In this document: one piece after another, positions 1 to 51,661 of the stretch
How the letters are laid out: each line of letters starts with the position of its first letter
How positions within the stretch are numbered: position 1 is the first letter of the stretch
DNA from: Gammaproteobacteria bacterium
GTDB taxonomy: Bacteria; Pseudomonadota; Gammaproteobacteria; HK1
Length of the DNA stretch: 51,661 nt
NCBI GenBank assembly: GCA_022826505.1
Contig: JAJDUQ010000344.1
Span: 1 to 51,661 of the forward strand
Direction: 5' to 3'
Notes under the pieces: model-generated
The model's database searches: none
The model's input: only the letters and a program-made list of their open reading frames with translations
Told to the model about the DNA's origin: nothing
Program-made: the position numbers and the translations under genes

Positions 1-216
1 GCGCCCTACGCCGGACCCCGGAACGCCCTCCTGCACCGCGTTCCCTCCGGCCTCCAGCAGACGCCAGAAGGCACCGATGCCGTCCGCGCCGGGGAAGCGG
101 CAGGCCATGCCGACGATCGCGATGGGGGCGCCGGCTTCGGAGCGTTGCGCCGGGCGGGCCTCGGTGGGGGCGTGCGGTTCCTGGTCAGGACTGCGGGACC
201 GGTCTGACTCCGTCAT
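1..216 (-). CDS. Type I polyketide synthase, N-terminal fragment (runs off the window edge)
   Basis: The first 72 codons read M-T-E-S-D then an acidic, low-complexity leader of about 30 residues, followed by [15 protein letters not shown] and AFWRLL. That is the classic start of a beta-ketoacyl synthase (KS) domain of a modular or iterative type I PKS. The frame is open to base 1, so the catalytic Cys-His-His and all later domains lie outside the window. The leader could be a docking segment or simply a linker. The ATG at 214-216 was chosen because homology begins about 30 residues later and no nearer ATG precedes the motif. Product and module count cannot be inferred from this fragment. A KS-containing fatty-acid or PUFA synthase is the main alternative. 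Confidence 0.8.
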
Positions 217-299
217 TGCGGTGCTCCCTCGAACAGTGGACGGCAAGGTCTTGTCATCGGCCCCGATTTTCACCGGAGACAATGGCGCTGCTACGCTCT

Positions 300-497
300 T
301 CAGGCGACGACCTGCTCGTAGGAAAATCGCGGAATTCCCGCTCGTGTGGACGCGTGCTCCACGGTGATGGCGCAAATATTTCCGTCGTCATCCAGATCGA
401 GCAGCGTGTTCTCGTCGAGGTCGCGTGTCTCGGCGACCGCGACGTCGCGAAACTCGATGTACAGCGTGTCCGTTTCGGTGTAATAACGGATATTCAT
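300..497 (-). CDS. DUF2283 domain small protein
   Basis: A 65-residue protein starting [16 protein letters not shown], the typical opening of the DUF2283 family, with the acidic stretch [19 protein letters not shown] near the middle. The start ATG (495-497) is preceded by a good AGGAGAG ribosome site about 9 nt upstream. These small beta-rich proteins often lie next to toxin-antitoxin or DUF4258 genes, but no partner is visible here. It lies 83 nt upstream of, and on the same strand as, the PKS start, which is probably incidental. The biochemical role of the family is not established. Confidence 0.8.
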
Positions 498-771
498 GGG
501 TTGAACCCTCTCCTGCCGACGTCTATGTCCTGTTCCGCGAGAATCCGGCCGAGAACCACTATTGCGGCGGCACCCCGCTCGCCCCCTGGGTGCCGGCGGA
601 CGTATAGACTTCCGGCCATCGTCCGTGACGTCGGCTCCGCGTGGGCCGACAACACGCCTACGGCTGCCGCACCCGGCAACGGAGGTTGCCCGCCGGCACC
701 GGCCGGGTGGCCGCGGACGGGCAACCGACCACTGGCATGCTCGACCGGGCGTCACCGCCCGTGAGAGGCGG

Positions 772-2526
772 TCATGCCTCCCCGCCACCACCCGGCGCAG
801 GCGCCGCCACCCGAACCGTCACCACGTCCATCCCGCGATACTGCTGGTGGCGAACCGAGGACGCGAGCCGGCGCAGCAGCCGCAGCGACATCTCCTCCTC
901 GGCCGGCGCCTCGCCGGGCTCGTCGCCGAGCAGCGCCAGCCGGTCCTGGACATTCTCGCCCAGGGACGCCACGACGAACTCCAGAACCGCCCCGCCGCCC
1001 TCCCGGTAAGCCACCAGCCGCAGGCGACGTTCCTCTTCGTCCTCCCGCCGGACGAGGGTCAGCAGCGTCTCCTCGCAGACGGCGTCCAACCGCTGCGCCA
1101 TGGCCGCGTCCCAGCCGCTTCGGGTCACGAAGGCGGCGAGGAACTCCCTCACCTTCGGCAGGACCGAGAGATCGAACGCGGCCTCGATCCGGCTACGGCG
1201 TGGCTTCGTCATCTCCACGAAGAGCGTCATCGCGATGACCGCGAGCCCACCCGCGGTGACCCCGTTGCGCAGGAGACCGCCCGCGAACTCCGCGACCTGC
1301 TCGGGAAACACCAGGTCGTTCTGGAAGCCGACGCCGACCCAGAACGCGACGCCGACGATCAGGCCCTTGCGGTAGTCGAGCCCGTCCTGGACGGCCAGCT
1401 TCAGGCCGATGGCGAAGAGCGTCGCCAGCAGCACGACGAGATAGGCCGCGAACACCGGGCCCGGAATCGCCAGCACAACGGCGAGCACCTTGGGCAGGAA
1501 CGCGATCGCGACGAATATCGCCCCGGCCGCGATACCCACGGTGCGGGCGCCGACCCCGGTGAGCTCGGTCACGGACGCGCCCACCGTGGTGGCCGTGTTG
1601 GGCGTCGTGCCCGCTAGACCGGAGAGCAGGTTGGCCACCCCGTCCACCGTGATCGCGCCCTGCACCGCCCGGAAGTCCACCGCCCGCGGCCGGCGCCAGG
1701 ACACGCGCTGGATGGCGACGGCGCCGCTGACGGTGCGGATGGTGGCGATCACCGCCACCAGCAGGAACGACGGCAGGAGCGCCCAGAAGGACGGCCCGAA
1801 ATCGAGATCGAAGCCCGGCCACTGACCCGCCGGAACGCCGACCCAGGGCGCTTCGGCGACGCGGCTCACGTCGTAGAGGCCGAACAGGGCCGCGACCCCC
1901 GAGCCCACCACGACCCCGATGACCGGCGCCCAGAGGCGCAACGCCCCGCCCGCCGTCAGCGCAATGCCGGCGATGACCACCACCACCAGCGCCGCGCTGA
2001 GCGGCGCCGCCACCGCCGGGGCTCCCTCCGGCACCGCCGTGAGCAGGTCAAACGCAGCCGGCATCACCGTGACCGGGATCAGCATGACCACCGTTCCCGA
2101 GACGGTCGGCGTGAGTACCCGCTGAAACAGGGAAAGCCCCGCGGACAGCACGAGCGGAACGACGGACGAGACGAGGACCAGGGTCGCGAGCAGGGCCGGA
2201 CCGCCGGCCGAGACGGCGGAGATGCAGACCGAGATGTAGGCCGCCGAGGCCGCGACCACGACCAGGTGGCCCGTGCCGATCCATCCAGCCCGGATCGATT
2301 GCAGGATCGTGGTCACGCCGCAGACCGCGACGGTGGCGAACACCGCCCACGACAGGTACGCCTCGCTCGCGCCGGCCGCCCGCATCACGATTGTCGGGAC
2401 CAGGATGATGGCGGCAAGGGTGAGCACCGCGATCTGAAGGCCGAGGCCGAACGCGAGCGCCGCCGGCGGCCGCTCGTCCGGCTCGTACCGCAATCCCCCG
2501 CGGCCGTCGGACCCGCCGGCATTCAC
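772..2526 (-). CDS. NCS2-type nucleobase permease fused to a C-terminal HATPase-like domain
   Basis: A 584-residue protein. Residues about 15-440 form a polytopic membrane domain with features of the xanthine/uracil (NCS2, SLC23) family, such as FQRVLTPTVSGTVVMLIPV and the TTPNTATTVGASVTELTGVG segment. Residues about 443-584 are soluble and resemble the ATP-binding fold of anti-sigma/HATPase proteins (VLPKVREFLAAFV, AVCEETLLTLV, then LVAYREGGGAVLEFVV). The conserved N-box Asn appears to be absent, so ATP binding is uncertain. The start is a GTG at 2524-2526 with GGGAGG a few bases upstream; longer readings run into the alr gene. The likely role is nucleobase or purine import at the inner membrane. 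A SulP-like anion transporter is less likely because no STAS domain is seen. Confidence 0.75.
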   Translation of the reverse strand: MNAGGSDGRGGLRYEPDERPPAALAFGLGLQIAVLTLAAIILVPTIVMRAAGASEAYLSWAVFATVAVCGVTTILQSIRAGWIGTGHLVVVAASAAYISVCISAVSAGGPALLATLVLVSSVVPLVLSAGLSLFQRVLTPTVSGTVVMLIPVTVMPAAFDLLTAVPEGAPAVAAPLSAALVVVVIAGIALTAGGALRLWAPVIGVVVGSGVAALFGLYDVSRVAEAPWVGVPAGQWPGFDLDFGPSFWALLPSFLLVAVIATIRTVSGAVAIQRVSWRRPRAVDFRAVQGAITVDGVANLLSGLAGTTPNTATTVGASVTELTGVGARTVGIAAGAIFVAIAFLPKVLAVVLAIPGPVFAAYLVVLLATLFAIGLKLAVQDGLDYRKGLIVGVAFWVGVGFQNDLVFPEQVAEFAGGLLRNGVTAGGLAVIAMTLFVEMTKPRRSRIEAAFDLSVLPKVREFLAAFVTRSGWDAAMAQRLDAVCEETLLTLVRREDEEERRLRLVAYREGGGAVLEFVVASLGENVQDRLALLGDEPGEAPAEEEMSLRLLRRLASSVRHQQYRGMDVVTVRVAAPAPGGGGEA

Positions 2527-2774
2527 GAGGACCCTCCCGAGCAGCGCAACGATGCGCGGCGGCGGGCACCGACCGGACACACCCGAGCCAGCGATGCATC
2601 GTCTGTCGTCGCTGGATTCGGCGTCTCCTTGCAGGACCTCACGCGGGATCGTCCCGGCCGGCCGGCGGCTCCGCCTGGAAATGTCCGGCGAGCAGGTATC
2701 GATAGCACTCGAGGGCAAGTTCCATCTCATTCTCTTCGAGCAGCGCGAGCCCGTGATCACCGGGTGACCGGCGT

Positions 2775-3908
2775 TCAGACGTAGATGCGTTCGACCCTTC
2801 GCCCGATGCCCGTGAGGATGTCGTTGGGAATCGTTTCGCACTGCTCCGAGACTGTCTCGACGGCGACGCTCGGGCCGAAGATTTCCACCCACATGCCGGT
2901 CCGGACCGCGTCCCGGGGCACCTCGCTCAGGTCGATGGTGATCATGTCCATCGAGACGCGCCCGAACAGCGGCACCCGGTGCCCGGCGACGAGGACATCG
3001 AAACGCCGCTCGGGCCGGTAGAGCCCGCGTGGAACCCCGTCGGCATAACCCGCGAGCACCACCCCGATTGGCCGCGCGACATCGCACGTCGCCATCGCAC
3101 CGTAACCCACGCTCTCTCCCGGTCCGACCGTCGCGATCTGTGCGAGCCGGGCTTCGAGCTTCGCGACCGGGCCCACCCGCGGCGCGGTGCCCAGGTAATG
3201 GGGGTCGTGGCCGTACAGGGAGATTCCGGGCCGCACCAGATCGAAGTGATAGTCCGGCCCGAGGAACGTTCCCGCGGAGTTCGCGAAGCTTGCCCGCACC
3301 TGGGGGAAGTCCTCCCGAATCGCGCGGAACCTGTCGAGCTGGCGCCGGTTGGCCGGCGACGACGGCTCGTCCGCGCAGGCGAGATGGCTCATCAGCAGCG
3401 CCACGTCGAGCCGGGATCGCCGGGCTTCGTCGCAGAGGAAGACGTCGAGCTCCTCCCCCACCAGGCCGAGCCGATGGATTCCGGTGTCGACGTGGAGCGC
3501 GGCACGGGCCGGTGCGCCATTTGCAGACGCACTCGCGATCCAGCGGTCGATGCCGTCCAGATCGAACAGGCATGGAATCAGGCGGTGCTCGTGCAGGACA
3601 TGCGCCTCGTCGCCGATGCGGGGCATGAGCACGAAGATTTCGACATCGCCGTGGATGCGGCGAATCTCCACCGCCTCACGGCTGAACCCGGCGAAGAACG
3701 TGCGGCAGCCGGCCGAGTGAAGGGTGCGCGCAACCTCGGTGGCACCGAGCCCGTAGCCATTCGCCTTGACCACGCCGGCGACCTCGGCGGCGGCGAACGA
3801 GCCGATGGCGCGCCAGTTTGCGGCGAGGGCGGCGAGATCCACGACCAGACGGGCGGCGGCGTCTCCTTCGCTGCGTGGGCCGAGGGTATCGATTTCCCGC
3901 TCGCTCAT
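2775..3908 (-). CDS. alr: Alanine racemase
   Basis: A 377-residue PLP enzyme that interconverts L- and D-alanine for peptidoglycan. The N-terminal barrel carries the PLP-lysine motif VVKANGYGLG (Lys48). The C-terminal beta domain carries ESVGYGA, with the catalytic Tyr, and GRVSMDMITID. Length is normal for the family (about 360-380). The start (3906-3908) gives MSEREIDTL; an upstream in-frame extension reads into the divergent promoter. It is divergent from the D-amino-acid transaminase gene at 4091, so the two D-Ala enzymes share a 182-bp intergenic region. Confidence 0.93.
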   Translation of the reverse strand: MSEREIDTLGPRSEGDAAARLVVDLAALAANWRAIGSFAAAEVAGVVKANGYGLGATEVARTLHSAGCRTFFAGFSREAVEIRRIHGDVEIFVLMPRIGDEAHVLHEHRLIPCLFDLDGIDRWIASASANGAPARAALHVDTGIHRLGLVGEELDVFLCDEARRSRLDVALLMSHLACADEPSSPANRRQLDRFRAIREDFPQVRASFANSAGTFLGPDYHFDLVRPGISLYGHDPHYLGTAPRVGPVAKLEARLAQIATVGPGESVGYGAMATCDVARPIGVVLAGYADGVPRGLYRPERRFDVLVAGHRVPLFGRVSMDMITIDLSEVPRDAVRTGMWVEIFGPSVAVETVSEQCETIPNDILTGIGRRVERIYV

Positions 3909-4090
3909 GTTCGGACTCCATCGTCCCGAACCCGATCCGGGTTCATCGTCTGCCGTGCGAGATGCGGCTCGCACGGTTCGTCGCGGCGCCGAGCGATGCC
4001 GGTGGCGGCCTCGAGTGCACCCCATTAGCATACTGCCCCGCATCCGTGCCGATTCGCCACGCCGCCGCATCCACCGTTCGGAGCTCCGCC
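3909..4090. promoter_or_regulatory. Divergent intergenic region between alr and the D-amino-acid transaminase gene
   Basis: 182 bp separate two outward-facing D-alanine metabolism genes, so at least two promoters must lie here if the genes are not read from elsewhere. I cannot assign convincing -35/-10 boxes in this GC-rich stretch. Confidence 0.4.
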
Positions 4091-4948
4091 ATGAACCGCA
4101 CCGTCTACGTCAACGGACAATTCGTCTCCGAAAGCGACGCTCGAATCTCGATCTTCGACCGCGGATTCCTGTTCGGGGACGGAGTGTACGAGGTGTCGGC
4201 GGTGCTGGACGGAGGTCTCGTCGACAACACGGCGCACCTCGCGCGGCTTGAACGCTCGCTCGGCGAGCTCGGGATGGACTCGCCGGCCACGCTCGAGGAC
4301 ATCGAACGAGCCCAGAAGGAGCTCGTCGCGCGAAACGACCTCGACGAAGGCATCGTCTATCTGCAGATTACGCGCGGGCCCGCCGATCGGGACTTTGCGT
4401 ATCCCGCCGAGCCGAAACCGACGCTGGTGATGTTCACGCAGAAGAAGGCGCTCGTCGACAATGCGCTCGCGGAGCGCGGGATCGCGATCGTCACGGTGCC
4501 CGAACAGCGCTGGCGGCGGCGCGACATCAAGACGGTGGGGCTGCTCGCGGCGTCGATGGCGAAACAGGCGGCGCTCGATGCCGGGGCCGACGACGCCTGG
4601 ATGGTCGAGGACGATTTCGTCACCGAGGGCAGCTCGAACAACGCCTGGATCGTGACCGGCGACGGGGTCGTGGTGACGCGCAATCTCGGCAGCGAGATCC
4701 TGCACGGCATCACCCGCGCGGTCGTGCTTCAGCTCGCGCGCGAGCGTCAGATCGCAATCGAGGAGCGGGCGTTCACCGTCGAGGAAGCGAAGAGCGCCGC
4801 GGAGGCGTTCATCACCAGTGCCTCCACGTTCGTGCTCCCGGTGGTCGGCATCGACGGCGAGACGGTCGGGGACGGCACGCCGGGTCCGATCACGCGCCGG
4901 CTGCGCGAGATCTACATCGAGTCCGCGCGGGCGGGCGCCGATCGGTAG
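4091..4948 (+). CDS. dat: D-amino acid aminotransferase (fold-type IV)
   Basis: A 285-residue class IV PLP aminotransferase. It has the family pattern SIFDRGFLFGDGVYEV near residue 20, the PLP lysine in WRRRDIKTVGLLA (Lys147), and VTEGSSNNAWIV. The arrangement matches D-alanine transaminase more closely than IlvE or PabC. It would convert D-Ala and 2-oxoglutarate to pyruvate and D-Glu. The ATG at 4091 is used because the family starts with a short strand (RTVYVNGQFV). Its divergent pairing with alr supports a D-amino-acid supply or catabolic role. Confidence 0.88.
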   Translation: MNRTVYVNGQFVSESDARISIFDRGFLFGDGVYEVSAVLDGGLVDNTAHLARLERSLGELGMDSPATLEDIERAQKELVARNDLDEGIVYLQITRGPADRDFAYPAEPKPTLVMFTQKKALVDNALAERGIAIVTVPEQRWRRRDIKTVGLLAASMAKQAALDAGADDAWMVEDDFVTEGSSNNAWIVTGDGVVVTRNLGSEILHGITRAVVLQLARERQIAIEERAFTVEEAKSAAEAFITSASTFVLPVVGIDGETVGDGTPGPITRRLREIYIESARAGADR

Positions 4949-4996
4949 TCCTCCCGGCGCCCGCGCGACGCAGGGTCACGCTGGAGGGAGGTAAAG

Positions 4997-5019
4997 CCCC
5001 TCTCCCGGCGGGAGAGGGG
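4997..5019. terminator. Strong inverted repeat between convergent genes
   Basis: CCCCTCTCCC, loop GGC, GGGAGAGGGG forms a perfect 10-bp stem with a 3-nt loop. It lies between the convergent transaminase and GST-like genes. No T-tract follows on either strand, so it may be a bidirectional stem-type terminator or a dispersed palindromic repeat. Confidence 0.5.
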
Positions 5020-5089
5020 AGAGTGTCGGCAAGCCGCTCGCCGCCGGTGCATCGTGAAATGGTGCTGCCGCACGACGGCGGGCGGCGAC

Positions 5090-5788
5090 TCAGTCGGCGG
5101 CGTCCGGCATCGAGCCGAATTGCGGGGCCGCCTTCGCGCCGCGACGATGCAGATTCACGACGAACTCGCGCTCGAACGAGTCCGCGACCGAGCCGACGAC
5201 CCGCTCGTTCGCGAGCAGCGCATCCGACCACGCCTGAACCAGCGGGAACTCCTTCAGCAACCCGCAGCCAAGTCTGGTCTCGACGAAGGCGTAGCGCATG
5301 AAGAACGGAGCGTAGGCCGCGTCGACGAGGCACAGCTCCGGCCCGTTGAAGTACGGCCCGTCGTTCTCCCGCTCCTTCGCGAGCGCCTCTTCGAGCTTGG
5401 CGAGCCGGCGGCGCGCGGTTTCCATCCGCTTCGCGAGGGCGACCTCGTCCGCGGCGTAGTACACGCCGCCGAAGTCCGCCGAGAAGTCCGGGACGAAGTC
5501 GGTCCAGGCCCGGTTCCGCGCCCGCTTGACCGGGTCTTCGGGATGCAGGCGGGGCGGCACCATCTCGTCGAGAAACTCGGCAATCGCGTTCGACTCGAAC
5601 AGCGGCCGCCCGTCGACGGAGAGCACCGGCACCTTGCCGTGTGGAGAGATTTCGAGAAACCAGTCCGGCTTCTCGCGGAGATTGATGTACGTCACGTCGA
5701 ACCTGACGTCCTTGGCACGCAACACAATCACGGCGCGCTGTACCCAGGGTCAGGTCACGGAGCTGATCAGGTGGTATTCGTCGTTCAT
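5090..5788 (-). CDS. GST-like protein with an in-frame UGA at the active-site Cys position (predicted selenoprotein)
   Basis: Read from ATG 5786-5788 the product begins MNDEYHLISSVT, meets a TGA at 5750-5752, then continues PWVQRAVIVLRAKDVRFD in the same frame for 219 more residues. The family has the pattern YxLISxxxCPxVQR, so the UGA (residue 13) sits exactly on the redox Cys of the thioredoxin-like N domain. The rest is a typical GST: ISPHGKVPVL, LFESNAIAEFLDE, then an all-helical C domain. Downstream of the UGA a stem (nt 6-17 with 25-36, one bulged A and one bulged U) closes a 7-nt loop with G at position 2, beginning 17 nt after the UGA, as in bacterial SECIS elements. Without read-through the only start (GTG at 5731) would lack the first strand and the active site. 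The ribosome site upstream of the ATG is weak. The alternative is a one-base error or a nonsense mutation. Confidence 0.75.
5714..5752 (-). promoter_or_regulatory. Candidate bacterial SECIS element following UGA
   Basis: On the minus-strand RNA, UGA (5752-5750) is followed by a hairpin. GGUAC pairs with GUGCC, then after a bulged A, GCG pairs with UGC, then CGC pairs with GUG across a bulged U. The apical loop is CGUGAUU. It begins about 17 nt after UGA and has G as its second base. These agree with known bSECIS constraints (loop 16-37 nt downstream, early loop G, bulged U in the upper stem). The folding was done by hand; several pairs are G-U. Confidence 0.55.
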
Positions 5789-5975
5789 GGTGAAGGTCTC
5801 GGGTTGAATTGCAGGCGGCGCGCGACGCGCGGGCCGTACATGGTATCCACGAAACACCAGGAGATGGAACGTGTCCCCGCCGCCGCGGGCTTCCCGGTAC
5901 CGGCTTTCGCCGCATGGCACGGCGCTGCCGCGCGGAGTCGCTGCGGACGCACTGCGTTGCAGGATGCGATTCCGT

Positions 5976-6248
5976 TCACGGATTCCGTCTCGCACCGAAC
6001 GCGCCGACGTAGTTGCCGGTGTCGAACACCCCGTAGGTCTCTTCGTGGTCCGGGCCATGGAAGTTGCCTGCCAGGTAATCGCTGGTGTCGACGTCCCCGG
6101 AGGTGAAACCGCCGGCGACGAGCGGCATGTCGGCCCGCGCAGGCGACCCGATGTCCTGACCGGAGATATGGAAGGCGGCGAGTGTACATTTCCGAATACT
6201 GCCGGGGGAGGCTCGCCTTGCGTGGGCCGCCGGTGCCTCGGCGGGCAT
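5976..6248 (-). pseudogene. Transferrin-binding-protein-B-like C-terminal remnant
   Basis: A 90-residue reading frame ending GNFHGPDHEETYGVFD then YVGAFGARRNP. The pattern resembles the very C-terminal strand of TbpB/Slam-type lipoprotein barrels (FYGPxxEEvgGxF...GAFGAKR). No lipoprotein signal and none of the usual handle/barrel domains is present, and the first 20 residues look random. It begins only 22 nt after the phosphosulfolactate synthase stop, so it may be translated, but it is best read as the tail of a deleted gene. Assignment rests on a short motif. Confidence 0.45.
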
Positions 6249-6270
6249 GGATTCCGGGACGCCGTCCGCG

Positions 6271-7074
6271 TCATTCGGACCTCGCCGGCCCCATCGGCCC
6301 CGGGATGCTCAGACCGCAGCGCAGGGCCTCGGTCTCCCAGACGTCGGCCGGCATCACGTTGGCGAGGTTCACGTCGGGACCGAAGGTACGCACCAGGAAC
6401 ACCTTGAGCTGGTAGTTGTCGGTGTGGTGGGTGCCCGGCACCCAGTGGCCGCTCAGCTCGAAGATGACACGGTCGGTGTCGAGGCCGGCGCGAAGTCCGT
6501 CGACGAGCGACCGGTTCGGGACGCCGTCGCGCAGCAGCTCCGCCCCTTCCACCAGGACCACGTCCGCGCCCGCGTCGAAGGACACGTTGGCCTGGGCAAT
6601 CAGCGTCTCGGCGCCCGAATCCTCGCTCTTCGAGCCCACTTCGCCGTGGACCTCGAGACCGCTCTCGACGGCGGTGCGGATGATCGCACGTCGCTGATCG
6701 TCGTTGAGGGCGACCACGTTGTCGGAGACCTCGATGGCGTGGATCCCGAGCCGGACCGCCTCGTCGCAGAACGGCTTGACACCGTCCATGCCCTGGGTGG
6801 CGAACACGTACTCCATGAACTGCCCGCCGAGGAACGGCCGCACCCCGTGCGCCGCATAGAGGTCGAGCTTGCGGCGGAGATACTCCTCCTCGTAGAGCCT
6901 CGCGGTGCCGACCACGAGTTTCGCCAGATCCACCGCCGGGGCGAGGAGGCCCAGCCAGTCCTCCTGCTGCCCGAGGGGCAGGCCCCAGTCCATCATCATG
7001 GTCAGGCCCCTTCGCCGCGGCTTGGCGGTGGAACGCCCGGCGGGCAGGGGAACGCTTGCGAACGGCTTGGTCAT
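6271..7074 (-). CDS. comA: Phosphosulfolactate synthase family protein
   Basis: A 267-residue TIM-barrel protein of the ComA family, which adds sulfite to phosphoenolpyruvate to give phosphosulfolactate, the first step of one coenzyme M route. Family-like segments are KPRRRGLTMMMDWGLP near the N terminus, GVRPFLGGQFMEYVF, IEVSDNVV, ADVVLVEGAELL and NLANVMPADVWETEALR. The start (7072-7074) has AAGGAAT about 10 nt upstream. In bacteria the family is used for sulfolactate or sulfonate-containing products rather than methanogenesis, but the downstream pathway is not in this window. Confidence 0.85.
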   Translation of the reverse strand: MTKPFASVPLPAGRSTAKPRRRGLTMMMDWGLPLGQQEDWLGLLAPAVDLAKLVVGTARLYEEEYLRRKLDLYAAHGVRPFLGGQFMEYVFATQGMDGVKPFCDEAVRLGIHAIEVSDNVVALNDDQRRAIIRTAVESGLEVHGEVGSKSEDSGAETLIAQANVSFDAGADVVLVEGAELLRDGVPNRSLVDGLRAGLDTDRVIFELSGHWVPGTHHTDNYQLKVFLVRTFGPDVNLANVMPADVWETEALRCGLSIPGPMGPARSE

Positions 7075-7165
7075 GGGTGGTTGAATTCCTTGGCTGGGGG
7101 AAGCGAAACGCAGCATACCCGAGCCCACCGCGATCCAGGTCCCCAAACGGACGAAACTTCCGGGA

Positions 7166-7420
7166 CTACCGGTCGCCGCGAGTCGCCCCCTCGATGCGCG
7201 CCCGGCGGCTCGGCGGCGATGCCGTCACGATGCTCACCGTCTCGGTCTCCGGGTCGAACACGATGACTGCCTCGCCGCGTTCGAGCTGACGAGTCACCGC
7301 GGCAATTTTCTCTTCGAGGGAGTAGTCGCGCGGGCCGTAGTCGGTGCCCTCGCGCAGGACGAACGACTCGACCACGCCGCGTAGCGCCTCGTCGCTGAGG
7401 TCTCGGTGGGGAATCTCCAC
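7166..7420 (-). CDS. yheU: UPF0270 family protein (YheU-like)
   Basis: About 84 residues reading VEIPHRDLSDEALRGVVESF, then LREGTDYGPRDYSLEEKIAAV and ERGEAVIVFDPETETVSIV. This matches E. coli YheU almost end to end (about 72 residues), with a short extra C-terminal tail. I placed the start at the GTG (7418-7420) where homology begins. An open extension upstream to 7684 exists but looks non-coding and overlaps the divergent gene's leader. The function is unknown; the family is characteristic of Gammaproteobacteria. Confidence 0.82.
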   Translation of the reverse strand: MEIPHRDLSDEALRGVVESFVLREGTDYGPRDYSLEEKIAAVTRQLERGEAVIVFDPETETVSIVTASPPSRRARIEGATRGDR

Positions 7421-7683
7421 GTGGGACTCGTCGGGCGTCGTCAACTCCGTCGCCGAATCGCTTCGAGAGGACAAATCGAGCTTGCTAAGATGCGCCAACA
7501 CGGTCAAGTCGGGGAGACGCGGGGGCTCGGAGCGGCACCGCCGGAACAGGGCACCCTCCATTCTCGTTCGCGCGTTCGCGACGACGCACCTTCCGCGAAC
7601 TTGGCAGACATCGTGCCGGACGATTCCAATGCGACTGCTCCCGGGCTCGTCCGCACAAGACTTCATGGAAAAGGGACGACGCA

Positions 7684-9369
7684 ATGCATGACCTCGTAAT
7701 CAGGAACGCCCGCATCTTCGACGGACTCGCCAACGATCCCGTGGAAGGAAGCATCGGTGTGAAGGACGGCCGGATCGCCGAGGTCGGAGACGACGTCGGC
7801 GGCGCAAGGGATACCGTCGATGCGCATGGCCTCGCGCTCGCCCCGGGCATCGTCGACATCCACACCCACTTCGACGCCCAGCTCACCTGGGATCCGTGGG
7901 CCACACCGTCGGTCTCCCTGGGTGTGACCACCGTGGTGATGGGCAACTGCGGCTTCACCATCGCACCGTGCCGCGAGCGCGATCGCGACCGCACGCTGCG
8001 CAACCTCACCCACGTCGAGGGCATGTCGCTCGAAGCGCTGATGGCCGGCGTCGACTGGGACTTCGAAACCTACCCGCAGTACCTCGACATGCTGGAGCGC
8101 AAGGGCATGGTGCCGAACGTCGCCTCCTTCGTGGGGCATTCGTCGGTGCGCACCTGGGCGCTCGGCGGCGAGGCGTCGGACCGCGCCGCGACCGAGACCG
8201 AGGTGGCGGAGATGAAGCGCCTGGTCATCGAAGCGATGGAGGCCGGCGCGATCGGCTTCGCGACCTCCACGCTCGAGCAACACAACGGCGAGGCCGGAAT
8301 CCCGATGCCTTCGCGGCTCGCCGACGAGCACGAGATGCTCGAGCTCACCGGCGCGCTCGGCGAGGTCGGCAAGGGCGTGTTCATGCTCACCAAGGGAATG
8401 ACGTCGACCATACCGTGGCTGGAGAGCATCGCCGCGAACAACGGCCGGCCGGTGAACATCGCGGCGATGTTCATCGACCCGAACGACCCCGAGCGGGTGT
8501 TCCGGGAGATCGCGGAGATCGGCGAGGCACGCGGGCGGGGCCGCGAGCTGTGGGCGCAGGTCGGCTGCTTCCCGCTCGGGATGGAGTTCCAGCTCCGCCA
8601 CCCGTATCCGCTGGAGGCGTTCCTGGCGTGGCAGCCGGCGATCCTCGCGGAAGGTTCGCAGGCCTTTCTCGACGTCCTGCGCGACCCGGAGTTCCGAGTC
8701 GCGCTGAAGGCGGAGGCGAGCACTGCGACGGTGCCGAACCGCTTCTCGTACCACTCCTTCGAGACCCTCACGGTCATGGAGGCAACCTGCGACAAGCACG
8801 CCGCGTACGTCGGACGGCGGGTCGCCGACATGGCTCGCGAGCAGGGCAAGGACCCCTTCGACTGGCTGCTCGACTTCGCACTCGACGACGGCCTCGACGC
8901 CCTGCTCGACTGCAAGCTGTTCAACACCGACGAGGACCGGGTGAAGGACCTGCTGCGCCACCCGCACGCCACGCTCGGGCTGTCGGACGCGGGGGCCCAT
9001 CTCTCTTTCCTGTGCGATGCGGGCTTCGGGCTGCACCTGCTCGGCCACTGGTCGCGCGAGCGCGCCGACATCGCGCTTCCCAGGGCGGTCCAGTCGGTGA
9101 CGAGCCGAGTCGCCGACGCCTACCGCATCAAGGACCGCGGGCGGCTCGTTCCGGGGGCGTGCGCGGATCTGCTGCTGTTCGATCCGGACACCGTGGGCCG
9201 AGGCGAAAAGGTGAGGGTCCAGGACCTGCCGGCGGGCGCCACCCGGGTACACACCCCGGCGACGGGGGTGCACGGGGTTTGGGTCAACGGGGCACGGGTG
9301 GTCGACGAGGCGGGGCCAATCGACGGCGCGGGGACACCGGGGAATCTGCTGCGAGACTTTGCCGACTGA
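7684..9369 (+). CDS. N-acyl-D-amino-acid deacylase / amidohydrolase family 3
   Basis: A 561-residue metal-dependent amidohydrolase of the D-aminoacylase type. It shows GIVDIHTHFDAQ (His60, His62), the bridging-Cys motif GVTTVVMGNCGF (Cys89), FVGHSSVR, and the late DAGAHLSF that supplies the catalytic Asp. It would release free D-amino acids from N-acyl derivatives, or act on a related cyclic amide. The ATG is preceded by AAGGGACGACGCA, a fair ribosome site. It is convergent with the GntR regulator at 9446-10096. Length is somewhat above the 480-residue classical D-aminoacylases, as in the larger environmental clade. Confidence 0.85.
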   Translation: MHDLVIRNARIFDGLANDPVEGSIGVKDGRIAEVGDDVGGARDTVDAHGLALAPGIVDIHTHFDAQLTWDPWATPSVSLGVTTVVMGNCGFTIAPCRERDRDRTLRNLTHVEGMSLEALMAGVDWDFETYPQYLDMLERKGMVPNVASFVGHSSVRTWALGGEASDRAATETEVAEMKRLVIEAMEAGAIGFATSTLEQHNGEAGIPMPSRLADEHEMLELTGALGEVGKGVFMLTKGMTSTIPWLESIAANNGRPVNIAAMFIDPNDPERVFREIAEIGEARGRGRELWAQVGCFPLGMEFQLRHPYPLEAFLAWQPAILAEGSQAFLDVLRDPEFRVALKAEASTATVPNRFSYHSFETLTVMEATCDKHAAYVGRRVADMAREQGKDPFDWLLDFALDDGLDALLDCKLFNTDEDRVKDLLRHPHATLGLSDAGAHLSFLCDAGFGLHLLGHWSRERADIALPRAVQSVTSRVADAYRIKDRGRLVPGACADLLLFDPDTVGRGEKVRVQDLPAGATRVHTPATGVHGVWVNGARVVDEAGPIDGAGTPGNLLRDFAD

Positions 9370-9445
9370 TCGCCAATCGGCTCGTTGATACGCCGCCGAC
9401 CCCGCGCGACCCGGCAGCGGGCCGGAGAATTCTCGCCCCGGGCTT

Positions 9446-10096
9446 CTATTCGTGCACGAGCTGCCGGTGGAGCCGATCGTTGGACGCCTGCAGGTGGGAA
9501 CGGAGCATCTCCGTGGCCCGTTCGAGATCCTTTGCTTCGCACGCGCTCAGAATTCCCTCGTGCTCCGCGATGCTCCTGTCGACGAGCTTCGATGACCGGA
9601 TCACCAGGACCTGCGCGCAACGCGTCATTCCGTCGTATTGATCCGAGATGATCTTCATCAGGCGCTTCTTCCTGCAAGGCTCGTAGAGGAGCAGGTGGAA
9701 CCTGCGGTTCAGCTCCACCTGATCCCAGGGGTCCGAGCACTTGCCGTAGTCCTCCAGGAGCCGTTCTCCCTCTCGGATCGTCTCGCCGGTCATGTTGGGA
9801 ATGGCCTCCGCCAGCGCGAGGGGCTCGAGCGCGAGACGAATCGCGCTGATCTCCAGCACCTCGTCGGTCGAAATGCCCGAGACCACGGGGCTGCGCCGCG
9901 GCAGGATGTCGACCAGGCGGTCGGCTTCGAGCATCCGCAGCGCTTCGCGTACGGGGATGATGCTGACCCCGAACTCCTCGGCCACCGCTCCGATCTTGAT
10001 CCGGCTGCCACTCTGGATCTGGCCCCGCAGGATGCGTTCCCGAAGGTTCCTGTAGATCTCGTTCGGAACGCCGCCGTAGCCGATCACCACCGACAC
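9446..10096 (-). CDS. GntR-family transcriptional regulator, FCD (FadR-like) type
   Basis: 216 residues from a GTG at 10094-10096, preceded by GGGAG at good spacing. The N-terminal winged helix reads PNEIYRNLRERILRG then FGVSIIPVREALRMLEADRLV. The all-helical FCD domain has LNRRFHLLLYE and AEHEGILSACEA with ligand/metal-type His residues. Such proteins usually repress amino-acid or organic-acid catabolic operons and release DNA on binding the inducer. It sits at the end of the broken Ehu-type operon, so it is the natural candidate reader of the ATATATCATATAT words at 11612 and 17619. Confidence 0.85.
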   Translation of the reverse strand: MSVVIGYGGVPNEIYRNLRERILRGQIQSGSRIKIGAVAEEFGVSIIPVREALRMLEADRLVDILPRRSPVVSGISTDEVLEISAIRLALEPLALAEAIPNMTGETIREGERLLEDYGKCSDPWDQVELNRRFHLLLYEPCRKKRLMKIISDQYDGMTRCAQVLVIRSSKLVDRSIAEHEGILSACEAKDLERATEMLRSHLQASNDRLHRQLVHE

Positions 10097-10109
10097 CGTG
10101 CTTCTCCCG

Positions 10110-10763
10110 TCAGCTTCGCACTTCTTCTCGGCGCGACCTCGCCGCAATGGGGAGTCCGCTCATGACGCGAGCACCCCGCGCAGCCTGTCCACTCCAGCGT
10201 GGTTCCACTCGCAGATAGTGCGCCATGGGCGGAATCGAGACGCGGAATTCCGCCGCGTTGTCCCAGGCTTCGATCGCGCTCGCAAGACGGTCTCTCATCA
10301 TCGAGAACCTCGACAATGCGCAGACCGGGAAATTCGTGCAGGCGTTCTCGAACACGACCCCCGCACCCGCCAGCCGCTCGATGGCCTCCGCCTTCGAGAG
10401 TCCCAGCGAGTAGATGGGCGCCTCGATACAGTTGCCGAGCGCGGTCATGTGCGGGAACAGGTTGAAGTTCTGGAAGACCATGCCGATCCTGGCCCTGATC
10501 CTGCGGATGTGGGCCGCGCTCGCGGGGACGAGCTCTCCGCCAGAACGCATCTTGTTGAAGGGCTCGCCGTCGATGGAGATGAGCCCTTCCTCGATCGTCT
10601 CCAACGTCATCAGGACCCGCAGCACCGTAGTCTTGCCGGAGCCCGACGGCCCGATGATGGTGACCAGCTCTCCGGTTGCGACCTCCAGGTTCAACCCGTC
10701 GAGCACCGTGAGCGGACCGTAGCGCTTGCAGACGTTCTCGAACCTGATCTTGGGCCCGGTCAC
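10110..10763 (-). pseudogene. ehuA: Truncated EhuA-like ABC transporter ATPase
   Basis: Residues 1 to about 130 match an amino-acid/ectoine ABC ATPase closely: Walker A GPSGSGKTTVLRVL and Q-loop GMVFQNFNLFPHMTALGN. After GLSKAEAIERL the similarity stops. The remaining 85 or so residues (from AGAGVVFENACTNFPV) contain no LSGGQ signature, Walker B or switch His, so ATP hydrolysis cannot be supported. The GTG start overlaps the ehuD-like stop (CGGTGA). Normal length is about 240-260, so the gene has lost its 3' half and acquired unrelated sequence. The origin of the foreign tail was not recognised. Confidence 0.8.
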
Positions 10764-11425
10764 CGCAGGATGCTCCTTCTGACGCGGGTCTCGACCATGC
10801 GTACCAGCACCGCCGCGATCAGGCTCATGACGAGGAAGAACAGCCCGGCGAGGGTCACCGCCTCGGTGAAGCGATAGTACTCGGACCCGATGAGCTTCGA
10901 TGCGTGCATCAGCTCGCCCACCGCGAGAAACGAGAGCAGGGGCGTCTCCTTGAAGATGCCGATGAGGTAGTTCCCGAGCGCCGGGACGATGGGCGGCAAC
11001 GACTGGGGAATGATGATGTCGCGCCAGGTGCGATAGGTGCTGAGGTTCAGCGCCTTCGCCGCCTCCCACTGTCCGGCGGGGACCGCCTGGATGCCGGCCC
11101 GGTAGACCTCGGCGCACAGCGCCGCATTGTAGATCCCGATTCCGAGTATCCCGGTGGTCAGCGGCGGCAGGGTAATGCCCACCTGGGGCAGCAGGAAGAA
11201 CAGGAAGAAGAGCTGCACCAGCAGGGGGGTGCCGCGGATCAGCTCGATCAGCTCGCCAGCCGGCACCGAGATCAGCCTGAAGCGAGAGATCCGAAGCAGC
11301 ATCAGGAACAGACCCAGCACCAAGGCGAGCAGGAAGGAGAAGACGGTCGCCTGGATCGTGACCGGCACCACCGGGAGGAGTTTCGGCAGCACCACGTCGA
11401 AGGTGAATTGCCAGTCCCAGTTCAC
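10760..11425 (-). CDS. ehuD: EhuD-like polar amino acid/ectoine ABC transporter permease
   Basis: 221 residues with about five membrane segments and the His/Glu/Gln/Ehu-type permease signature: IRGTPLLVQLFFLFFLLPQ, YRAGIQAVPAGQWEAAKAL (EAA loop) and PPIVPALGNYLIGIFKETPL. It resembles the ectoine permease EhuD. The GTG start (11423-11425) overlaps the stop of the upstream permease remnant, and its stop overlaps the ATPase start. It is the only transporter subunit of the operon that looks intact. With partner permease, binding protein and ATPase all truncated, it is probably non-functional unless complemented from elsewhere. Confidence 0.8.
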   Translation of the reverse strand: MNWDWQFTFDVVLPKLLPVVPVTIQATVFSFLLALVLGLFLMLLRISRFRLISVPAGELIELIRGTPLLVQLFFLFFLLPQVGITLPPLTTGILGIGIYNAALCAEVYRAGIQAVPAGQWEAAKALNLSTYRTWRDIIIPQSLPPIVPALGNYLIGIFKETPLLSFLAVGELMHASKLIGSEYYRFTEAVTLAGLFFLVMSLIAAVLVRMVETRVRRSILR

Positions 11426-11574
11426 GTACCCGCCCCCGCTCTCGCCAGATGGCGCTTGGAGCGTTCTTCGAGAATCCCCAGGCTGAAGCGGATGAGCTGC
11501 GAAAAGCAGTAGTAGAGGAAGAGCGTCACCACGAAGATCTCGATCGTCCGGTAGTCGGGCGATACCCGGCGCAT
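11422..11574 (-). pseudogene. ehuC: EhuC-like permease, C-terminal remnant
   Basis: Fifty residues with DYRTIEIFVVTLFLYYCFSQ then LIRFSLGILEERSKRHL, the last membrane helix and tail of the second permease of a His/Ehu-type transporter. The TGA overlaps the ehuD-like GTG, the normal operon coupling. Everything N-terminal (about 170 residues, including the EAA loop) is missing. The break lies at about 11575-11600, where sequence changes to the operator region of the opposite-strand cassette. Confidence 0.75.
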
Positions 11575-11611
11575 GGCCCCGGAGCAGAAAATTCAATGCA
11601 CCGATGACGAG

Positions 11612-11626
11612 GATATATCATATATT
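11612..11626. promoter_or_regulatory. Operator-like word, copy 1
   Basis: GATATATCATATATT, containing the near-palindrome ATATAT-C-ATATAT, in otherwise GC-rich DNA. An identical 15-mer occurs at 17619-17633. This copy precedes the plus-strand cassette (amidase remnant, aminotransferase, deacetylase, oxidoreductase). GntR/FCD regulators bind short AT-rich inverted repeats of this style, and such a regulator lies at 9446-10096. Confidence 0.6.
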
Positions 11627-11647
11627 ATCGAGACGATGGTGGACTGA

Positions 11648-11827
11648 ATGTCCGTGCCGGGAATCTCGCGAATCTATCAGGGAACGCACGGGGGGCCGAA
11701 GTCCATGCCGATCGGCCACGCGAGGGACGGGGTGCCGGCGGTCATTCAGGTCATCGGTCGGGCCTGTCATGATCTCGACGTCATCGACACCGTCGCCCGG
11801 ACTGGGGCGACACTCTCCGAGGCATGA
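11648..11827 (+). pseudogene. Amidase-signature family C-terminal remnant
   Basis: A 59-codon frame containing GGPKSMPIGHARDGVPAVIQ followed by VIGRACHDLDVIDTVA. This resembles the conserved C-terminal segment of amidase-signature enzymes (siPaG...dGlPvgvQlvGr...d..vl). The Ser-cis-Ser-Lys catalytic core is absent. It lies between the operator-like word and the aminotransferase, in the same orientation as the cassette, suggesting a deleted leading gene. Short, so moderate confidence. Confidence 0.5.
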
Positions 11828-11923
11828 CAGCGCGTCCGTGATGCACCGAAGCTGCGCACCACCCATCGTCCGCGACGAACGGATTGCACATCCGACGGGC
11901 GACACTTGCGAGGAATTGCCGCC

Positions 11924-13099
11924 ATGACCGCTTATCGATACGCCCGGCGCGCGGAAGTCCTGGGCGAGTCCGTCTACGATCACACGCCCGGCGCCATCGT
12001 GCTCAACAGCGGCCTGGCCTATCCGCCGCTCCTCCCCGACGTGGTGCGCGAAGCCATGGAAGCAGTGCGCGATCGGCCGGGCGAGAGTCTCCAGTACGGC
12101 CCGTTGATGGGGCTCGACAATCTTCGCGACGAAATCGCCGCCTTCGCCGGCGCGGACGGCGTGACCTGCGGCCGAGAGAACGTCCTGGTCACCCATGGCG
12201 CCAAGAGCGCGCTCGATCTCGCCTGCCGCGTCTTCGTCGAGCCCGGCGACCGCATCATCGTCACCCGCCCGACCTACATGACCGCCCTGCAGATCATGCG
12301 GTGCCATGGCGCCACCTTCCTCGACGTCGGGCAGGACGAGGAAGGGTTCGACACCGAGGAGCTCGAAGCCAGGCTCATGCTGCTCCGGAGGAACGGCGAG
12401 CGGATGCCCAAGCTCCTCTTCGACGTCCCGGACTTCCACAACCCGACCGGCATCACCACCTCCGCCGCCCGCCGGCAACGCCTGGTCGAGCTGGCCGAGC
12501 GCCATGGCTTCGTCATCCTGGAGGACGATCCCTATCGGCGCCTGCGCTTCGAGGGCGAGCCGGTGCCCCCTGTCAAGAGCTTCGATTCCGGCGGCGTGGT
12601 CATCGCGCTGGGTACCGTGTCGAAGATCCTCGCGCCCGGGCTCAGGGTCGGCTGGGCGATCGGTCCCGGGGAAGTGGTCGACCGCATGGCGATGCAGAAG
12701 GCGGACGGCGGCTCCAGTCCGTTCGCACAGCGAATCGTCGCGGAGCTGATGCGCGGCAACGAGATGGCGAGACACATCGACGAGCTGTCCGCCGAGATGC
12801 GCCGGCACCGCGACGCCATGGTCGAGGCGTTCGGGGACTTCCTGCCGGAGGCCGAGGTGCGCGTGCCCCGGGGCGGCTACTTCCTGTGGGCGGCCCTGCC
12901 CGAGGGCACCGACGCGGAGGCGGTGGCCCGTATCGCGCTTCGCCACGGGGCGGAGGTCAGCTCGGGCCGCCTGTGCTATCCGAACGACGTGCCCGGCCAC
13001 CACATTCGCCTCGCCTACAGCTTCGTCGACGTCGAGGCGATCAGGGAAGGCGTCCGTCGTCTGGGCGACGCCTACCGGGAGTACAGCTCCAGCGCCTGA
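11924..13099 (+). CDS. PLP-dependent class I aminotransferase (2-aminoadipate/KAT-II type)
   Basis: 391 residues with YGPLMGLDNLRDEIAAF, VTHGAKSALDLACRVF, FHNPTGITTSAARRQ, DDPYRRLRF and the PLP lysine in GTVSKILAPGLRVGW (Lys234). The architecture matches the LysN/KAT-II group, which transaminates 2-aminoadipate, aromatic or branched amino acids. There is no N-terminal wHTH, so it is not a MocR regulator. The ATG at 11924 has AGGAA about 9 nt upstream; an upstream TTG also exists. It is the first intact gene of the cassette and is followed by a DoeB-like deacetylase, suggesting transamination of a released amino acid. Confidence 0.85.
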   Translation: MTAYRYARRAEVLGESVYDHTPGAIVLNSGLAYPPLLPDVVREAMEAVRDRPGESLQYGPLMGLDNLRDEIAAFAGADGVTCGRENVLVTHGAKSALDLACRVFVEPGDRIIVTRPTYMTALQIMRCHGATFLDVGQDEEGFDTEELEARLMLLRRNGERMPKLLFDVPDFHNPTGITTSAARRQRLVELAERHGFVILEDDPYRRLRFEGEPVPPVKSFDSGGVVIALGTVSKILAPGLRVGWAIGPGEVVDRMAMQKADGGSSPFAQRIVAELMRGNEMARHIDELSAEMRRHRDAMVEAFGDFLPEAEVRVPRGGYFLWAALPEGTDAEAVARIALRHGAEVSSGRLCYPNDVPGHHIRLAYSFVDVEAIREGVRRLGDAYREYSSSA

Positions 13100-13155
13100 A
13101 TCGAGTCGGCCCCGCCGCGGCACGGTCAGTCAGTCAACCCAGGAGAGGTCAAGTC

Positions 13156-14184
13156 ATGCCCTGCCCCAAAGTCAGCATCGGCGCCCCTTCCAGCGAAGTC
13201 GATTTCGATCAGGATGGGAAGCATCACGGCTACGTCCGCATCCCGTATTCGAGCCACCGGTCCGCCTACGGCTGGCTCCCGGTGCCGATCATGTCGATTC
13301 GCAATGGTGACGGTCCCCGCGCCCTGCTCGTCGGCGGCAACCACGGCGACGAGTACGAGGGGATGTCGATCTTCATCGAGCTGTACCAGAAGCTGTCCCC
13401 GGAAGACATCTCGGGACAGCTCATCTTCATGCCCGCCGCGAACGCGCCGGCGGTCTACGCCGGGCGGCGAACCTCGCCCCTCGACCACGGCGGCGAGGGC
13501 AATCTCAACCGGCTGTTCCCCGGACACAAGAACGGCACGCCGACCGAAACCATCGCCTGGTTCATCACCAACGAGCTGATCGACCGGGTCGACGCCATCT
13601 TCGACCTGCACTCGGCCGGCTCCTCCAGCGATCACTGGCCGTCCTGCAAGATCAGGCTGATGGGCGACGAGGCCAAGGACGCGATGCAGATCGAGTTCCT
13701 GAAGCTCTTCGGCGCGCCGCTCGCCCTGGTGGGCGACCGGGTGCACGAGACCACGCTCTCCGGCGAGGCACTGCCCCGGGACATCATCTACGTCAGCACC
13801 GAGCTCGGTGGCGCGGGAAGGATCACGCCCTGGATCCGCGAGCTCGGGGACCAGGGCCTGAAGCGCTGCCTGAAGCGCATGGGAATCCTGCCGGCGGACT
13901 TCCCCACCGAGCCGCCGAAGTTCGAGCCCCGCATGATGGCCATGCAGAACGAGGAGAACTACATCTTCGCCTACGAGGACGGCATGTTCGAGCCCGCTGC
14001 CGACGTGGGCGACGAAGTCGAGGACGGGCAGTTCGCCGGCTGCATCTGGAACGTCCGCCAGCCGTGGCGGGAACCGGCGAGACTCCACTTCAAGAGAGGC
14101 GGCGTCGTCTTCGCCAAGCGACACCCCGCCCTGTGCCGGATTGGCGACACGCTCTTCTTCACCCTGAACGTGTACGAAGGCTGA
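13156..14184 (+). CDS. DoeB/EutE-like N-acyl diamino acid deacetylase (AspA/M14 family)
   Basis: 342 residues. Zinc ligands are visible in GGNHGDEYEG (His63, Glu66) and FDLHSAG (His152), and VSTELGGAGR supplies the later catalytic region. The N-terminal pattern DGKHHGYVRIPYS and the overall order match N-alpha-acetyl-diaminobutyrate deacetylase (DoeB/EutE) of ectoine degradation better than aspartoacylase. It would remove an acyl group from a diamino acid or similar compound. GGAGAGG stands 10 nt before the ATG. Neighbours are an aminotransferase upstream and a GMC oxidoreductase 14 nt downstream. The substrate is inferred, not shown. Confidence 0.78.
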   Translation: MPCPKVSIGAPSSEVDFDQDGKHHGYVRIPYSSHRSAYGWLPVPIMSIRNGDGPRALLVGGNHGDEYEGMSIFIELYQKLSPEDISGQLIFMPAANAPAVYAGRRTSPLDHGGEGNLNRLFPGHKNGTPTETIAWFITNELIDRVDAIFDLHSAGSSSDHWPSCKIRLMGDEAKDAMQIEFLKLFGAPLALVGDRVHETTLSGEALPRDIIYVSTELGGAGRITPWIRELGDQGLKRCLKRMGILPADFPTEPPKFEPRMMAMQNEENYIFAYEDGMFEPAADVGDEVEDGQFAGCIWNVRQPWREPARLHFKRGGVVFAKRHPALCRIGDTLFFTLNVYEG

Positions 14185-14198
14185 AGGAGCGCCGGTTG

Positions 14199-15875
14199 AT
14201 GGAAGTCGATGAGGCCGACTACGTGGTGATCGGCTCCGGCAGCGCCGGAGCGATCATCGCCTCCAGGCTCTCGGAGGATCCCGACTGCAGCGTGCTCCTC
14301 ATGGAGGCCGGTCCGCGAGACCGCAGTCCGCTGCTGCACGTGCCGGCGGCGGCACGCCATGCCTTCAACGCCCGCCGGTACAACTGGAGCTACCGGAGCG
14401 AGCCGGAGCCGGGGCTGAGCGGACGCCGCCTCGCTCAACCTCGCGGCAAGGTCCTCGGCGGGTCGTCCAGCATCAATGGCCTGGTCTACCTCCGCGGCCA
14501 TGCACTCGACTACGAATCCTGGGCGGAATGCGGTGCTACGGGCTGGTCCTACCCGGAAGTGCTGCCGTACTTCCTGCGCCTGGAGCGATTCCTGGGCCCG
14601 ACCACGGAATACCGGGGCGGAAGCGGTCCCGTCGAGGTGTCCACGGTCGACGCTCCGAACCCGATTTCCCGAGCTTTCATGGAGGCCTGCGCACAGGCGG
14701 GCTACGAGTTCACCGACGACGTCAACGGCTACCGCCAGGAAGGTTTCGGCCGATTCCCGATGAACGCCGCCCATGGATACCGCTGGAGCACGGTGAGGGC
14801 CTACCTGCGCCCGGCCGCGCAACGGGCCAACCTCGCGGTCCGGACCGGCTGCGTTGCCGAGCGAATTCTCTTCGAAGGGCGGCGGGCGGTCGCGGTTGCT
14901 TGCCGCCACAAACGCCGGCGCTGCCGTGTGCGCGCACGTCGCGAAATCATCCTCAGCGCGGGCGCCTTCAACAGCCCGAAGCTCCTGATGCTGTCGGGGG
15001 TCGGCCCTCCCGATCATCTGCGCGCGCACGGCATCGAGGTGCGCCAAGCGCTGCCGGGCGTCGGGCGCAACCTCCAGGATCATCAAATCAGCAGCGTGCA
15101 GATGGCCTGCAAGCGGCCGGTTTCCCTTGCCGGCCGTCTGTCGATCCCGTCCCGGACCATGGCGACCCTGCGCTGGGTTCTGCGCCGCGACGGCCTGCTC
15201 GCCAGCAACCATTTCGAATGCGGCGCCTTCATTCGCAGCGCGGCGGGAGTCCGGTTTCCCGACATTCAGCTCTACTGCTTTCCCATTGCCGTCGCCGAAG
15301 GCAGCAAGGACTTCCTGCGCGACCATGGGTTCCAGATCCAGGTGAGTCCGCAGCGCAGCCCGAGCCGGGGCTGCGTGGAGCTCGCTTCCGGGGATCCGGA
15401 TGCGGCGCCGTCGATCCGGTTCAACTACCTGGAGTCGGAGCAGGACTACGTCAGCTTTCGAGCCGGATTTCGCCTGGCCCGGGAGATCCTCCGGCAAGAG
15501 GCGATGCGACCCTATCGTGGCGAGGAGCTGTCACCCGGACCGGCGATTTCCAGCGACGAGGCGCTGGATCGTTTCGTCCGCGACAACGTCCAGTCCTCCT
15601 ACCATCCATCGGGAACCTGCCGGATGGGCCGGGACCCGCTGGCGGTCGTCGACCCGCAGTGCCGCGTTCACGGTCTGACCGGGCTGAGGGTCGCCGACGC
15701 GTCCATCATGCCCAACGTCCCTTCCTGCAACATCAACTGTCCGACCATGATGATCGGGGAGAAGGCGGCGGACATCATCGCCGGACGGGACCCCTTGCCG
15801 CGGTTGAACCTGCCTTGGTACGTGGACCCCGAATGGCGGACGCGCCAGCGTCTGCGTCCCCCTCGGGGCACCTGA
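14199..15875 (+). CDS. GMC-family FAD oxidoreductase (choline dehydrogenase-like)
   Basis: 558 residues. The N-terminal FAD fold reads DYVVIGSGSAGAIIASRLSE, followed by PRGKVLGGSSSINGLVYLRG (GMC signature 1) and REIILSAGAFNSPKLLMLSG (signature 2). The C-terminal active-site part has YHPSGTCRMG and NCPTMMIGEKAADII. It would oxidise an alcohol using FAD. The ATG at 14199 follows AAGGAG and is only 14 nt after the deacetylase stop, so the genes are probably co-transcribed. The gene ends about 20 bp before similarity to the truncated ehuB-like gene begins on the other strand. Confidence 0.88.
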   Translation: MEVDEADYVVIGSGSAGAIIASRLSEDPDCSVLLMEAGPRDRSPLLHVPAAARHAFNARRYNWSYRSEPEPGLSGRRLAQPRGKVLGGSSSINGLVYLRGHALDYESWAECGATGWSYPEVLPYFLRLERFLGPTTEYRGGSGPVEVSTVDAPNPISRAFMEACAQAGYEFTDDVNGYRQEGFGRFPMNAAHGYRWSTVRAYLRPAAQRANLAVRTGCVAERILFEGRRAVAVACRHKRRRCRVRARREIILSAGAFNSPKLLMLSGVGPPDHLRAHGIEVRQALPGVGRNLQDHQISSVQMACKRPVSLAGRLSIPSRTMATLRWVLRRDGLLASNHFECGAFIRSAAGVRFPDIQLYCFPIAVAEGSKDFLRDHGFQIQVSPQRSPSRGCVELASGDPDAAPSIRFNYLESEQDYVSFRAGFRLAREILRQEAMRPYRGEELSPGPAISSDEALDRFVRDNVQSSYHPSGTCRMGRDPLAVVDPQCRVHGLTGLRVADASIMPNVPSCNINCPTMMIGEKAADIIAGRDPLPRLNLPWYVDPEWRTRQRLRPPRGT

Positions 15876-15894
15876 AGTGTCCCGGCACGGTCGC

Positions 15895-16367
15895 CCGGCA
15901 GTCACCAGGCCCATGTCGCGAATGCTGTCGTAGTCGACGATGCCCTTGGGATTGCCCTTGGGGACGACGATCGACTGCCGGATGCCGAAGGTGGGCTCGG
16001 AGAAGCGCACCGCAGCGCAACGCTTCGGCGTGACGAACATCCCCGCCGCCACCACGTCGAAGCGCTTGGCGTTCACCCCGGGGATCAGGTTGCCCCACTC
16101 GGTCGCCTGCTCGCTCGCGATCTTGCCGCCCATTGCCGCGACGACGTGGCGCAGGATGTCGACCTGCTCGCCGACCAGCTCCCCGGCCTCGTTCTTGTAG
16201 GCGTAGGGCTTGAAGTTGTAGAAGGCGACCCGGATTCCCTCTCCCTTGGCCCTTTCTGCCAGGGACTGTGCGGCGACCGGCCCGGCGCCCAAGCCAATCA
16301 GGGCTGCCGCCGCCAGCGCCAAGCCCGACCCAAGAAGTGTTCTGCGGCTGTTGTCGAACTGTTTCAT
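15895..16367 (-). pseudogene. ehuB: EhuB-like periplasmic binding protein, N-terminal half only
   Basis: From ATG 16365-16367 the frame shows a secretion signal (RRTLLGSGLALAAAALIGLG...AAQ), then IRVAFYNFKPYAYKNEAGE, GNLIPGVNAKRFDVVAAGMF and FSEPTFGIRQSIVVPKGNPK. This is close to the ectoine-binding protein EhuB. After about residue 155 (DYDSIRDM) the similarity ends and the open frame simply runs antisense through the GMC gene to 15531. The second lobe is missing, so ligand binding is not expected. The exact break is uncertain by some tens of bases. The gene lies 44 nt after the M24 hydrolase in one operon. Confidence 0.8.
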
Positions 16368-16411
16368 GATGGCTTCTCCTGGTTCTCGAAACGCCTTCGG
16401 CCTGGCTCGGC

Positions 16412-17575
16412 TCAAGCAGCGACGACGGGGATCTGCATGGGTGCGATGGGATCGGTCAGCAGATCGGGATCACTGTCGGTGATCGCCCAGTTGTCCTCCG
16501 CGTTGAGAAAGCCGAGGTGGTTGGCGAAGTTGGGATTGCACGCAAACACCATGCCCTTGCGGAAGGTGACGTCCTCGAAGGCGGCAAGCGAGGGGTACTC
16601 CGTCGTCTCGCAGCCGACCCCGTGCCCGACCCGGCCGACCCCCATGGTCTCGAGTCCGCGTTCGGCGAGATACCGGTCGACGACCGCGATGAGGTCACGC
16701 GGGGACAGACCGGGCCGCAGCGTCATGTTGCAGTCGTGGCGCAGCTTCATCATCCACTCGTAGAATTCGGCGAGCTCCTGCGACGGCTCGCCCACCGATG
16801 CGGTTCGCGCCATGTCGCAACAGTAGCCCCTGTAGGTGACGCCGCAGTCGAACCCGAGCGTATCTCCCTTGCGCACCACGCGGTCGGTCGGCAGCAGGCA
16901 GATCCCTCCCGTCGACGGGCCGGAGACGACGCACATCAGGGTCAGGTCCTCCGCGCCCTTCTCGAACAGACGGGTGCGCAGCCTGACCGCGATCTCGTTC
17001 TCCGTCATCCCGGCGTGCACCTCCTCGAAGATCTCCTTCTCCGCCTGTGCGGTGATCTGCGAGGCCCTGCGCATGTATTCGATCTCGCGCGGGGACTTGA
17101 TGACTCGCACGTCCAGGATGATCTGTGCCGCATCGACGAACTCGGCCTCCGGCAGGCCCTTCATGATCTCGTTCAATGCGACGACATTGGTGCCCAGATA
17201 CTGCTCGCGACCCAGCTCCGCGCCGATTCGCGCCTTGCCCAGTCCCATGGACCTGAGCGTATCGACGATTAACTCCGGGTGCCCCGTCAGCCCGCCGATG
17301 GTCTTGATTCTTTCGATGTAAGTGGTCTGCTCGACCTGCATGACTTCGAACGGCATCGTGATCAGGACCGGATCATCATCCTTGGGCAGGATGAACATGT
17401 AGGAGCGGATCTTGTCGATGGGGTTCTGACAGGACCGGTGACCCGAAAAATAGGCGTAGTTGAGCTTCTCGGTAATGAAGAGGGCATCGAGGTTCTGCCC
17501 GGCCATCAGGGCCCGCGTCCTGGCATATCGGTTCTCGAACTCCTCCTTCGGAAAATCGGGATATTCCGGCGTCAT
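16412..17575 (-). CDS. M24 (creatinase/prolidase-fold) hydrolase, possibly ectoine-hydrolase-like
   Basis: 387 residues. The N-terminal creatinase-like domain (FENRYARTRALMAGQNLDALF) is followed by the pita-bread domain with GFDCGVTYRGYCCDMART (both Asp ligands), VGHGVGCETTEYPS (His) and AEDNWAITD (Glu). The expected GMVFxxEP motif reads GMVFACNP, so one Glu ligand is replaced by Asn. This suggests a non-metal creatinase/EutD-like mechanism or altered metal use. It is transcribed towards the broken ehuB-like gene with a DoeB-like enzyme nearby, as EutD/DoeA pairs with EutE/DoeB, but the sequence is not a close DoeA match. The start ATG has AAAGGA 6 nt upstream; an operator-like word lies about 45 nt further up. 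Confidence 0.78.
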   Translation of the reverse strand: MTPEYPDFPKEEFENRYARTRALMAGQNLDALFITEKLNYAYFSGHRSCQNPIDKIRSYMFILPKDDDPVLITMPFEVMQVEQTTYIERIKTIGGLTGHPELIVDTLRSMGLGKARIGAELGREQYLGTNVVALNEIMKGLPEAEFVDAAQIILDVRVIKSPREIEYMRRASQITAQAEKEIFEEVHAGMTENEIAVRLRTRLFEKGAEDLTLMCVVSGPSTGGICLLPTDRVVRKGDTLGFDCGVTYRGYCCDMARTASVGEPSQELAEFYEWMMKLRHDCNMTLRPGLSPRDLIAVVDRYLAERGLETMGVGRVGHGVGCETTEYPSLAAFEDVTFRKGMVFACNPNFANHLGFLNAEDNWAITDSDPDLLTDPIAPMQIPVVAA

Positions 17576-17618
17576 CGTTCATCCTTTGCGGTGGAGAGAT
17601 CTCAGCGCACGGAGAAAA

Positions 17619-17633
17619 GATATATCATATATT
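17619..17633. promoter_or_regulatory. Operator-like word, copy 2
   Basis: GATATATCATATATT, identical over 15 bases to 11612-11626, located about 45 bp upstream of the M24 hydrolase start. AT-rich islands of this kind are rare in this GC-rich window. The position fits an operator or -10 overlap for the M24-ehuB operon. Confidence 0.6.
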
Positions 17634-17727
17634 CTATGAAACACAAGGCAGGTTTGGACATTTCGCCGATTTGCGAAGCGAGGGCGGGGGGATGCCGGGC
17701 TCGGCAAGGCGAAGGCAGCCGAACCGC

Positions 17728-19551
17728 CTACCCCATCACCTTCTCGGACCGCCTCCGCGCGAACTCCGCGACCAGGATGAGCGACGTGACGAACAACAGC
17801 ACCACCGTAGAGACCGCGGTCACCATCGGGTTGAGCTTGAAGATGGCGTCGACCCACATCTGCTTGGGCAGGGTCGGGGTCTGGCCTCCACTCACGAAGA
17901 GCGCGATGGTGAGTTCGTCGAGCGAGATCACGAAGGCGAACAGGAAGGCAGCGATCAGCCCCGGCAGGATGAGCGGGAAGGTGACGTGCCACAACGTGCG
18001 CATCTTCGACGCGCCGAGGCTCCAGGCCGCCTGGTCGAGCCGGGTGTCGTAGTTCTTGAGCACCGCCATGATGGTCACCACCACGAACGGCACCGAGATC
18101 ACGGTGTGTCCGAGCACGAGCCCGAGTGTGGTCCCCACCAGGCCGATCTGCGCGAAGGTGTAGAAGAGCGCGACCGCGATGATGATGTGCGGAATGATGA
18201 CCGGCGCCAGGATGGCCGCGAACATCACCCCCTTGCCCCGCATCTGGTGCCGGGTCATGACGAAGGCGGCCGGGACCCCGAGCAGCATCGCGAGTCCGGC
18301 CGAGGTCAGGGCGACCACGAACGAGCGGATCATCGCCCCGACGTAGATCGGATCGGTGAGGAACATCTCGTAGTTGTGGAAGGTGAACCCGATCGGCGGC
18401 CAGCTTATGAACGCGGCCTCGGAGAACGACATCGGGATCACGAAGAACGAGGGTGCGACGAGGTAGACGAGCACCGTGATACCGGTGGCCCAGAGCACCT
18501 TGCGCGACAGGGTGGCGCGCGGCCGGTCCGCCCTCGGCGCGCGCACCGTCTCCAGCAGGTCGCTGAAGAGGTCGCAGATCCAGCCCATCAGCGCGATGAG
18601 GCGCGCGCCCACCCAAGCCCCGAATCGCGCGATGACGCCCGCCGGGCGTTCCGCCTCGCCGCCGATGCCCCCGGTGCTCGACATGGTGGACAGGCCGAAG
18701 AGCCGGTCGTAGAGGAAGAACACCGCGAGCGTGGTGCCGAGCAGCAGCACCGAGACCGCGCCGGAGAAGCTCCAGTTCAGAAGCTCCTCCATCTGCTGGA
18801 TGATGACCTGCGCCATCATGATCTCGCGCCCGCTCCCCAGCAGGGCCGGGGTGATGAAGAACCCGAGCGCGACGATGAACACGAGCAGGCCGCTCGACGC
18901 CACCCCCGGCAGCGAGAGCGGGAAGTACACCCGCCAGAACGACTGCCCGCCCCGCGCCCCCAGCGAGCTCGCGGCCAGGCTCAGGTTCTGGTCAATGTTG
19001 CGCATCACCGCCAGCATGGTCACGATGGCAAGCGGCATCAGCGCGTGCACCATGCCGATCATCACCCCCGCGAAGTTGTAGATGAGCTTCACGGGGGCGT
19101 CGGTGATCCCCAGGGCCTGCAGCCATTCATTGACCGCGCCGCGGCGCCCCAGCAGCACCATCCAGGCGAAGGTGCGCACCAGGAAGCTGGTCCAGAACGG
19201 CATCAGCACCCACAGGATCAGCATGTTGCGGGTGCGCACGCGGGCGGTGGCGAGGAGGTAGGCGACGGGGTAGCCGGCCACCACGCAGAGCAGCGTGGTC
19301 CACGCCGCGATGTTGAACGTGATGCCCAGCACCTTGACGTAGACCGCGGAGTCGAGCAGACGCGAGTAGTGCTGGGCGGTGAGCGCGCCGTCGGCGTCGA
19401 CCAGGCTGAGCCAGAGGAGCTGCGCGACCGGGAAGACGAACAGCACCGCGAGAAACACGAGCACCGGCAGCAGCGGTGCGAGGGGGCGCCATCCGGAGCG
19501 CCGGCGGTCCGCGCGCTCCGACGACAGCACCGGTATCGAGACCGTCTTCAT
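17728..19551 (-). CDS. Fused PotB-PotC type ABC transporter permease
   Basis: 607 residues, twice the usual permease length. The first half (about 1-290) has the EAA-type loop SLGARGGQSFWRVYFPLSLP. A linker of about 60 residues follows, then the second half (about 350-607) has its own loop SLGASKMRTLWHVTFPLILP. The halves resemble PotB/PotC-like spermidine/putrescine/thiosulfate permeases respectively. One polypeptide would therefore supply both membrane subunits. The ATG overlaps the ATPase stop (GCATGA), so translation is coupled. The substrate is a cation or polyamine-like compound by family only. Confidence 0.87.
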   Translation of the reverse strand: MKTVSIPVLSSERADRRRSGWRPLAPLLPVLVFLAVLFVFPVAQLLWLSLVDADGALTAQHYSRLLDSAVYVKVLGITFNIAAWTTLLCVVAGYPVAYLLATARVRTRNMLILWVLMPFWTSFLVRTFAWMVLLGRRGAVNEWLQALGITDAPVKLIYNFAGVMIGMVHALMPLAIVTMLAVMRNIDQNLSLAASSLGARGGQSFWRVYFPLSLPGVASSGLLVFIVALGFFITPALLGSGREIMMAQVIIQQMEELLNWSFSGAVSVLLLGTTLAVFFLYDRLFGLSTMSSTGGIGGEAERPAGVIARFGAWVGARLIALMGWICDLFSDLLETVRAPRADRPRATLSRKVLWATGITVLVYLVAPSFFVIPMSFSEAAFISWPPIGFTFHNYEMFLTDPIYVGAMIRSFVVALTSAGLAMLLGVPAAFVMTRHQMRGKGVMFAAILAPVIIPHIIIAVALFYTFAQIGLVGTTLGLVLGHTVISVPFVVVTIMAVLKNYDTRLDQAAWSLGASKMRTLWHVTFPLILPGLIAAFLFAFVISLDELTIALFVSGGQTPTLPKQMWVDAIFKLNPMVTAVSTVVLLFVTSLILVAEFARRRSEKVMG

Positions 19552-20660
19552 GCCGGGCTCGAAGCGCCGTCGACGGGCAGTACGACGGTGCTCTGGCGGT
19601 CGAATCCGAAGCGCACCGCTTCATCCTGGGCAAAGCGCGGGAGGCGGTGGTGGGTGAGCGACGTGGCCGACACCTCGGTGCCGTCGGAGAGCGTCGCGTA
19701 GTGCTTGGTCACCTGGCCGACCAGGATCACGTCCTGAAGCGTGGCGCTCAGGGCATTGTCGGCCGTCTCCTCGCCTTCGAGGAGGCGCACGCTCTCCGGA
19801 CGCACCATGAACTTGACCGGCTGTCCTTCCGCGATGCCGTCTCGGGCGGGGGCTTCGATGCGGGCGCCGTCGGGACCGTCCATGTGCAACACGCCGTCGC
19901 GAATCCGGCGCACGGTGGCATCGAGCAGATTCGACTCGCCCAGGAAGTCCGCCGCGAAGACCGTTTCGGGATGGAAATAGAGCCCGTCCGGGGTGTCGAG
20001 CTGCACGATTTGGCCCTGGTCCATGAGGCAGATCCGATCCGACATGACCAGCGCCTCCTCCTGATCGTGGGTCACGTAGAGCACCGTGATCCCCTGGTCG
20101 CGGTGCAGGCGCCGGATCTCGAGCTGGAGCTGCTCGCGGAGCTTCTTGTCGAGCGCGCCGAGCGGCTCGTCCATGAGAATGATGGGCGGTCGGTAGACCA
20201 TGCACCGGGCGAGCGCGATGCGCTGCTGCTGGCCGCCGGAGAGCTGCCGCGGATGACGGCCCCCGACCCCGGGGAGCTGCACCACGTCGAGCACGCGCTC
20301 GACCTCGCTGCGGATCGTCGCCTCGTTCTCCTTGCGCATGCGCAGCGGGAACGCGATGTTCTCGTACACCGTCATGTGCGGGAACAGCGCGTAGTTCTGG
20401 AACACCATGCCCAGATCGCGCCTGTGGGGCGGCATGTAGGTGCAGAGCCGCCCGTCGATACGCACCTCGCCGCGTTCGGGCTGGATGAGGCCGGCGATCA
20501 GCATCAGCATCGTGGTCTTGCCCGAGCCGGAGGGCCCGAGCAGGGTGAGGAACTCGCCCTCGCGCATGTCGACGTCGGCGCCTGCGAGCGCGACGACCGG
20601 ACCGTAGGTCTTGCGCAGGTCGCGGATCTGTAGCTTGTAGCCGGGGCTGGTCATGAGCAT
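19548..20660 (-). CDS. PotA-like ABC transporter ATP-binding protein
   Basis: 370 residues. The ATPase domain shows GPSGSGKTTML (Walker A), VFQNYALFPHMTVYENI (Q-loop), RQLSGGQQQRIALARC (signature) and LMDEPLGALD (Walker B). A C-terminal TOBE-type domain follows from about residue 270, with KFMVRPESVRLLEGEE. This is typical of polyamine/iron/thiosulfate-class importers. The protein could start at 20660 or at the second Met (20654). It overlaps the downstream fused permease by 4 nt. The binding protein gene lies upstream beyond a 313-bp spacer that contains two palindromic repeats. Confidence 0.92.
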   Translation of the reverse strand: MLMTSPGYKLQIRDLRKTYGPVVALAGADVDMREGEFLTLLGPSGSGKTTMLMLIAGLIQPERGEVRIDGRLCTYMPPHRRDLGMVFQNYALFPHMTVYENIAFPLRMRKENEATIRSEVERVLDVVQLPGVGGRHPRQLSGGQQQRIALARCMVYRPPIILMDEPLGALDKKLREQLQLEIRRLHRDQGITVLYVTHDQEEALVMSDRICLMDQGQIVQLDTPDGLYFHPETVFAADFLGESNLLDATVRRIRDGVLHMDGPDGARIEAPARDGIAEGQPVKFMVRPESVRLLEGEETADNALSATLQDVILVGQVTKHYATLSDGTEVSATSLTHHRLPRFAQDEAVRFGFDRQSTVVLPVDGASSPA

Positions 20661-20775
20661 GAACCGGTCGACGAGTCACACGGCGGCGGGGGTCCCCACC
20701 ACTGCTGGCAATGGTCCCGAAAGCCTTCCACGGTCAAGGATCCTGCTTCCGCGGTCGCATCGGGAACGTGTGCAG

Positions 20776-20795
20776 GGGCGACGCATGCGTCGCCC
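20776..20795. repeat. REP-like perfect palindrome, copy 1
   Basis: GGGCGACGCATGCGTCGCCC is a perfect 20-bp inverted repeat, 53 bp from a near-identical copy. The sequence style matches dispersed extragenic palindromes found in many GC-rich proteobacteria. Confidence 0.75.
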
Positions 20796-20828
20796 TTGGG
20801 GTCGGGCATCGGCACTTGCGGGCTCCCC

Positions 20829-20848
20829 GGGCGACGCATGTGTCGCCC
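20829..20848. repeat. REP-like palindrome, copy 2
   Basis: GGGCGACGCATGTGTCGCCC differs from copy 1 by one base, which leaves a G-T type mismatch near the centre. It is in the same spacer and same register, so the two may form a REP pair. Confidence 0.75.
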
Positions 20849-20973
20849 CTACGGTGACTCGTGTTCGCGCCAACCTCGCATCGACCAGTTGCAGGGAATT
20901 CCATACACGCGGAGGGCGCATGCGGGCACGGGTTGCCCCGTACCCGCAGCGGGGACTCATGCGCCGGCGCGCC

Positions 20974-22083
20974 CTATCCCACGAGCCACGCGTCGAACAG
21001 CTCGGTCGCCTTGTCCTTCTCCTTGCCCCAGAACACGTTGTCCGCCTTGTGCATCAGCGGCAGGAACTCGGGGTTGGTGGAGAGCACCTTGGCGCGCTCC
21101 GCGTCGATATACTCGTAGGCGTTCGGGTTCACCGGGCCGTAGGAGATGTGGGGCGCCTGCAGGGCCTGGGTCCGGGCGTTCGCGCAGAACGTGACGAACT
21201 CCTGCGCCGCCTCCATGTTGGGGGTGCCCCTGAGGATGCACCAGCCCTCGAAGTTGAAGATGCCCTCGTTCCACGAAATCGTGACCGGAGCCCCCCCGTC
21301 GATGGCGGCCTGGGCGCGTCCGTTCCACGTCGGGCAGATGTCGACCTCGCCGGTGCTCAGGAGCTGGGAGGTCTGCGCGCCGCCGGTCCACCAGATGTCG
21401 ATGTGCGGCTTGATCTTGTCGAGCGAGGCGAAGGCGCGATCGTAGCCATTGTTGCGAATCCAGTCGTACTCCTCGCCGGCCGGTACGCCGTCCGCGATCA
21501 GGGCCTCCTCGATGGTGTCGAAGGGGTGCTTGCGGATGGCCCGCACGCCGGGGATGCCCTCCACGTCCCAGAGGTCCTTCCAGCCCTGGTCGGGCGCGCG
21601 CGCCTTGGACGGATACACGTCGTTGCGGTAGGCGAGGACGGTGCCGTAGACGTCGACTCCCTGGAGGTACTCGGTCTTGAACTCGTCCGGGATCTCCTGC
21701 ACGTCGGGGTGGTCGCGGTTGGCGAGCTTCTCCAGGTAGTTCGCATCGCGCAGCAGGTTGTGCGCCGCCTCGCTCAGCAGGGCGCAGTCCCAGGTGTAGG
21801 TCCCGGTGTCGACCATCGCCTTGATCTGCGAGGTGGGCTCGTGCTTGCCGATGACCCCGGTGACCTCGATCTTGCCGGCGAACTTCTTGTTGAAGGGCTC
21901 GTAGTACGCGGCGGCGTATGCCTTCACGTAGGGTCCGCCTGGGTCGCGCACCGTGAGCTTGGTCGCCGCTGCCGCCTTGCGCGGAGTGAGGATGGTGGGG
22001 AATGCGACCGCCGCTGCCGCAGCGCCGGTACCGGCGAGGACCCGCCGGCGGCTGACCGTGCTGGACTTGGTTGCCTTGGTCAT
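20974..22083 (-). CDS. PotD-like ABC transporter substrate-binding protein (TAT exported)
   Basis: 369 residues. The N terminus has a twin-arginine type signal (SRRRVLAGTGAAAAAVAFPT). The mature part shows the spermidine/putrescine-class pattern: LTVRDPGGPYVKAYAAAYYE, WDCALLSEA, YGTVLAYRNDVYPSKA, GWKDLWDVEGIPG, DICPTWNGRAQAAID and YGPVNPNAYEYI. The start (22081-22083) follows a strong GGAGGAAGAATC. The first gene of the operon, it delivers the ligand to the fused permease and PotA-like ATPase. The ligand could be a polyamine, opine or other cationic compound. Confidence 0.88.
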   Translation of the reverse strand: MTKATKSSTVSRRRVLAGTGAAAAAVAFPTILTPRKAAAATKLTVRDPGGPYVKAYAAAYYEPFNKKFAGKIEVTGVIGKHEPTSQIKAMVDTGTYTWDCALLSEAAHNLLRDANYLEKLANRDHPDVQEIPDEFKTEYLQGVDVYGTVLAYRNDVYPSKARAPDQGWKDLWDVEGIPGVRAIRKHPFDTIEEALIADGVPAGEEYDWIRNNGYDRAFASLDKIKPHIDIWWTGGAQTSQLLSTGEVDICPTWNGRAQAAIDGGAPVTISWNEGIFNFEGWCILRGTPNMEAAQEFVTFCANARTQALQAPHISYGPVNPNAYEYIDAERAKVLSTNPEFLPLMHKADNVFWGKEKDKATELFDAWLVG

Positions 22084-22559
22084 GATTCTTCCTCCGTTGA
22101 TTGAGTTGTGACGGGTGTTCCGTTCTCGCCTTCCCGAGTACGGGCTTGGCGCTTGTCGTTCGACGACCCACGGAAGCGAACGCGGAGCCGGCGGTGTCCG
22201 CTGAGATGAAGGCGGCCGGGCTGGCCCGGCGAATCGTCAAGCCTGCGAATGCGCCCCGACGTCCGTTCGACCGGCCGCCGCCATCTCTGCGCCATCGCGT
22301 CGCGAACGGGCCGGATATCCGGATCGGACCGGGTGATCACCTGCCCACCGCCGATGTCGTCGGCTGCCCGTAGCGTCAGGCGATTCCACCGAAGGGCGCA
22401 CTTCATGGTAGCTTCGCCCGCCCTCGGGAACAACGACGCCAACACGACGTGACGTCGACACGCCCCGGAATCCAGCCAGTGGCTCGACAAGAGCGTGGAT
22501 CCGCAAACGTAGCCTCTCCCATGGACATGCCCTCTCTGCCGCGGCCAATCGGACGATAA
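22084..22559. other. Intergenic region upstream of the PotD-like gene and the DraG-like gene
   Basis: 476 bp between divergent transcription units. Open frames exist but none has codon pattern, motifs or a ribosome site that I can support. Promoters for both directions presumably lie here. Confidence 0.4.
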
Positions 22560-22685
22560 CGAGAAGTACTGTATCTCCCCGCCGGCGGCCATACTGTGGT
22601 GCTTGGCACTGCCGGCAGCGGCAAGACGACACTGGCGATTCTTCGCTCCCTCTACTTGTCCGACCCGTCCATCGAAGAGGCGCGA
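22560..22685 (+). pseudogene. P-loop scar of a UvrD-like helicase in frame with the next gene
   Basis: After a TAA (22557-22559) the frame reads REVLYLPAGGHTVVLGTAGS then GKTTLAILRSLYLSDPSIE, a Walker A segment in the style of UvrD-type helicase N termini. It continues in frame without a stop into the ADP-ribosylglycohydrolase at 22689. No other helicase motif (Walker B, motifs III-VI) is present. It is therefore best seen as the first 40 or so codons of a helicase whose remainder was deleted or replaced. A GTG at 22596 could still start a 592-residue fusion. Confidence 0.5.
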
Positions 22686-22688
22686 CCG

Positions 22689-24374
22689 ATGCCCGATAGC
22701 AGCGAAAGCCCCGCACGCAAACCGGTGGCACCGCTCGCCAAGGCCGAGGGGGCCTTGCTCGCGCTCGCAGCCGGCGACGCCCTGGGCTGGCCTCAGGAGA
22801 TCCCGCGAAACACTCGAAGCAGCCGGGCGGACACTCGGGCGCACGTCGAGTTCGAGGAGTGGACACGACGCGGCGGCGGACGATTCCATCCCTACGAAGA
22901 AGTCATCCGTTCCGGCGAATACAGCGACGATACGCAGCTCACCCTCGCAGTCGCTCGCAGCAGGACGAACCATGGCCCGTCATGGTGGAAGGCGTTCACC
23001 CGGACAGAGCTTCCGCTTTGGATTCTGTACGAGCGCGGGGGTGGGGGAGCCACGAAGCGCGCCGCCAATGCGTGGGCCGGCGGCAGTCCACCATGGAAGT
23101 CGGGCAAGAGGGAGAACGTCCGCCGGTACTTCGAGGCGGGTGGCAACGGAGTCGCCATGCGGGTTCTCCCGCATGCGCTGTTTCTCGCGGAACTGGACGA
23201 CCCGGCCACTCTCATGCACGACGTGGTTCTCGATGGAACGGCCACGCATGGCCATCCGCGTGCCCTCGTCGGGGCGACCGCCTATGCGTACGCCGCATGG
23301 TCGTTGGCACGCTTGAGCGGCACGCTTCGGTTCGGCGAGCTGCTGGATACGCTACTCGACGAGGCATCCGCGTGGAGCGCATTTCCGTCAGCGACTCGGA
23401 ATGGCGGCTCGTGGTTCGAGGCCGCCGATAACGCGACTGCGATGCAGTATGGCCGAATCTGGGATCAGACGGCTCGCGAGATGCGCGAATTGCTCGAGAC
23501 GGCGCGCAAGGGGCTCCGAGCCGGCGCGCTGGCGGATGACCATTCGATCTTGAAGGATCTTGGATGTTTCGGTCGCGCCAAGGGGGCAGGCACCAGCAGC
23601 GTGGCCGGAGCCGCATACCTTGCCGCACGGCATGCGGCACAGCCGGTGCAGGGAATCCTGAGACCAGCTTTCGAGAAAGGTGCGGACACCGACACCCTTG
23701 CCGCGATGGCTGGTGGACTGTTGGGTTGCCTTGCCGGGGTCGACTGGCTCCCGCAACCCTGGCTTCAAGTGCAGGATTCGGAGTATCTGAGGAACATCGC
23801 GTCCAGAGTGGCACAAGGGCCGGCAGGTGCATCGGAGAGGTCAATCGAACCGTTGGTGCGCCCTCAGTCGATACTCTCGGACTTGGCCATGAACGGAAAC
23901 CGGGAGATTGGACTCGGCGGTACGACGCGGGCCGTGGCGGCGCCCGGACACAATCTGAAACCTCTGGGCAAGACCGTCACGGTGCGTGCGTGGCGACTCG
24001 AGACCACGGAAGGCCAGACCATGTACGTTACGAAGGTCGGCCGTTTGCCCAGCGATTCGCGTGAACCGGTACGGTCGGAACGGCATGCGCGCAACGACTC
24101 GCAACATATCCATCGCTCCGCATCCGACGATGGCGTGACGCCGACCACCGGTCCCGCCCCGGACCCCAGGAACGTGCTCTACGAGGCGTTTTGCCAACAA
24201 TTGCGCTCCCTGTTGAAGTCCGCCGGCGAGTTGAAGCCCACGGAGGTCGGAGAGGGCCTCGGTCTCGTTCGAAGCCAGGCCACGGACTGGCTGAAGCGCG
24301 CCGAGCAAGACGGACACGTTGAACGGGCCTCCAAACGTTCGACCAAGATCAGGCTGCCGCCCCCGTTGCTGTAG
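22689..24374 (+). CDS. ADP-ribosylglycohydrolase (DraG/ARH-like) with C-terminal winged helix
   Basis: 561 residues from ATG 22689 (GAAGAGG about 9 nt upstream). The catalytic domain (about 15-360) has AAGDALGWPQE, EYSDDTQLTLAV (Asp80-Asp81-Thr82), GGNGVAMRVLPHALF, THGHPRALVGATAYA and KGADTDTLAAMAGGLLG (Asp333, Asp335). These are the magnesium and ADP-ribose ligands of ARH enzymes. A middle region of unknown type follows. Residues about 495-560 form a winged-helix-like end (YEAFCQQLRSLLKSAGELKP then VRSQATDWLKRAEQDGHVER). It would remove ADP-ribose from modified macromolecules. The added wHTH suggests nucleic-acid targeting. It lies beside NYN and NERD genes. Confidence 0.85.
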   Translation: MPDSSESPARKPVAPLAKAEGALLALAAGDALGWPQEIPRNTRSSRADTRAHVEFEEWTRRGGGRFHPYEEVIRSGEYSDDTQLTLAVARSRTNHGPSWWKAFTRTELPLWILYERGGGGATKRAANAWAGGSPPWKSGKRENVRRYFEAGGNGVAMRVLPHALFLAELDDPATLMHDVVLDGTATHGHPRALVGATAYAYAAWSLARLSGTLRFGELLDTLLDEASAWSAFPSATRNGGSWFEAADNATAMQYGRIWDQTAREMRELLETARKGLRAGALADDHSILKDLGCFGRAKGAGTSSVAGAAYLAARHAAQPVQGILRPAFEKGADTDTLAAMAGGLLGCLAGVDWLPQPWLQVQDSEYLRNIASRVAQGPAGASERSIEPLVRPQSILSDLAMNGNREIGLGGTTRAVAAPGHNLKPLGKTVTVRAWRLETTEGQTMYVTKVGRLPSDSREPVRSERHARNDSQHIHRSASDDGVTPTTGPAPDPRNVLYEAFCQQLRSLLKSAGELKPTEVGEGLGLVRSQATDWLKRAEQDGHVERASKRSTKIRLPPPLL

Positions 24375-24721
24375 GCACTGGTCGCTTGCATGGAAAAACC
24401 GGCCATTCGTCGAATCCGGTCCAGGCTTGCCGGTTGTTCCCTGCGCGACAGCAGGGGCGGGGCCCCCGACCATGGTCGGCTTTCACGGCAAACCATCACC
24501 ACACGATGCACGGGAGGACGTGAGGTGAACGCCGAGGTGCGATGACCACCTCGTCGAGCCTCGGTTGTTTGCGCAGTACGTGCTCCAGTTCGGCCAGCGC
24601 GCACTACTGGCCTGCCCGCGCCACGATCCGCATCCGACAAACTCGAGGCGGTTCAAGTCGCTCCGTGTTCATATTCATGGATGGCATCGTTCACCGCGCA
24701 AGCAGACGAGCACCGCGCCAA
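24375..24721. other. Convergent intergenic region
   Basis: 347 bp between the convergent DraG-like and NYN genes. On the minus strand a short protein-like stretch (CALAELEHVLRKQPRLDEVV) is interrupted upstream by TAG, perhaps a remnant, but I cannot name it. No clear terminator hairpin was found. Confidence 0.4.
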
Positions 24722-25975
24722 TCAGCCTTGTGGCGTCGGCGACACGCCCAGCAGCTCGTTCAGCAACCGCACGTCGTCGTCCTCGAGTACGAGCTGTGCA
24801 CCCCGGGCCCGTTCCTGGATGTGGTTCGCGAACAGCCGGGCGATTTCCTCCGCGCCGACCTCAACGTCTCCGAGCGCACAGCCCTGGAGGAACAGTCCCC
24901 GGGTCACGAACCCGAACGGTTGACGGGCGACAGGCGTTCCATCCTCGATGGCCCGGTCCCGGGCGTTCCTCGTCAGCTCGGTGAGAGTCTTGCGCTGACC
25001 GCTTTGCGCCGCCAGCGCCCCGAACAAAGCCTGGTACTGCCTCGGGTGCAACCGGGGAAGTCCGACCACGACATAGAGCCGCTCGACGAGGTCGCGCATC
25101 GGCTCGGTCAGCTCACCCAGGTAGTTCGGCGCCTTGTGACGCCGCAGGTCGTAGACGAACCCCGGTGGGATGCGCGAAACCCGTACGTTGCTGTCCACCA
25201 CCTCGCGAAGGAAGTTCTTGAACCCGCCCGTGCCGAGCCAGTCCGATTCACGCACGATCGGCCAGCGCTGTTGAATCCGCATCGCGAGCGAGCCGATGAC
25301 CACCGGCTCCGACGCGGCGACCAGCGCCTCGTCGATCATGGTCTTGATGTCTGCGCGGATGGCGTCGAGGTCGCCATCGACATCGGCTGACGCTCGGACA
25401 GGGTCGTTCGGCTCCGGCGAGGGGCCGCCGGCCGCCGCGACGCGTTCGGTGCCATTGCCCACTACCGGCTCGAAGTCTTCCATGTCGATGACGACATCGC
25501 AGCACGAGCGGAACGCGGCCGCGGTCTGCTGGTTGGCCAGGATCGACGTGACCCGGTCGTGGGCACGCAAACGCAACGCCACCGGGGTGAAATCCGCATC
25601 CGACGACAGGAGCACGAACTCGTCGAACCGCGTCCGGTGTCCGATGGTGTCGGCGATGTCGAGCGTCATGACGATATCGGCGCTGTTCTTCCCCGACGTC
25701 GTCAGCGGCGGGCAGTCCACCACCTGAAAGCCCGAGCGCACGAAGTAGGCCCGAAAGGGCCGCATCCGCTCGGGCGACCCGTAGCACCGGCGGATCAGAA
25801 TGGAGCGCTCGCCCATCAGATCATCCCGCTCGGTGACGTAGGCGCCTGACTCGATCCATGGCATCCATCGCGACGGATTGGCGAACCGCCGGGCGACGGA
25901 TTCCGAGTAGTCGTTGAGAAGGCTCAGGTACACATTGTCGAAGTCGATGAACAGTGCGGTCTTGATTCGGTTCAT
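24722..25975 (-). CDS. NYN-domain ribonuclease with OST-HTH/LOTUS domain (LabA/DUF88-like)
   Basis: 417 residues. The N-terminal PIN-like NYN domain has TALFIDFDNVYLSLL, NSADIVMTLDIADTIGHRTR and FVLLSSDADFTPVALRLRAH, with the expected acidic triad. After a short acidic linker, an OST-HTH (LOTUS) domain reads VVIGSLAMRIQQRWPIVRES then WLGTGGFKNFLREV. A further C-terminal alpha-helical region from about 300 onward is not recognised. Such proteins are predicted RNA-processing or RNA-decay nucleases. The start ATG (25973-25975) begins right at the domain. It lies downstream of the NERD gene on the same strand (127-bp gap), so the two may form an operon. Confidence 0.85.
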   Translation of the reverse strand: MNRIKTALFIDFDNVYLSLLNDYSESVARRFANPSRWMPWIESGAYVTERDDLMGERSILIRRCYGSPERMRPFRAYFVRSGFQVVDCPPLTTSGKNSADIVMTLDIADTIGHRTRFDEFVLLSSDADFTPVALRLRAHDRVTSILANQQTAAAFRSCCDVVIDMEDFEPVVGNGTERVAAAGGPSPEPNDPVRASADVDGDLDAIRADIKTMIDEALVAASEPVVIGSLAMRIQQRWPIVRESDWLGTGGFKNFLREVVDSNVRVSRIPPGFVYDLRRHKAPNYLGELTEPMRDLVERLYVVVGLPRLHPRQYQALFGALAAQSGQRKTLTELTRNARDRAIEDGTPVARQPFGFVTRGLFLQGCALGDVEVGAEEIARLFANHIQERARGAQLVLEDDDVRLLNELLGVSPTPQG

Positions 25976-26102
25976 CCGATTGTCATCCGGGACGCGCCGA
26001 GCGGGCGGTCGCGCTCGGGACCATGAGGTCGGCCGGAGACCCGGCGAGCGACGCACGGGCGATTGTCATGCAGCGGCGGAAGGTGCCGGATCGGAGACAG
26101 CC

Positions 26103-26837
26103 TCATGTTTCGATGTGTCGGGACGACCCGAGGTCCCAGACCATCCGCTCGATCCTTTTCGAATCGGCAAAGCACTCCACGGCGCAGCCTTGCCGGCGTT
26201 CTTCGCGCAGCACACGCCAGAACGTCTTCTCGTCGAACACCTTCACCGGCTCGCCCTGCGAGTCGCGATCGCTTTCGTACCGGCTATCGGTACGTTCGCC
26301 AATCACCAGCGCGGCGCGCACCGGGAGAGACGTCTTCAGATGACGGCGAACCCGCCGCGCGTTGTTCGCTGCCTGGGCCAACGCCGCGGGAAACCGGCGC
26401 GACTCCAGCCGGTGCGCCTTGGTCTCCACGACCCGGACTCCCGCGGGCGTCATCACCACGTGGTCGATGTTCCCCGAGCCGCCGAGCGCCTCTTTGACGT
26501 CGTGCGCAAACGCGCACCCGTGCTCGACGAGGGCGTGCTCGATGACGTCGCCCACCCGGCGCTCCGCGTCCCACCCCGCGCGCCATGTGGACTCGATGCG
26601 CCTGCCGAACCGGTACAGCGCCCCACACAGCGCCCCACCCACCAGAACCATCACCGCGACCATCCCCCAGGCCGCAATCGTCCCGTCCAGCGCATCGAGG
26701 ATCGGAAGACCGCGCAGTGTGAAACCGAGCCCGAAGCCGATGCCAGCCATCGCGAGTGTGCCGACCGAGAAGACTTGCCGCTGCATCTCCCAGCGAAGCC
26801 AGCTCCCCGCCGCGTTCTTCCGTCTCGTTTCCTTCAT
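26103..26837 (-). CDS. Membrane-anchored NERD (nuclease-related) domain protein
   Basis: 244 residues. Two hydrophobic segments near the N terminus (FSVGTLAMAGIGFGLGFTL and TIAAWGMVAVMVLVGGALCG) predict a membrane anchor. The NERD domain follows: WRAGWDAERRVGDVIEHAL, then the nuclease-like core GNIDHVVMTPAGVRVVETKA with D...ExK residues. The C terminus contains VFDEKTFWRVL. NERD proteins are proposed nucleases of the PD-(D/E)xK superfamily, seen alone, in plasmids and near helicases in defence islands. The start at 26835-26837 has GAGGA close upstream; longer in-frame starts exist. It precedes the NYN-LOTUS gene. Confidence 0.8.
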   Translation of the reverse strand: MKETRRKNAAGSWLRWEMQRQVFSVGTLAMAGIGFGLGFTLRGLPILDALDGTIAAWGMVAVMVLVGGALCGALYRFGRRIESTWRAGWDAERRVGDVIEHALVEHGCAFAHDVKEALGGSGNIDHVVMTPAGVRVVETKAHRLESRRFPAALAQAANNARRVRRHLKTSLPVRAALVIGERTDSRYESDRDSQGEPVKVFDEKTFWRVLREERRQGCAVECFADSKRIERMVWDLGSSRHIET

Positions 26838-27128
26838 GTTCCTCGTCCCTGGGGCCAACGCGTCGTCGCTCGCATGGAGCGGCGGGTTCGGCCCGAACCA
26901 CACACGATGACGCAACGACGAAAGGCTTGCGTTGACCTCCTGGCCTTGGCCGCGCTTGTCGCCAGCTTCGCCCTCCGGGTGTCTCGATAACCCTACGCGG
27001 CCCGATGCGTATTGCTCGCCTCGGGACTGACGGAGTCGGGGCTCAGCCGGCCCTGCTTCACCAGGCGGCTCTTGCAGGCTTTCCCGGGTTGTTTCGATCC
27101 AACGACTTACGCAGCACCGCACCCTTGC

Positions 27129-28058
27129 TCAGCGCTGCATCCCCCAACGGTACACGGTGCGCAGCTCGACGTTCCTGAAGATGACGTTCTCCACCGTGAT
27201 TCCGATGAGGATCACGGTGAACAGGCCCGCGAAGACGTGGGCGGTCTCGAGGTTCTGGCTGTTCTCGTAGATGAACCACCCGAGGCCGCCGCTGCCCGAC
27301 GAGGCCCCGAAGACCAGCTCGGCGCCGATCAGGGTCCGCCACGAGAACGCCCAGCCGATCTTCATTCCCGACAGGATCGACGGCAGGGCGGCCGGGATGA
27401 GGATCTTCATCACGTAGCGGATGTTCCGCAGCCCGTAGTTCTGCCCGATCATCCGCAGCGTCTCGCTCACCGACTGGAACCCGGTGTGGGTGCTGAGCGC
27501 CACCGCCCACAGCACGGAGTGGATGGTGACGAACACGATGCTCGCGGTGCCGAGACCGAACCACAGCATCGCGAGCGGCAGCAGCGCGATGGCCGGCAGC
27601 GGGTTGAACATCGCGGTGCAGGTCGAGAGGAAGTCCGCGCCGATGCGCTGGGCGCTCGCCCACAGCACGAGCGCGGCGGAGAGCGCGAGGCCGACCGAGT
27701 AGCCGATCAGCAATGTGCTGATCGAGAACCAGATCTTGCGGATCAGATCGCTGTCGACGAGCGACAGCCACAGCGCCTCGGCCGAGGTGGAAAACCGCGG
27801 GAACATCAGAGGTTCGACGTCGAGGGCGACCGTGTACACCTGCCAGGCGACCACGAGGCCGAGAAGAATGGTGGCCTTGCGCACCCCGTTGATGTTCCAG
27901 ACCCGCTCGATCCAGGACAGCTTGCGTTCGACATCGCCAATCTCGGCCTGGCCGAGCGTCTCGACCTCGAACTCGGGGCGGATGTAGATGTCCGGACGCT
28001 TCGCATCGCTCATCGGAGCGCCGCCCATCGGGCTGCCGCCGGTCGCCGCATCGCTCAT
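27129..28058 (-). CDS. NitT/TauT-type ABC transporter permease (second copy)
   Basis: 309 residues with six predicted membrane segments and the SsuC/TauC-type features: NPLPAIALLPLAMLWFGLGT, YVMKILIPAALPSILSGMKI (EAA loop) and WRTLIGAELVFGASSGSGGL. An N-terminal cytoplasmic extension of about 60 residues is shared with the neighbouring permease. The ATG overlaps the upstream permease stop (ATATGA). It is a paralogue of 28055-28957, so the importer probably uses a heterodimeric membrane pair. The substrate is unknown; the family imports nitrate, sulfonates, thiamine precursors and similar organic ligands. Confidence 0.88.
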   Translation of the reverse strand: MSDAATGGSPMGGAPMSDAKRPDIYIRPEFEVETLGQAEIGDVERKLSWIERVWNINGVRKATILLGLVVAWQVYTVALDVEPLMFPRFSTSAEALWLSLVDSDLIRKIWFSISTLLIGYSVGLALSAALVLWASAQRIGADFLSTCTAMFNPLPAIALLPLAMLWFGLGTASIVFVTIHSVLWAVALSTHTGFQSVSETLRMIGQNYGLRNIRYVMKILIPAALPSILSGMKIGWAFSWRTLIGAELVFGASSGSGGLGWFIYENSQNLETAHVFAGLFTVILIGITVENVIFRNVELRTVYRWGMQR

Positions 28059-28957
28059 ATCGTCTGCATTCCCCAGCGACCGACGGTGCGCAGCTCGATA
28101 TTGCGGAACACCACGTTCTCGACCGTGATCCCGACCAGGATGACGGTGAACAGGCCCGCGAACACGAACGGGATCTGGAGGTCCATCTGGTTGGCGAAGA
28201 TGAACCAGCCGAGGCCGCCCTCCCCGGTCCCCTCGGTGTCGACCACCGCCCCGCCGAAGACCAGCTCCGCCGCGATCAGGGTGCGCCATGCGTACGCCCA
28301 CCCGATCTTCATGCCGGTGAGGATGGAGGGGAACGCGGCCGGGATGAGGAGCTTCACCACGTACAGGATGCCGCGCAGCCCGTAGTTGCGCCCGACCATG
28401 CGCTGGGTGTCACTCACTCCCATGAACCCGGTGTGCATGTTGAGCGCCACCGGCCACACCACCGAGTGCAGCAGGGTGAACACGATGGCGTCGGCCCCGA
28501 GCCCGAACCAGAGCATCGCCATCGGGAGCAGCGCGATGGCCGGCAACGGGTTGAGCATCGCGGTCAGCGTGCTCAGCAGGTCGCTGCCGAAACGGGTCGC
28601 GACCGCGAGCGTGGTGAGCACGGTGGCGATTGCAATCCCGATGACGTAGCCGGCGAGCAGGATCTTGATCGAGTTCCAGATCATGTAGAGCAACTGCTCG
28701 CCCATCAGCGCGGTGAACAGCGCCGCGCCGGTGGAGGAGAACGTCGGGAGCAGGTACTCGGAGATGCCGCCGAACTGCGTGTACAGCTCCCAGGCGACCA
28801 CCAGGGCCACGAGGATGGAGAGCTTGCGGACGGAGTTGAGGTTCGAGAAGCGCTCCCACGCCGAGAGCCGGCGCGCGACGTCGCCGGTCTGCGCGGAACC
28901 GAGACCTGCCGCCTCGAACTCGTCGCGCAGGTGGATCGCGGGCGCGCGTTCAGGCAT
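28055..28957 (-). CDS. NitT/TauT-type ABC transporter permease (first copy)
   Basis: 300 residues, homologous to the next gene throughout: NPLPAIALLPMAMLWFGLGA, LLIPAAFPSILTGMKIGWAY and WRTLIAAELVFGGAVV. It begins MPERAPAIHLRDEFEAAG at ATG 28955-28957, inside the third copy of a 60-bp repeat. Its stop overlaps the next permease start by 4 nt. The N-terminal extension before the first membrane segment is unusual in length for SsuC-like proteins but is shared by both copies, which supports it being real. Confidence 0.88.
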   Translation of the reverse strand: MPERAPAIHLRDEFEAAGLGSAQTGDVARRLSAWERFSNLNSVRKLSILVALVVAWELYTQFGGISEYLLPTFSSTGAALFTALMGEQLLYMIWNSIKILLAGYVIGIAIATVLTTLAVATRFGSDLLSTLTAMLNPLPAIALLPMAMLWFGLGADAIVFTLLHSVVWPVALNMHTGFMGVSDTQRMVGRNYGLRGILYVVKLLIPAAFPSILTGMKIGWAYAWRTLIAAELVFGGAVVDTEGTGEGGLGWFIFANQMDLQIPFVFAGLFTVILVGITVENVVFRNIELRTVGRWGMQTI

Positions 28958-29078
28958 GGGGCGCGACCCCCGTTTCGGCAGCGCTCGGGTTCGGGGCGGC
29001 AGGTGCGTGCTCAGGCATGCGGGGTTGCCCCGTTTCGGCAGCACTCGCGGCCTGAGCGGCAGACACGCGCTCAGGCAT
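28950..29078 (-). CDS. Small bridging ORF created by a triplicated gene junction
   Basis: A 42-codon frame that starts at the ATG overlapping the ATPase stop and ends at a TGA overlapping the permease start. It reads MPERVSAAQAASAAETGQPR followed by a second, similar unit MPEHAPAAPNPSAAETG. It exists because the ATPase-stop/permease-start junction has been duplicated in tandem. It may serve to carry ribosomes from the ATPase to the permease. No independent function is suggested. Confidence 0.35.
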   Translation of the reverse strand: MPERVSAAQAASAAETGQPRMPEHAPAAPNPSAAETGVAPHA

Positions 29079-29079
29079 G
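28951..29079. repeat. 60-61 bp tandem repeat spanning an ATPase/permease junction
   Basis: The word CAGGCATG recurs at about 28951, 29012 and 29072, with shared flanks (CGTTTCGGCAG between copies). Two full units of 60-61 bp plus the start of a third are seen. Each contains the same stop-overlaps-ATG arrangement. Confidence 0.75.
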
Positions 29080-29916
29080 CGGCGCCGCCTCCTCCTCGAG
29101 GATGCGATCCGCGAACAGCATGTCGTGGATACGCTGCTGGAGCCCGGAGAACTCCTCCTCGCCGACATTCCCGTGGCCGAGATGATGGGCGTTGAGCTCC
29201 GCCTTCACCTGCCCGGGATGCGGCGACATCACGAGGATGCGACTGCCGACGATGCACGCCTCCTCGATGGAGTGGGTGACGAAGAGCACCGTGAAGTGGG
29301 TGTCCTCCCACAGTTGCAGGAGCTCCTCCTGCATCTGGCGCCGGGTGAGCGCGTCGAGCGCCGCGAACGGCTCGTCCATCAGCAGGATGTCCGGCTCCAT
29401 CGCCATGCCGCGGGCGATGGCCACGCGCTGCTTCATGCCGCCGGAGAGCATGTGGGGATAGGTGTCCTCGAACCGGTCGAGCTTCACCTTGCGGATGTAC
29501 TGCCGTGCGATGTCGTCGGCCTCCTCGCCGGTCGCGCACCGCCCGCCGTTGGTCAGGGCGAAGGTGATGTTCTGCCGGACGGTCTTCCACGGCAGGAGCT
29601 GGTCGAACTCCTGGAAGACCATGACCCGATCGGGGCCCGGGTCCGAGATCGTGCGCCCCTTGAGTCGCATCTCGCCCTCCACCGGATGGAGGTAGCCGGC
29701 GACCCCCTTGAGCAGGGTCGACTTGCCGCACCCGGAGGGACCGAGCAGGACGAAACGATCGGAGGGATACACCTGGAACCCGACCCGATAGGTCGCGGTA
29801 ATCAGGTGCTCCTTCGTCTTGTACTGGAGGGTGACGCCGTCGACGTCGAGGATGGGGGCAGGCGCCGCGGCGGAAGCCGGTCCCGCCGCGGCGCTGCCGT
29901 TACCTGCACCGGCCAT
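29071..29916 (-). CDS. NitT/TauT-type ABC transporter ATP-binding protein
   Basis: 281 residues with VLLGPSGCGKSTLLKGVAGY (Walker A), MVFQEFDQLLPWKTV (Q-loop), MLSGGMKQRVAIARGMAM (signature), LLMDEPFAALDALTR (Walker B/D-loop) and FVTHSIEEA (switch His). An Ala/Gly-rich leader of about 20 residues precedes the domain. The gene starts 4 nt after the binding-protein stop. Its TGA lies in the first copy of the junction repeat before the permease genes. Confidence 0.92.
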   Translation of the reverse strand: MAGAGNGSAAAGPASAAAPAPILDVDGVTLQYKTKEHLITATYRVGFQVYPSDRFVLLGPSGCGKSTLLKGVAGYLHPVEGEMRLKGRTISDPGPDRVMVFQEFDQLLPWKTVRQNITFALTNGGRCATGEEADDIARQYIRKVKLDRFEDTYPHMLSGGMKQRVAIARGMAMEPDILLMDEPFAALDALTRRQMQEELLQLWEDTHFTVLFVTHSIEEACIVGSRILVMSPHPGQVKAELNAHHLGHGNVGEEEFSGLQQRIHDMLFADRILEEEAAPHA

Positions 29917-29920
29917 GGAT

Positions 29921-30937
29921 TCAACTGCCGTCCTGGTCGTAGTTGTTCTCCCAGTAGTAGTCCTTCCAGCTCTCGGCCTTGTTCTTGATCGCGCCGACGC
30001 TCAGGAGAAACTCGGCGAACTGCATGGTGCGCTCGGGCTGCACCGAGTAGTCCATCTCGCCCAGGGTGGTGAGCATCTTGATCACGTCGTCCTTGTCGAG
30101 CTTGGACTTGGTGAAGCGGTGGTAGAGCTCGGCCCCGCGCTTCTTGTCCTCGTTGATCCAGTCGATCGCGGTGCGGAACGATTTCCACACGCACTCGTAG
30201 AGCCCGGGGTTCTCGGTCTTCCACCTCTCGGTGTTGTACATCGCGACGGTGGAGTGGCGCCCGCCGAGCACGTCGTATGAAGTGATGACGTTGTGGGCCT
30301 TGCCGCTCTGGAGTTCCTGCCACGAGGTGGGCAGGGTCGCGAAGTGGCTCTTCACCGCCTGGCCGCCGGCGAGCAACGCTGCGACCGCGGAGGGGTGCTT
30401 CATCGACACCGTCAGATCGTCGAGCTTGTCGAACTGGTCCTGACCCCACTTCTTGGCCGCCGCCATCTGCAGCACCCGGGCCTGGATGGACACCTTCACC
30501 GAGGGCGTCGCGATCTTGTGGTCCTCGGCCTCGAGATAGTCTTCGAGCTTCTTGACGTTCTGGTCGTTGGTGTTGAGCTTGAGCGGCATCGCGGCGAGGT
30601 TGGTCATCGCGCGCACGTTCAGCTTGCCCCGGGTCTTGTCCCAGATGGTGAGCAACGGGCCGATGCCGCCGGCCGCGAAGTCCACGTTGCCGGACAGCAG
30701 CGCCTGGTTGACCGCGGCGCCGCCGCTGAAGCGGTGCATGGAGACCTTGACGTCCCCCAGCCCCGCGTCCTTCGCGCACGCCTCGACCAGCTTCTGGTCG
30801 ACGACCACGTGCATCGGCAGATAGAGCAGACCGAACTGCTGGGCGAATCGCACCTGATCGGCCTCCGCCGACACGTTGACGCTCGTGCCGGCGAGCACCG
30901 CGGCGGCGATCGCGCCGGTGATGTTTCGCATTCTCAT
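29921..30937 (-). CDS. NitT/TauT-type ABC transporter substrate-binding protein
   Basis: 338 residues with a signal peptide (RNITGAIAAAVLAGTSVNVSA) and the NMT1/SsuA-like fold markers VRFAQQFGLLYLPMHVVVDQ, SGGAAVNQALLSGNVDFAAG and KIATPSVKVSIQARVLQMAA. It is the first gene of a four-gene minus-strand operon (binding protein, ATPase, two permeases). AGGAGG stands 6 nt before the ATG at 30937. The ligand is not deducible; sulfonates, nitrate or pyrimidine precursors are possible for the family. Confidence 0.88.
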   Translation of the reverse strand: MRMRNITGAIAAAVLAGTSVNVSAEADQVRFAQQFGLLYLPMHVVVDQKLVEACAKDAGLGDVKVSMHRFSGGAAVNQALLSGNVDFAAGGIGPLLTIWDKTRGKLNVRAMTNLAAMPLKLNTNDQNVKKLEDYLEAEDHKIATPSVKVSIQARVLQMAAAKKWGQDQFDKLDDLTVSMKHPSAVAALLAGGQAVKSHFATLPTSWQELQSGKAHNVITSYDVLGGRHSTVAMYNTERWKTENPGLYECVWKSFRTAIDWINEDKKRGAELYHRFTKSKLDKDDVIKMLTTLGEMDYSVQPERTMQFAEFLLSVGAIKNKAESWKDYYWENNYDQDGS

Positions 30938-31300
30938 GATGGTCCTCCTGGTAACTCCATGATGGATCCTGCGCCTTTCCGCGCACGAAATTCCGGCGTC
31001 GTGGCACCGGCTTCGGCGAACGAGCAGGGCGATGCTAGCGAGCATTTCCCACCAAGTCACGGCTATGGACGCGGATGGGTGCACATCCCGTTTGTGGCAC
31101 CCCCGGACCGAGGGTGTCCCGCCCTCGCAAACGAGGCCAAGATGCCCTCGGTCCCGGGAAGCTCCCGAGACCGAGACGAGGGCTCTCGCAAGCCATACGT
31201 ACACCCGACGCGGACCGGCCTGCGTTTGGCGTGGTGTGGTGTTCGACGCACGACGGCGCGGAAACGCCGATCCCGGGCAATGAACGCTACACTTCGCGCC
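30938..31300. other. Intergenic region upstream of the NitT-type operon, with a nested hairpin
   Basis: 363 bp between divergent genes. Apart from the inverted repeat at 31105-31154, I see no gene. Promoters for the binding-protein gene (minus) and the lipoprotein gene (plus) presumably lie here. Confidence 0.4.
31105..31154. repeat. Nested inverted repeat (extragenic hairpin)
   Basis: GGACCGAGGG (31105-31114) pairs with CCCTCGGTCC (31145-31154). The 30-nt interior holds a second small stem, CCTCG-CAAA-CGAGG. The two-level structure resembles dispersed extragenic repeats rather than a simple terminator. Confidence 0.6.
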
Positions 31301-32026
31301 ATGCGCTCGCTCGTCTTCGGTCTCGCCGTTCTCTTCCTCGGTGGCTGCGTCGAATACCGCGAATCGCTGGTGCTCGAACGAGACGGCTCGGGTACGGTGG
31401 TGATGGCAATCGGGGTCCAGGAGGCGTTGCTGCGCGCGGCCGAGGTCGCCGAGTCGGGGATGTACGATCCCGCGTCCGCCCTCGACTCGCTGCGCGCACA
31501 GCAGGGACTGCAGGTCATCGAGAGTCGGACCGAGACACGGGAAGGTACGCGCTGGCTGCACCTCGTGCTCACGTTCGAATCTCCCGCCGCCCTGAACGGA
31601 ATCGACCGAATCGAACAGTACCGGGGACTGTTCGGCCATTTCGTGCTGGCGGAGAATTCCGCCGGCCAGCGCGTGTTTACTCGCACGATTCGGGCCGACC
31701 TCCCCGAGACGATCCAGGAGTCGTTCCTGACCTCGCTTCTCGCACCGATGCTCGCCAAGTATCCATGGAGCTACGAGGCACGATTCCCGTCCAGGGTGGT
31801 GGAGTCGAACGGGGGAAAGTCCACCGGGTCGGCGGACGACGCGCAACTCGTGCAGTGGGGGTTCAACTTCGGAGACCTCGTCGCCGAGCCCCGAGTGATG
31901 CGCGCCACATTCGCCCGGACCGGCCTGGGGCCTGCCGGCATCGCGGTGGGCGTCACGCTGATGGTGATCGGCATCGTGGTGGTGCAGGTCCTCCAGAGAC
32001 ACCGCAAGCGTGCCCTCGCTTCCTGA
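31301..32026 (+). CDS. Predicted lipoprotein with C-terminal membrane helix
   Basis: 241 residues. MRSLVFGLAVLFLGGC is a compact lipoprotein signal with the lipid Cys at position 16. The body is soluble (VEYRESLVLERDGSGTVVMA, RTETREGTRWLHLVLTFES), and a hydrophobic helix GIAVGVTLMVIGIVVVQVL precedes a basic tail. The layout is loosely like LppM-type proteins, but I do not recognise the family with confidence. I chose the ATG at 31301 because it places the signal at the N terminus; an in-frame ATG at 31280 would add seven residues. Function unknown. Confidence 0.7.
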   Translation: MRSLVFGLAVLFLGGCVEYRESLVLERDGSGTVVMAIGVQEALLRAAEVAESGMYDPASALDSLRAQQGLQVIESRTETREGTRWLHLVLTFESPAALNGIDRIEQYRGLFGHFVLAENSAGQRVFTRTIRADLPETIQESFLTSLLAPMLAKYPWSYEARFPSRVVESNGGKSTGSADDAQLVQWGFNFGDLVAEPRVMRATFARTGLGPAGIAVGVTLMVIGIVVVQVLQRHRKRALAS

Positions 32027-32038
32027 GCACACCATCGA

Positions 32039-32467
32039 TCAGTGTACCGTCTCCCGCGTCGGCGCCGGCCGGACGACGCCTTCCGGGTCCGGAGACGCAT
32101 GATGGATGACCATCTTCCATCCCCGCTCGGTACGCCGGTAGACGTTGGTGGCGACAACCGTGCCCTGCTGCTCGAACCGCTCTCCGAAGCGGATGACCTC
32201 GTGGAGACAGTGCACCGCGACATCGGTGCCGGTGGTCGGCGCAACACCCACCCGCTCGAACCGCAGTCGCTGGCCCCCCTCGAAGATCGCACGCCAACTC
32301 TCCAGAATCACGTCGATGTCGTCGAGCCGAGGGCCGCCGGGATGAATGCAGGAGACCTCGGCCTCGTGGTCCCAGATCCTGGCCATCGCGTCGAGGTCCC
32401 TGCGTTCGAATGCATCGTAGAACGCGGCCTCGGCGGCTTCGGGAGTCTCGTAGCGAACGTCTGACAT
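32039..32467 (-). CDS. SnoaL-like / NTF2-fold protein
   Basis: 142 residues starting MSDVRYETPEAAEAAFYDAF, then ERRDLDAMARIWDHEAEVSC, IHPGGPRLDDIDVILESW and GWKMVIHHASPDPEG. This is the cone-shaped SnoaL_3/DUF4440 type fold, used for small-molecule binding or isomerisation. The open frame continues upstream to 35977 on the opposite strand of the protease gene, but that part is a shadow. The ATG at 32465-32467 begins the domain. The stop is 12 nt from the convergent lipoprotein gene's stop. Substrate unknown. Confidence 0.8.
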   Translation of the reverse strand: MSDVRYETPEAAEAAFYDAFERRDLDAMARIWDHEAEVSCIHPGGPRLDDIDVILESWRAIFEGGQRLRFERVGVAPTTGTDVAVHCLHEVIRFGERFEQQGTVVATNVYRRTERGWKMVIHHASPDPEGVVRPAPTRETVH

Positions 32468-32632
32468 TTGGAGTGGTCTCCGGTGGAGGACGAACGGGTC
32501 GTCTATCGCTCGGCGCCCTGTCGCGCCCGGGATGGGCGACGGGGTTCGAGACTGGAAGCTCTGTCGATTGTCAGCGGCACGCGGGCCATCGTACCCTTCC
32601 CTTCCGGCCGGTTCGAATTGCTCCGGGAGGCC

Positions 32633-35170
32633 ATGCGCGTCGTGAAGACTCCGGCATTGGCGGCTGGTCTGACGCTCATCCTGACGGGTTGCACCGGAGA
32701 TGGTGTCCGCCACTCCATGCCGCCGGGTCCGCCCGAGCCGGAGCGTCCGACGTCCGAGGAGGAGCGCCGGCGCGAGCACGCCGCGCACCCGGAGTTCCGC
32801 AACCAGTACGGCCTCGCCCGGATCAAGGCGCACTACGCCTATGCGCGTGGCGCGACCGGCGAAGGGGTCACGCTCGGCATCGTCGACAGCGGGGTCGACC
32901 CGAGCCATCCCAAGTTCGAGGGCAAGCTCGAATCGAGCAATGTCGAGGGCTACGAGCCGGACTTCGGCGCCTGCGACTACCCCGCCCTCGACGGCTCCTG
33001 CCCCAGCCTGGTCGGACATGGAACGTTCGTCGCAGGGATCATGGCGGCGAGCCGCCGGACGACTCCCGACGCGGGCGCCGCGAGCGCGTCGGCCATCCAT
33101 GGGGTTGCCTTCGACGCCGACGTGATTTCGGTGGGCTTCCGCGACCCGGGGGAGATCCTCGAGGAGATCCTCGGAGAGAATCCCACGCCCGAACAGATTC
33201 GCAACCTTCCGGAGCTGCTCCGCAACATCGATTCCGATCTCGAGCGGCAGTTCGCCTCGGTCTTCGACCGGCTGAACGGCAGGGTGACGGCGGTCAATGC
33301 CAGCTTCGGCCTGTCCGAAAACATCGAGGACTTCGACGCCGAGACGTTGCGCGAGCGCTTTCCCAACGTCATCGAGGCCATCGCGCAGGCCGATACCGCG
33401 GCCGGCGCACGCACCGTCTACGTCTGGGCGGCGGGCAACGCCCACGGCGAGGTCGGTCCCGACGGCTCCGGCGTGTCGGCCACGTCGGTCGAGGTCTTGG
33501 CCGGGCTGCCGGTGTACATCCCGGAGCTGCTCGGCCAATCGCTCGCGGTGGTGGCGACGGACCGGCAAGGCCTGATCGCCGAGTACTCCAATCGCTGCGG
33601 CATCGCGAAGGCGTTCTGCCTGGCCGCGCCGGGGGTGGACATCACCGGTGCGGTGCCGAGCTTCTATTGCACGGACGGCGCCCGGGAGTGCTATCTCGAC
33701 CTGGAAGAAGCCGGGACGTCGTCGGCCGCGCCGTTCGTCACCGGCGGGGTCGGGCTGCTCGCGCAGCACTACCGCAACCAGCTCGGCAACGACGAGATCG
33801 TGCAGCGTATTCTCGCAACCGCCGACAGGAGCGGCGAGTACGCGGACTCGGACATCTACGGACAGGGCTTCCTGGATCTCGACGCCGCGACCCGGCCGGT
33901 GGGCGAGACGCGGATGCTGACCGGCCGCTCGCTCGCCGGCCCCTCGGCGCCGAGCAGTGCCAGCGCGTTCCACCTCGGCGGTGCGTTCGGGGATTCGCTC
34001 GCACAGGGGCTGGCGTCGCGCGAGGTTGCGAGCTTCGACGAGCTCGATGCGCCGTTCTTCCGCCCGCTCGGCGGTTACCTTCGGCACAGCCGGTCCGCCG
34101 TACCCGGGCTTGAAGCGCGTCTGAGGACGCTGGGGCGCGACCCGCGCGGTGCGGCCTGGCGCATGGCGGGCGCGGAGTTCCGGTTGCGCCTGGATGCGGC
34201 GGCAACTTCGCAGGGCATCGGAGGCCCTCACGGTTCGAGCCCTCGCGACGATGCGGAGGTTTCCGGCTCGCTCGGTTCGCTGTCGCTTGCGCACGGGACA
34301 GACAGCGGAGAGATGCGGGTCGGATACCGCGTCCACCCGGGCTGGCAGCTCGGGCTCCATGGCGGAAACGGCAAGGCGGATAGGGGATTCGAATCGATCG
34401 AGCCGGGCACGTTCACCGACGACGCCGCGTTTGCGAACCCGTTCACGAGCCTCGCCCGCGACGGTGTCAGCATCGGCTATGCGGCGGCCGTCGGCGAGGC
34501 GACGTTGCGTGTCGCCGCCTTCCACGGCACGGCGCAGTACGGAGAACGGCGCGACGCCGATGCCGGCGAGGCAGTGGGATTCGTGACGGAATACCGGTTC
34601 GGCGATGCCGCGACGCCCGGCCTTGCCCTGGAGGCGGGATGGCTGGCGGAAGACCGCGGGCTGGCCGGCAGCCGGCCGAGCGGAGCCTTCGGCGAGATGC
34701 ACGGCGACACCGTCATCGCCGGACTCTCGGCGCATCGCCCCTTGAGCGAGGGCTGGAACCTGATCACCAGTGCGCACGCAGGTCTCGGCCGCGCCACGAT
34801 GTCGAGACACGGCATGCTGCGCAATCCGTCGCGCCTGTGGACGGGTGCCTTCGCGCTGGGCCTCCTCGGCGAAGACATCGGTGGAACCGGAGGGCGGCTG
34901 GCATTGCGGATATCGCAGCCGCTGCGCGTCGAGGCGGGACATGCGAGGCTCCGGTGGGCATCGGGCCGAACCCCCGATGGAGACGTCGAAGTCCGGCAAG
35001 CCACTGTGGACCTGGAGCCTTCGGGCCGTCAGCTCGATCTCGAGCTGACCTACTCCCGACCCTGGATGGACGGCGAGGCGCACCTGGCCGCGATTGCGTC
35101 GCGCAACGCCGGACATGTCCGGGGCGAACACGAAGCCGCGTTGCTGATGCGCTACAGCCGCAGGTTCTGA
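32633..35170 (+). CDS. Subtilisin-like serine protease autotransporter, lipoprotein-anchored
   Basis: 845 residues. A lipoprotein-type signal ends LTLILTGC (Cys20). The S8 protease domain (about 70-400) shows the catalytic triad in LGIVDSGVDPSHP (Asp85), LVGHGTFVAGIMAAS (His129) and EAGTSSAAPFVTGG (Ser363), with the oxyanion Asn in VWAAGNAHG. A passenger linker follows, then from about 560 a beta-barrel-like domain rich in alternating residues that ends YSRRF, with the terminal Phe typical of outer-membrane barrels. It resembles NalP/SphB1-type subtilase autotransporters, which are exported by their own barrel and held by lipid. The ATG at 32633 is close to GGGAGG. Confidence 0.88.
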   Translation: MRVVKTPALAAGLTLILTGCTGDGVRHSMPPGPPEPERPTSEEERRREHAAHPEFRNQYGLARIKAHYAYARGATGEGVTLGIVDSGVDPSHPKFEGKLESSNVEGYEPDFGACDYPALDGSCPSLVGHGTFVAGIMAASRRTTPDAGAASASAIHGVAFDADVISVGFRDPGEILEEILGENPTPEQIRNLPELLRNIDSDLERQFASVFDRLNGRVTAVNASFGLSENIEDFDAETLRERFPNVIEAIAQADTAAGARTVYVWAAGNAHGEVGPDGSGVSATSVEVLAGLPVYIPELLGQSLAVVATDRQGLIAEYSNRCGIAKAFCLAAPGVDITGAVPSFYCTDGARECYLDLEEAGTSSAAPFVTGGVGLLAQHYRNQLGNDEIVQRILATADRSGEYADSDIYGQGFLDLDAATRPVGETRMLTGRSLAGPSAPSSASAFHLGGAFGDSLAQGLASREVASFDELDAPFFRPLGGYLRHSRSAVPGLEARLRTLGRDPRGAAWRMAGAEFRLRLDAAATSQGIGGPHGSSPRDDAEVSGSLGSLSLAHGTDSGEMRVGYRVHPGWQLGLHGGNGKADRGFESIEPGTFTDDAAFANPFTSLARDGVSIGYAAAVGEATLRVAAFHGTAQYGERRDADAGEAVGFVTEYRFGDAATPGLALEAGWLAEDRGLAGSRPSGAFGEMHGDTVIAGLSAHRPLSEGWNLITSAHAGLGRATMSRHGMLRNPSRLWTGAFALGLLGEDIGGTGGRLALRISQPLRVEAGHARLRWASGRTPDGDVEVRQATVDLEPSGRQLDLELTYSRPWMDGEAHLAAIASRNAGHVRGEHEAALLMRYSRRF

Positions 35171-35231
35171 CTCCCGAAGGCCCTTGGCCGGAGACTCCTC
35201 GAGCGCCTGCCGTGCTCGCAGTCTGTCGCGG

Positions 35232-36194
35232 ATGAGCAGAAAGAGACCCACACCACGGCATCCCCGCATTGCGGTGCTGGGCTCGCGCGGCGCATTCACC
35301 CGCGACGCGGTGGCCGCGTTGTGCGAGTCGGGCATCCCGCCGGTTGCGCTCATGATCGGCGAGACCACCGCGCCGGACGCTCCCGACCCCATCCCCGTCG
35401 AAGTTCGAGAGCCCGCCGCCGCGGTCGCCTCCGCGCACGGCATCTCGCTCATCCGGGCGTCGAACCCGAACCATCCCGCCGCAATTTCCGCTCTGGAACG
35501 CATGGCGCCCGACCTGCTGCTGCTCGCCTGCCTGCCGTGCATCGTCACGCGCGCGACGCGAGAAATCGCCCGTCTGGGGGCGCTGAACCTCCATCCCTCC
35601 GCTCTGCCTCGCTTTCGCGGCCCGGATCCGGTGTTCTGGCAGTTGCGGGCGGGCCTTCGCCGCGTTGCGGCCACTGTCCACATCGCTACCGACACCGTCG
35701 ACGCCGGTCCCATCCTGGCGCAGCCATGGCTCGAAGTCCGGCCCGGGATCCGCGCCGAAGAGCTGACTTCGTTGCTGGTTCGACTGGGCATCCGGGCCCT
35801 GGTGAAACTGCTCCCTTCGATTGAGCGCCGCATCGGTGACGCTGTCCCCCAGGATGAATCCGCAGCGACCCGCCAGCCCTTCCCGGGCCACCAGGATTTT
35901 CGGATCGAGACGACCTGGTCAGCCGAACGCGCGTATCGATTCATCGAGGGAACGAGGGGGCCGGGGATCCGGTTCACGATCCTCCGCGACGCCGGCGAAC
36001 TGGAGATTGAACGGGCCGTCGGATTCGGTCCGCCGTCCCGGGCAGGACCGACACGCGAACGCTCCGACGGGATCGTGTCGATCCGATTCGCCCGGGGCGC
36101 GCTTCGTGTCGTCCCCGCGCGGTCCCGTCAGAACTCGACGTCCAGCTCCTCGTCGAACCCGAAGGTGGACATGTCGCGAATGCGTGACGGATAG
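35232..36194 (+). CDS. Formyltransferase-family protein (Fmt/PurN fold)
   Basis: 320 residues. The N-terminal Rossmann domain contains [20 protein letters not shown] and the formyl-transfer core [20 protein letters not shown] (Asn and His of the N-H-D triad), followed by [18 protein letters not shown] with the Asp. A C-terminal domain shows [20 protein letters not shown]. It is more divergent than housekeeping methionyl-tRNA formyltransferase (SALP for SLLP, many substitutions) and may be a sugar, amino-sugar or other N-formyltransferase. The last 67 nt overlap def on the opposite strand. Confidence 0.75.
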
Positions 36195-36655
36195 AGCACC
36201 CCGTCGAGGTGGTCGCACTCGTGCTGCACCACCCGCGCATGGTAGTCCTCGACGACGCGGTCGATGCGATTCCCGTCCGCATCGAAACCCGAGTACCTGA
36301 TCCGCGTATGGCGGGGCACGACACCCCGCAGCCCCGGGACGCTGAGGCACGCCTCCCAGCCCTCGGCCATCGTGTCCGCAAGGGGCTCGATCACGGGGTT
36401 GACGAGCACGGTCGGCGGGATCGGTGCGGGCCGACCGCAACCGGCCTTGTCGGCGCGCCCGCCGAGACCGAAGACCACGACCCGCCGCGCGACCGCAATC
36501 TGAGGCGCCGCGATGCCGATGCCTCCGCTCGCATGCATCGTGTCCCACAGGTCATCGACGAGGGCACGCAGCTCGGGCGTACCGAATCGGGCGACGGTCT
36601 CGGCCACGCGGCGCAACACCGGGTGACCCATCCGGATGACGGTTCGTACGGCCAT
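36128..36655 (-). CDS. def: Peptide deformylase
   Basis: 175 residues with all three deformylase motifs: GGIGIAAPQ (Gln51), EACLSVPG (Cys103 metal ligand) and QHECDHLDG (His145, His149, Glu146). EGCLS is EACLS here. It removes the formyl group from nascent proteins. The start [10 protein letters not shown] has GGGAGGG immediately upstream, and the gene is divergent from yebC. It is not in the usual def-fmt operon; instead a formyltransferase-like gene converges on it. Confidence 0.93.
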
Positions 36656-36715
36656 GGGCCCTCCCATGATAGTGCTAGAATTCCGGCACGGCTCGAATGC
36701 GCGTATCACCACCCC

Positions 36716-37462
36716 ATGGCCGGCCATTCCAAGTGGGCGAACATCCAGCACCGCAAGAAGGCTCAGGATGCCAGGCGGGGCAAGCTGTTCACCAAACTCA
36801 TTCGCGAAGTCACGATCTCCGCCCGCGAAGGCGGTGGCGATCCGGACGGCAATGCCCGGCTGCGGCTCGCGATGGACAAGGCATTCGCCGGCAACGTGCC
36901 GAAGGATACCGTCGACCGGGCAATCAAGCGCGCGACCGGCGAAGCGGACGCCGACGCCCTCGAGGAAGTCCGCTACGAAGGATACGGGCCGGGAGGCACC
37001 GCGGTCATGGTCGACTGCGTCACCGACAATCGAAACCGGACCGTGGCGGAGATACGCTACGCGTTCACCAAGTGCGGGGGCAACCTCGGCACCGGCGGTT
37101 CGGTCGCCTATCTGTTCACGAAGGTCGGCCAGCTTTCGTTTGCCCCGGACACCGATGAGGAGCGGCTGATGGAAGCGGCGCTCGAGGCGGGCGCCGAGGA
37201 CGTGATTGCCAACGACGACGGCTCGCTCGAGGTCCTCACCAGTCCGGACGCGTTCGGCGACGTCCACGACGACATCGTGGCCGGCGGGCTCGCTCCGGAA
37301 CAGGCGGAGGTGACGATGCGCCCGTCCACCAGCGTCTCCCTCGACTCCGACAACGCCAGGCGGATCGTCAAGCTGCTCGACATGCTGGAAGATCTCGACG
37401 ACGTGCAGCAAGTGTATTCGAACGTGGAAATCCCCGACGAGATCCTGGCCGAAATCGGTTGA
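36716..37462 (+). CDS. yebC: YebC/PmpR family regulator
   Basis: 248 residues starting [20 protein letters not shown], the invariant opening of the family. It continues with [35 protein letters not shown] and [15 protein letters not shown]. YebC-family proteins act as DNA-binding regulators or, as recently shown for some, assist ribosomes at proline stretches. The stop overlaps the ruvC TTG start (GGTTGAGC), giving translational coupling into the ruvCAB block, the common order in Gammaproteobacteria. Confidence 0.95.
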
Positions 37463-37983
37463 GCACCGTACGCATCATCGGCGTCGATCCGGGCTCCCGC
37501 TCCACCGGATTCGGCATCGTCGACACCGACGGCTCACGTCTCCTTCACGTCACCAGCGGATTCGTGCGTGCCCATGACGGCGACTGGTCCGACCGTCTGC
37601 GCCGGATCTTCGACGAACTTGGCGCAGTCATCGACTCCCACGCCCCCGCGGAGTTCGCCGTAGAGAAGGTGTTCTTGCACCGCAACCCCTCCTCCGCATT
37701 GAAGCTCGGGCAGGCTCGGGGGGTTGCAATCCTTTCCGGCGCGCTGCGTTCGCTACCCGTGCACGAATACTCCCCGAACGAGATCAAGCAGGCCGTCACC
37801 GGGAAGGGACATGCCTCGAAGGAGCAGATTCAGTACATGACGAAGGTGCTGCTCGCGTTGCGCAAGCCGCCCCAGACGGACCAGGCGGATGCGCTGGCGG
37901 TCGCAATCTGCCACGCGCACCTGCGAACCGCGACCGAGCGGCGCGAGCGCATGCTGGCGAGCATCGCGGGCGCCTCCCGATGA
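37459..37983 (+). CDS. ruvC: Holliday junction resolvase RuvC
   Basis: 174 residues. The acidic catalytic residues are visible in [15 protein letters not shown] (Asp10), [20 protein letters not shown] (Glu) and [16 protein letters not shown] (two Asp). It cuts four-way junctions symmetrically after RuvAB branch migration. Start is TTG at 37459, chosen because it overlaps the yebC stop and gives the canonical N terminus. Its stop overlaps the ruvA ATG (GATGAT). Confidence 0.95.
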
Positions 37984-38588
37984 TCGCCTGGATGCACGGC
38001 GTATTGCGCGAGAAGCACCCTCCCCTGCTGCTCGTCGATACGGGAGGCGTCGGCTACGAGATGGAAGCGCCGATGACCACATTCTACGACCTGCCCGGCA
38101 TCGGCGAACCGGTGACGCTCCACGTGCATCACATCGTGCGGGAGGATGCGCAGCAACTCTACGCATTCGGGCGCCGCGCCGAGCGGGACCTGTTCCGGCA
38201 GCTTCTGCGCGTGAGCGGAGTCGGTGCGAAGCTCGGTCTGGCCATCCTGTCGGGAATGGACGCAAGCCGATTCGCCCAATGCGTGCTCGAAGGCGACGGC
38301 GCGAGCCTTTCGCGGCTGCCCGGTATCGGCAAGAAGACGGCCGAGCGTCTCATCATGGAAATGCGCGACAGAATCGAGACCGACTCCACCGTTGCGGCGA
38401 CCGCAACCACTGCAGCCGGCTCCGTTGTCGCGTTCCGCCGTGACGACCCGATCGCCGAGGCGGTTCGTGCATTGATCGCGCTGGGACTCAAACCGCAGGA
38501 GGCGAGCCGCCGCGTGAATGCGGTGGAATCCGACGGCCTTGCCTGCGAGGAAATCGTGCGTCGCGCGCTTCAGTCGATGGTGCGATAG
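37980..38588 (+). CDS. ruvA: Holliday junction DNA helicase subunit RuvA
   Basis: 202 residues. An OB-fold N domain (LLLVDTGGVGYEMEAPMTTF, LHVHHIVREDAQQLYAFG) and the tandem helix-hairpin-helix region (VSGVGAKLGLAILSGM, LPGIGKKTAERLIMEMRDR) bind the junction. The C-terminal domain III (DPIAEAVRALIALGLKPQEA) contacts RuvB. Overlaps ruvC by 4 nt. A 162-bp gap, with nothing recognised in it, separates it from ruvB. Confidence 0.95.
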   Translation: MIAWMHGVLREKHPPLLLVDTGGVGYEMEAPMTTFYDLPGIGEPVTLHVHHIVREDAQQLYAFGRRAERDLFRQLLRVSGVGAKLGLAILSGMDASRFAQCVLEGDGASLSRLPGIGKKTAERLIMEMRDRIETDSTVAATATTAAGSVVAFRRDDPIAEAVRALIALGLKPQEASRRVNAVESDGLACEEIVRRALQSMVR

Positions 38589-38750
38589 CAAGTTGGTGGC
38601 GCGCCACTCGGAACGGTACGATCGACCCGACGACGCGACCGGGAGTACCGAGGCCGGGAACGGCCGTGATTCAATCGGTCAACGAGCCGACTCCGGCCAG
38701 GGGAGCGTTGGGTTCGACGAGCCCCGCGGGGCGCTGCGCTGGCAGGACCG

Positions 38751-39797
38751 ATGGAGACAGAACGTCTCATAACCGCACAGGCGGGAGTCGAGGATCAGGC
38801 TCTCGACAGGGCCATTCGTCCCGGGCGGCTCGCGGATTTCGTGGGCCAGCCGGCAGTGCTGGAACAGATGCAGATCTTCATCGAGGCAGCCCGGCGGCGA
38901 GGCGAAGCCCTCGACCATCTCCTCATCTTCGGGCCGCCGGGTCTGGGCAAGACCACCCTGGCGCACATCGTCGCGAACGAGATGGAGGCCGGCCTGCGCC
39001 AGACCGCCGGTCCGGTGCTCGAGCGATCGGGTGATCTCGCGGCGCTCCTCACCAACCTCGAACCGCGCGACGTTCTGTTCATCGACGAGATGCACCGGCT
39101 GAATCCGGCCGTCGAGGAGATTCTCTATCCCGCGATGGAGGACTATCAGCTCGACATCGTCATCGGTGAAGGACCCGCGGCACGGTCAATCAAGCTCGAC
39201 CTTCCTCCCTTTACCCTCGTGGGCGCGACGACTCGCGCCGGAATGCTGACGTCGCCGCTTCGCGACCGCTTCGGCATCGTGCAGCGGCTCGAGTTCTACA
39301 ACGTGCACGACCTGGCGAGCATCGTTACCCGGTCGGCCGCGATCCTCGAGGTCGAGATCACCGCGGACGGCGCCGGCGAGATTGCCGCGCGCTCGCGCGG
39401 CACGCCCCGAATCGCAAACCGCCTCCTGCGAAGGGTCCGCGACTACGCCGAAGTGAGGGCGGACGGCCGGGTGACCGCCACCACCGCCGGCAGCGCCCTC
39501 GACCTGCTCGACGTGGATACGCACGGGTTCGACCTGATGGACCGCAAACTGCTGCTCGCGGTCATGGAGAAGTTCGACGGGGGACCGGTCGGGATCGACA
39601 ACCTCGCCGCCGCGATCGGGGAAGAGCGCGACACCATCGAGGACGTACTGGAGCCATATCTGATTCAGCAGGGTTTCCTCATGCGTACACCCAGAGGCCG
39701 CGTGGCGACGAGAAACGCATGGTCGCACTTCGGTCTGAGGCCGCCGGCGAACCACTCGGCGCCGATCGAGCCCGATCTGTTCGGAGGAACCGCGTGA
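38751..39797 (+). CDS. ruvB: Holliday junction branch migration ATPase RuvB
   Basis: 348 residues. N-terminal [17 protein letters not shown], Walker [19 protein letters not shown], Walker [17 protein letters not shown], sensor [20 protein letters not shown] with the arginine finger, and the C-terminal winged helix ([20 protein letters not shown] then [10 protein letters not shown]). It is the motor ring of RuvAB. METERLI at ATG 38751 is the usual start. ybgC follows 15 nt after its stop. Confidence 0.96.
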
Positions 39798-39812
39798 GCG
39801 GTGGCATCCGCC

Positions 39813-40250
39813 ATGACGTCCACTGCGCTCAATTCGTGCTCGGGACGGACGTTCGTCTGGCCGGTGCGCGTGTACTGGGAGGACACCGATGCCGGCGGCA
39901 TCGTGTACTACGCGAACTACCTGAAGTACATGGAACGAGCACGCACCGAGTGGTTGCGTGCACTTGGCTGCGACCAGACCGCCATGCGCACCCGACATCG
40001 CATTCAGTTCGTCGTCGCGCGGGCGAGCGTGGAGTTCAGGCGACCCGCCCGGTTCGACGACCGGCTCGAAATCGACATCCGGTTGCAGGCGCTGCGTCGC
40101 GTGTCGATCGAGCTGGCACAGCACGTACGAAACGCCGAACGGGAACTGCTCTGCCGCGCGGAGGTCAAGATAGGCTGCGTGGACGTCGAGTCCTTCCGGC
40201 CTCGCGGCATTCCCCTTTCCCTGCAGCAGGAGCTCGAAATTGAGCACTGA
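39813..40250 (+). CDS. ybgC: Acyl-CoA thioesterase YbgC (Tol-Pal associated)
   Basis: 145 residues of hotdog fold with the signature YWEDTDAGGIVYYANYLKYM, whose Asp is catalytic, then ERARTEWLRALG. It hydrolyses short-chain acyl-CoA and is the conserved first gene of tol-pal clusters. ATG 39813 is used; a GTG at 39801 is in frame. Its last codons overlap the tolQ TTG start (AATTGAGC). Confidence 0.93.
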   Translation: MTSTALNSCSGRTFVWPVRVYWEDTDAGGIVYYANYLKYMERARTEWLRALGCDQTAMRTRHRIQFVVARASVEFRRPARFDDRLEIDIRLQALRRVSIELAQHVRNAERELLCRAEVKIGCVDVESFRPRGIPLSLQQELEIEH

Positions 40251-40914
40251 TCTTTCGCTTGTCGCCCTGGTCCTGAACGCGAGCGTTCCCGTTCAGCTCG
40301 TCATGGCGTTGCTCGCAGTGGCGTCCCTGGTCTCGTGGACGATGATTTTCGGCAAGTACTTCGTCATCGGGCGAGCGACCCGCGCCGCCAACACGTTCGA
40401 GGACCAGTTCTGGTCGGGAATCGATCTCGTGGAGGTCTTCAACCGGATCGACGTGCGGCGGAGCGGAGCGACCGGTATGGAACGCATCTTCCACGCCGGG
40501 TTCAAGGAGTTCGCACGGCTGCGCGGACAGAAGGTGGCCGAAGCACGGGACATATTGAGCGGAACCGAACGCGCGATGCGCATCGCGCTGGGTCGGGAGG
40601 TCGACTACCTGGAGCTCAACCTCTCGTTTCTCGCCACCGTCGGCTCGACCAGCCCCTACATCGGGCTGTTCGGCACCGTGTGGGGAATCATGAATTCGTT
40701 CCGGGCGCTGGGAGGTGTGCAGCAGGCGACCATCGCCATGGTGGCGCCGGGAATCGCGGAAGCCCTGATTGCGACGGCAATGGGACTCTTCGCGGCGATT
40801 CCGGCGGTCATCGCGTACAACCGCTTCGCGCACGACGTCGAACGCCTTCACAACCGCTACGACGCGTTCGTCGACGAGTTCTCGACCATTCTCCAGCGCC
40901 AGGCACATCAATGA
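40240..40914 (+). CDS. tolQ: Tol-Pal system proton channel subunit TolQ
   Basis: 224 residues with three membrane helices: LVMALLAVASLVSWTMIFGK near the N terminus, then FLATVGSTSPYIGLFGTVWG and IAEALIATAMGLFAAIPAVI. TolQ is homologous to ExbB and MotA and, with TolR, turns the proton gradient into movement of TolA. The start is TTG at 40240, overlapping ybgC. Its stop overlaps the ATG of a small frame bridging to tolR. Confidence 0.95.
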   Translation: MSTDLSLVALVLNASVPVQLVMALLAVASLVSWTMIFGKYFVIGRATRAANTFEDQFWSGIDLVEVFNRIDVRRSGATGMERIFHAGFKEFARLRGQKVAEARDILSGTERAMRIALGREVDYLELNLSFLATVGSTSPYIGLFGTVWGIMNSFRALGGVQQATIAMVAPGIAEALIATAMGLFAAIPAVIAYNRFAHDVERLHNRYDAFVDEFSTILQRQAHQ

Positions 40915-41003
40915 GCCGCGTTCGTCTCCGGACCCGCAGCACCGGCGTTGGCCGATCCGCGGACGCACCGGCGGACCACGGCGCGGGGACGCCTCATGGC
41001 TAG
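40911..41003 (+). CDS. Possible 30-residue bridging ORF between tolQ and tolR
   Basis: ATG overlaps the tolQ stop (CAATGA) and the frame (MSRVRLRTRSTGVGRSADAP...) ends in a TAG at 41001-41003 that overlaps the tolR ATG region by 8 nt. It spans the 81-nt gap between the two genes and could couple their translation. No homology is recognised and it may be fortuitous. Confidence 0.3.
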   Translation: MSRVRLRTRSTGVGRSADAPADHGAGTPHG

Positions 41004-41430
41004 AAACCGGGTACGCAGACGACCGATGTCGGAGATCAACGTCGTCCCGTACATCGACGTCATGCTCGTGCTCCTCGTGATCTTCATGATCACCGCACCG
41101 CTGCTGACCCAGGGCGTCAAGGTCGATCTGCCGCAGGCCGACGCGGAACCTCTCGACGTGGAGACGCAGGAACCGCTCGTGGTCACGATCGACGCCGCCG
41201 GCAACTACTACGTGAACTACGGCGAGAATCAGAACGCACCCGTAGAGGCGCAGGTACTCGCGGCCCGAGTCGGGGCCCTGCTGCGCCACCGTCCGGGACT
41301 GGCGGTGGTGGTGCGCGGCGACGAGGGCGTTCCCTACGGGGACGTGGTCATCCTGATGACGATCCTGCAGCGCGCCGGGGCGCCGAGCGTCGGTCTGATG
41401 ACCGAAGCGCCGCAGGAGATGCGGCAATGA
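40996..41430 (+). CDS. tolR: Tol-Pal system protein TolR
   Basis: 144 residues with SEINVVPYIDVMLVLLVIFM, the ExbD/TolR helix holding the proton-carrying Asp, then MITAPLLTQGVKVDLPQADA and a periplasmic domain ending in AGAPSVGLMTEAP. The ATG at 40996 gives a normal N terminus (MARNRVRRRPMSEIN). A TTG at 40948 would add 16 residues. Its stop overlaps the tolA ATG by 4 nt. Confidence 0.93.
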   Translation: MARNRVRRRPMSEINVVPYIDVMLVLLVIFMITAPLLTQGVKVDLPQADAEPLDVETQEPLVVTIDAAGNYYVNYGENQNAPVEAQVLAARVGALLRHRPGLAVVVRGDEGVPYGDVVILMTILQRAGAPSVGLMTEAPQEMRQ

Positions 41431-42656
41431 GCCGGGAACCACTGCTGATTCGCCTGCTGCCCGTCGTCTACGCGCTGCTGCTCCATGCCGTCGTTGCATC
41501 GGTGCTCGTCTTCAAGCTGGGGGATACCCCGCCACCGGTCGCAGCCGGGCCCCGGGTCGAGCCGGTCGAGGCCGTCGTCATCGACGAAAGGCAGATTACC
41601 GAGGAGCTCGAGCGGATTCGGCAACAGGACGAACAACGACGCCGGAATGAACGCGAGCGGATCGAAAGTCTCGAAAGGGAAGCCCAGTCCGCGCACCGGC
41701 GCCGAACCGAGGAAGAACGTCGACTCCGCGAGCTCGAACGGATGCAGCGTGAACGCCAGCGTGAATACGCCGCAGCCGAGCGCGAGCGTGAACGCAAGGA
41801 GGCGGAACGTCTGGCCGAGCTCACGCGGAAACGCGAGTCGGAGGCGAAGCGCCTCGAAGCGCTCGAGCAGGAGAAGAAGGTGTTGGCGGCACGACGCGCC
41901 GAAGAACAGAAGCAGCTCGCGCTGCTGGAGAAGGAACGCCGCGAGGAGGCGGATGAGAAACGCCGCCTGGAAGAACAGGCGCAAGCGGCCAGGGCGCAGC
42001 AGAAGCGAGCCGAGGAAGCGCGCCGCAAGGCCGAGACGGAGAAGACGAAGGCGGACGCCGAGCGCAAGCGCATCGAGGTGGAGAAGAAGAAGGCGGAGGC
42101 CGAACGCCAGCGCATCGAGGTGGCGAAGAAGAAGGCGGAGGCCGAACGCCAGCGCATCGAGGCGGCGAAGACGAAGGCGGAGGCCGAGCGCAAGCGCATC
42201 GAGGCGGAGAAGAAGAAGGCGGAGGCCGAGCGCCAGCGCATCGAGGCGGCAAAGAAGAAGGCGGAGGCCGAGCGCAAACGCATCGAGACGGCGCGCCGAA
42301 AGGAGGCGGAACGCGCTTTCCAGGAACAGATTGCCCGGGAGGCCCAGCAGCTCGATAGGGAACGGCTCGCGTTGCTCGACGCCGGACGCTTCGAATATAT
42401 TGCGCAGATCAAGGACAAGATCGAACGCAACTGGTTGCGCCCGCCCGGCACCGCCGAAGGGCTCAAATGCGTGGTGAGCGTATCGCAGATTCCGGGAGGT
42501 GAAGTCGTGCAGGCGGAAATCCGCGAAAGCAGCGGCAATATCGCGTTCGATCGATCGGTTGAGGAAGCGGTACTGCGCTCTTCACCGCTCCCCGTTCCGA
42601 AGGATCCGTCGCTGTTCGACCGCAACATAGTCATCACGTTCGAGCCGGAGGGATAG
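41427..42656 (+). CDS. tolA: Cell envelope protein TolA
   Basis: 409 residues. One N-terminal membrane helix (LLPVVYALLLHAVVASVLVF) anchors it. Residues about 55-310 are a long charged helix rich in Glu, Arg, Lys and Ala, containing six 14-residue repeats at 205-288. The C-terminal domain (about 320-409) shows YIAQIKDKIERNWLRPP, VVSVSQIPGGEVVQAEIRES and AVLRSSPLPVPKDP, the TonB-like fold that contacts Pal/TolB. TolA spans the periplasm to link TolQR with the outer membrane. It overlaps tolR by 4 nt. Confidence 0.94.
   Translation: MSREPLLIRLLPVVYALLLHAVVASVLVFKLGDTPPPVAAGPRVEPVEAVVIDERQITEELERIRQQDEQRRRNERERIESLEREAQSAHRRRTEEERRLRELERMQRERQREYAAAERERERKEAERLAELTRKRESEAKRLEALEQEKKVLAARRAEEQKQLALLEKERREEADEKRRLEEQAQAARAQQKRAEEARRKAETEKTKADAERKRIEVEKKKAEAERQRIEVAKKKAEAERQRIEAAKTKAEAERKRIEAEKKKAEAERQRIEAAKKKAEAERKRIETARRKEAERAFQEQIAREAQQLDRERLALLDAGRFEYIAQIKDKIERNWLRPPGTAEGLKCVVSVSQIPGGEVVQAEIRESSGNIAFDRSVEEAVLRSSPLPVPKDPSLFDRNIVITFEPEG
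42039..42290 (+). repeat. Six tandem 42-bp (14-residue) repeats inside tolA
   Basis: Residues 205-288 are six copies of the pattern (E/A)KxKAxAERxRIE(V/A/T), for example EKKKAEAERQRIEV and AKKKAEAERKRIET. DNA identity between copies is high (aagaaggcggaggccgaacg recurs), so copy number may vary by slippage or recombination. The register is a two-heptad helical repeat. Confidence 0.9.
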
Positions 42657-42659
42657 AGG

Positions 42660-43958
42660 GTGATTGGGCGTCTCCTCATCGCGTTCCTCGTCGCGGCCTT
42701 CCTCGCGCACGCCGCGAACGCGGTCATCGAGATCAAGATCACCAGGAGCACCGAGGCGAAGCAGCTCATCGCGATCGTCCCGTTCGGGTGGCAGCACGGC
42801 GGCGAACCGCCGCCAGCCGACATCGCCGCGATTGTCGCGGACGACCTCGCCCGTTCGGGCCTGTTCGAACCGACACCGCTCGACAGTCTGCCGAGCCGGC
42901 CGTATCGGCACGATCAAATCAATTTCAAGGACTGGCGATTGCTCGGTCCCGGCAGCTTGGTCATCGGCAACATCACGCCCTCTCTCGACGGGGCCTACGT
43001 GGTCGAATTCCAGCTCTACGACGTTCTGCGACGCAGACAGGTGGTCGGTTATCAGCTCACCGCGAACAAGCTGGCCGTGCGCAGAGTCGCGCACCAGATC
43101 GCGGACCAGATCTACATGAAGCTCACCGGGGTCCGCGGTGCGTTCGATACCAGAGTCGCCTATGTGACGGAGAAGCGCGGCACCGATGGCGAGGCTCGCT
43201 ATTTGCTCAATGTCGCGGACGTCGACGGACACAACGAACACGTCATCCTCGATTCGGCCCGGCCGGTGATGTCGCCCGCATGGTCGCCGGACGGAAAGAA
43301 CCTCGCCTATGTATCGTTCGAATCCGAACAGCCCCGCATCTTCATCCAGGAGATCGCGACCGGCGAGCGCGAGGAAATCGTCTCGTTCCCCGGCATCAAC
43401 GGCGCCCCGGCGTACTCGCCCGGTGGACGCCATCTCGCGATGACCCTCTCGAAAGACGGCAACGCGGAGATATATGTCATCGATCTCGAGACCAGGCGCC
43501 TGCGCCGAATCACGCGCAACGATGCGATCGACACCGAGCCGGCGTGGTCACCGGACGGTCAGTCCCTGATGTTCACATCGAACCGTGGAGGGAAGCCGCA
43601 GATCTATCGGGTCGTGGTCGAGGGAGGCCGGCCGGAGCGCATCACGTTCGAGGGCGACTACAACGCGCGTCCCATCTACTCGCCCGACGGCACGAAGCTT
43701 GCCCTCGTGCATGGAGACGAAGGCCGGTACCGCATCGGACTGCTCGATCTGGAGAACGGCGCGCTACAGGTATTGACCGACTCGAGTCTGGACGAGTCGC
43801 CCAGCTTCGCGCCGAACGGCAACATGATCCTGTATGCTACGACCGACGGCGCCAAGACGGTGCTTGCGGCAGTCTCTGCGGATGGACGGATGCACCAACG
43901 TCTGGCCGAAGAGTCGGGAAGGGTCCGGGAGCCCGCCTGGTCTCCGTTCAGGAACTGA
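42660..43958 (+). CDS. tolB: Tol-Pal system beta-propeller protein TolB
   Basis: 432 residues. A signal peptide ([17 protein letters not shown]) leads to the N-terminal domain ([32 protein letters not shown]), then propeller blades with repeated [46 protein letters not shown] and [11 protein letters not shown] motifs. It shuttles between Pal and TolA in the periplasm. The start is GTG at 42660, 3 nt after the tolA stop. Confidence 0.95.
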
Positions 43959-44083
43959 CGCCCATCCCGAAGGTCTCGGAGACGCTCGAGTCCCACGATT
44001 GACCTTCCGGTAACCGGCGGCTTGTCCGACTACAGAATCGGCGCAAATTTCTCCGGGCACGGTAGCTTTCAGGGAGGGATCAA

Positions 44084-44677
44084 ATGCATCTTCGGTCGTT
44101 CCGATTCGCACTCGTTCTCGCCGGTGCCGCGGCTCTCGCCGCCTGCGAAGGCACCGTCGGCACCGTGGAAGACGACGCCCCGACCGGCTCCCAGTCGACG
44201 AGTGACTCCGCATCCACCAGCGGCACCGGCGACGATTCGGTGTCGGGCGCCGACACTACCGTCACCACCGAGACAGGCGCGGGTACCGAAACATCGGGCA
44301 GCACCGTGGAGCATCCGCTCGATGATTCATCGAGTCCGCTGGGCGTGCGTACCATCTATTTCGAGTTCGATTCCAGCGATGTCCCGGAGTCGGGACACAT
44401 CATCATCGAGGCCCACGCCCGCTATCTCTCGAACCATTCCGGTGCCCTGATCACGCTCGAAGGGCACGCCGACGAGCGCGGATCGCGCGAATACAACATT
44501 GCGCTGGGTGAGCGGCGTGCGGATGCGGTCCGCAAGCTCATGACGCTGCTCGGTGCATCCGACCCGCAAATTCGCACCATCAGCTACGGCGAGGAACGGC
44601 CGGCGGCCGACGGACACGACGACTCGGCGTGGAGTCTCAATCGCAGAGTCGAGATCGTCTACCGGGTCCGCGAATGA
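44084..44677 (+). CDS. pal: Peptidoglycan-associated lipoprotein Pal
   Basis: 197 residues. The signal ends ALAAC with the lipid Cys at 21. A Ser/Thr/Gly-rich linker of about 60 residues follows, then the OmpA-like domain (VRTIYFEFDSSDVPESGH, LEGHADERGSREYNIALGER) with the diaminopimelate-binding Asp/Arg region. It tethers the outer membrane to peptidoglycan. The start has AGGGAGG upstream. Its last codon overlaps the cpoB ATG. Confidence 0.95.
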   Translation: MHLRSFRFALVLAGAAALAACEGTVGTVEDDAPTGSQSTSDSASTSGTGDDSVSGADTTVTTETGAGTETSGSTVEHPLDDSSSPLGVRTIYFEFDSSDVPESGHIIIEAHARYLSNHSGALITLEGHADERGSREYNIALGERRADAVRKLMTLLGASDPQIRTISYGEERPAADGHDDSAWSLNRRVEIVYRVRE

Positions 44678-45510
44678 TCTTCAGGCGCATAGCGGCTTGT
44701 CTCGCATTCGTGGGGTGTCTCGCATGCTCTGCGGGCGCGCTCGCACAGGCGCCGGTAGTCGACACGCGGGAGCTGGACGAACGGCTGAAGCGGATCGAGC
44801 GGCTGTTCGGCTCGGACAGTCTTTTCAAGCTCTTCGCAGAAGTGGAATCCCTCGGAACCGAGGTCCGGGAGCTGAGAGGACAACTGGAGACGCTGTCGCA
44901 CACGGTCAACCAGCTCAAGGAGCGTCAACGAGAGCTCTATCTCGACGTCGACCAACGGCTCCAGCGCATCGAATCCACGGCACCGGCGCAAGCCGCGGGT
45001 TCGTCGCAACAGCCGGGGGCCCCGATCGGGGCCCCGGCAACGCCGTCCGAGACGGCGGCATCGAGCCAACCCGAGCCTGCGCCGACCCCGACTCAGGACG
45101 CGCAATCGCAGTCGACCGGTGGCGTCGACCCGTTCGCCGAGCAGCAGGCGTACCAGAGTGCCTTCGATCTGCTGAAGTCCGGGCGCTACGAAGACGCGGC
45201 GGTCGCCTTTCAACAGTTCATCGCCGATTTCCCGACGGGGACGTACGCCGACAATGCGCAGTATTGGCTCGGCGAAACGTTCTACATCACGCGTCAGTTC
45301 GACCGAGCCGTACAGGAATTCGAACGCCTCGTGTCGACGCACCCGAACAGCCAGAAGCTCACGCATGCGTTGCTGAAGATCGGGTATGCCCACGACGAGC
45401 TCGGAAACACGGCGGACGCCGAGCGAGTTCTGGGTGAACTCATCGAACACCATCCGCAGACGGCCGCAGCCGGACTTGCGCGAAAGCGGCTCCTGACCAT
45501 CCGCCAATAG
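44674..45510 (+). CDS. cpoB: Cell division coordinator CpoB (YbgF)
   Basis: 278 residues. Signal peptide (about 1-25), trimeric coiled coil (about 30-105, FKLFAEVESLGTEVRELRGQ and LKERQRELYLDVDQRLQRIE), a Gln/Pro/Ala-rich linker (about 110-155), then TPR repeats (YQSAFDLLKSGRYEDAAVAF, YADNAQYWLGETFYITRQF). It links the Tol machine to PBP1b and septal peptidoglycan synthesis. ATG 44674 overlaps the pal stop and completes the tol-pal operon. Confidence 0.92.
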   Translation: MIFRRIAACLAFVGCLACSAGALAQAPVVDTRELDERLKRIERLFGSDSLFKLFAEVESLGTEVRELRGQLETLSHTVNQLKERQRELYLDVDQRLQRIESTAPAQAAGSSQQPGAPIGAPATPSETAASSQPEPAPTPTQDAQSQSTGGVDPFAEQQAYQSAFDLLKSGRYEDAAVAFQQFIADFPTGTYADNAQYWLGETFYITRQFDRAVQEFERLVSTHPNSQKLTHALLKIGYAHDELGNTADAERVLGELIEHHPQTAAAGLARKRLLTIRQ

Positions 45511-45596
45511 CCGACCCCTCCGGAAGCTTCGAAGCGAGGCATCTCCGTACGGGCCGGCACCATCCGGAACGTCGACTCGACGTGGACGGTTGATCC

Positions 45597-46667
45597 ATGG
45601 CCAACGCAATCAGCGCCTGGTTCGAACGCCACTTCTCCGATCCGCAAGTGATCGGGCTCGCCGCCGTACTCATCTGCGGCTTCGCAATCATCTACCTGGC
45701 CGGCGAGATGCTCGCCCCGGTGATCGCCAGCATTGTCATCGCGTACCTGCTCGAAGGACTGGCCGGACTGCTCGAGCGCAAGCGCGTGCCGCGGCTCGCC
45801 GCCGTCCTCGTGGTCTTCATCGCGTTCATGACCGTGCTCGTCTTCGTCATGTTCGGCTTGTTGCCGCTGCTCTCGCGCCAGGCGACGCAGCTCCTGCAGC
45901 AACTGCCGTCGATGATTGGCAGCGGGCAGGACGTGCTGCTCGCGCTGCCACACAAGTACCCGGAACTTTTCTCCGAGCAGCAGGTGCTCGACCTCATCGA
46001 CCAGATCCGCGCCGAGGCGGTGAACATCGGACAGAACGTCGTGCAGGCGTCTCTGTCCTCGGTGCTCGGAATACTCACCCTGGTCGTGTATCTGATACTG
46101 ATGCCCTTGATGGTGTTCTTCTTCCTCAAGGACAAGGCGACCATCGTCTCGTGGGTCAAGAACTTCCTGCCGACCGATCGGCGCCTCGCGGGCCAGGTCT
46201 GGGCGGATGTGGACGTTCAGATCGGAAACTACGTTCGCGGCAAATTCATCGAGATCGTGATTGTGTGGATCGTCACCTATCTGACGTTCGCGCTGATGGG
46301 TCTCCAGTTCTCGATGCTCCTCGGCGTGCTGGTCGGATTGTCGGTCGTCATTCCCTACGTCGGTGCGGTCACCGTCACGTTTCCGGTGGCCGTGATTGCC
46401 TACTTCCAGTGGGGATTCACGAGCGACTTCGCGTACATCATGATCGCTTACGCGATCATCCAGGCACTCGACGGCAACGTGCTGGTGCCGCTGCTGTTCT
46501 CCGAGGTCGTCAACCTTCACCCGATCGCGATCATCACGGCGGTACTGGTGTTCGGTGGGGTTTGGGGGTTCTGGGGCGTCTTCTTCGCAATTCCGCTCGC
46601 AACCCTCGTGCAGGCGGTGCTGAAAGCGTGGCCACCGCCAAGATCTGCCGGAGCCACGCCGGAGTAG
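45597..46667 (+). CDS. AI-2E family transporter / PerM-like permease
   Basis: 356 residues with about eight membrane segments. The family pattern is visible in LILMPLMVFFFLKDKATIVS, LVGLSVVIPYVGAVTVTFPV and AIIQALDGNVLVPLLFSEVV, followed by FGGVWGFWGVFFAIPLATLV. Members export autoinducer-2 or act as Na+/H+ antiporters; the substrate here is unknown. In many Gammaproteobacteria the PerM gene lies near purM, which is not seen here. Confidence 0.87.
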   Translation: MANAISAWFERHFSDPQVIGLAAVLICGFAIIYLAGEMLAPVIASIVIAYLLEGLAGLLERKRVPRLAAVLVVFIAFMTVLVFVMFGLLPLLSRQATQLLQQLPSMIGSGQDVLLALPHKYPELFSEQQVLDLIDQIRAEAVNIGQNVVQASLSSVLGILTLVVYLILMPLMVFFFLKDKATIVSWVKNFLPTDRRLAGQVWADVDVQIGNYVRGKFIEIVIVWIVTYLTFALMGLQFSMLLGVLVGLSVVIPYVGAVTVTFPVAVIAYFQWGFTSDFAYIMIAYAIIQALDGNVLVPLLFSEVVNLHPIAIITAVLVFGGVWGFWGVFFAIPLATLVQAVLKAWPPPRSAGATPE

Positions 46668-46676
46668 CTGGCCGCC

Positions 46677-47051
46677 GTGGCCGTTCGCACCGTAGCCGCC
46701 CATGACCGCGACAGCCGTGTGCTCGGGTTCTTCGCGCAGGCAGGCCCTGACGAGGTATTCCGGTTCGAGGACGCCTGCGTCATCGCCGGTACGCGGGATC
46801 GATTGCGCGCCTGCCTCGCCATCAACCCGAAGCTGCGTGACGCGTCGCTCACGTTCGCCAAGATCCGGTTCGGCGACGTGCACGCCGGACTCGAGGCGGG
46901 GGCGGCCTACGCCTTCGACGAAGAGGCGTTCGAGCGATTTGCTCCGCTCGCCCGCGGCGCGGGTATCGACGTCGCGGCAAGCTTCCCCGGCCACGACGAC
47001 GACGCATTCAACTTCGTGAGAGTGAAGCTCGCGGACACCGACGCTTCCTGA
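46677..47051 (+). CDS. Hypothetical protein, 124 residues
   Basis: A soluble, acidic, cysteine-poor protein from a GTG at 46677, 9 nt after the PerM stop. It reads RVLGFFAQAGPDEVFRFEDA, then LTFAKIRFGDVHAGLEAGAA and a C-terminal FPGHDDDAFNFVRVKLADTD. It has coding-like composition and sits tightly behind PerM. I do not recognise the family. It is convergent with the ArsC-like selenoprotein gene, with a strong hairpin between. Confidence 0.6.
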   Translation: MAVRTVAAHDRDSRVLGFFAQAGPDEVFRFEDACVIAGTRDRLRACLAINPKLRDASLTFAKIRFGDVHAGLEAGAAYAFDEEAFERFAPLARGAGIDVAASFPGHDDDAFNFVRVKLADTDAS

Positions 47052-47075
47052 CCCCGAGTCTTGAAGGTTCGCCGA

Positions 47076-47097
47076 CGCCCCGCCTCGCGGCGGGGCG
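47076..47097. terminator. Bidirectional hairpin between convergent genes
   Basis: CGCCCCGCC, loop TCGC, GGCGGGGCG forms a perfect 9-bp GC stem. It lies between the stops of the 124-residue gene (plus) and the ArsC-like gene (minus). No T-run is evident. Confidence 0.6.
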
Positions 47098-47120
47098 GCC
47101 ATGCACCGGCGTCAGGTCAA

Positions 47121-47465
47121 TCAGCCCGCAAGCACCGACGCGTACTGCTCTTCGTTGAACCCCACCAGCAGCGTCTTCCCCGAGCGCACCGTGGGTGCAC
47201 GCAGGTTGCCGGTGGGACCCAGCATTGCGTCCACCATCGCGTGACCGGGGCTGCCGGAGACGTCGAACGTCGTCACCTTCTTCCCCTTGGAGACAATCAG
47301 GGTCTCGCACTGACTGGCGAGCGCGACCGCGTCGTCACGTCCGAGCTTCTTCGATGCAAGCACGACATCGTCTGGCACGAGACGATGGGCGTCCATGAAA
47401 TCGGACGCCTTCCGGCAGCTCGTTCACCCCTTGCGAAAGTAGTACCAGTTGATCTGTCGGCTCAT
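47121..47465 (-). CDS. ArsC-family protein with in-frame UGA in the CxxC position (predicted selenoprotein)
   Basis: From ATG 47463-47465 (GGGAG upstream) the frame reads MSRQINWYYFRKG, a TGA at 47424-47426, then TSCRKASDFMDAHRLVPDDV and onward for 101 residues in all, ending ALLGPTGNLRAPTVR-type text (MLGPTGNLRAPTVRSGKTLL) and VGFNEEQYASVLAG. ArsC-like relatives have G-C-T-S/T-C here, so the UGA (residue 14) replaces the first redox Cys, giving UTSC. A perfect 7-bp stem with an 8-nt loop starting with G follows at 15-36 nt. The whole gene (114 residues) has normal family length. Read conventionally, only a 91-residue fragment without the active site would remain. The role is probably thiol/selenol redox chemistry rather than arsenate reduction proper. 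Confidence 0.82.
47388..47426 (-). promoter_or_regulatory. Candidate bacterial SECIS element following UGA
   Basis: On the minus-strand RNA, UGA (47426-47424) is followed by GGCGUCC (47409-47403), loop GAUUUCAU (47402-47395) and GGACGCC (47394-47388). All seven pairs are Watson-Crick. The loop starts 21 nt after the UGA and its first base is G, as required for SelB recognition in the bSECIS model. The fold was made by hand. Confidence 0.75.
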
Positions 47466-47649
47466 TGTCCGCTCCCGTGGTAGTCCGCGCACCGAATGAC
47501 GCGCCGGGTGCGCCGTTGCGTACTGCCGGAAGTCGAGGTTCGTTTCCCGGCAACGTTTCTTCCGTTCCGTGGCGCGACAGTATGGTGACACACGTGCGTC
47601 GCCGTCCACGCCGCGCGCCCTGCAGTGCACACCGGCGCCTTCGACCCTC

Positions 47650-48987
47650 TCAATCGCCCGGATCGTTCAGCCGCATCTCGCGCAGGCTGTCCTCGATGGC
47701 GTCGGCGAGGTCGTCGATCTCCTGGTCGGTGTTCGCGGTGGAGATGGCCGCGAGACCGCCCGAGCCGAGGATGAAGCCGCGGTTCAGCAGCGTCCGGTGC
47801 AGGGCGGCGGTGCGGCGCGATTCGCTCGCGTCCTGGAACACGTCGCGGTAGTTCCCGAGCTCCCGGCGGTTGAAGTGGATCATCACCAGCGACCCCGCAC
47901 CCGTCGCCTGACCGGCGACTCCGGCAGCTTCGAAGGCGGCGTCGATCCGCTCCCGGGCCCGGTCGCCGCGCACGTTGATCGCATCGACCGCGTCCTCGGT
48001 GAGGAGCCGCATCGCCGCAGCTCCCGCCGCCATGGTGGCAGGGTTCGCGTTGAAGGTTCCGCCGTGCGACGCGCGGGGCTTTCCCTTCGACGCATCGAAG
48101 ACCGACATGACGTCGCGCCGGCCACCGACCGCGCCGACCGGCAGGCCGCCGCCGATGATCTTTCCGAACGTCGTGAGGTCCGGCGTCACCCCGACCATGG
48201 TCTGCGCCCCGCGATAGCGCACCCGGAACGACGCGACCTCGTCGAAGACGAGCACGATGCCGTGCCGGGTCGCGACCTCGCGCACCATCTCGGCGTACTC
48301 CTTTCGCATCGGCACGCAGCCGACCCGGGTGGGCACCGGATCGACGACGATCGCGGCCAGGCGATCCGCATGCCGCTCGATGAGCTCCCGGCTCGCCTCG
48401 ACCTCGTTGAAGGGCAGCACCACCACGTCTTCCATGACCTTCTCGGGCAAGCCGACGGTGTAGGGCACCTTCGCCGGCTCGCCGGAGTCGCCCCAGCTCT
48501 GCGGCGAGGAGCTCAAGCTCACTTCGACCGGGTCGTAGCAGCCGTGGTAGGCGCCTTCGCACTTCGCGACCATCGGCCGGCCGGTATGCGCGCGCGCCGC
48601 CTTGATCGCCACCAGCACCGCCTCGCTCCCGGAGTTGCAGAACCGCATCGTCTCCACCGAATCGACCCGTTCGGTGATGATCTCCGCGAGCTCGATCTCG
48701 CGCTCGGTCGGCATCGCGAAGCAGCTCCCGCGCCGGACCTGCTCGACGATCGCCTCGACCACCTCCGGGTGGGCGTGCCCGTGGATGAGGGTCATGTAGT
48801 TGTTGAGGCAGTCGACCCGCTCCACGCCGTCCGCGTCGGTGACCCTGCTGCCCCTGCCCGATGCCGCGTAGACCGGATACGGCGCGAAGAACGTGGTGAG
48901 CCGGGTGCTCCCACCCGCCAGCACCTGGCTCGCGCGGCGGTAGAGGGAAGCGGACCGGGAATCCTGGTCGGGGTAGGTCATGGTCAT
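47650..48987 (-). CDS. Class III PLP aminotransferase (glutamate-1-semialdehyde aminomutase-like)
   Basis: 445 residues. Family features: YPVYAASGRGSRVTDADGVE, NNYMTLIHGHAHPEVVEAI, RFCNSGSEAVLVAIKAARA, AYHGCYDPVEVSLS, VFDEVASFRVRYRGAQ and the PLP lysine in TFGKIIGGGLPVGAVGGRRD. The GSAM-like pattern includes the gating loop, but the substrate spectrum of this subgroup includes other amino acids. It is not accompanied by hem genes, so a catabolic aminotransferase is more likely than HemL. The start at 48987 has AAAGGAT upstream; a second ATG lies two codons in. Confidence 0.85.
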   Translation of the reverse strand: MTMTYPDQDSRSASLYRRASQVLAGGSTRLTTFFAPYPVYAASGRGSRVTDADGVERVDCLNNYMTLIHGHAHPEVVEAIVEQVRRGSCFAMPTEREIELAEIITERVDSVETMRFCNSGSEAVLVAIKAARAHTGRPMVAKCEGAYHGCYDPVEVSLSSSPQSWGDSGEPAKVPYTVGLPEKVMEDVVVLPFNEVEASRELIERHADRLAAIVVDPVPTRVGCVPMRKEYAEMVREVATRHGIVLVFDEVASFRVRYRGAQTMVGVTPDLTTFGKIIGGGLPVGAVGGRRDVMSVFDASKGKPRASHGGTFNANPATMAAGAAAMRLLTEDAVDAINVRGDRARERIDAAFEAAGVAGQATGAGSLVMIHFNRRELGNYRDVFQDASESRRTAALHRTLLNRGFILGSGGLAAISTANTDQEIDDLADAIEDSLREMRLNDPGD

Positions 48988-49096
48988 GGGATGATCCTTT
49001 GGCGAGCGGCGGTCGGCACACACGGGGGCGTGACTCTCGCGTCGGGCTTGAATCGTCCGGGGTCGATGGCGGACGGGGGGTTGCGGGACTCGGTGG

Positions 49097-49762
49097 CTAC
49101 GCGCCGGATTCCGGCGCGTCGAACACCGCGGACACGTCGGCGGCGAATCCGTCGAGGAGCGGCGACGTAGCCTTTCCGCCGCGCTGGTATGTGCCGTGCT
49201 CGACGTACGTCTCTCCTTCGAGCGCGAGCACCGTAATCATCTTGTCGCGGGGGTCGACGATCCAGTACTCGGGGATGCCTGCCTCGGCGTAGTCGGCGCG
49301 CTTTTCCACCAGGTCGCGATCCGGGTCGTCCGGGATGACCACCTCGGCCACCAGGTCCGCACCCAGCCAGTAGCGGTCCTGGTAACGGGGGTCCGAACGA
49401 TCCCGCAGCATCAGTACGTCGGGCTCCCGGAACTTCCCCTCGCGGATACGCATCCGCAGCCCCGAGACCGTCGCAACGCCGCCACGCGGCCGGAGATAGT
49501 CGTGGAGCAGACGATAGAGGAAGAGGAGAACGGCCTGGTGAGTGGAAGTCGGCACGGGCAGCTCTTCGATACGGCCGTCGGTGAACTCGACCCGCCGGTG
49601 GCCGTGGTCCGTGAGCCACAGGTACGCCTCGTCGCTCCAGCGTCCCTGGCGCGGCAGGATGTCGCACAGCAGGGCGTCGAGCGCCGCCTGCGAGGTAGCC
49701 GCGGTCACACTCGTCGCAGGAGAAGTCGTGTCGGGAGCCACTGGCGCGGCGGTCTCGGTCAT
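49097..49762 (-). CDS. Uma2 family (DUF820) endonuclease-like protein
   Basis: 221 residues. After a low-complexity leader, the PD-(D/E)xK-type core reads RRVEFTDGRIEELPVP, REPDVLMLRD, LVAEVVIPDDPDRDLVEKRA and EAGIPEYWIVDPRDKMITVL. These are the Uma2 motifs, although the catalytic Glu of the usual EVxSP is followed by IPDD rather than SPS. Start ATG 49760-49762 has AGAGG about 8 nt upstream. Uma2 genes are abundant in cyanobacteria and some environmental proteobacteria, and their biological function is unclear. Confidence 0.85.
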   Translation of the reverse strand: MTETAAPVAPDTTSPATSVTAATSQAALDALLCDILPRQGRWSDEAYLWLTDHGHRRVEFTDGRIEELPVPTSTHQAVLLFLYRLLHDYLRPRGGVATVSGLRMRIREGKFREPDVLMLRDRSDPRYQDRYWLGADLVAEVVIPDDPDRDLVEKRADYAEAGIPEYWIVDPRDKMITVLALEGETYVEHGTYQRGGKATSPLLDGFAADVSAVFDAPESGA

Positions 49763-49847
49763 CTTGTTCGTCCTCTCACGCCACTCGTCCGGCAGTGTAT
49801 CGCATGCTCCTCGCCGCCATACAGCCCGTGTTCGGAGGGAAGCGGGC

Positions 49848-51086
49848 TCAGCCGTCGAGCTCGGTGATGATCTTCGTGTTGTTCGAGCCGAGCGGCGTCT
49901 GACACATCTCAAGGTGCAGGCGCCCTCCCGCCGTGTAGGGGTACGCGCGCACGACCTCCTCGTCGAGTTCGATGCCGAGACCGGGCTCTTCGGGGGCAAC
50001 GATGTAGCCCTGCTCCCATCGCAGCGGCCTCTTCAGAATTGCGTCGTGAAAGTCGGACCGGATGGTTTCCAGGATCAGGAAGTTGGGGCTGGCGAACGAG
50101 ACCTGGGCCGCCGCCGCGTGGGCAATCGGCCCGCAGTAGATGTGGGGCGCCACCTGCGCGTTGTAGAGCTCGGCGACGACGGCGATCTTCCGGGTCTCCC
50201 AGATGCCGCCGCTCCGTCCGACGTCCGGTTGCAGGATCGACACTCCGGCCTTCAACGCCTCATGAAACTCCACCTTCGTCGTCAGGCGCTCGCCGGTCGC
50301 CACCGGAATCGAGGTGGCCCGCGCCACCTTGCCGATCGCATCCATCTGGTCCGGCGGACACGGCTCCTCGAACCACAGTGGATCGAAGGGCTCGAGGCGC
50401 CGGGCGAGGCGGATGGCGGACGAGGTGGTCATCTGCCCGTGGGTGCCGAACAGGATGTCGGCCCTGTTCCCCACCGCTTCGCGAATGCGCCGGACGGAGT
50501 ACTCGCTGCGCGCGAGTTCGTGCAGCGAAAGCTCGCGTCCGCCCTGGAAGCTGTAGGGACCGGCAGGGTCCTGCTTGAGCGCGGTGAAACCCATCTCGAC
50601 GTATTCCAGGGCGCGTTCGGCCGCCGCGTCACCGTCGTGGTAGACATCGCCCGAGTCTTCGCCGGGACGGCCGTCGGGAGCCACGGCTCTGGGATAGATG
50701 TAGGTGTAGGTGCGGATGCGCTCGTGGAACCTCCCGCCAATGAGCCTGTACACCGGCTGACCCGACGCCTTGCCGAGGATGTCCCAGATCGCGATTTCGA
50801 TGCCGCTGAACACGCCCATCATCGACACATCGGGCCGCTGGGTGAAACCCGCGGAGTACACCCGCCGGAACAGGGTCTCGACATCGTGCGGGTCTTGTCC
50901 CGCAATGTAGCGCTCGAAGGTGTCCTCCACCATCCGGCACGCGACGTCGCCGGAGAAGGGAATGCCGTAGCACTCGCCTATCCCTTCGATACCGTCGTCA
51001 GTCGTCACCTTCACGATGACCCAGAACGAGCCGCCGATTCCGGTCGGCGGGACGGTCACCCAGGTTGTGATGTCCTGCAGCTTCAT
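49848..51086 (-). CDS. Enolase-superfamily sugar-acid dehydratase (mandelate racemase/galactonate dehydratase-like)
   Basis: 412 residues. The N-terminal capping domain (FWVIVKVTTDDGIEGIGECY) is followed by a barrel with GIEIAIWDILGKASGQPVYR, FTALKQDPAG, the metal-binding region DILFGTHGQMTT, LWFEEPCPPDQMD, VATGERLTT and VAPHIYCGPIAHAAAAQ. The layout resembles DgoD/RspA-type acid-sugar dehydratases. The substrate cannot be set from these motifs. The start (51084-51086) has CGGAGACGACGAC upstream. No sugar-acid transporter is adjacent. Confidence 0.83.
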   Translation of the reverse strand: MKLQDITTWVTVPPTGIGGSFWVIVKVTTDDGIEGIGECYGIPFSGDVACRMVEDTFERYIAGQDPHDVETLFRRVYSAGFTQRPDVSMMGVFSGIEIAIWDILGKASGQPVYRLIGGRFHERIRTYTYIYPRAVAPDGRPGEDSGDVYHDGDAAAERALEYVEMGFTALKQDPAGPYSFQGGRELSLHELARSEYSVRRIREAVGNRADILFGTHGQMTTSSAIRLARRLEPFDPLWFEEPCPPDQMDAIGKVARATSIPVATGERLTTKVEFHEALKAGVSILQPDVGRSGGIWETRKIAVVAELYNAQVAPHIYCGPIAHAAAAQVSFASPNFLILETIRSDFHDAILKRPLRWEQGYIVAPEEPGLGIELDEEVVRAYPYTAGGRLHLEMCQTPLGSNNTKIITELDG

Positions 51087-51250
51087 GTCGTCGTCTCCGG
51101 AGTCGTGGAGCGTGCGGCTCGTGCGGGCCGAGGCAGTGCGATCATTCGATTCGGCGGATGCAGCAGTCCGATCTCCGCCCGGGCGCGAGTACGAAATGTC
51201 CTGTTTGTGGACACCGCCGATGAGGTGCGGGAGTCCGGTCGCAGCGGGCT

Positions 51251-51544
51251 CTACAGCACCCGCCACCGGGGAACGGCAAGGATTCGGTCCGCCAGCCACT
51301 GCGTCTCCGCATCACCGTGGAGCAGCAGCCCACCGATGAACCGATCAGGATACTCCTCCCGGAAGGCGCGCAAGCTCCTTGTGTCGGAAGGGCGAGTCCC
51401 GGATCGCTCCAATACAGCCTCGGGCTCTTGATCAGTCGCCTGGTGCGATTGACGGAGTACGGCTCCAGACGGACGAACTGGAAGGAGGGCTCCGGCAGGT
51501 TGAAGTACCTTCGCACGCAGCAGCAATTCCCGCTGGCTGGAGGA
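51251..51544 (-). pseudogene. Decayed DUF4143 ATP-binding protein (internal deletion)
   Basis: Two pieces of one family lie side by side in different frames. The first reads RRYFNLPEPSFQFVRLEPYS then VNRTRRLIKSPRLYWSDPGL (start of the DUF4143 domain). The second reads LRAFREEYPDRFIGGLLLHG then ETQWLADRILAVPRWRVL (its C terminus). About 100 residues that normally lie between them are missing, and the AAA ATPase half upstream is absent. The gene is clearly not functional. Such genes are common mobile accessory genes. Confidence 0.7.
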
Positions 51545-51661
51545 TAGTAGAGGAATCAGGGGGTTGGGAGGCTGAGAAAAAAATGTTCTCGTAAACTTTC
51601 GTGGGAGGATTCAGCATAATGGCCATGTTCTCTCCAGCGATGGGTGAGGTGTCATGGCCAA

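Follow-up and report, generated by a model that had tools for sequence, protein, structure and literature searches.

A well-supported ArsC-family selenoprotein gene with a SECIS-like hairpin in a gammaproteobacterial contig

The locus and its UGA codons

The window, by which is meant the whole stretch of 51,661 nucleotides analysed here (contig JAJDUQ010000344.1 of the Gammaproteobacteria bacterium assembly GCA_022826505.1), carries a small ArsC-family gene with a UGA codon inside its reading frame (Table 1). The frame opens with the ATG at 47465, closes with a terminal TGA at 47123-47121 and holds a single extra in-frame TGA, at codon 14. With Sec at this codon, the 114-residue product begins MSRQINWYYFRKG-U-TSCRKASDF... 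and has ...LGPTGNLRAPTVRSGKTLLVGFNEEQYASVLAG as its C-terminal end. The initial annotation, made from the letters alone, had proposed an ArsC-family selenoprotein with the UGA at the first Cys of a CxxC-type motif, a hairpin behind it and a gene otherwise intact from ribosome site to stop; coordinates, frame, UGA, motif and hairpin were all recovered as it described them, and the gene does run from its GGAG to the terminal TGA. In the nearest relative, L025, an AGGAG is found at the same spacing from the start as the GGAG of the window.

Table 1. Features of the window, with the details and the basis of each assignment.
Feature	Positions	Strand	Details	Basis
ArsC-family selenoprotein gene (well supported)	47121..47465	minus	114 codons, Sec at codon 14 (UTSC)	Reading frame, NF041106, Pfam ArsC
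Sec14 UGA codon	47424..47426	minus		TGA in 10/10 distinct homologues, Cys in 32/32 wider relatives
GGAG, likely ribosome-binding site	47472..47475	minus	6 bases 5' of ATG	
SECIS-like hairpin	47388..47409	minus	7 bp, 8-nt loop with G first	Sequence, fold, conservation
Companion GST-fold UGA gene (likely selenoprotein)	5090..5788	minus	UGA at 5752-5750, N-terminal catalytic position, U-P-W-V-Q-R	

Upstream of the gene the window has a class-III aminotransferase gene and one of the enolase superfamily; an AI-2E-type transporter and tol-pal genes lie downstream on the other strand; the gene order around L025 is similar. A second gene of the window had also been described as reading through a UGA, with a hairpin of its own. 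This GST-fold gene, whose product reads MNDEYHLISSVT-U-PWVQR..., reaches 67.1 bits against GST_N_2 when read through, and both this match and its motif support the proposal, but its hairpin fails the strict model, which gives nothing better than -2.1 kcal/mol in this gene; the 60 nt from the UGA onwards fold at -21.5. On the strength of motif, family precedent and machinery, the gene is likely to encode a selenoprotein of a catalogued GST-like family. When the window was scanned with a motif filter for redox-type UGA sites, 12 candidates were returned, among which a recognised context was seen by eye only in the ArsC-family gene; the same filter missed the GST-fold gene, so the scan is not complete. 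There would be two UGA-reading genes in one 52-kb stretch, and standard annotation would truncate both.

Conservation of the UGA codon and of the downstream hairpin

Of the 13 loci given by a scan of genome contigs, nine are Sec forms (L025-L033), three are Cys forms of Bacillaceae (L035-L037) and the remaining one is L034. A separate genome search added L024, which belongs to the genus of the window's genome; L023, identical to L025 over the gene, was counted once with it. L034 (1-110), a Planctomycetota homologue, starts at a contig end, matches from residue 17 only and was excluded from all UGA and hairpin counts; unrelated letters replace its Sec site, probably reflecting an assembly edge. 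The homologues come from records with titles such as Gammaproteobacteria, Desulfuromonadaceae, Krumholzibacteriota, Phycisphaerae and others. TGA occupies the equivalent codon in 10/10 distinct homologues covering the site, all of which read through to full length. The motif around it is UTSC in seven (L025-L027, L029-L032), URSC in L024, UTGC in L028 and UTTC in L033, so that UxxC with an in-frame TGA, the arrangement expected of an NF041106 member, is present in all ten homologues and, as UTSC, in the window protein. Protein alignment A1 comprises 10 rows without L024, which is included in the DNA alignments A2 and A3; identity to the window protein is 43-85% over A1 and about 64% for L024. 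Among the residues invariant in A1 are W7, R11, G13, Sec, T15, C17, K60, G61, K62, R89, P91, G102 and F103. Decay in homologues sharing the TGA had been named as an observation that would speak against a selenoprotein: all ten are intact, and in the codons 3' of the UGA the comparison of the window gene with L025 gives a dN of 0.106 versus a dS of 0.52. The 13 codons 5' of the UGA yield, in the same comparison, a pN of 0.046 and a pS of 0.24, numbers that stem from 1.5 changes each and are too small to count as evidence.

The alignment of U with Cys was followed in 32 wider relatives, made up of the three Bacillaceae Cys forms and 29 loci from a class-level search in which 108 other genomes had any match and 29 of them gave loci for alignment. 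The Sec column holds Cys in all 32, as would be expected of a bacterial selenoprotein with Cys homologues. This part of the earlier proposal therefore stood, but the second Cys of the supposed CxxC is present in 5/32 only; the C17 column has I, V or M in the other 27, which makes CxxI/V/M the prevailing form. P91, G102 and F103 are kept in 32/32, and no Cys-form member above the NF041106 cut-off was met among the wider relatives aligned.

These comparisons bear on two readings in which no selenocysteine is involved. One takes the UGA as a true stop, so that the locus would be a decaying pseudogene or would yield a 91-residue product from an internal ATG at 47396. UGA terminates translation in most genes, and the internal frame from 47396 is indeed open; however, the same TGA with intact flanks recurs in all ten homologues, which are independent assemblies, W7, R11 and G13 just 5' of the UGA are invariant in the 10-member alignment, and a start at the internal ATG would lose both the catalytic residue and Cys17. 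This reading is accordingly very improbable. Even less credible, to the point of being hardly conceivable, is that the TGA arose from a Cys codon by a sequencing or assembly error: the window does belong to a draft of many contigs, yet the identical TGA is shared by the two same-genus assemblies, those of L024 and of L025, and by eight other genomes. Both the pseudogene and the error were rejected on the ten homologues with the same TGA.

The hairpin that follows the UGA has the sequence GGCGUCC-GAUUUCAU-GGACGCC, with its loop at 47402-47395. In the bSECIS model of PMC13188914, the loop has 3-9 nt with a G as its first or second base, at 16-37 nt from the UGA, the stem has 4-16 bp and the energy is at most -7.5 kcal/mol. 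The window hairpin falls within each of these limits (Table 1), with its loop G at 21 nt and an energy of -13.0 kcal/mol. It had been presented as a perfect, nearly textbook bSECIS lying immediately behind the UGA. The pairing is perfect and the model is respected, but this says little on its own: folding of the 57-nt stretch gives a z-score of -0.56, and 56/200 shuffles fold equally well or better. The loop G is where it was said to be, but 14 nt separate the UGA from the stem. Taken by itself the hairpin is weak evidence, for the GC-rich window yields such stems by chance fairly often. On both strands of the window a stem of at least 7 bp with the same geometry follows 153/1,111 TGA triplets (13.8%), and the bSECIS model as coded, with G-U pairs allowed, accommodates 120/1,110 window TGAs; an energy of -11.0 kcal/mol is reached by 32/1,110 and that of the Sec14 hairpin, -13.0, by 20/1,110.

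Conservation is more informative in this respect. A hairpin stands at the equivalent place in 11 genes, the window gene and the ten homologues, in two registers one base apart. In register one (window, L024-L027, L032), 87.5% of 48 cells are paired, a level that 2/500 shuffles reach and that drops to 27-40% when the register is slid by 1-3 columns. Register two (L028-L031, L033), with a three-base G-U-N loop, has 95% of 40 cells paired (10/500 shuffles; slid controls, 38-58%). Changes on both sides affect only 1/8 pairs in register one, a count that 231/500 shuffles attain, and three pairs in register two. Between the window and L025, GCG->GCA and GAC->GAT, both synonymous, jointly convert a stem G-C into A-U. 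The agreement among homologues has its exceptions: L026, L027 and L032 (3/11) have an internal mismatch and for this reason do not pass the strict energy test for a contiguous stem, the conserved stem is missing from the minimum-energy fold of L027, and in L029 another register scores equally. A chance hairpin was weighed in view of the z-score and the many similar stems in the window, and it was rejected on conservation and pair changes; it is for these reasons, and not because of its stability, that the hairpin is judged to be above chance. At gathering scores Rfam gave no match in the window, in which no tRNA was found either.

Selenocysteine machinery and distribution of the family

The draft genome comprises 6.23 Mb in 346 contigs, is 94.5% complete and has an estimated contamination of 7.36%. 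The search for sel genes suggested by the initial annotation was answered in the affirmative: SelA, SelB, SelD and tRNA-Sec, the set expected where a bacterial selenoprotein is made, are all found over their cut-offs in this one genome. Contig C70 carries selA (571.5 bits vs a cut-off of 268), selB (369.7 vs 242) and, just downstream of selB, selC at C70:14428-14519 (73.6 bits vs a gathering score of 47), and selD is on C338 (301.7 bits vs 125). The sel genes are on contigs other than that of the window; contamination is an unlikely source of them, because selB exceeds its cut-off in the same-genus genomes G001-G004 as well. More broadly, selB was above the cut-off in 15/15 genome records searched, including the genomes of L025-L034; among these records G004 and G382 appear to represent a single genome, and G002 and G003 are without the Sec-ArsC gene. 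As a side observation, selC starts right behind the selB stop codon with zero spacer (L016, C70:14428-14522); selC overlapping selB in Gammaproteobacteria is mentioned in PMC13188914.

The family is sparsely distributed. Above the stated cut-offs, the window's genome was the only one with a member among the 369 sampled genomes of the class, and again among 398 genomes of the phylum at E 1e-12. In an order-level sample 3/17 genomes have a member, all in one genus; as the same-genus G002 and G003 have selB and lack a match to the protein, its presence appears patchy even within the genus. No relative was found in a scan of viral contigs with the alignment, nor in a plasmid collection.

What the sequence shows directly is the reading frame, a UGA kept among homologues, Sec aligned with Cys, the hairpin, the sel genes and the family to which the protein belongs, and the gene may be regarded as well supported as a selenoprotein gene. 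SelB and Sec-tRNA would read UGA-14 as selenocysteine, guided by the downstream hairpin, and Sec would in this way actually be inserted at codon 14. Very probably, then, the product is a genuine selenoprotein of the ArsC-related family NF041106, with UGA-14 read as Sec by SelB with the help of that hairpin.

Family, likely role and comparison with known systems

The family search bore out the assignment made from the letters. The window protein matches NCBIfam NF041106, 'ArsC family (seleno)protein', with 113.4 bits vs a cut-off of 85, over model positions 1-107 of 107, and NF041106 is listed for 10/10 members of A1 (individual scores being given for the first member only). Pfam ArsC (PF03960) is matched at 26.5 bits vs a cut-off of 24. 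After NF041106, the nearest families by sequence are of the Spx/MgsR type, at 25-27 bits and under their own cut-offs (Spx families, 26.9 bits vs 152 and 25.6 vs 123; Spx/MgsR-type, 26.7 vs 75.05). The classical glutaredoxin-linked ArsC model TIGR00014 is absent from the seven NCBIfam families listed for the window protein and had no match at E 0.001 across the whole genome. The best AlphaFold2 model, built from A1 with Cys in place of Sec, has a mean pLDDT of 90.4 and a pTM of 0.84, the other four of the five having mean pLDDT values of 67-74. In Foldseek against the PDB the top ranks go to Spx, YffB and a protein resembling Spx (E 4e-4 to 8e-4, TM about 0.5), with arsenate reductase 3f0i at rank 13 (E 0.016), and a profile search against PDB sequences has 2m46, 'Arsenate reductase, putative', as its first match (E 2.7e-7), followed by Spx entries. 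Both its sequence and its predicted fold place the protein closer to Spx and YffB than to the classical arsenate reductase.

The protein is likely to work through selenol/thiol redox chemistry. In the predicted thioredoxin-like ArsC/Spx/YffB fold, Sec14 would begin helix 1, with Cys17 three residues on. Sec14 would most probably attack an oxidised substrate or a disulfide, Cys17 would then resolve the selenyl-sulfide, and the protein would act as a small selenol/thiol oxidoreductase; we infer both this two-residue mechanism and the redox role.

More specific functions can be weighed against this background. A Sec-dependent reductase of arsenate or another oxyanion, replacing the usual ArsC, would agree with the Pfam ArsC match, barely above its cut-off as it is, with the lack of a TIGR00014 match in the genome, and with R11, K60, K62 and R89, which do not vary among the 10 U-type proteins and could form a basic pocket near Sec. 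Such a function is nevertheless doubtful, given that the nearest families past NF041106 are Spx/MgsR-type, though below cut-off, that the best PDB matches are to Spx and YffB, and that 0/7 genes Pfam-tested or read nearby in the window are arsenic genes; moreover, the TIGR00014 negative covers the glutaredoxin-linked ArsC, and the genome may have an arsenate reductase of another type, such as the thioredoxin-linked one. Arsenate is a possible substrate, not a favoured one. The fold and profile matches to Spx structures speak for a Spx/YffB-like regulator or adaptor in which the Sec-Cys pair serves as an oxidation sensor, the CxxC switch of Spx being at the position equivalent to Sec14/Cys17. 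This, too, is unlikely, as the scores stay far from the Spx and Spx/MgsR cut-offs, and Sec generally marks catalysis and less often sensing.

More speculatively, the family could be one of selenium-dependent reductases, acting on an oxyanion or a peroxide, with a basic pocket of their own (R11, K60, K62, R89) and a chemistry distinct from ArsC, Spx and YffB, partnering other selenoenzymes; this idea is tentative and rather unlikely. The partnering is suggested by L032, whose Sec-ArsC gene sits 44 nt downstream of a gene for a Sec-containing glutathione peroxidase. That gene, at 4507-4956 (+), has its in-frame UGA at 4588 (ASQ-U-GLTSQY), and the two are likely to form a two-selenoprotein operon.

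Compared with known proteins, the oxidoreductase favoured here is like Spx and YffB in its predicted fold and in the position of its redox residue, the differences being Cys for Sec and a central region that is shorter or otherwise unlike. It shares a fold superfamily and the catalytic position with classical ArsC (TIGR00014), whose model it does not match; classical ArsC has a C-x-x-S motif, in contrast to U-x-x-C in the window protein. ArsC-like selenoproteins were known in 2006 from two sequences, of Desulfotalea psychrophila and Desulfuromonas acetoxidans (PMC1794560), and the Global Ocean Sampling selenoproteome of 2008 listed 'Arsenate reductase 2' (cd03032, UxxC) with 42 sequences and a GST selenoprotein family with 12 (PMC2398784). 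In reviews, both a UxxC family resembling arsenate reductase and a GST-like family are catalogued (PMC9312934, PMC13188914), and the 'Arsenate reductase-like protein' with UxxC corresponds by name to NF041106 ArsC_rel_Se_1 (PMC13188914). The window protein resembles 'Arsenate reductase 2' (PMC2398784) and the 'ArsC-like' proteins (PMC1794560) in ArsC family, UxxC and occurrence in proteobacteria, a likeness drawn from their descriptions. With NF041106 ArsC_rel_Se_1 it has in common a full-length match over the cut-off, UxxC and a similar size, and no defining difference was found. The Sec-ArsC protein thus belongs to an already catalogued selenoprotein family and opens no new kind of system; it extends a sparsely found family by one well-supported case.
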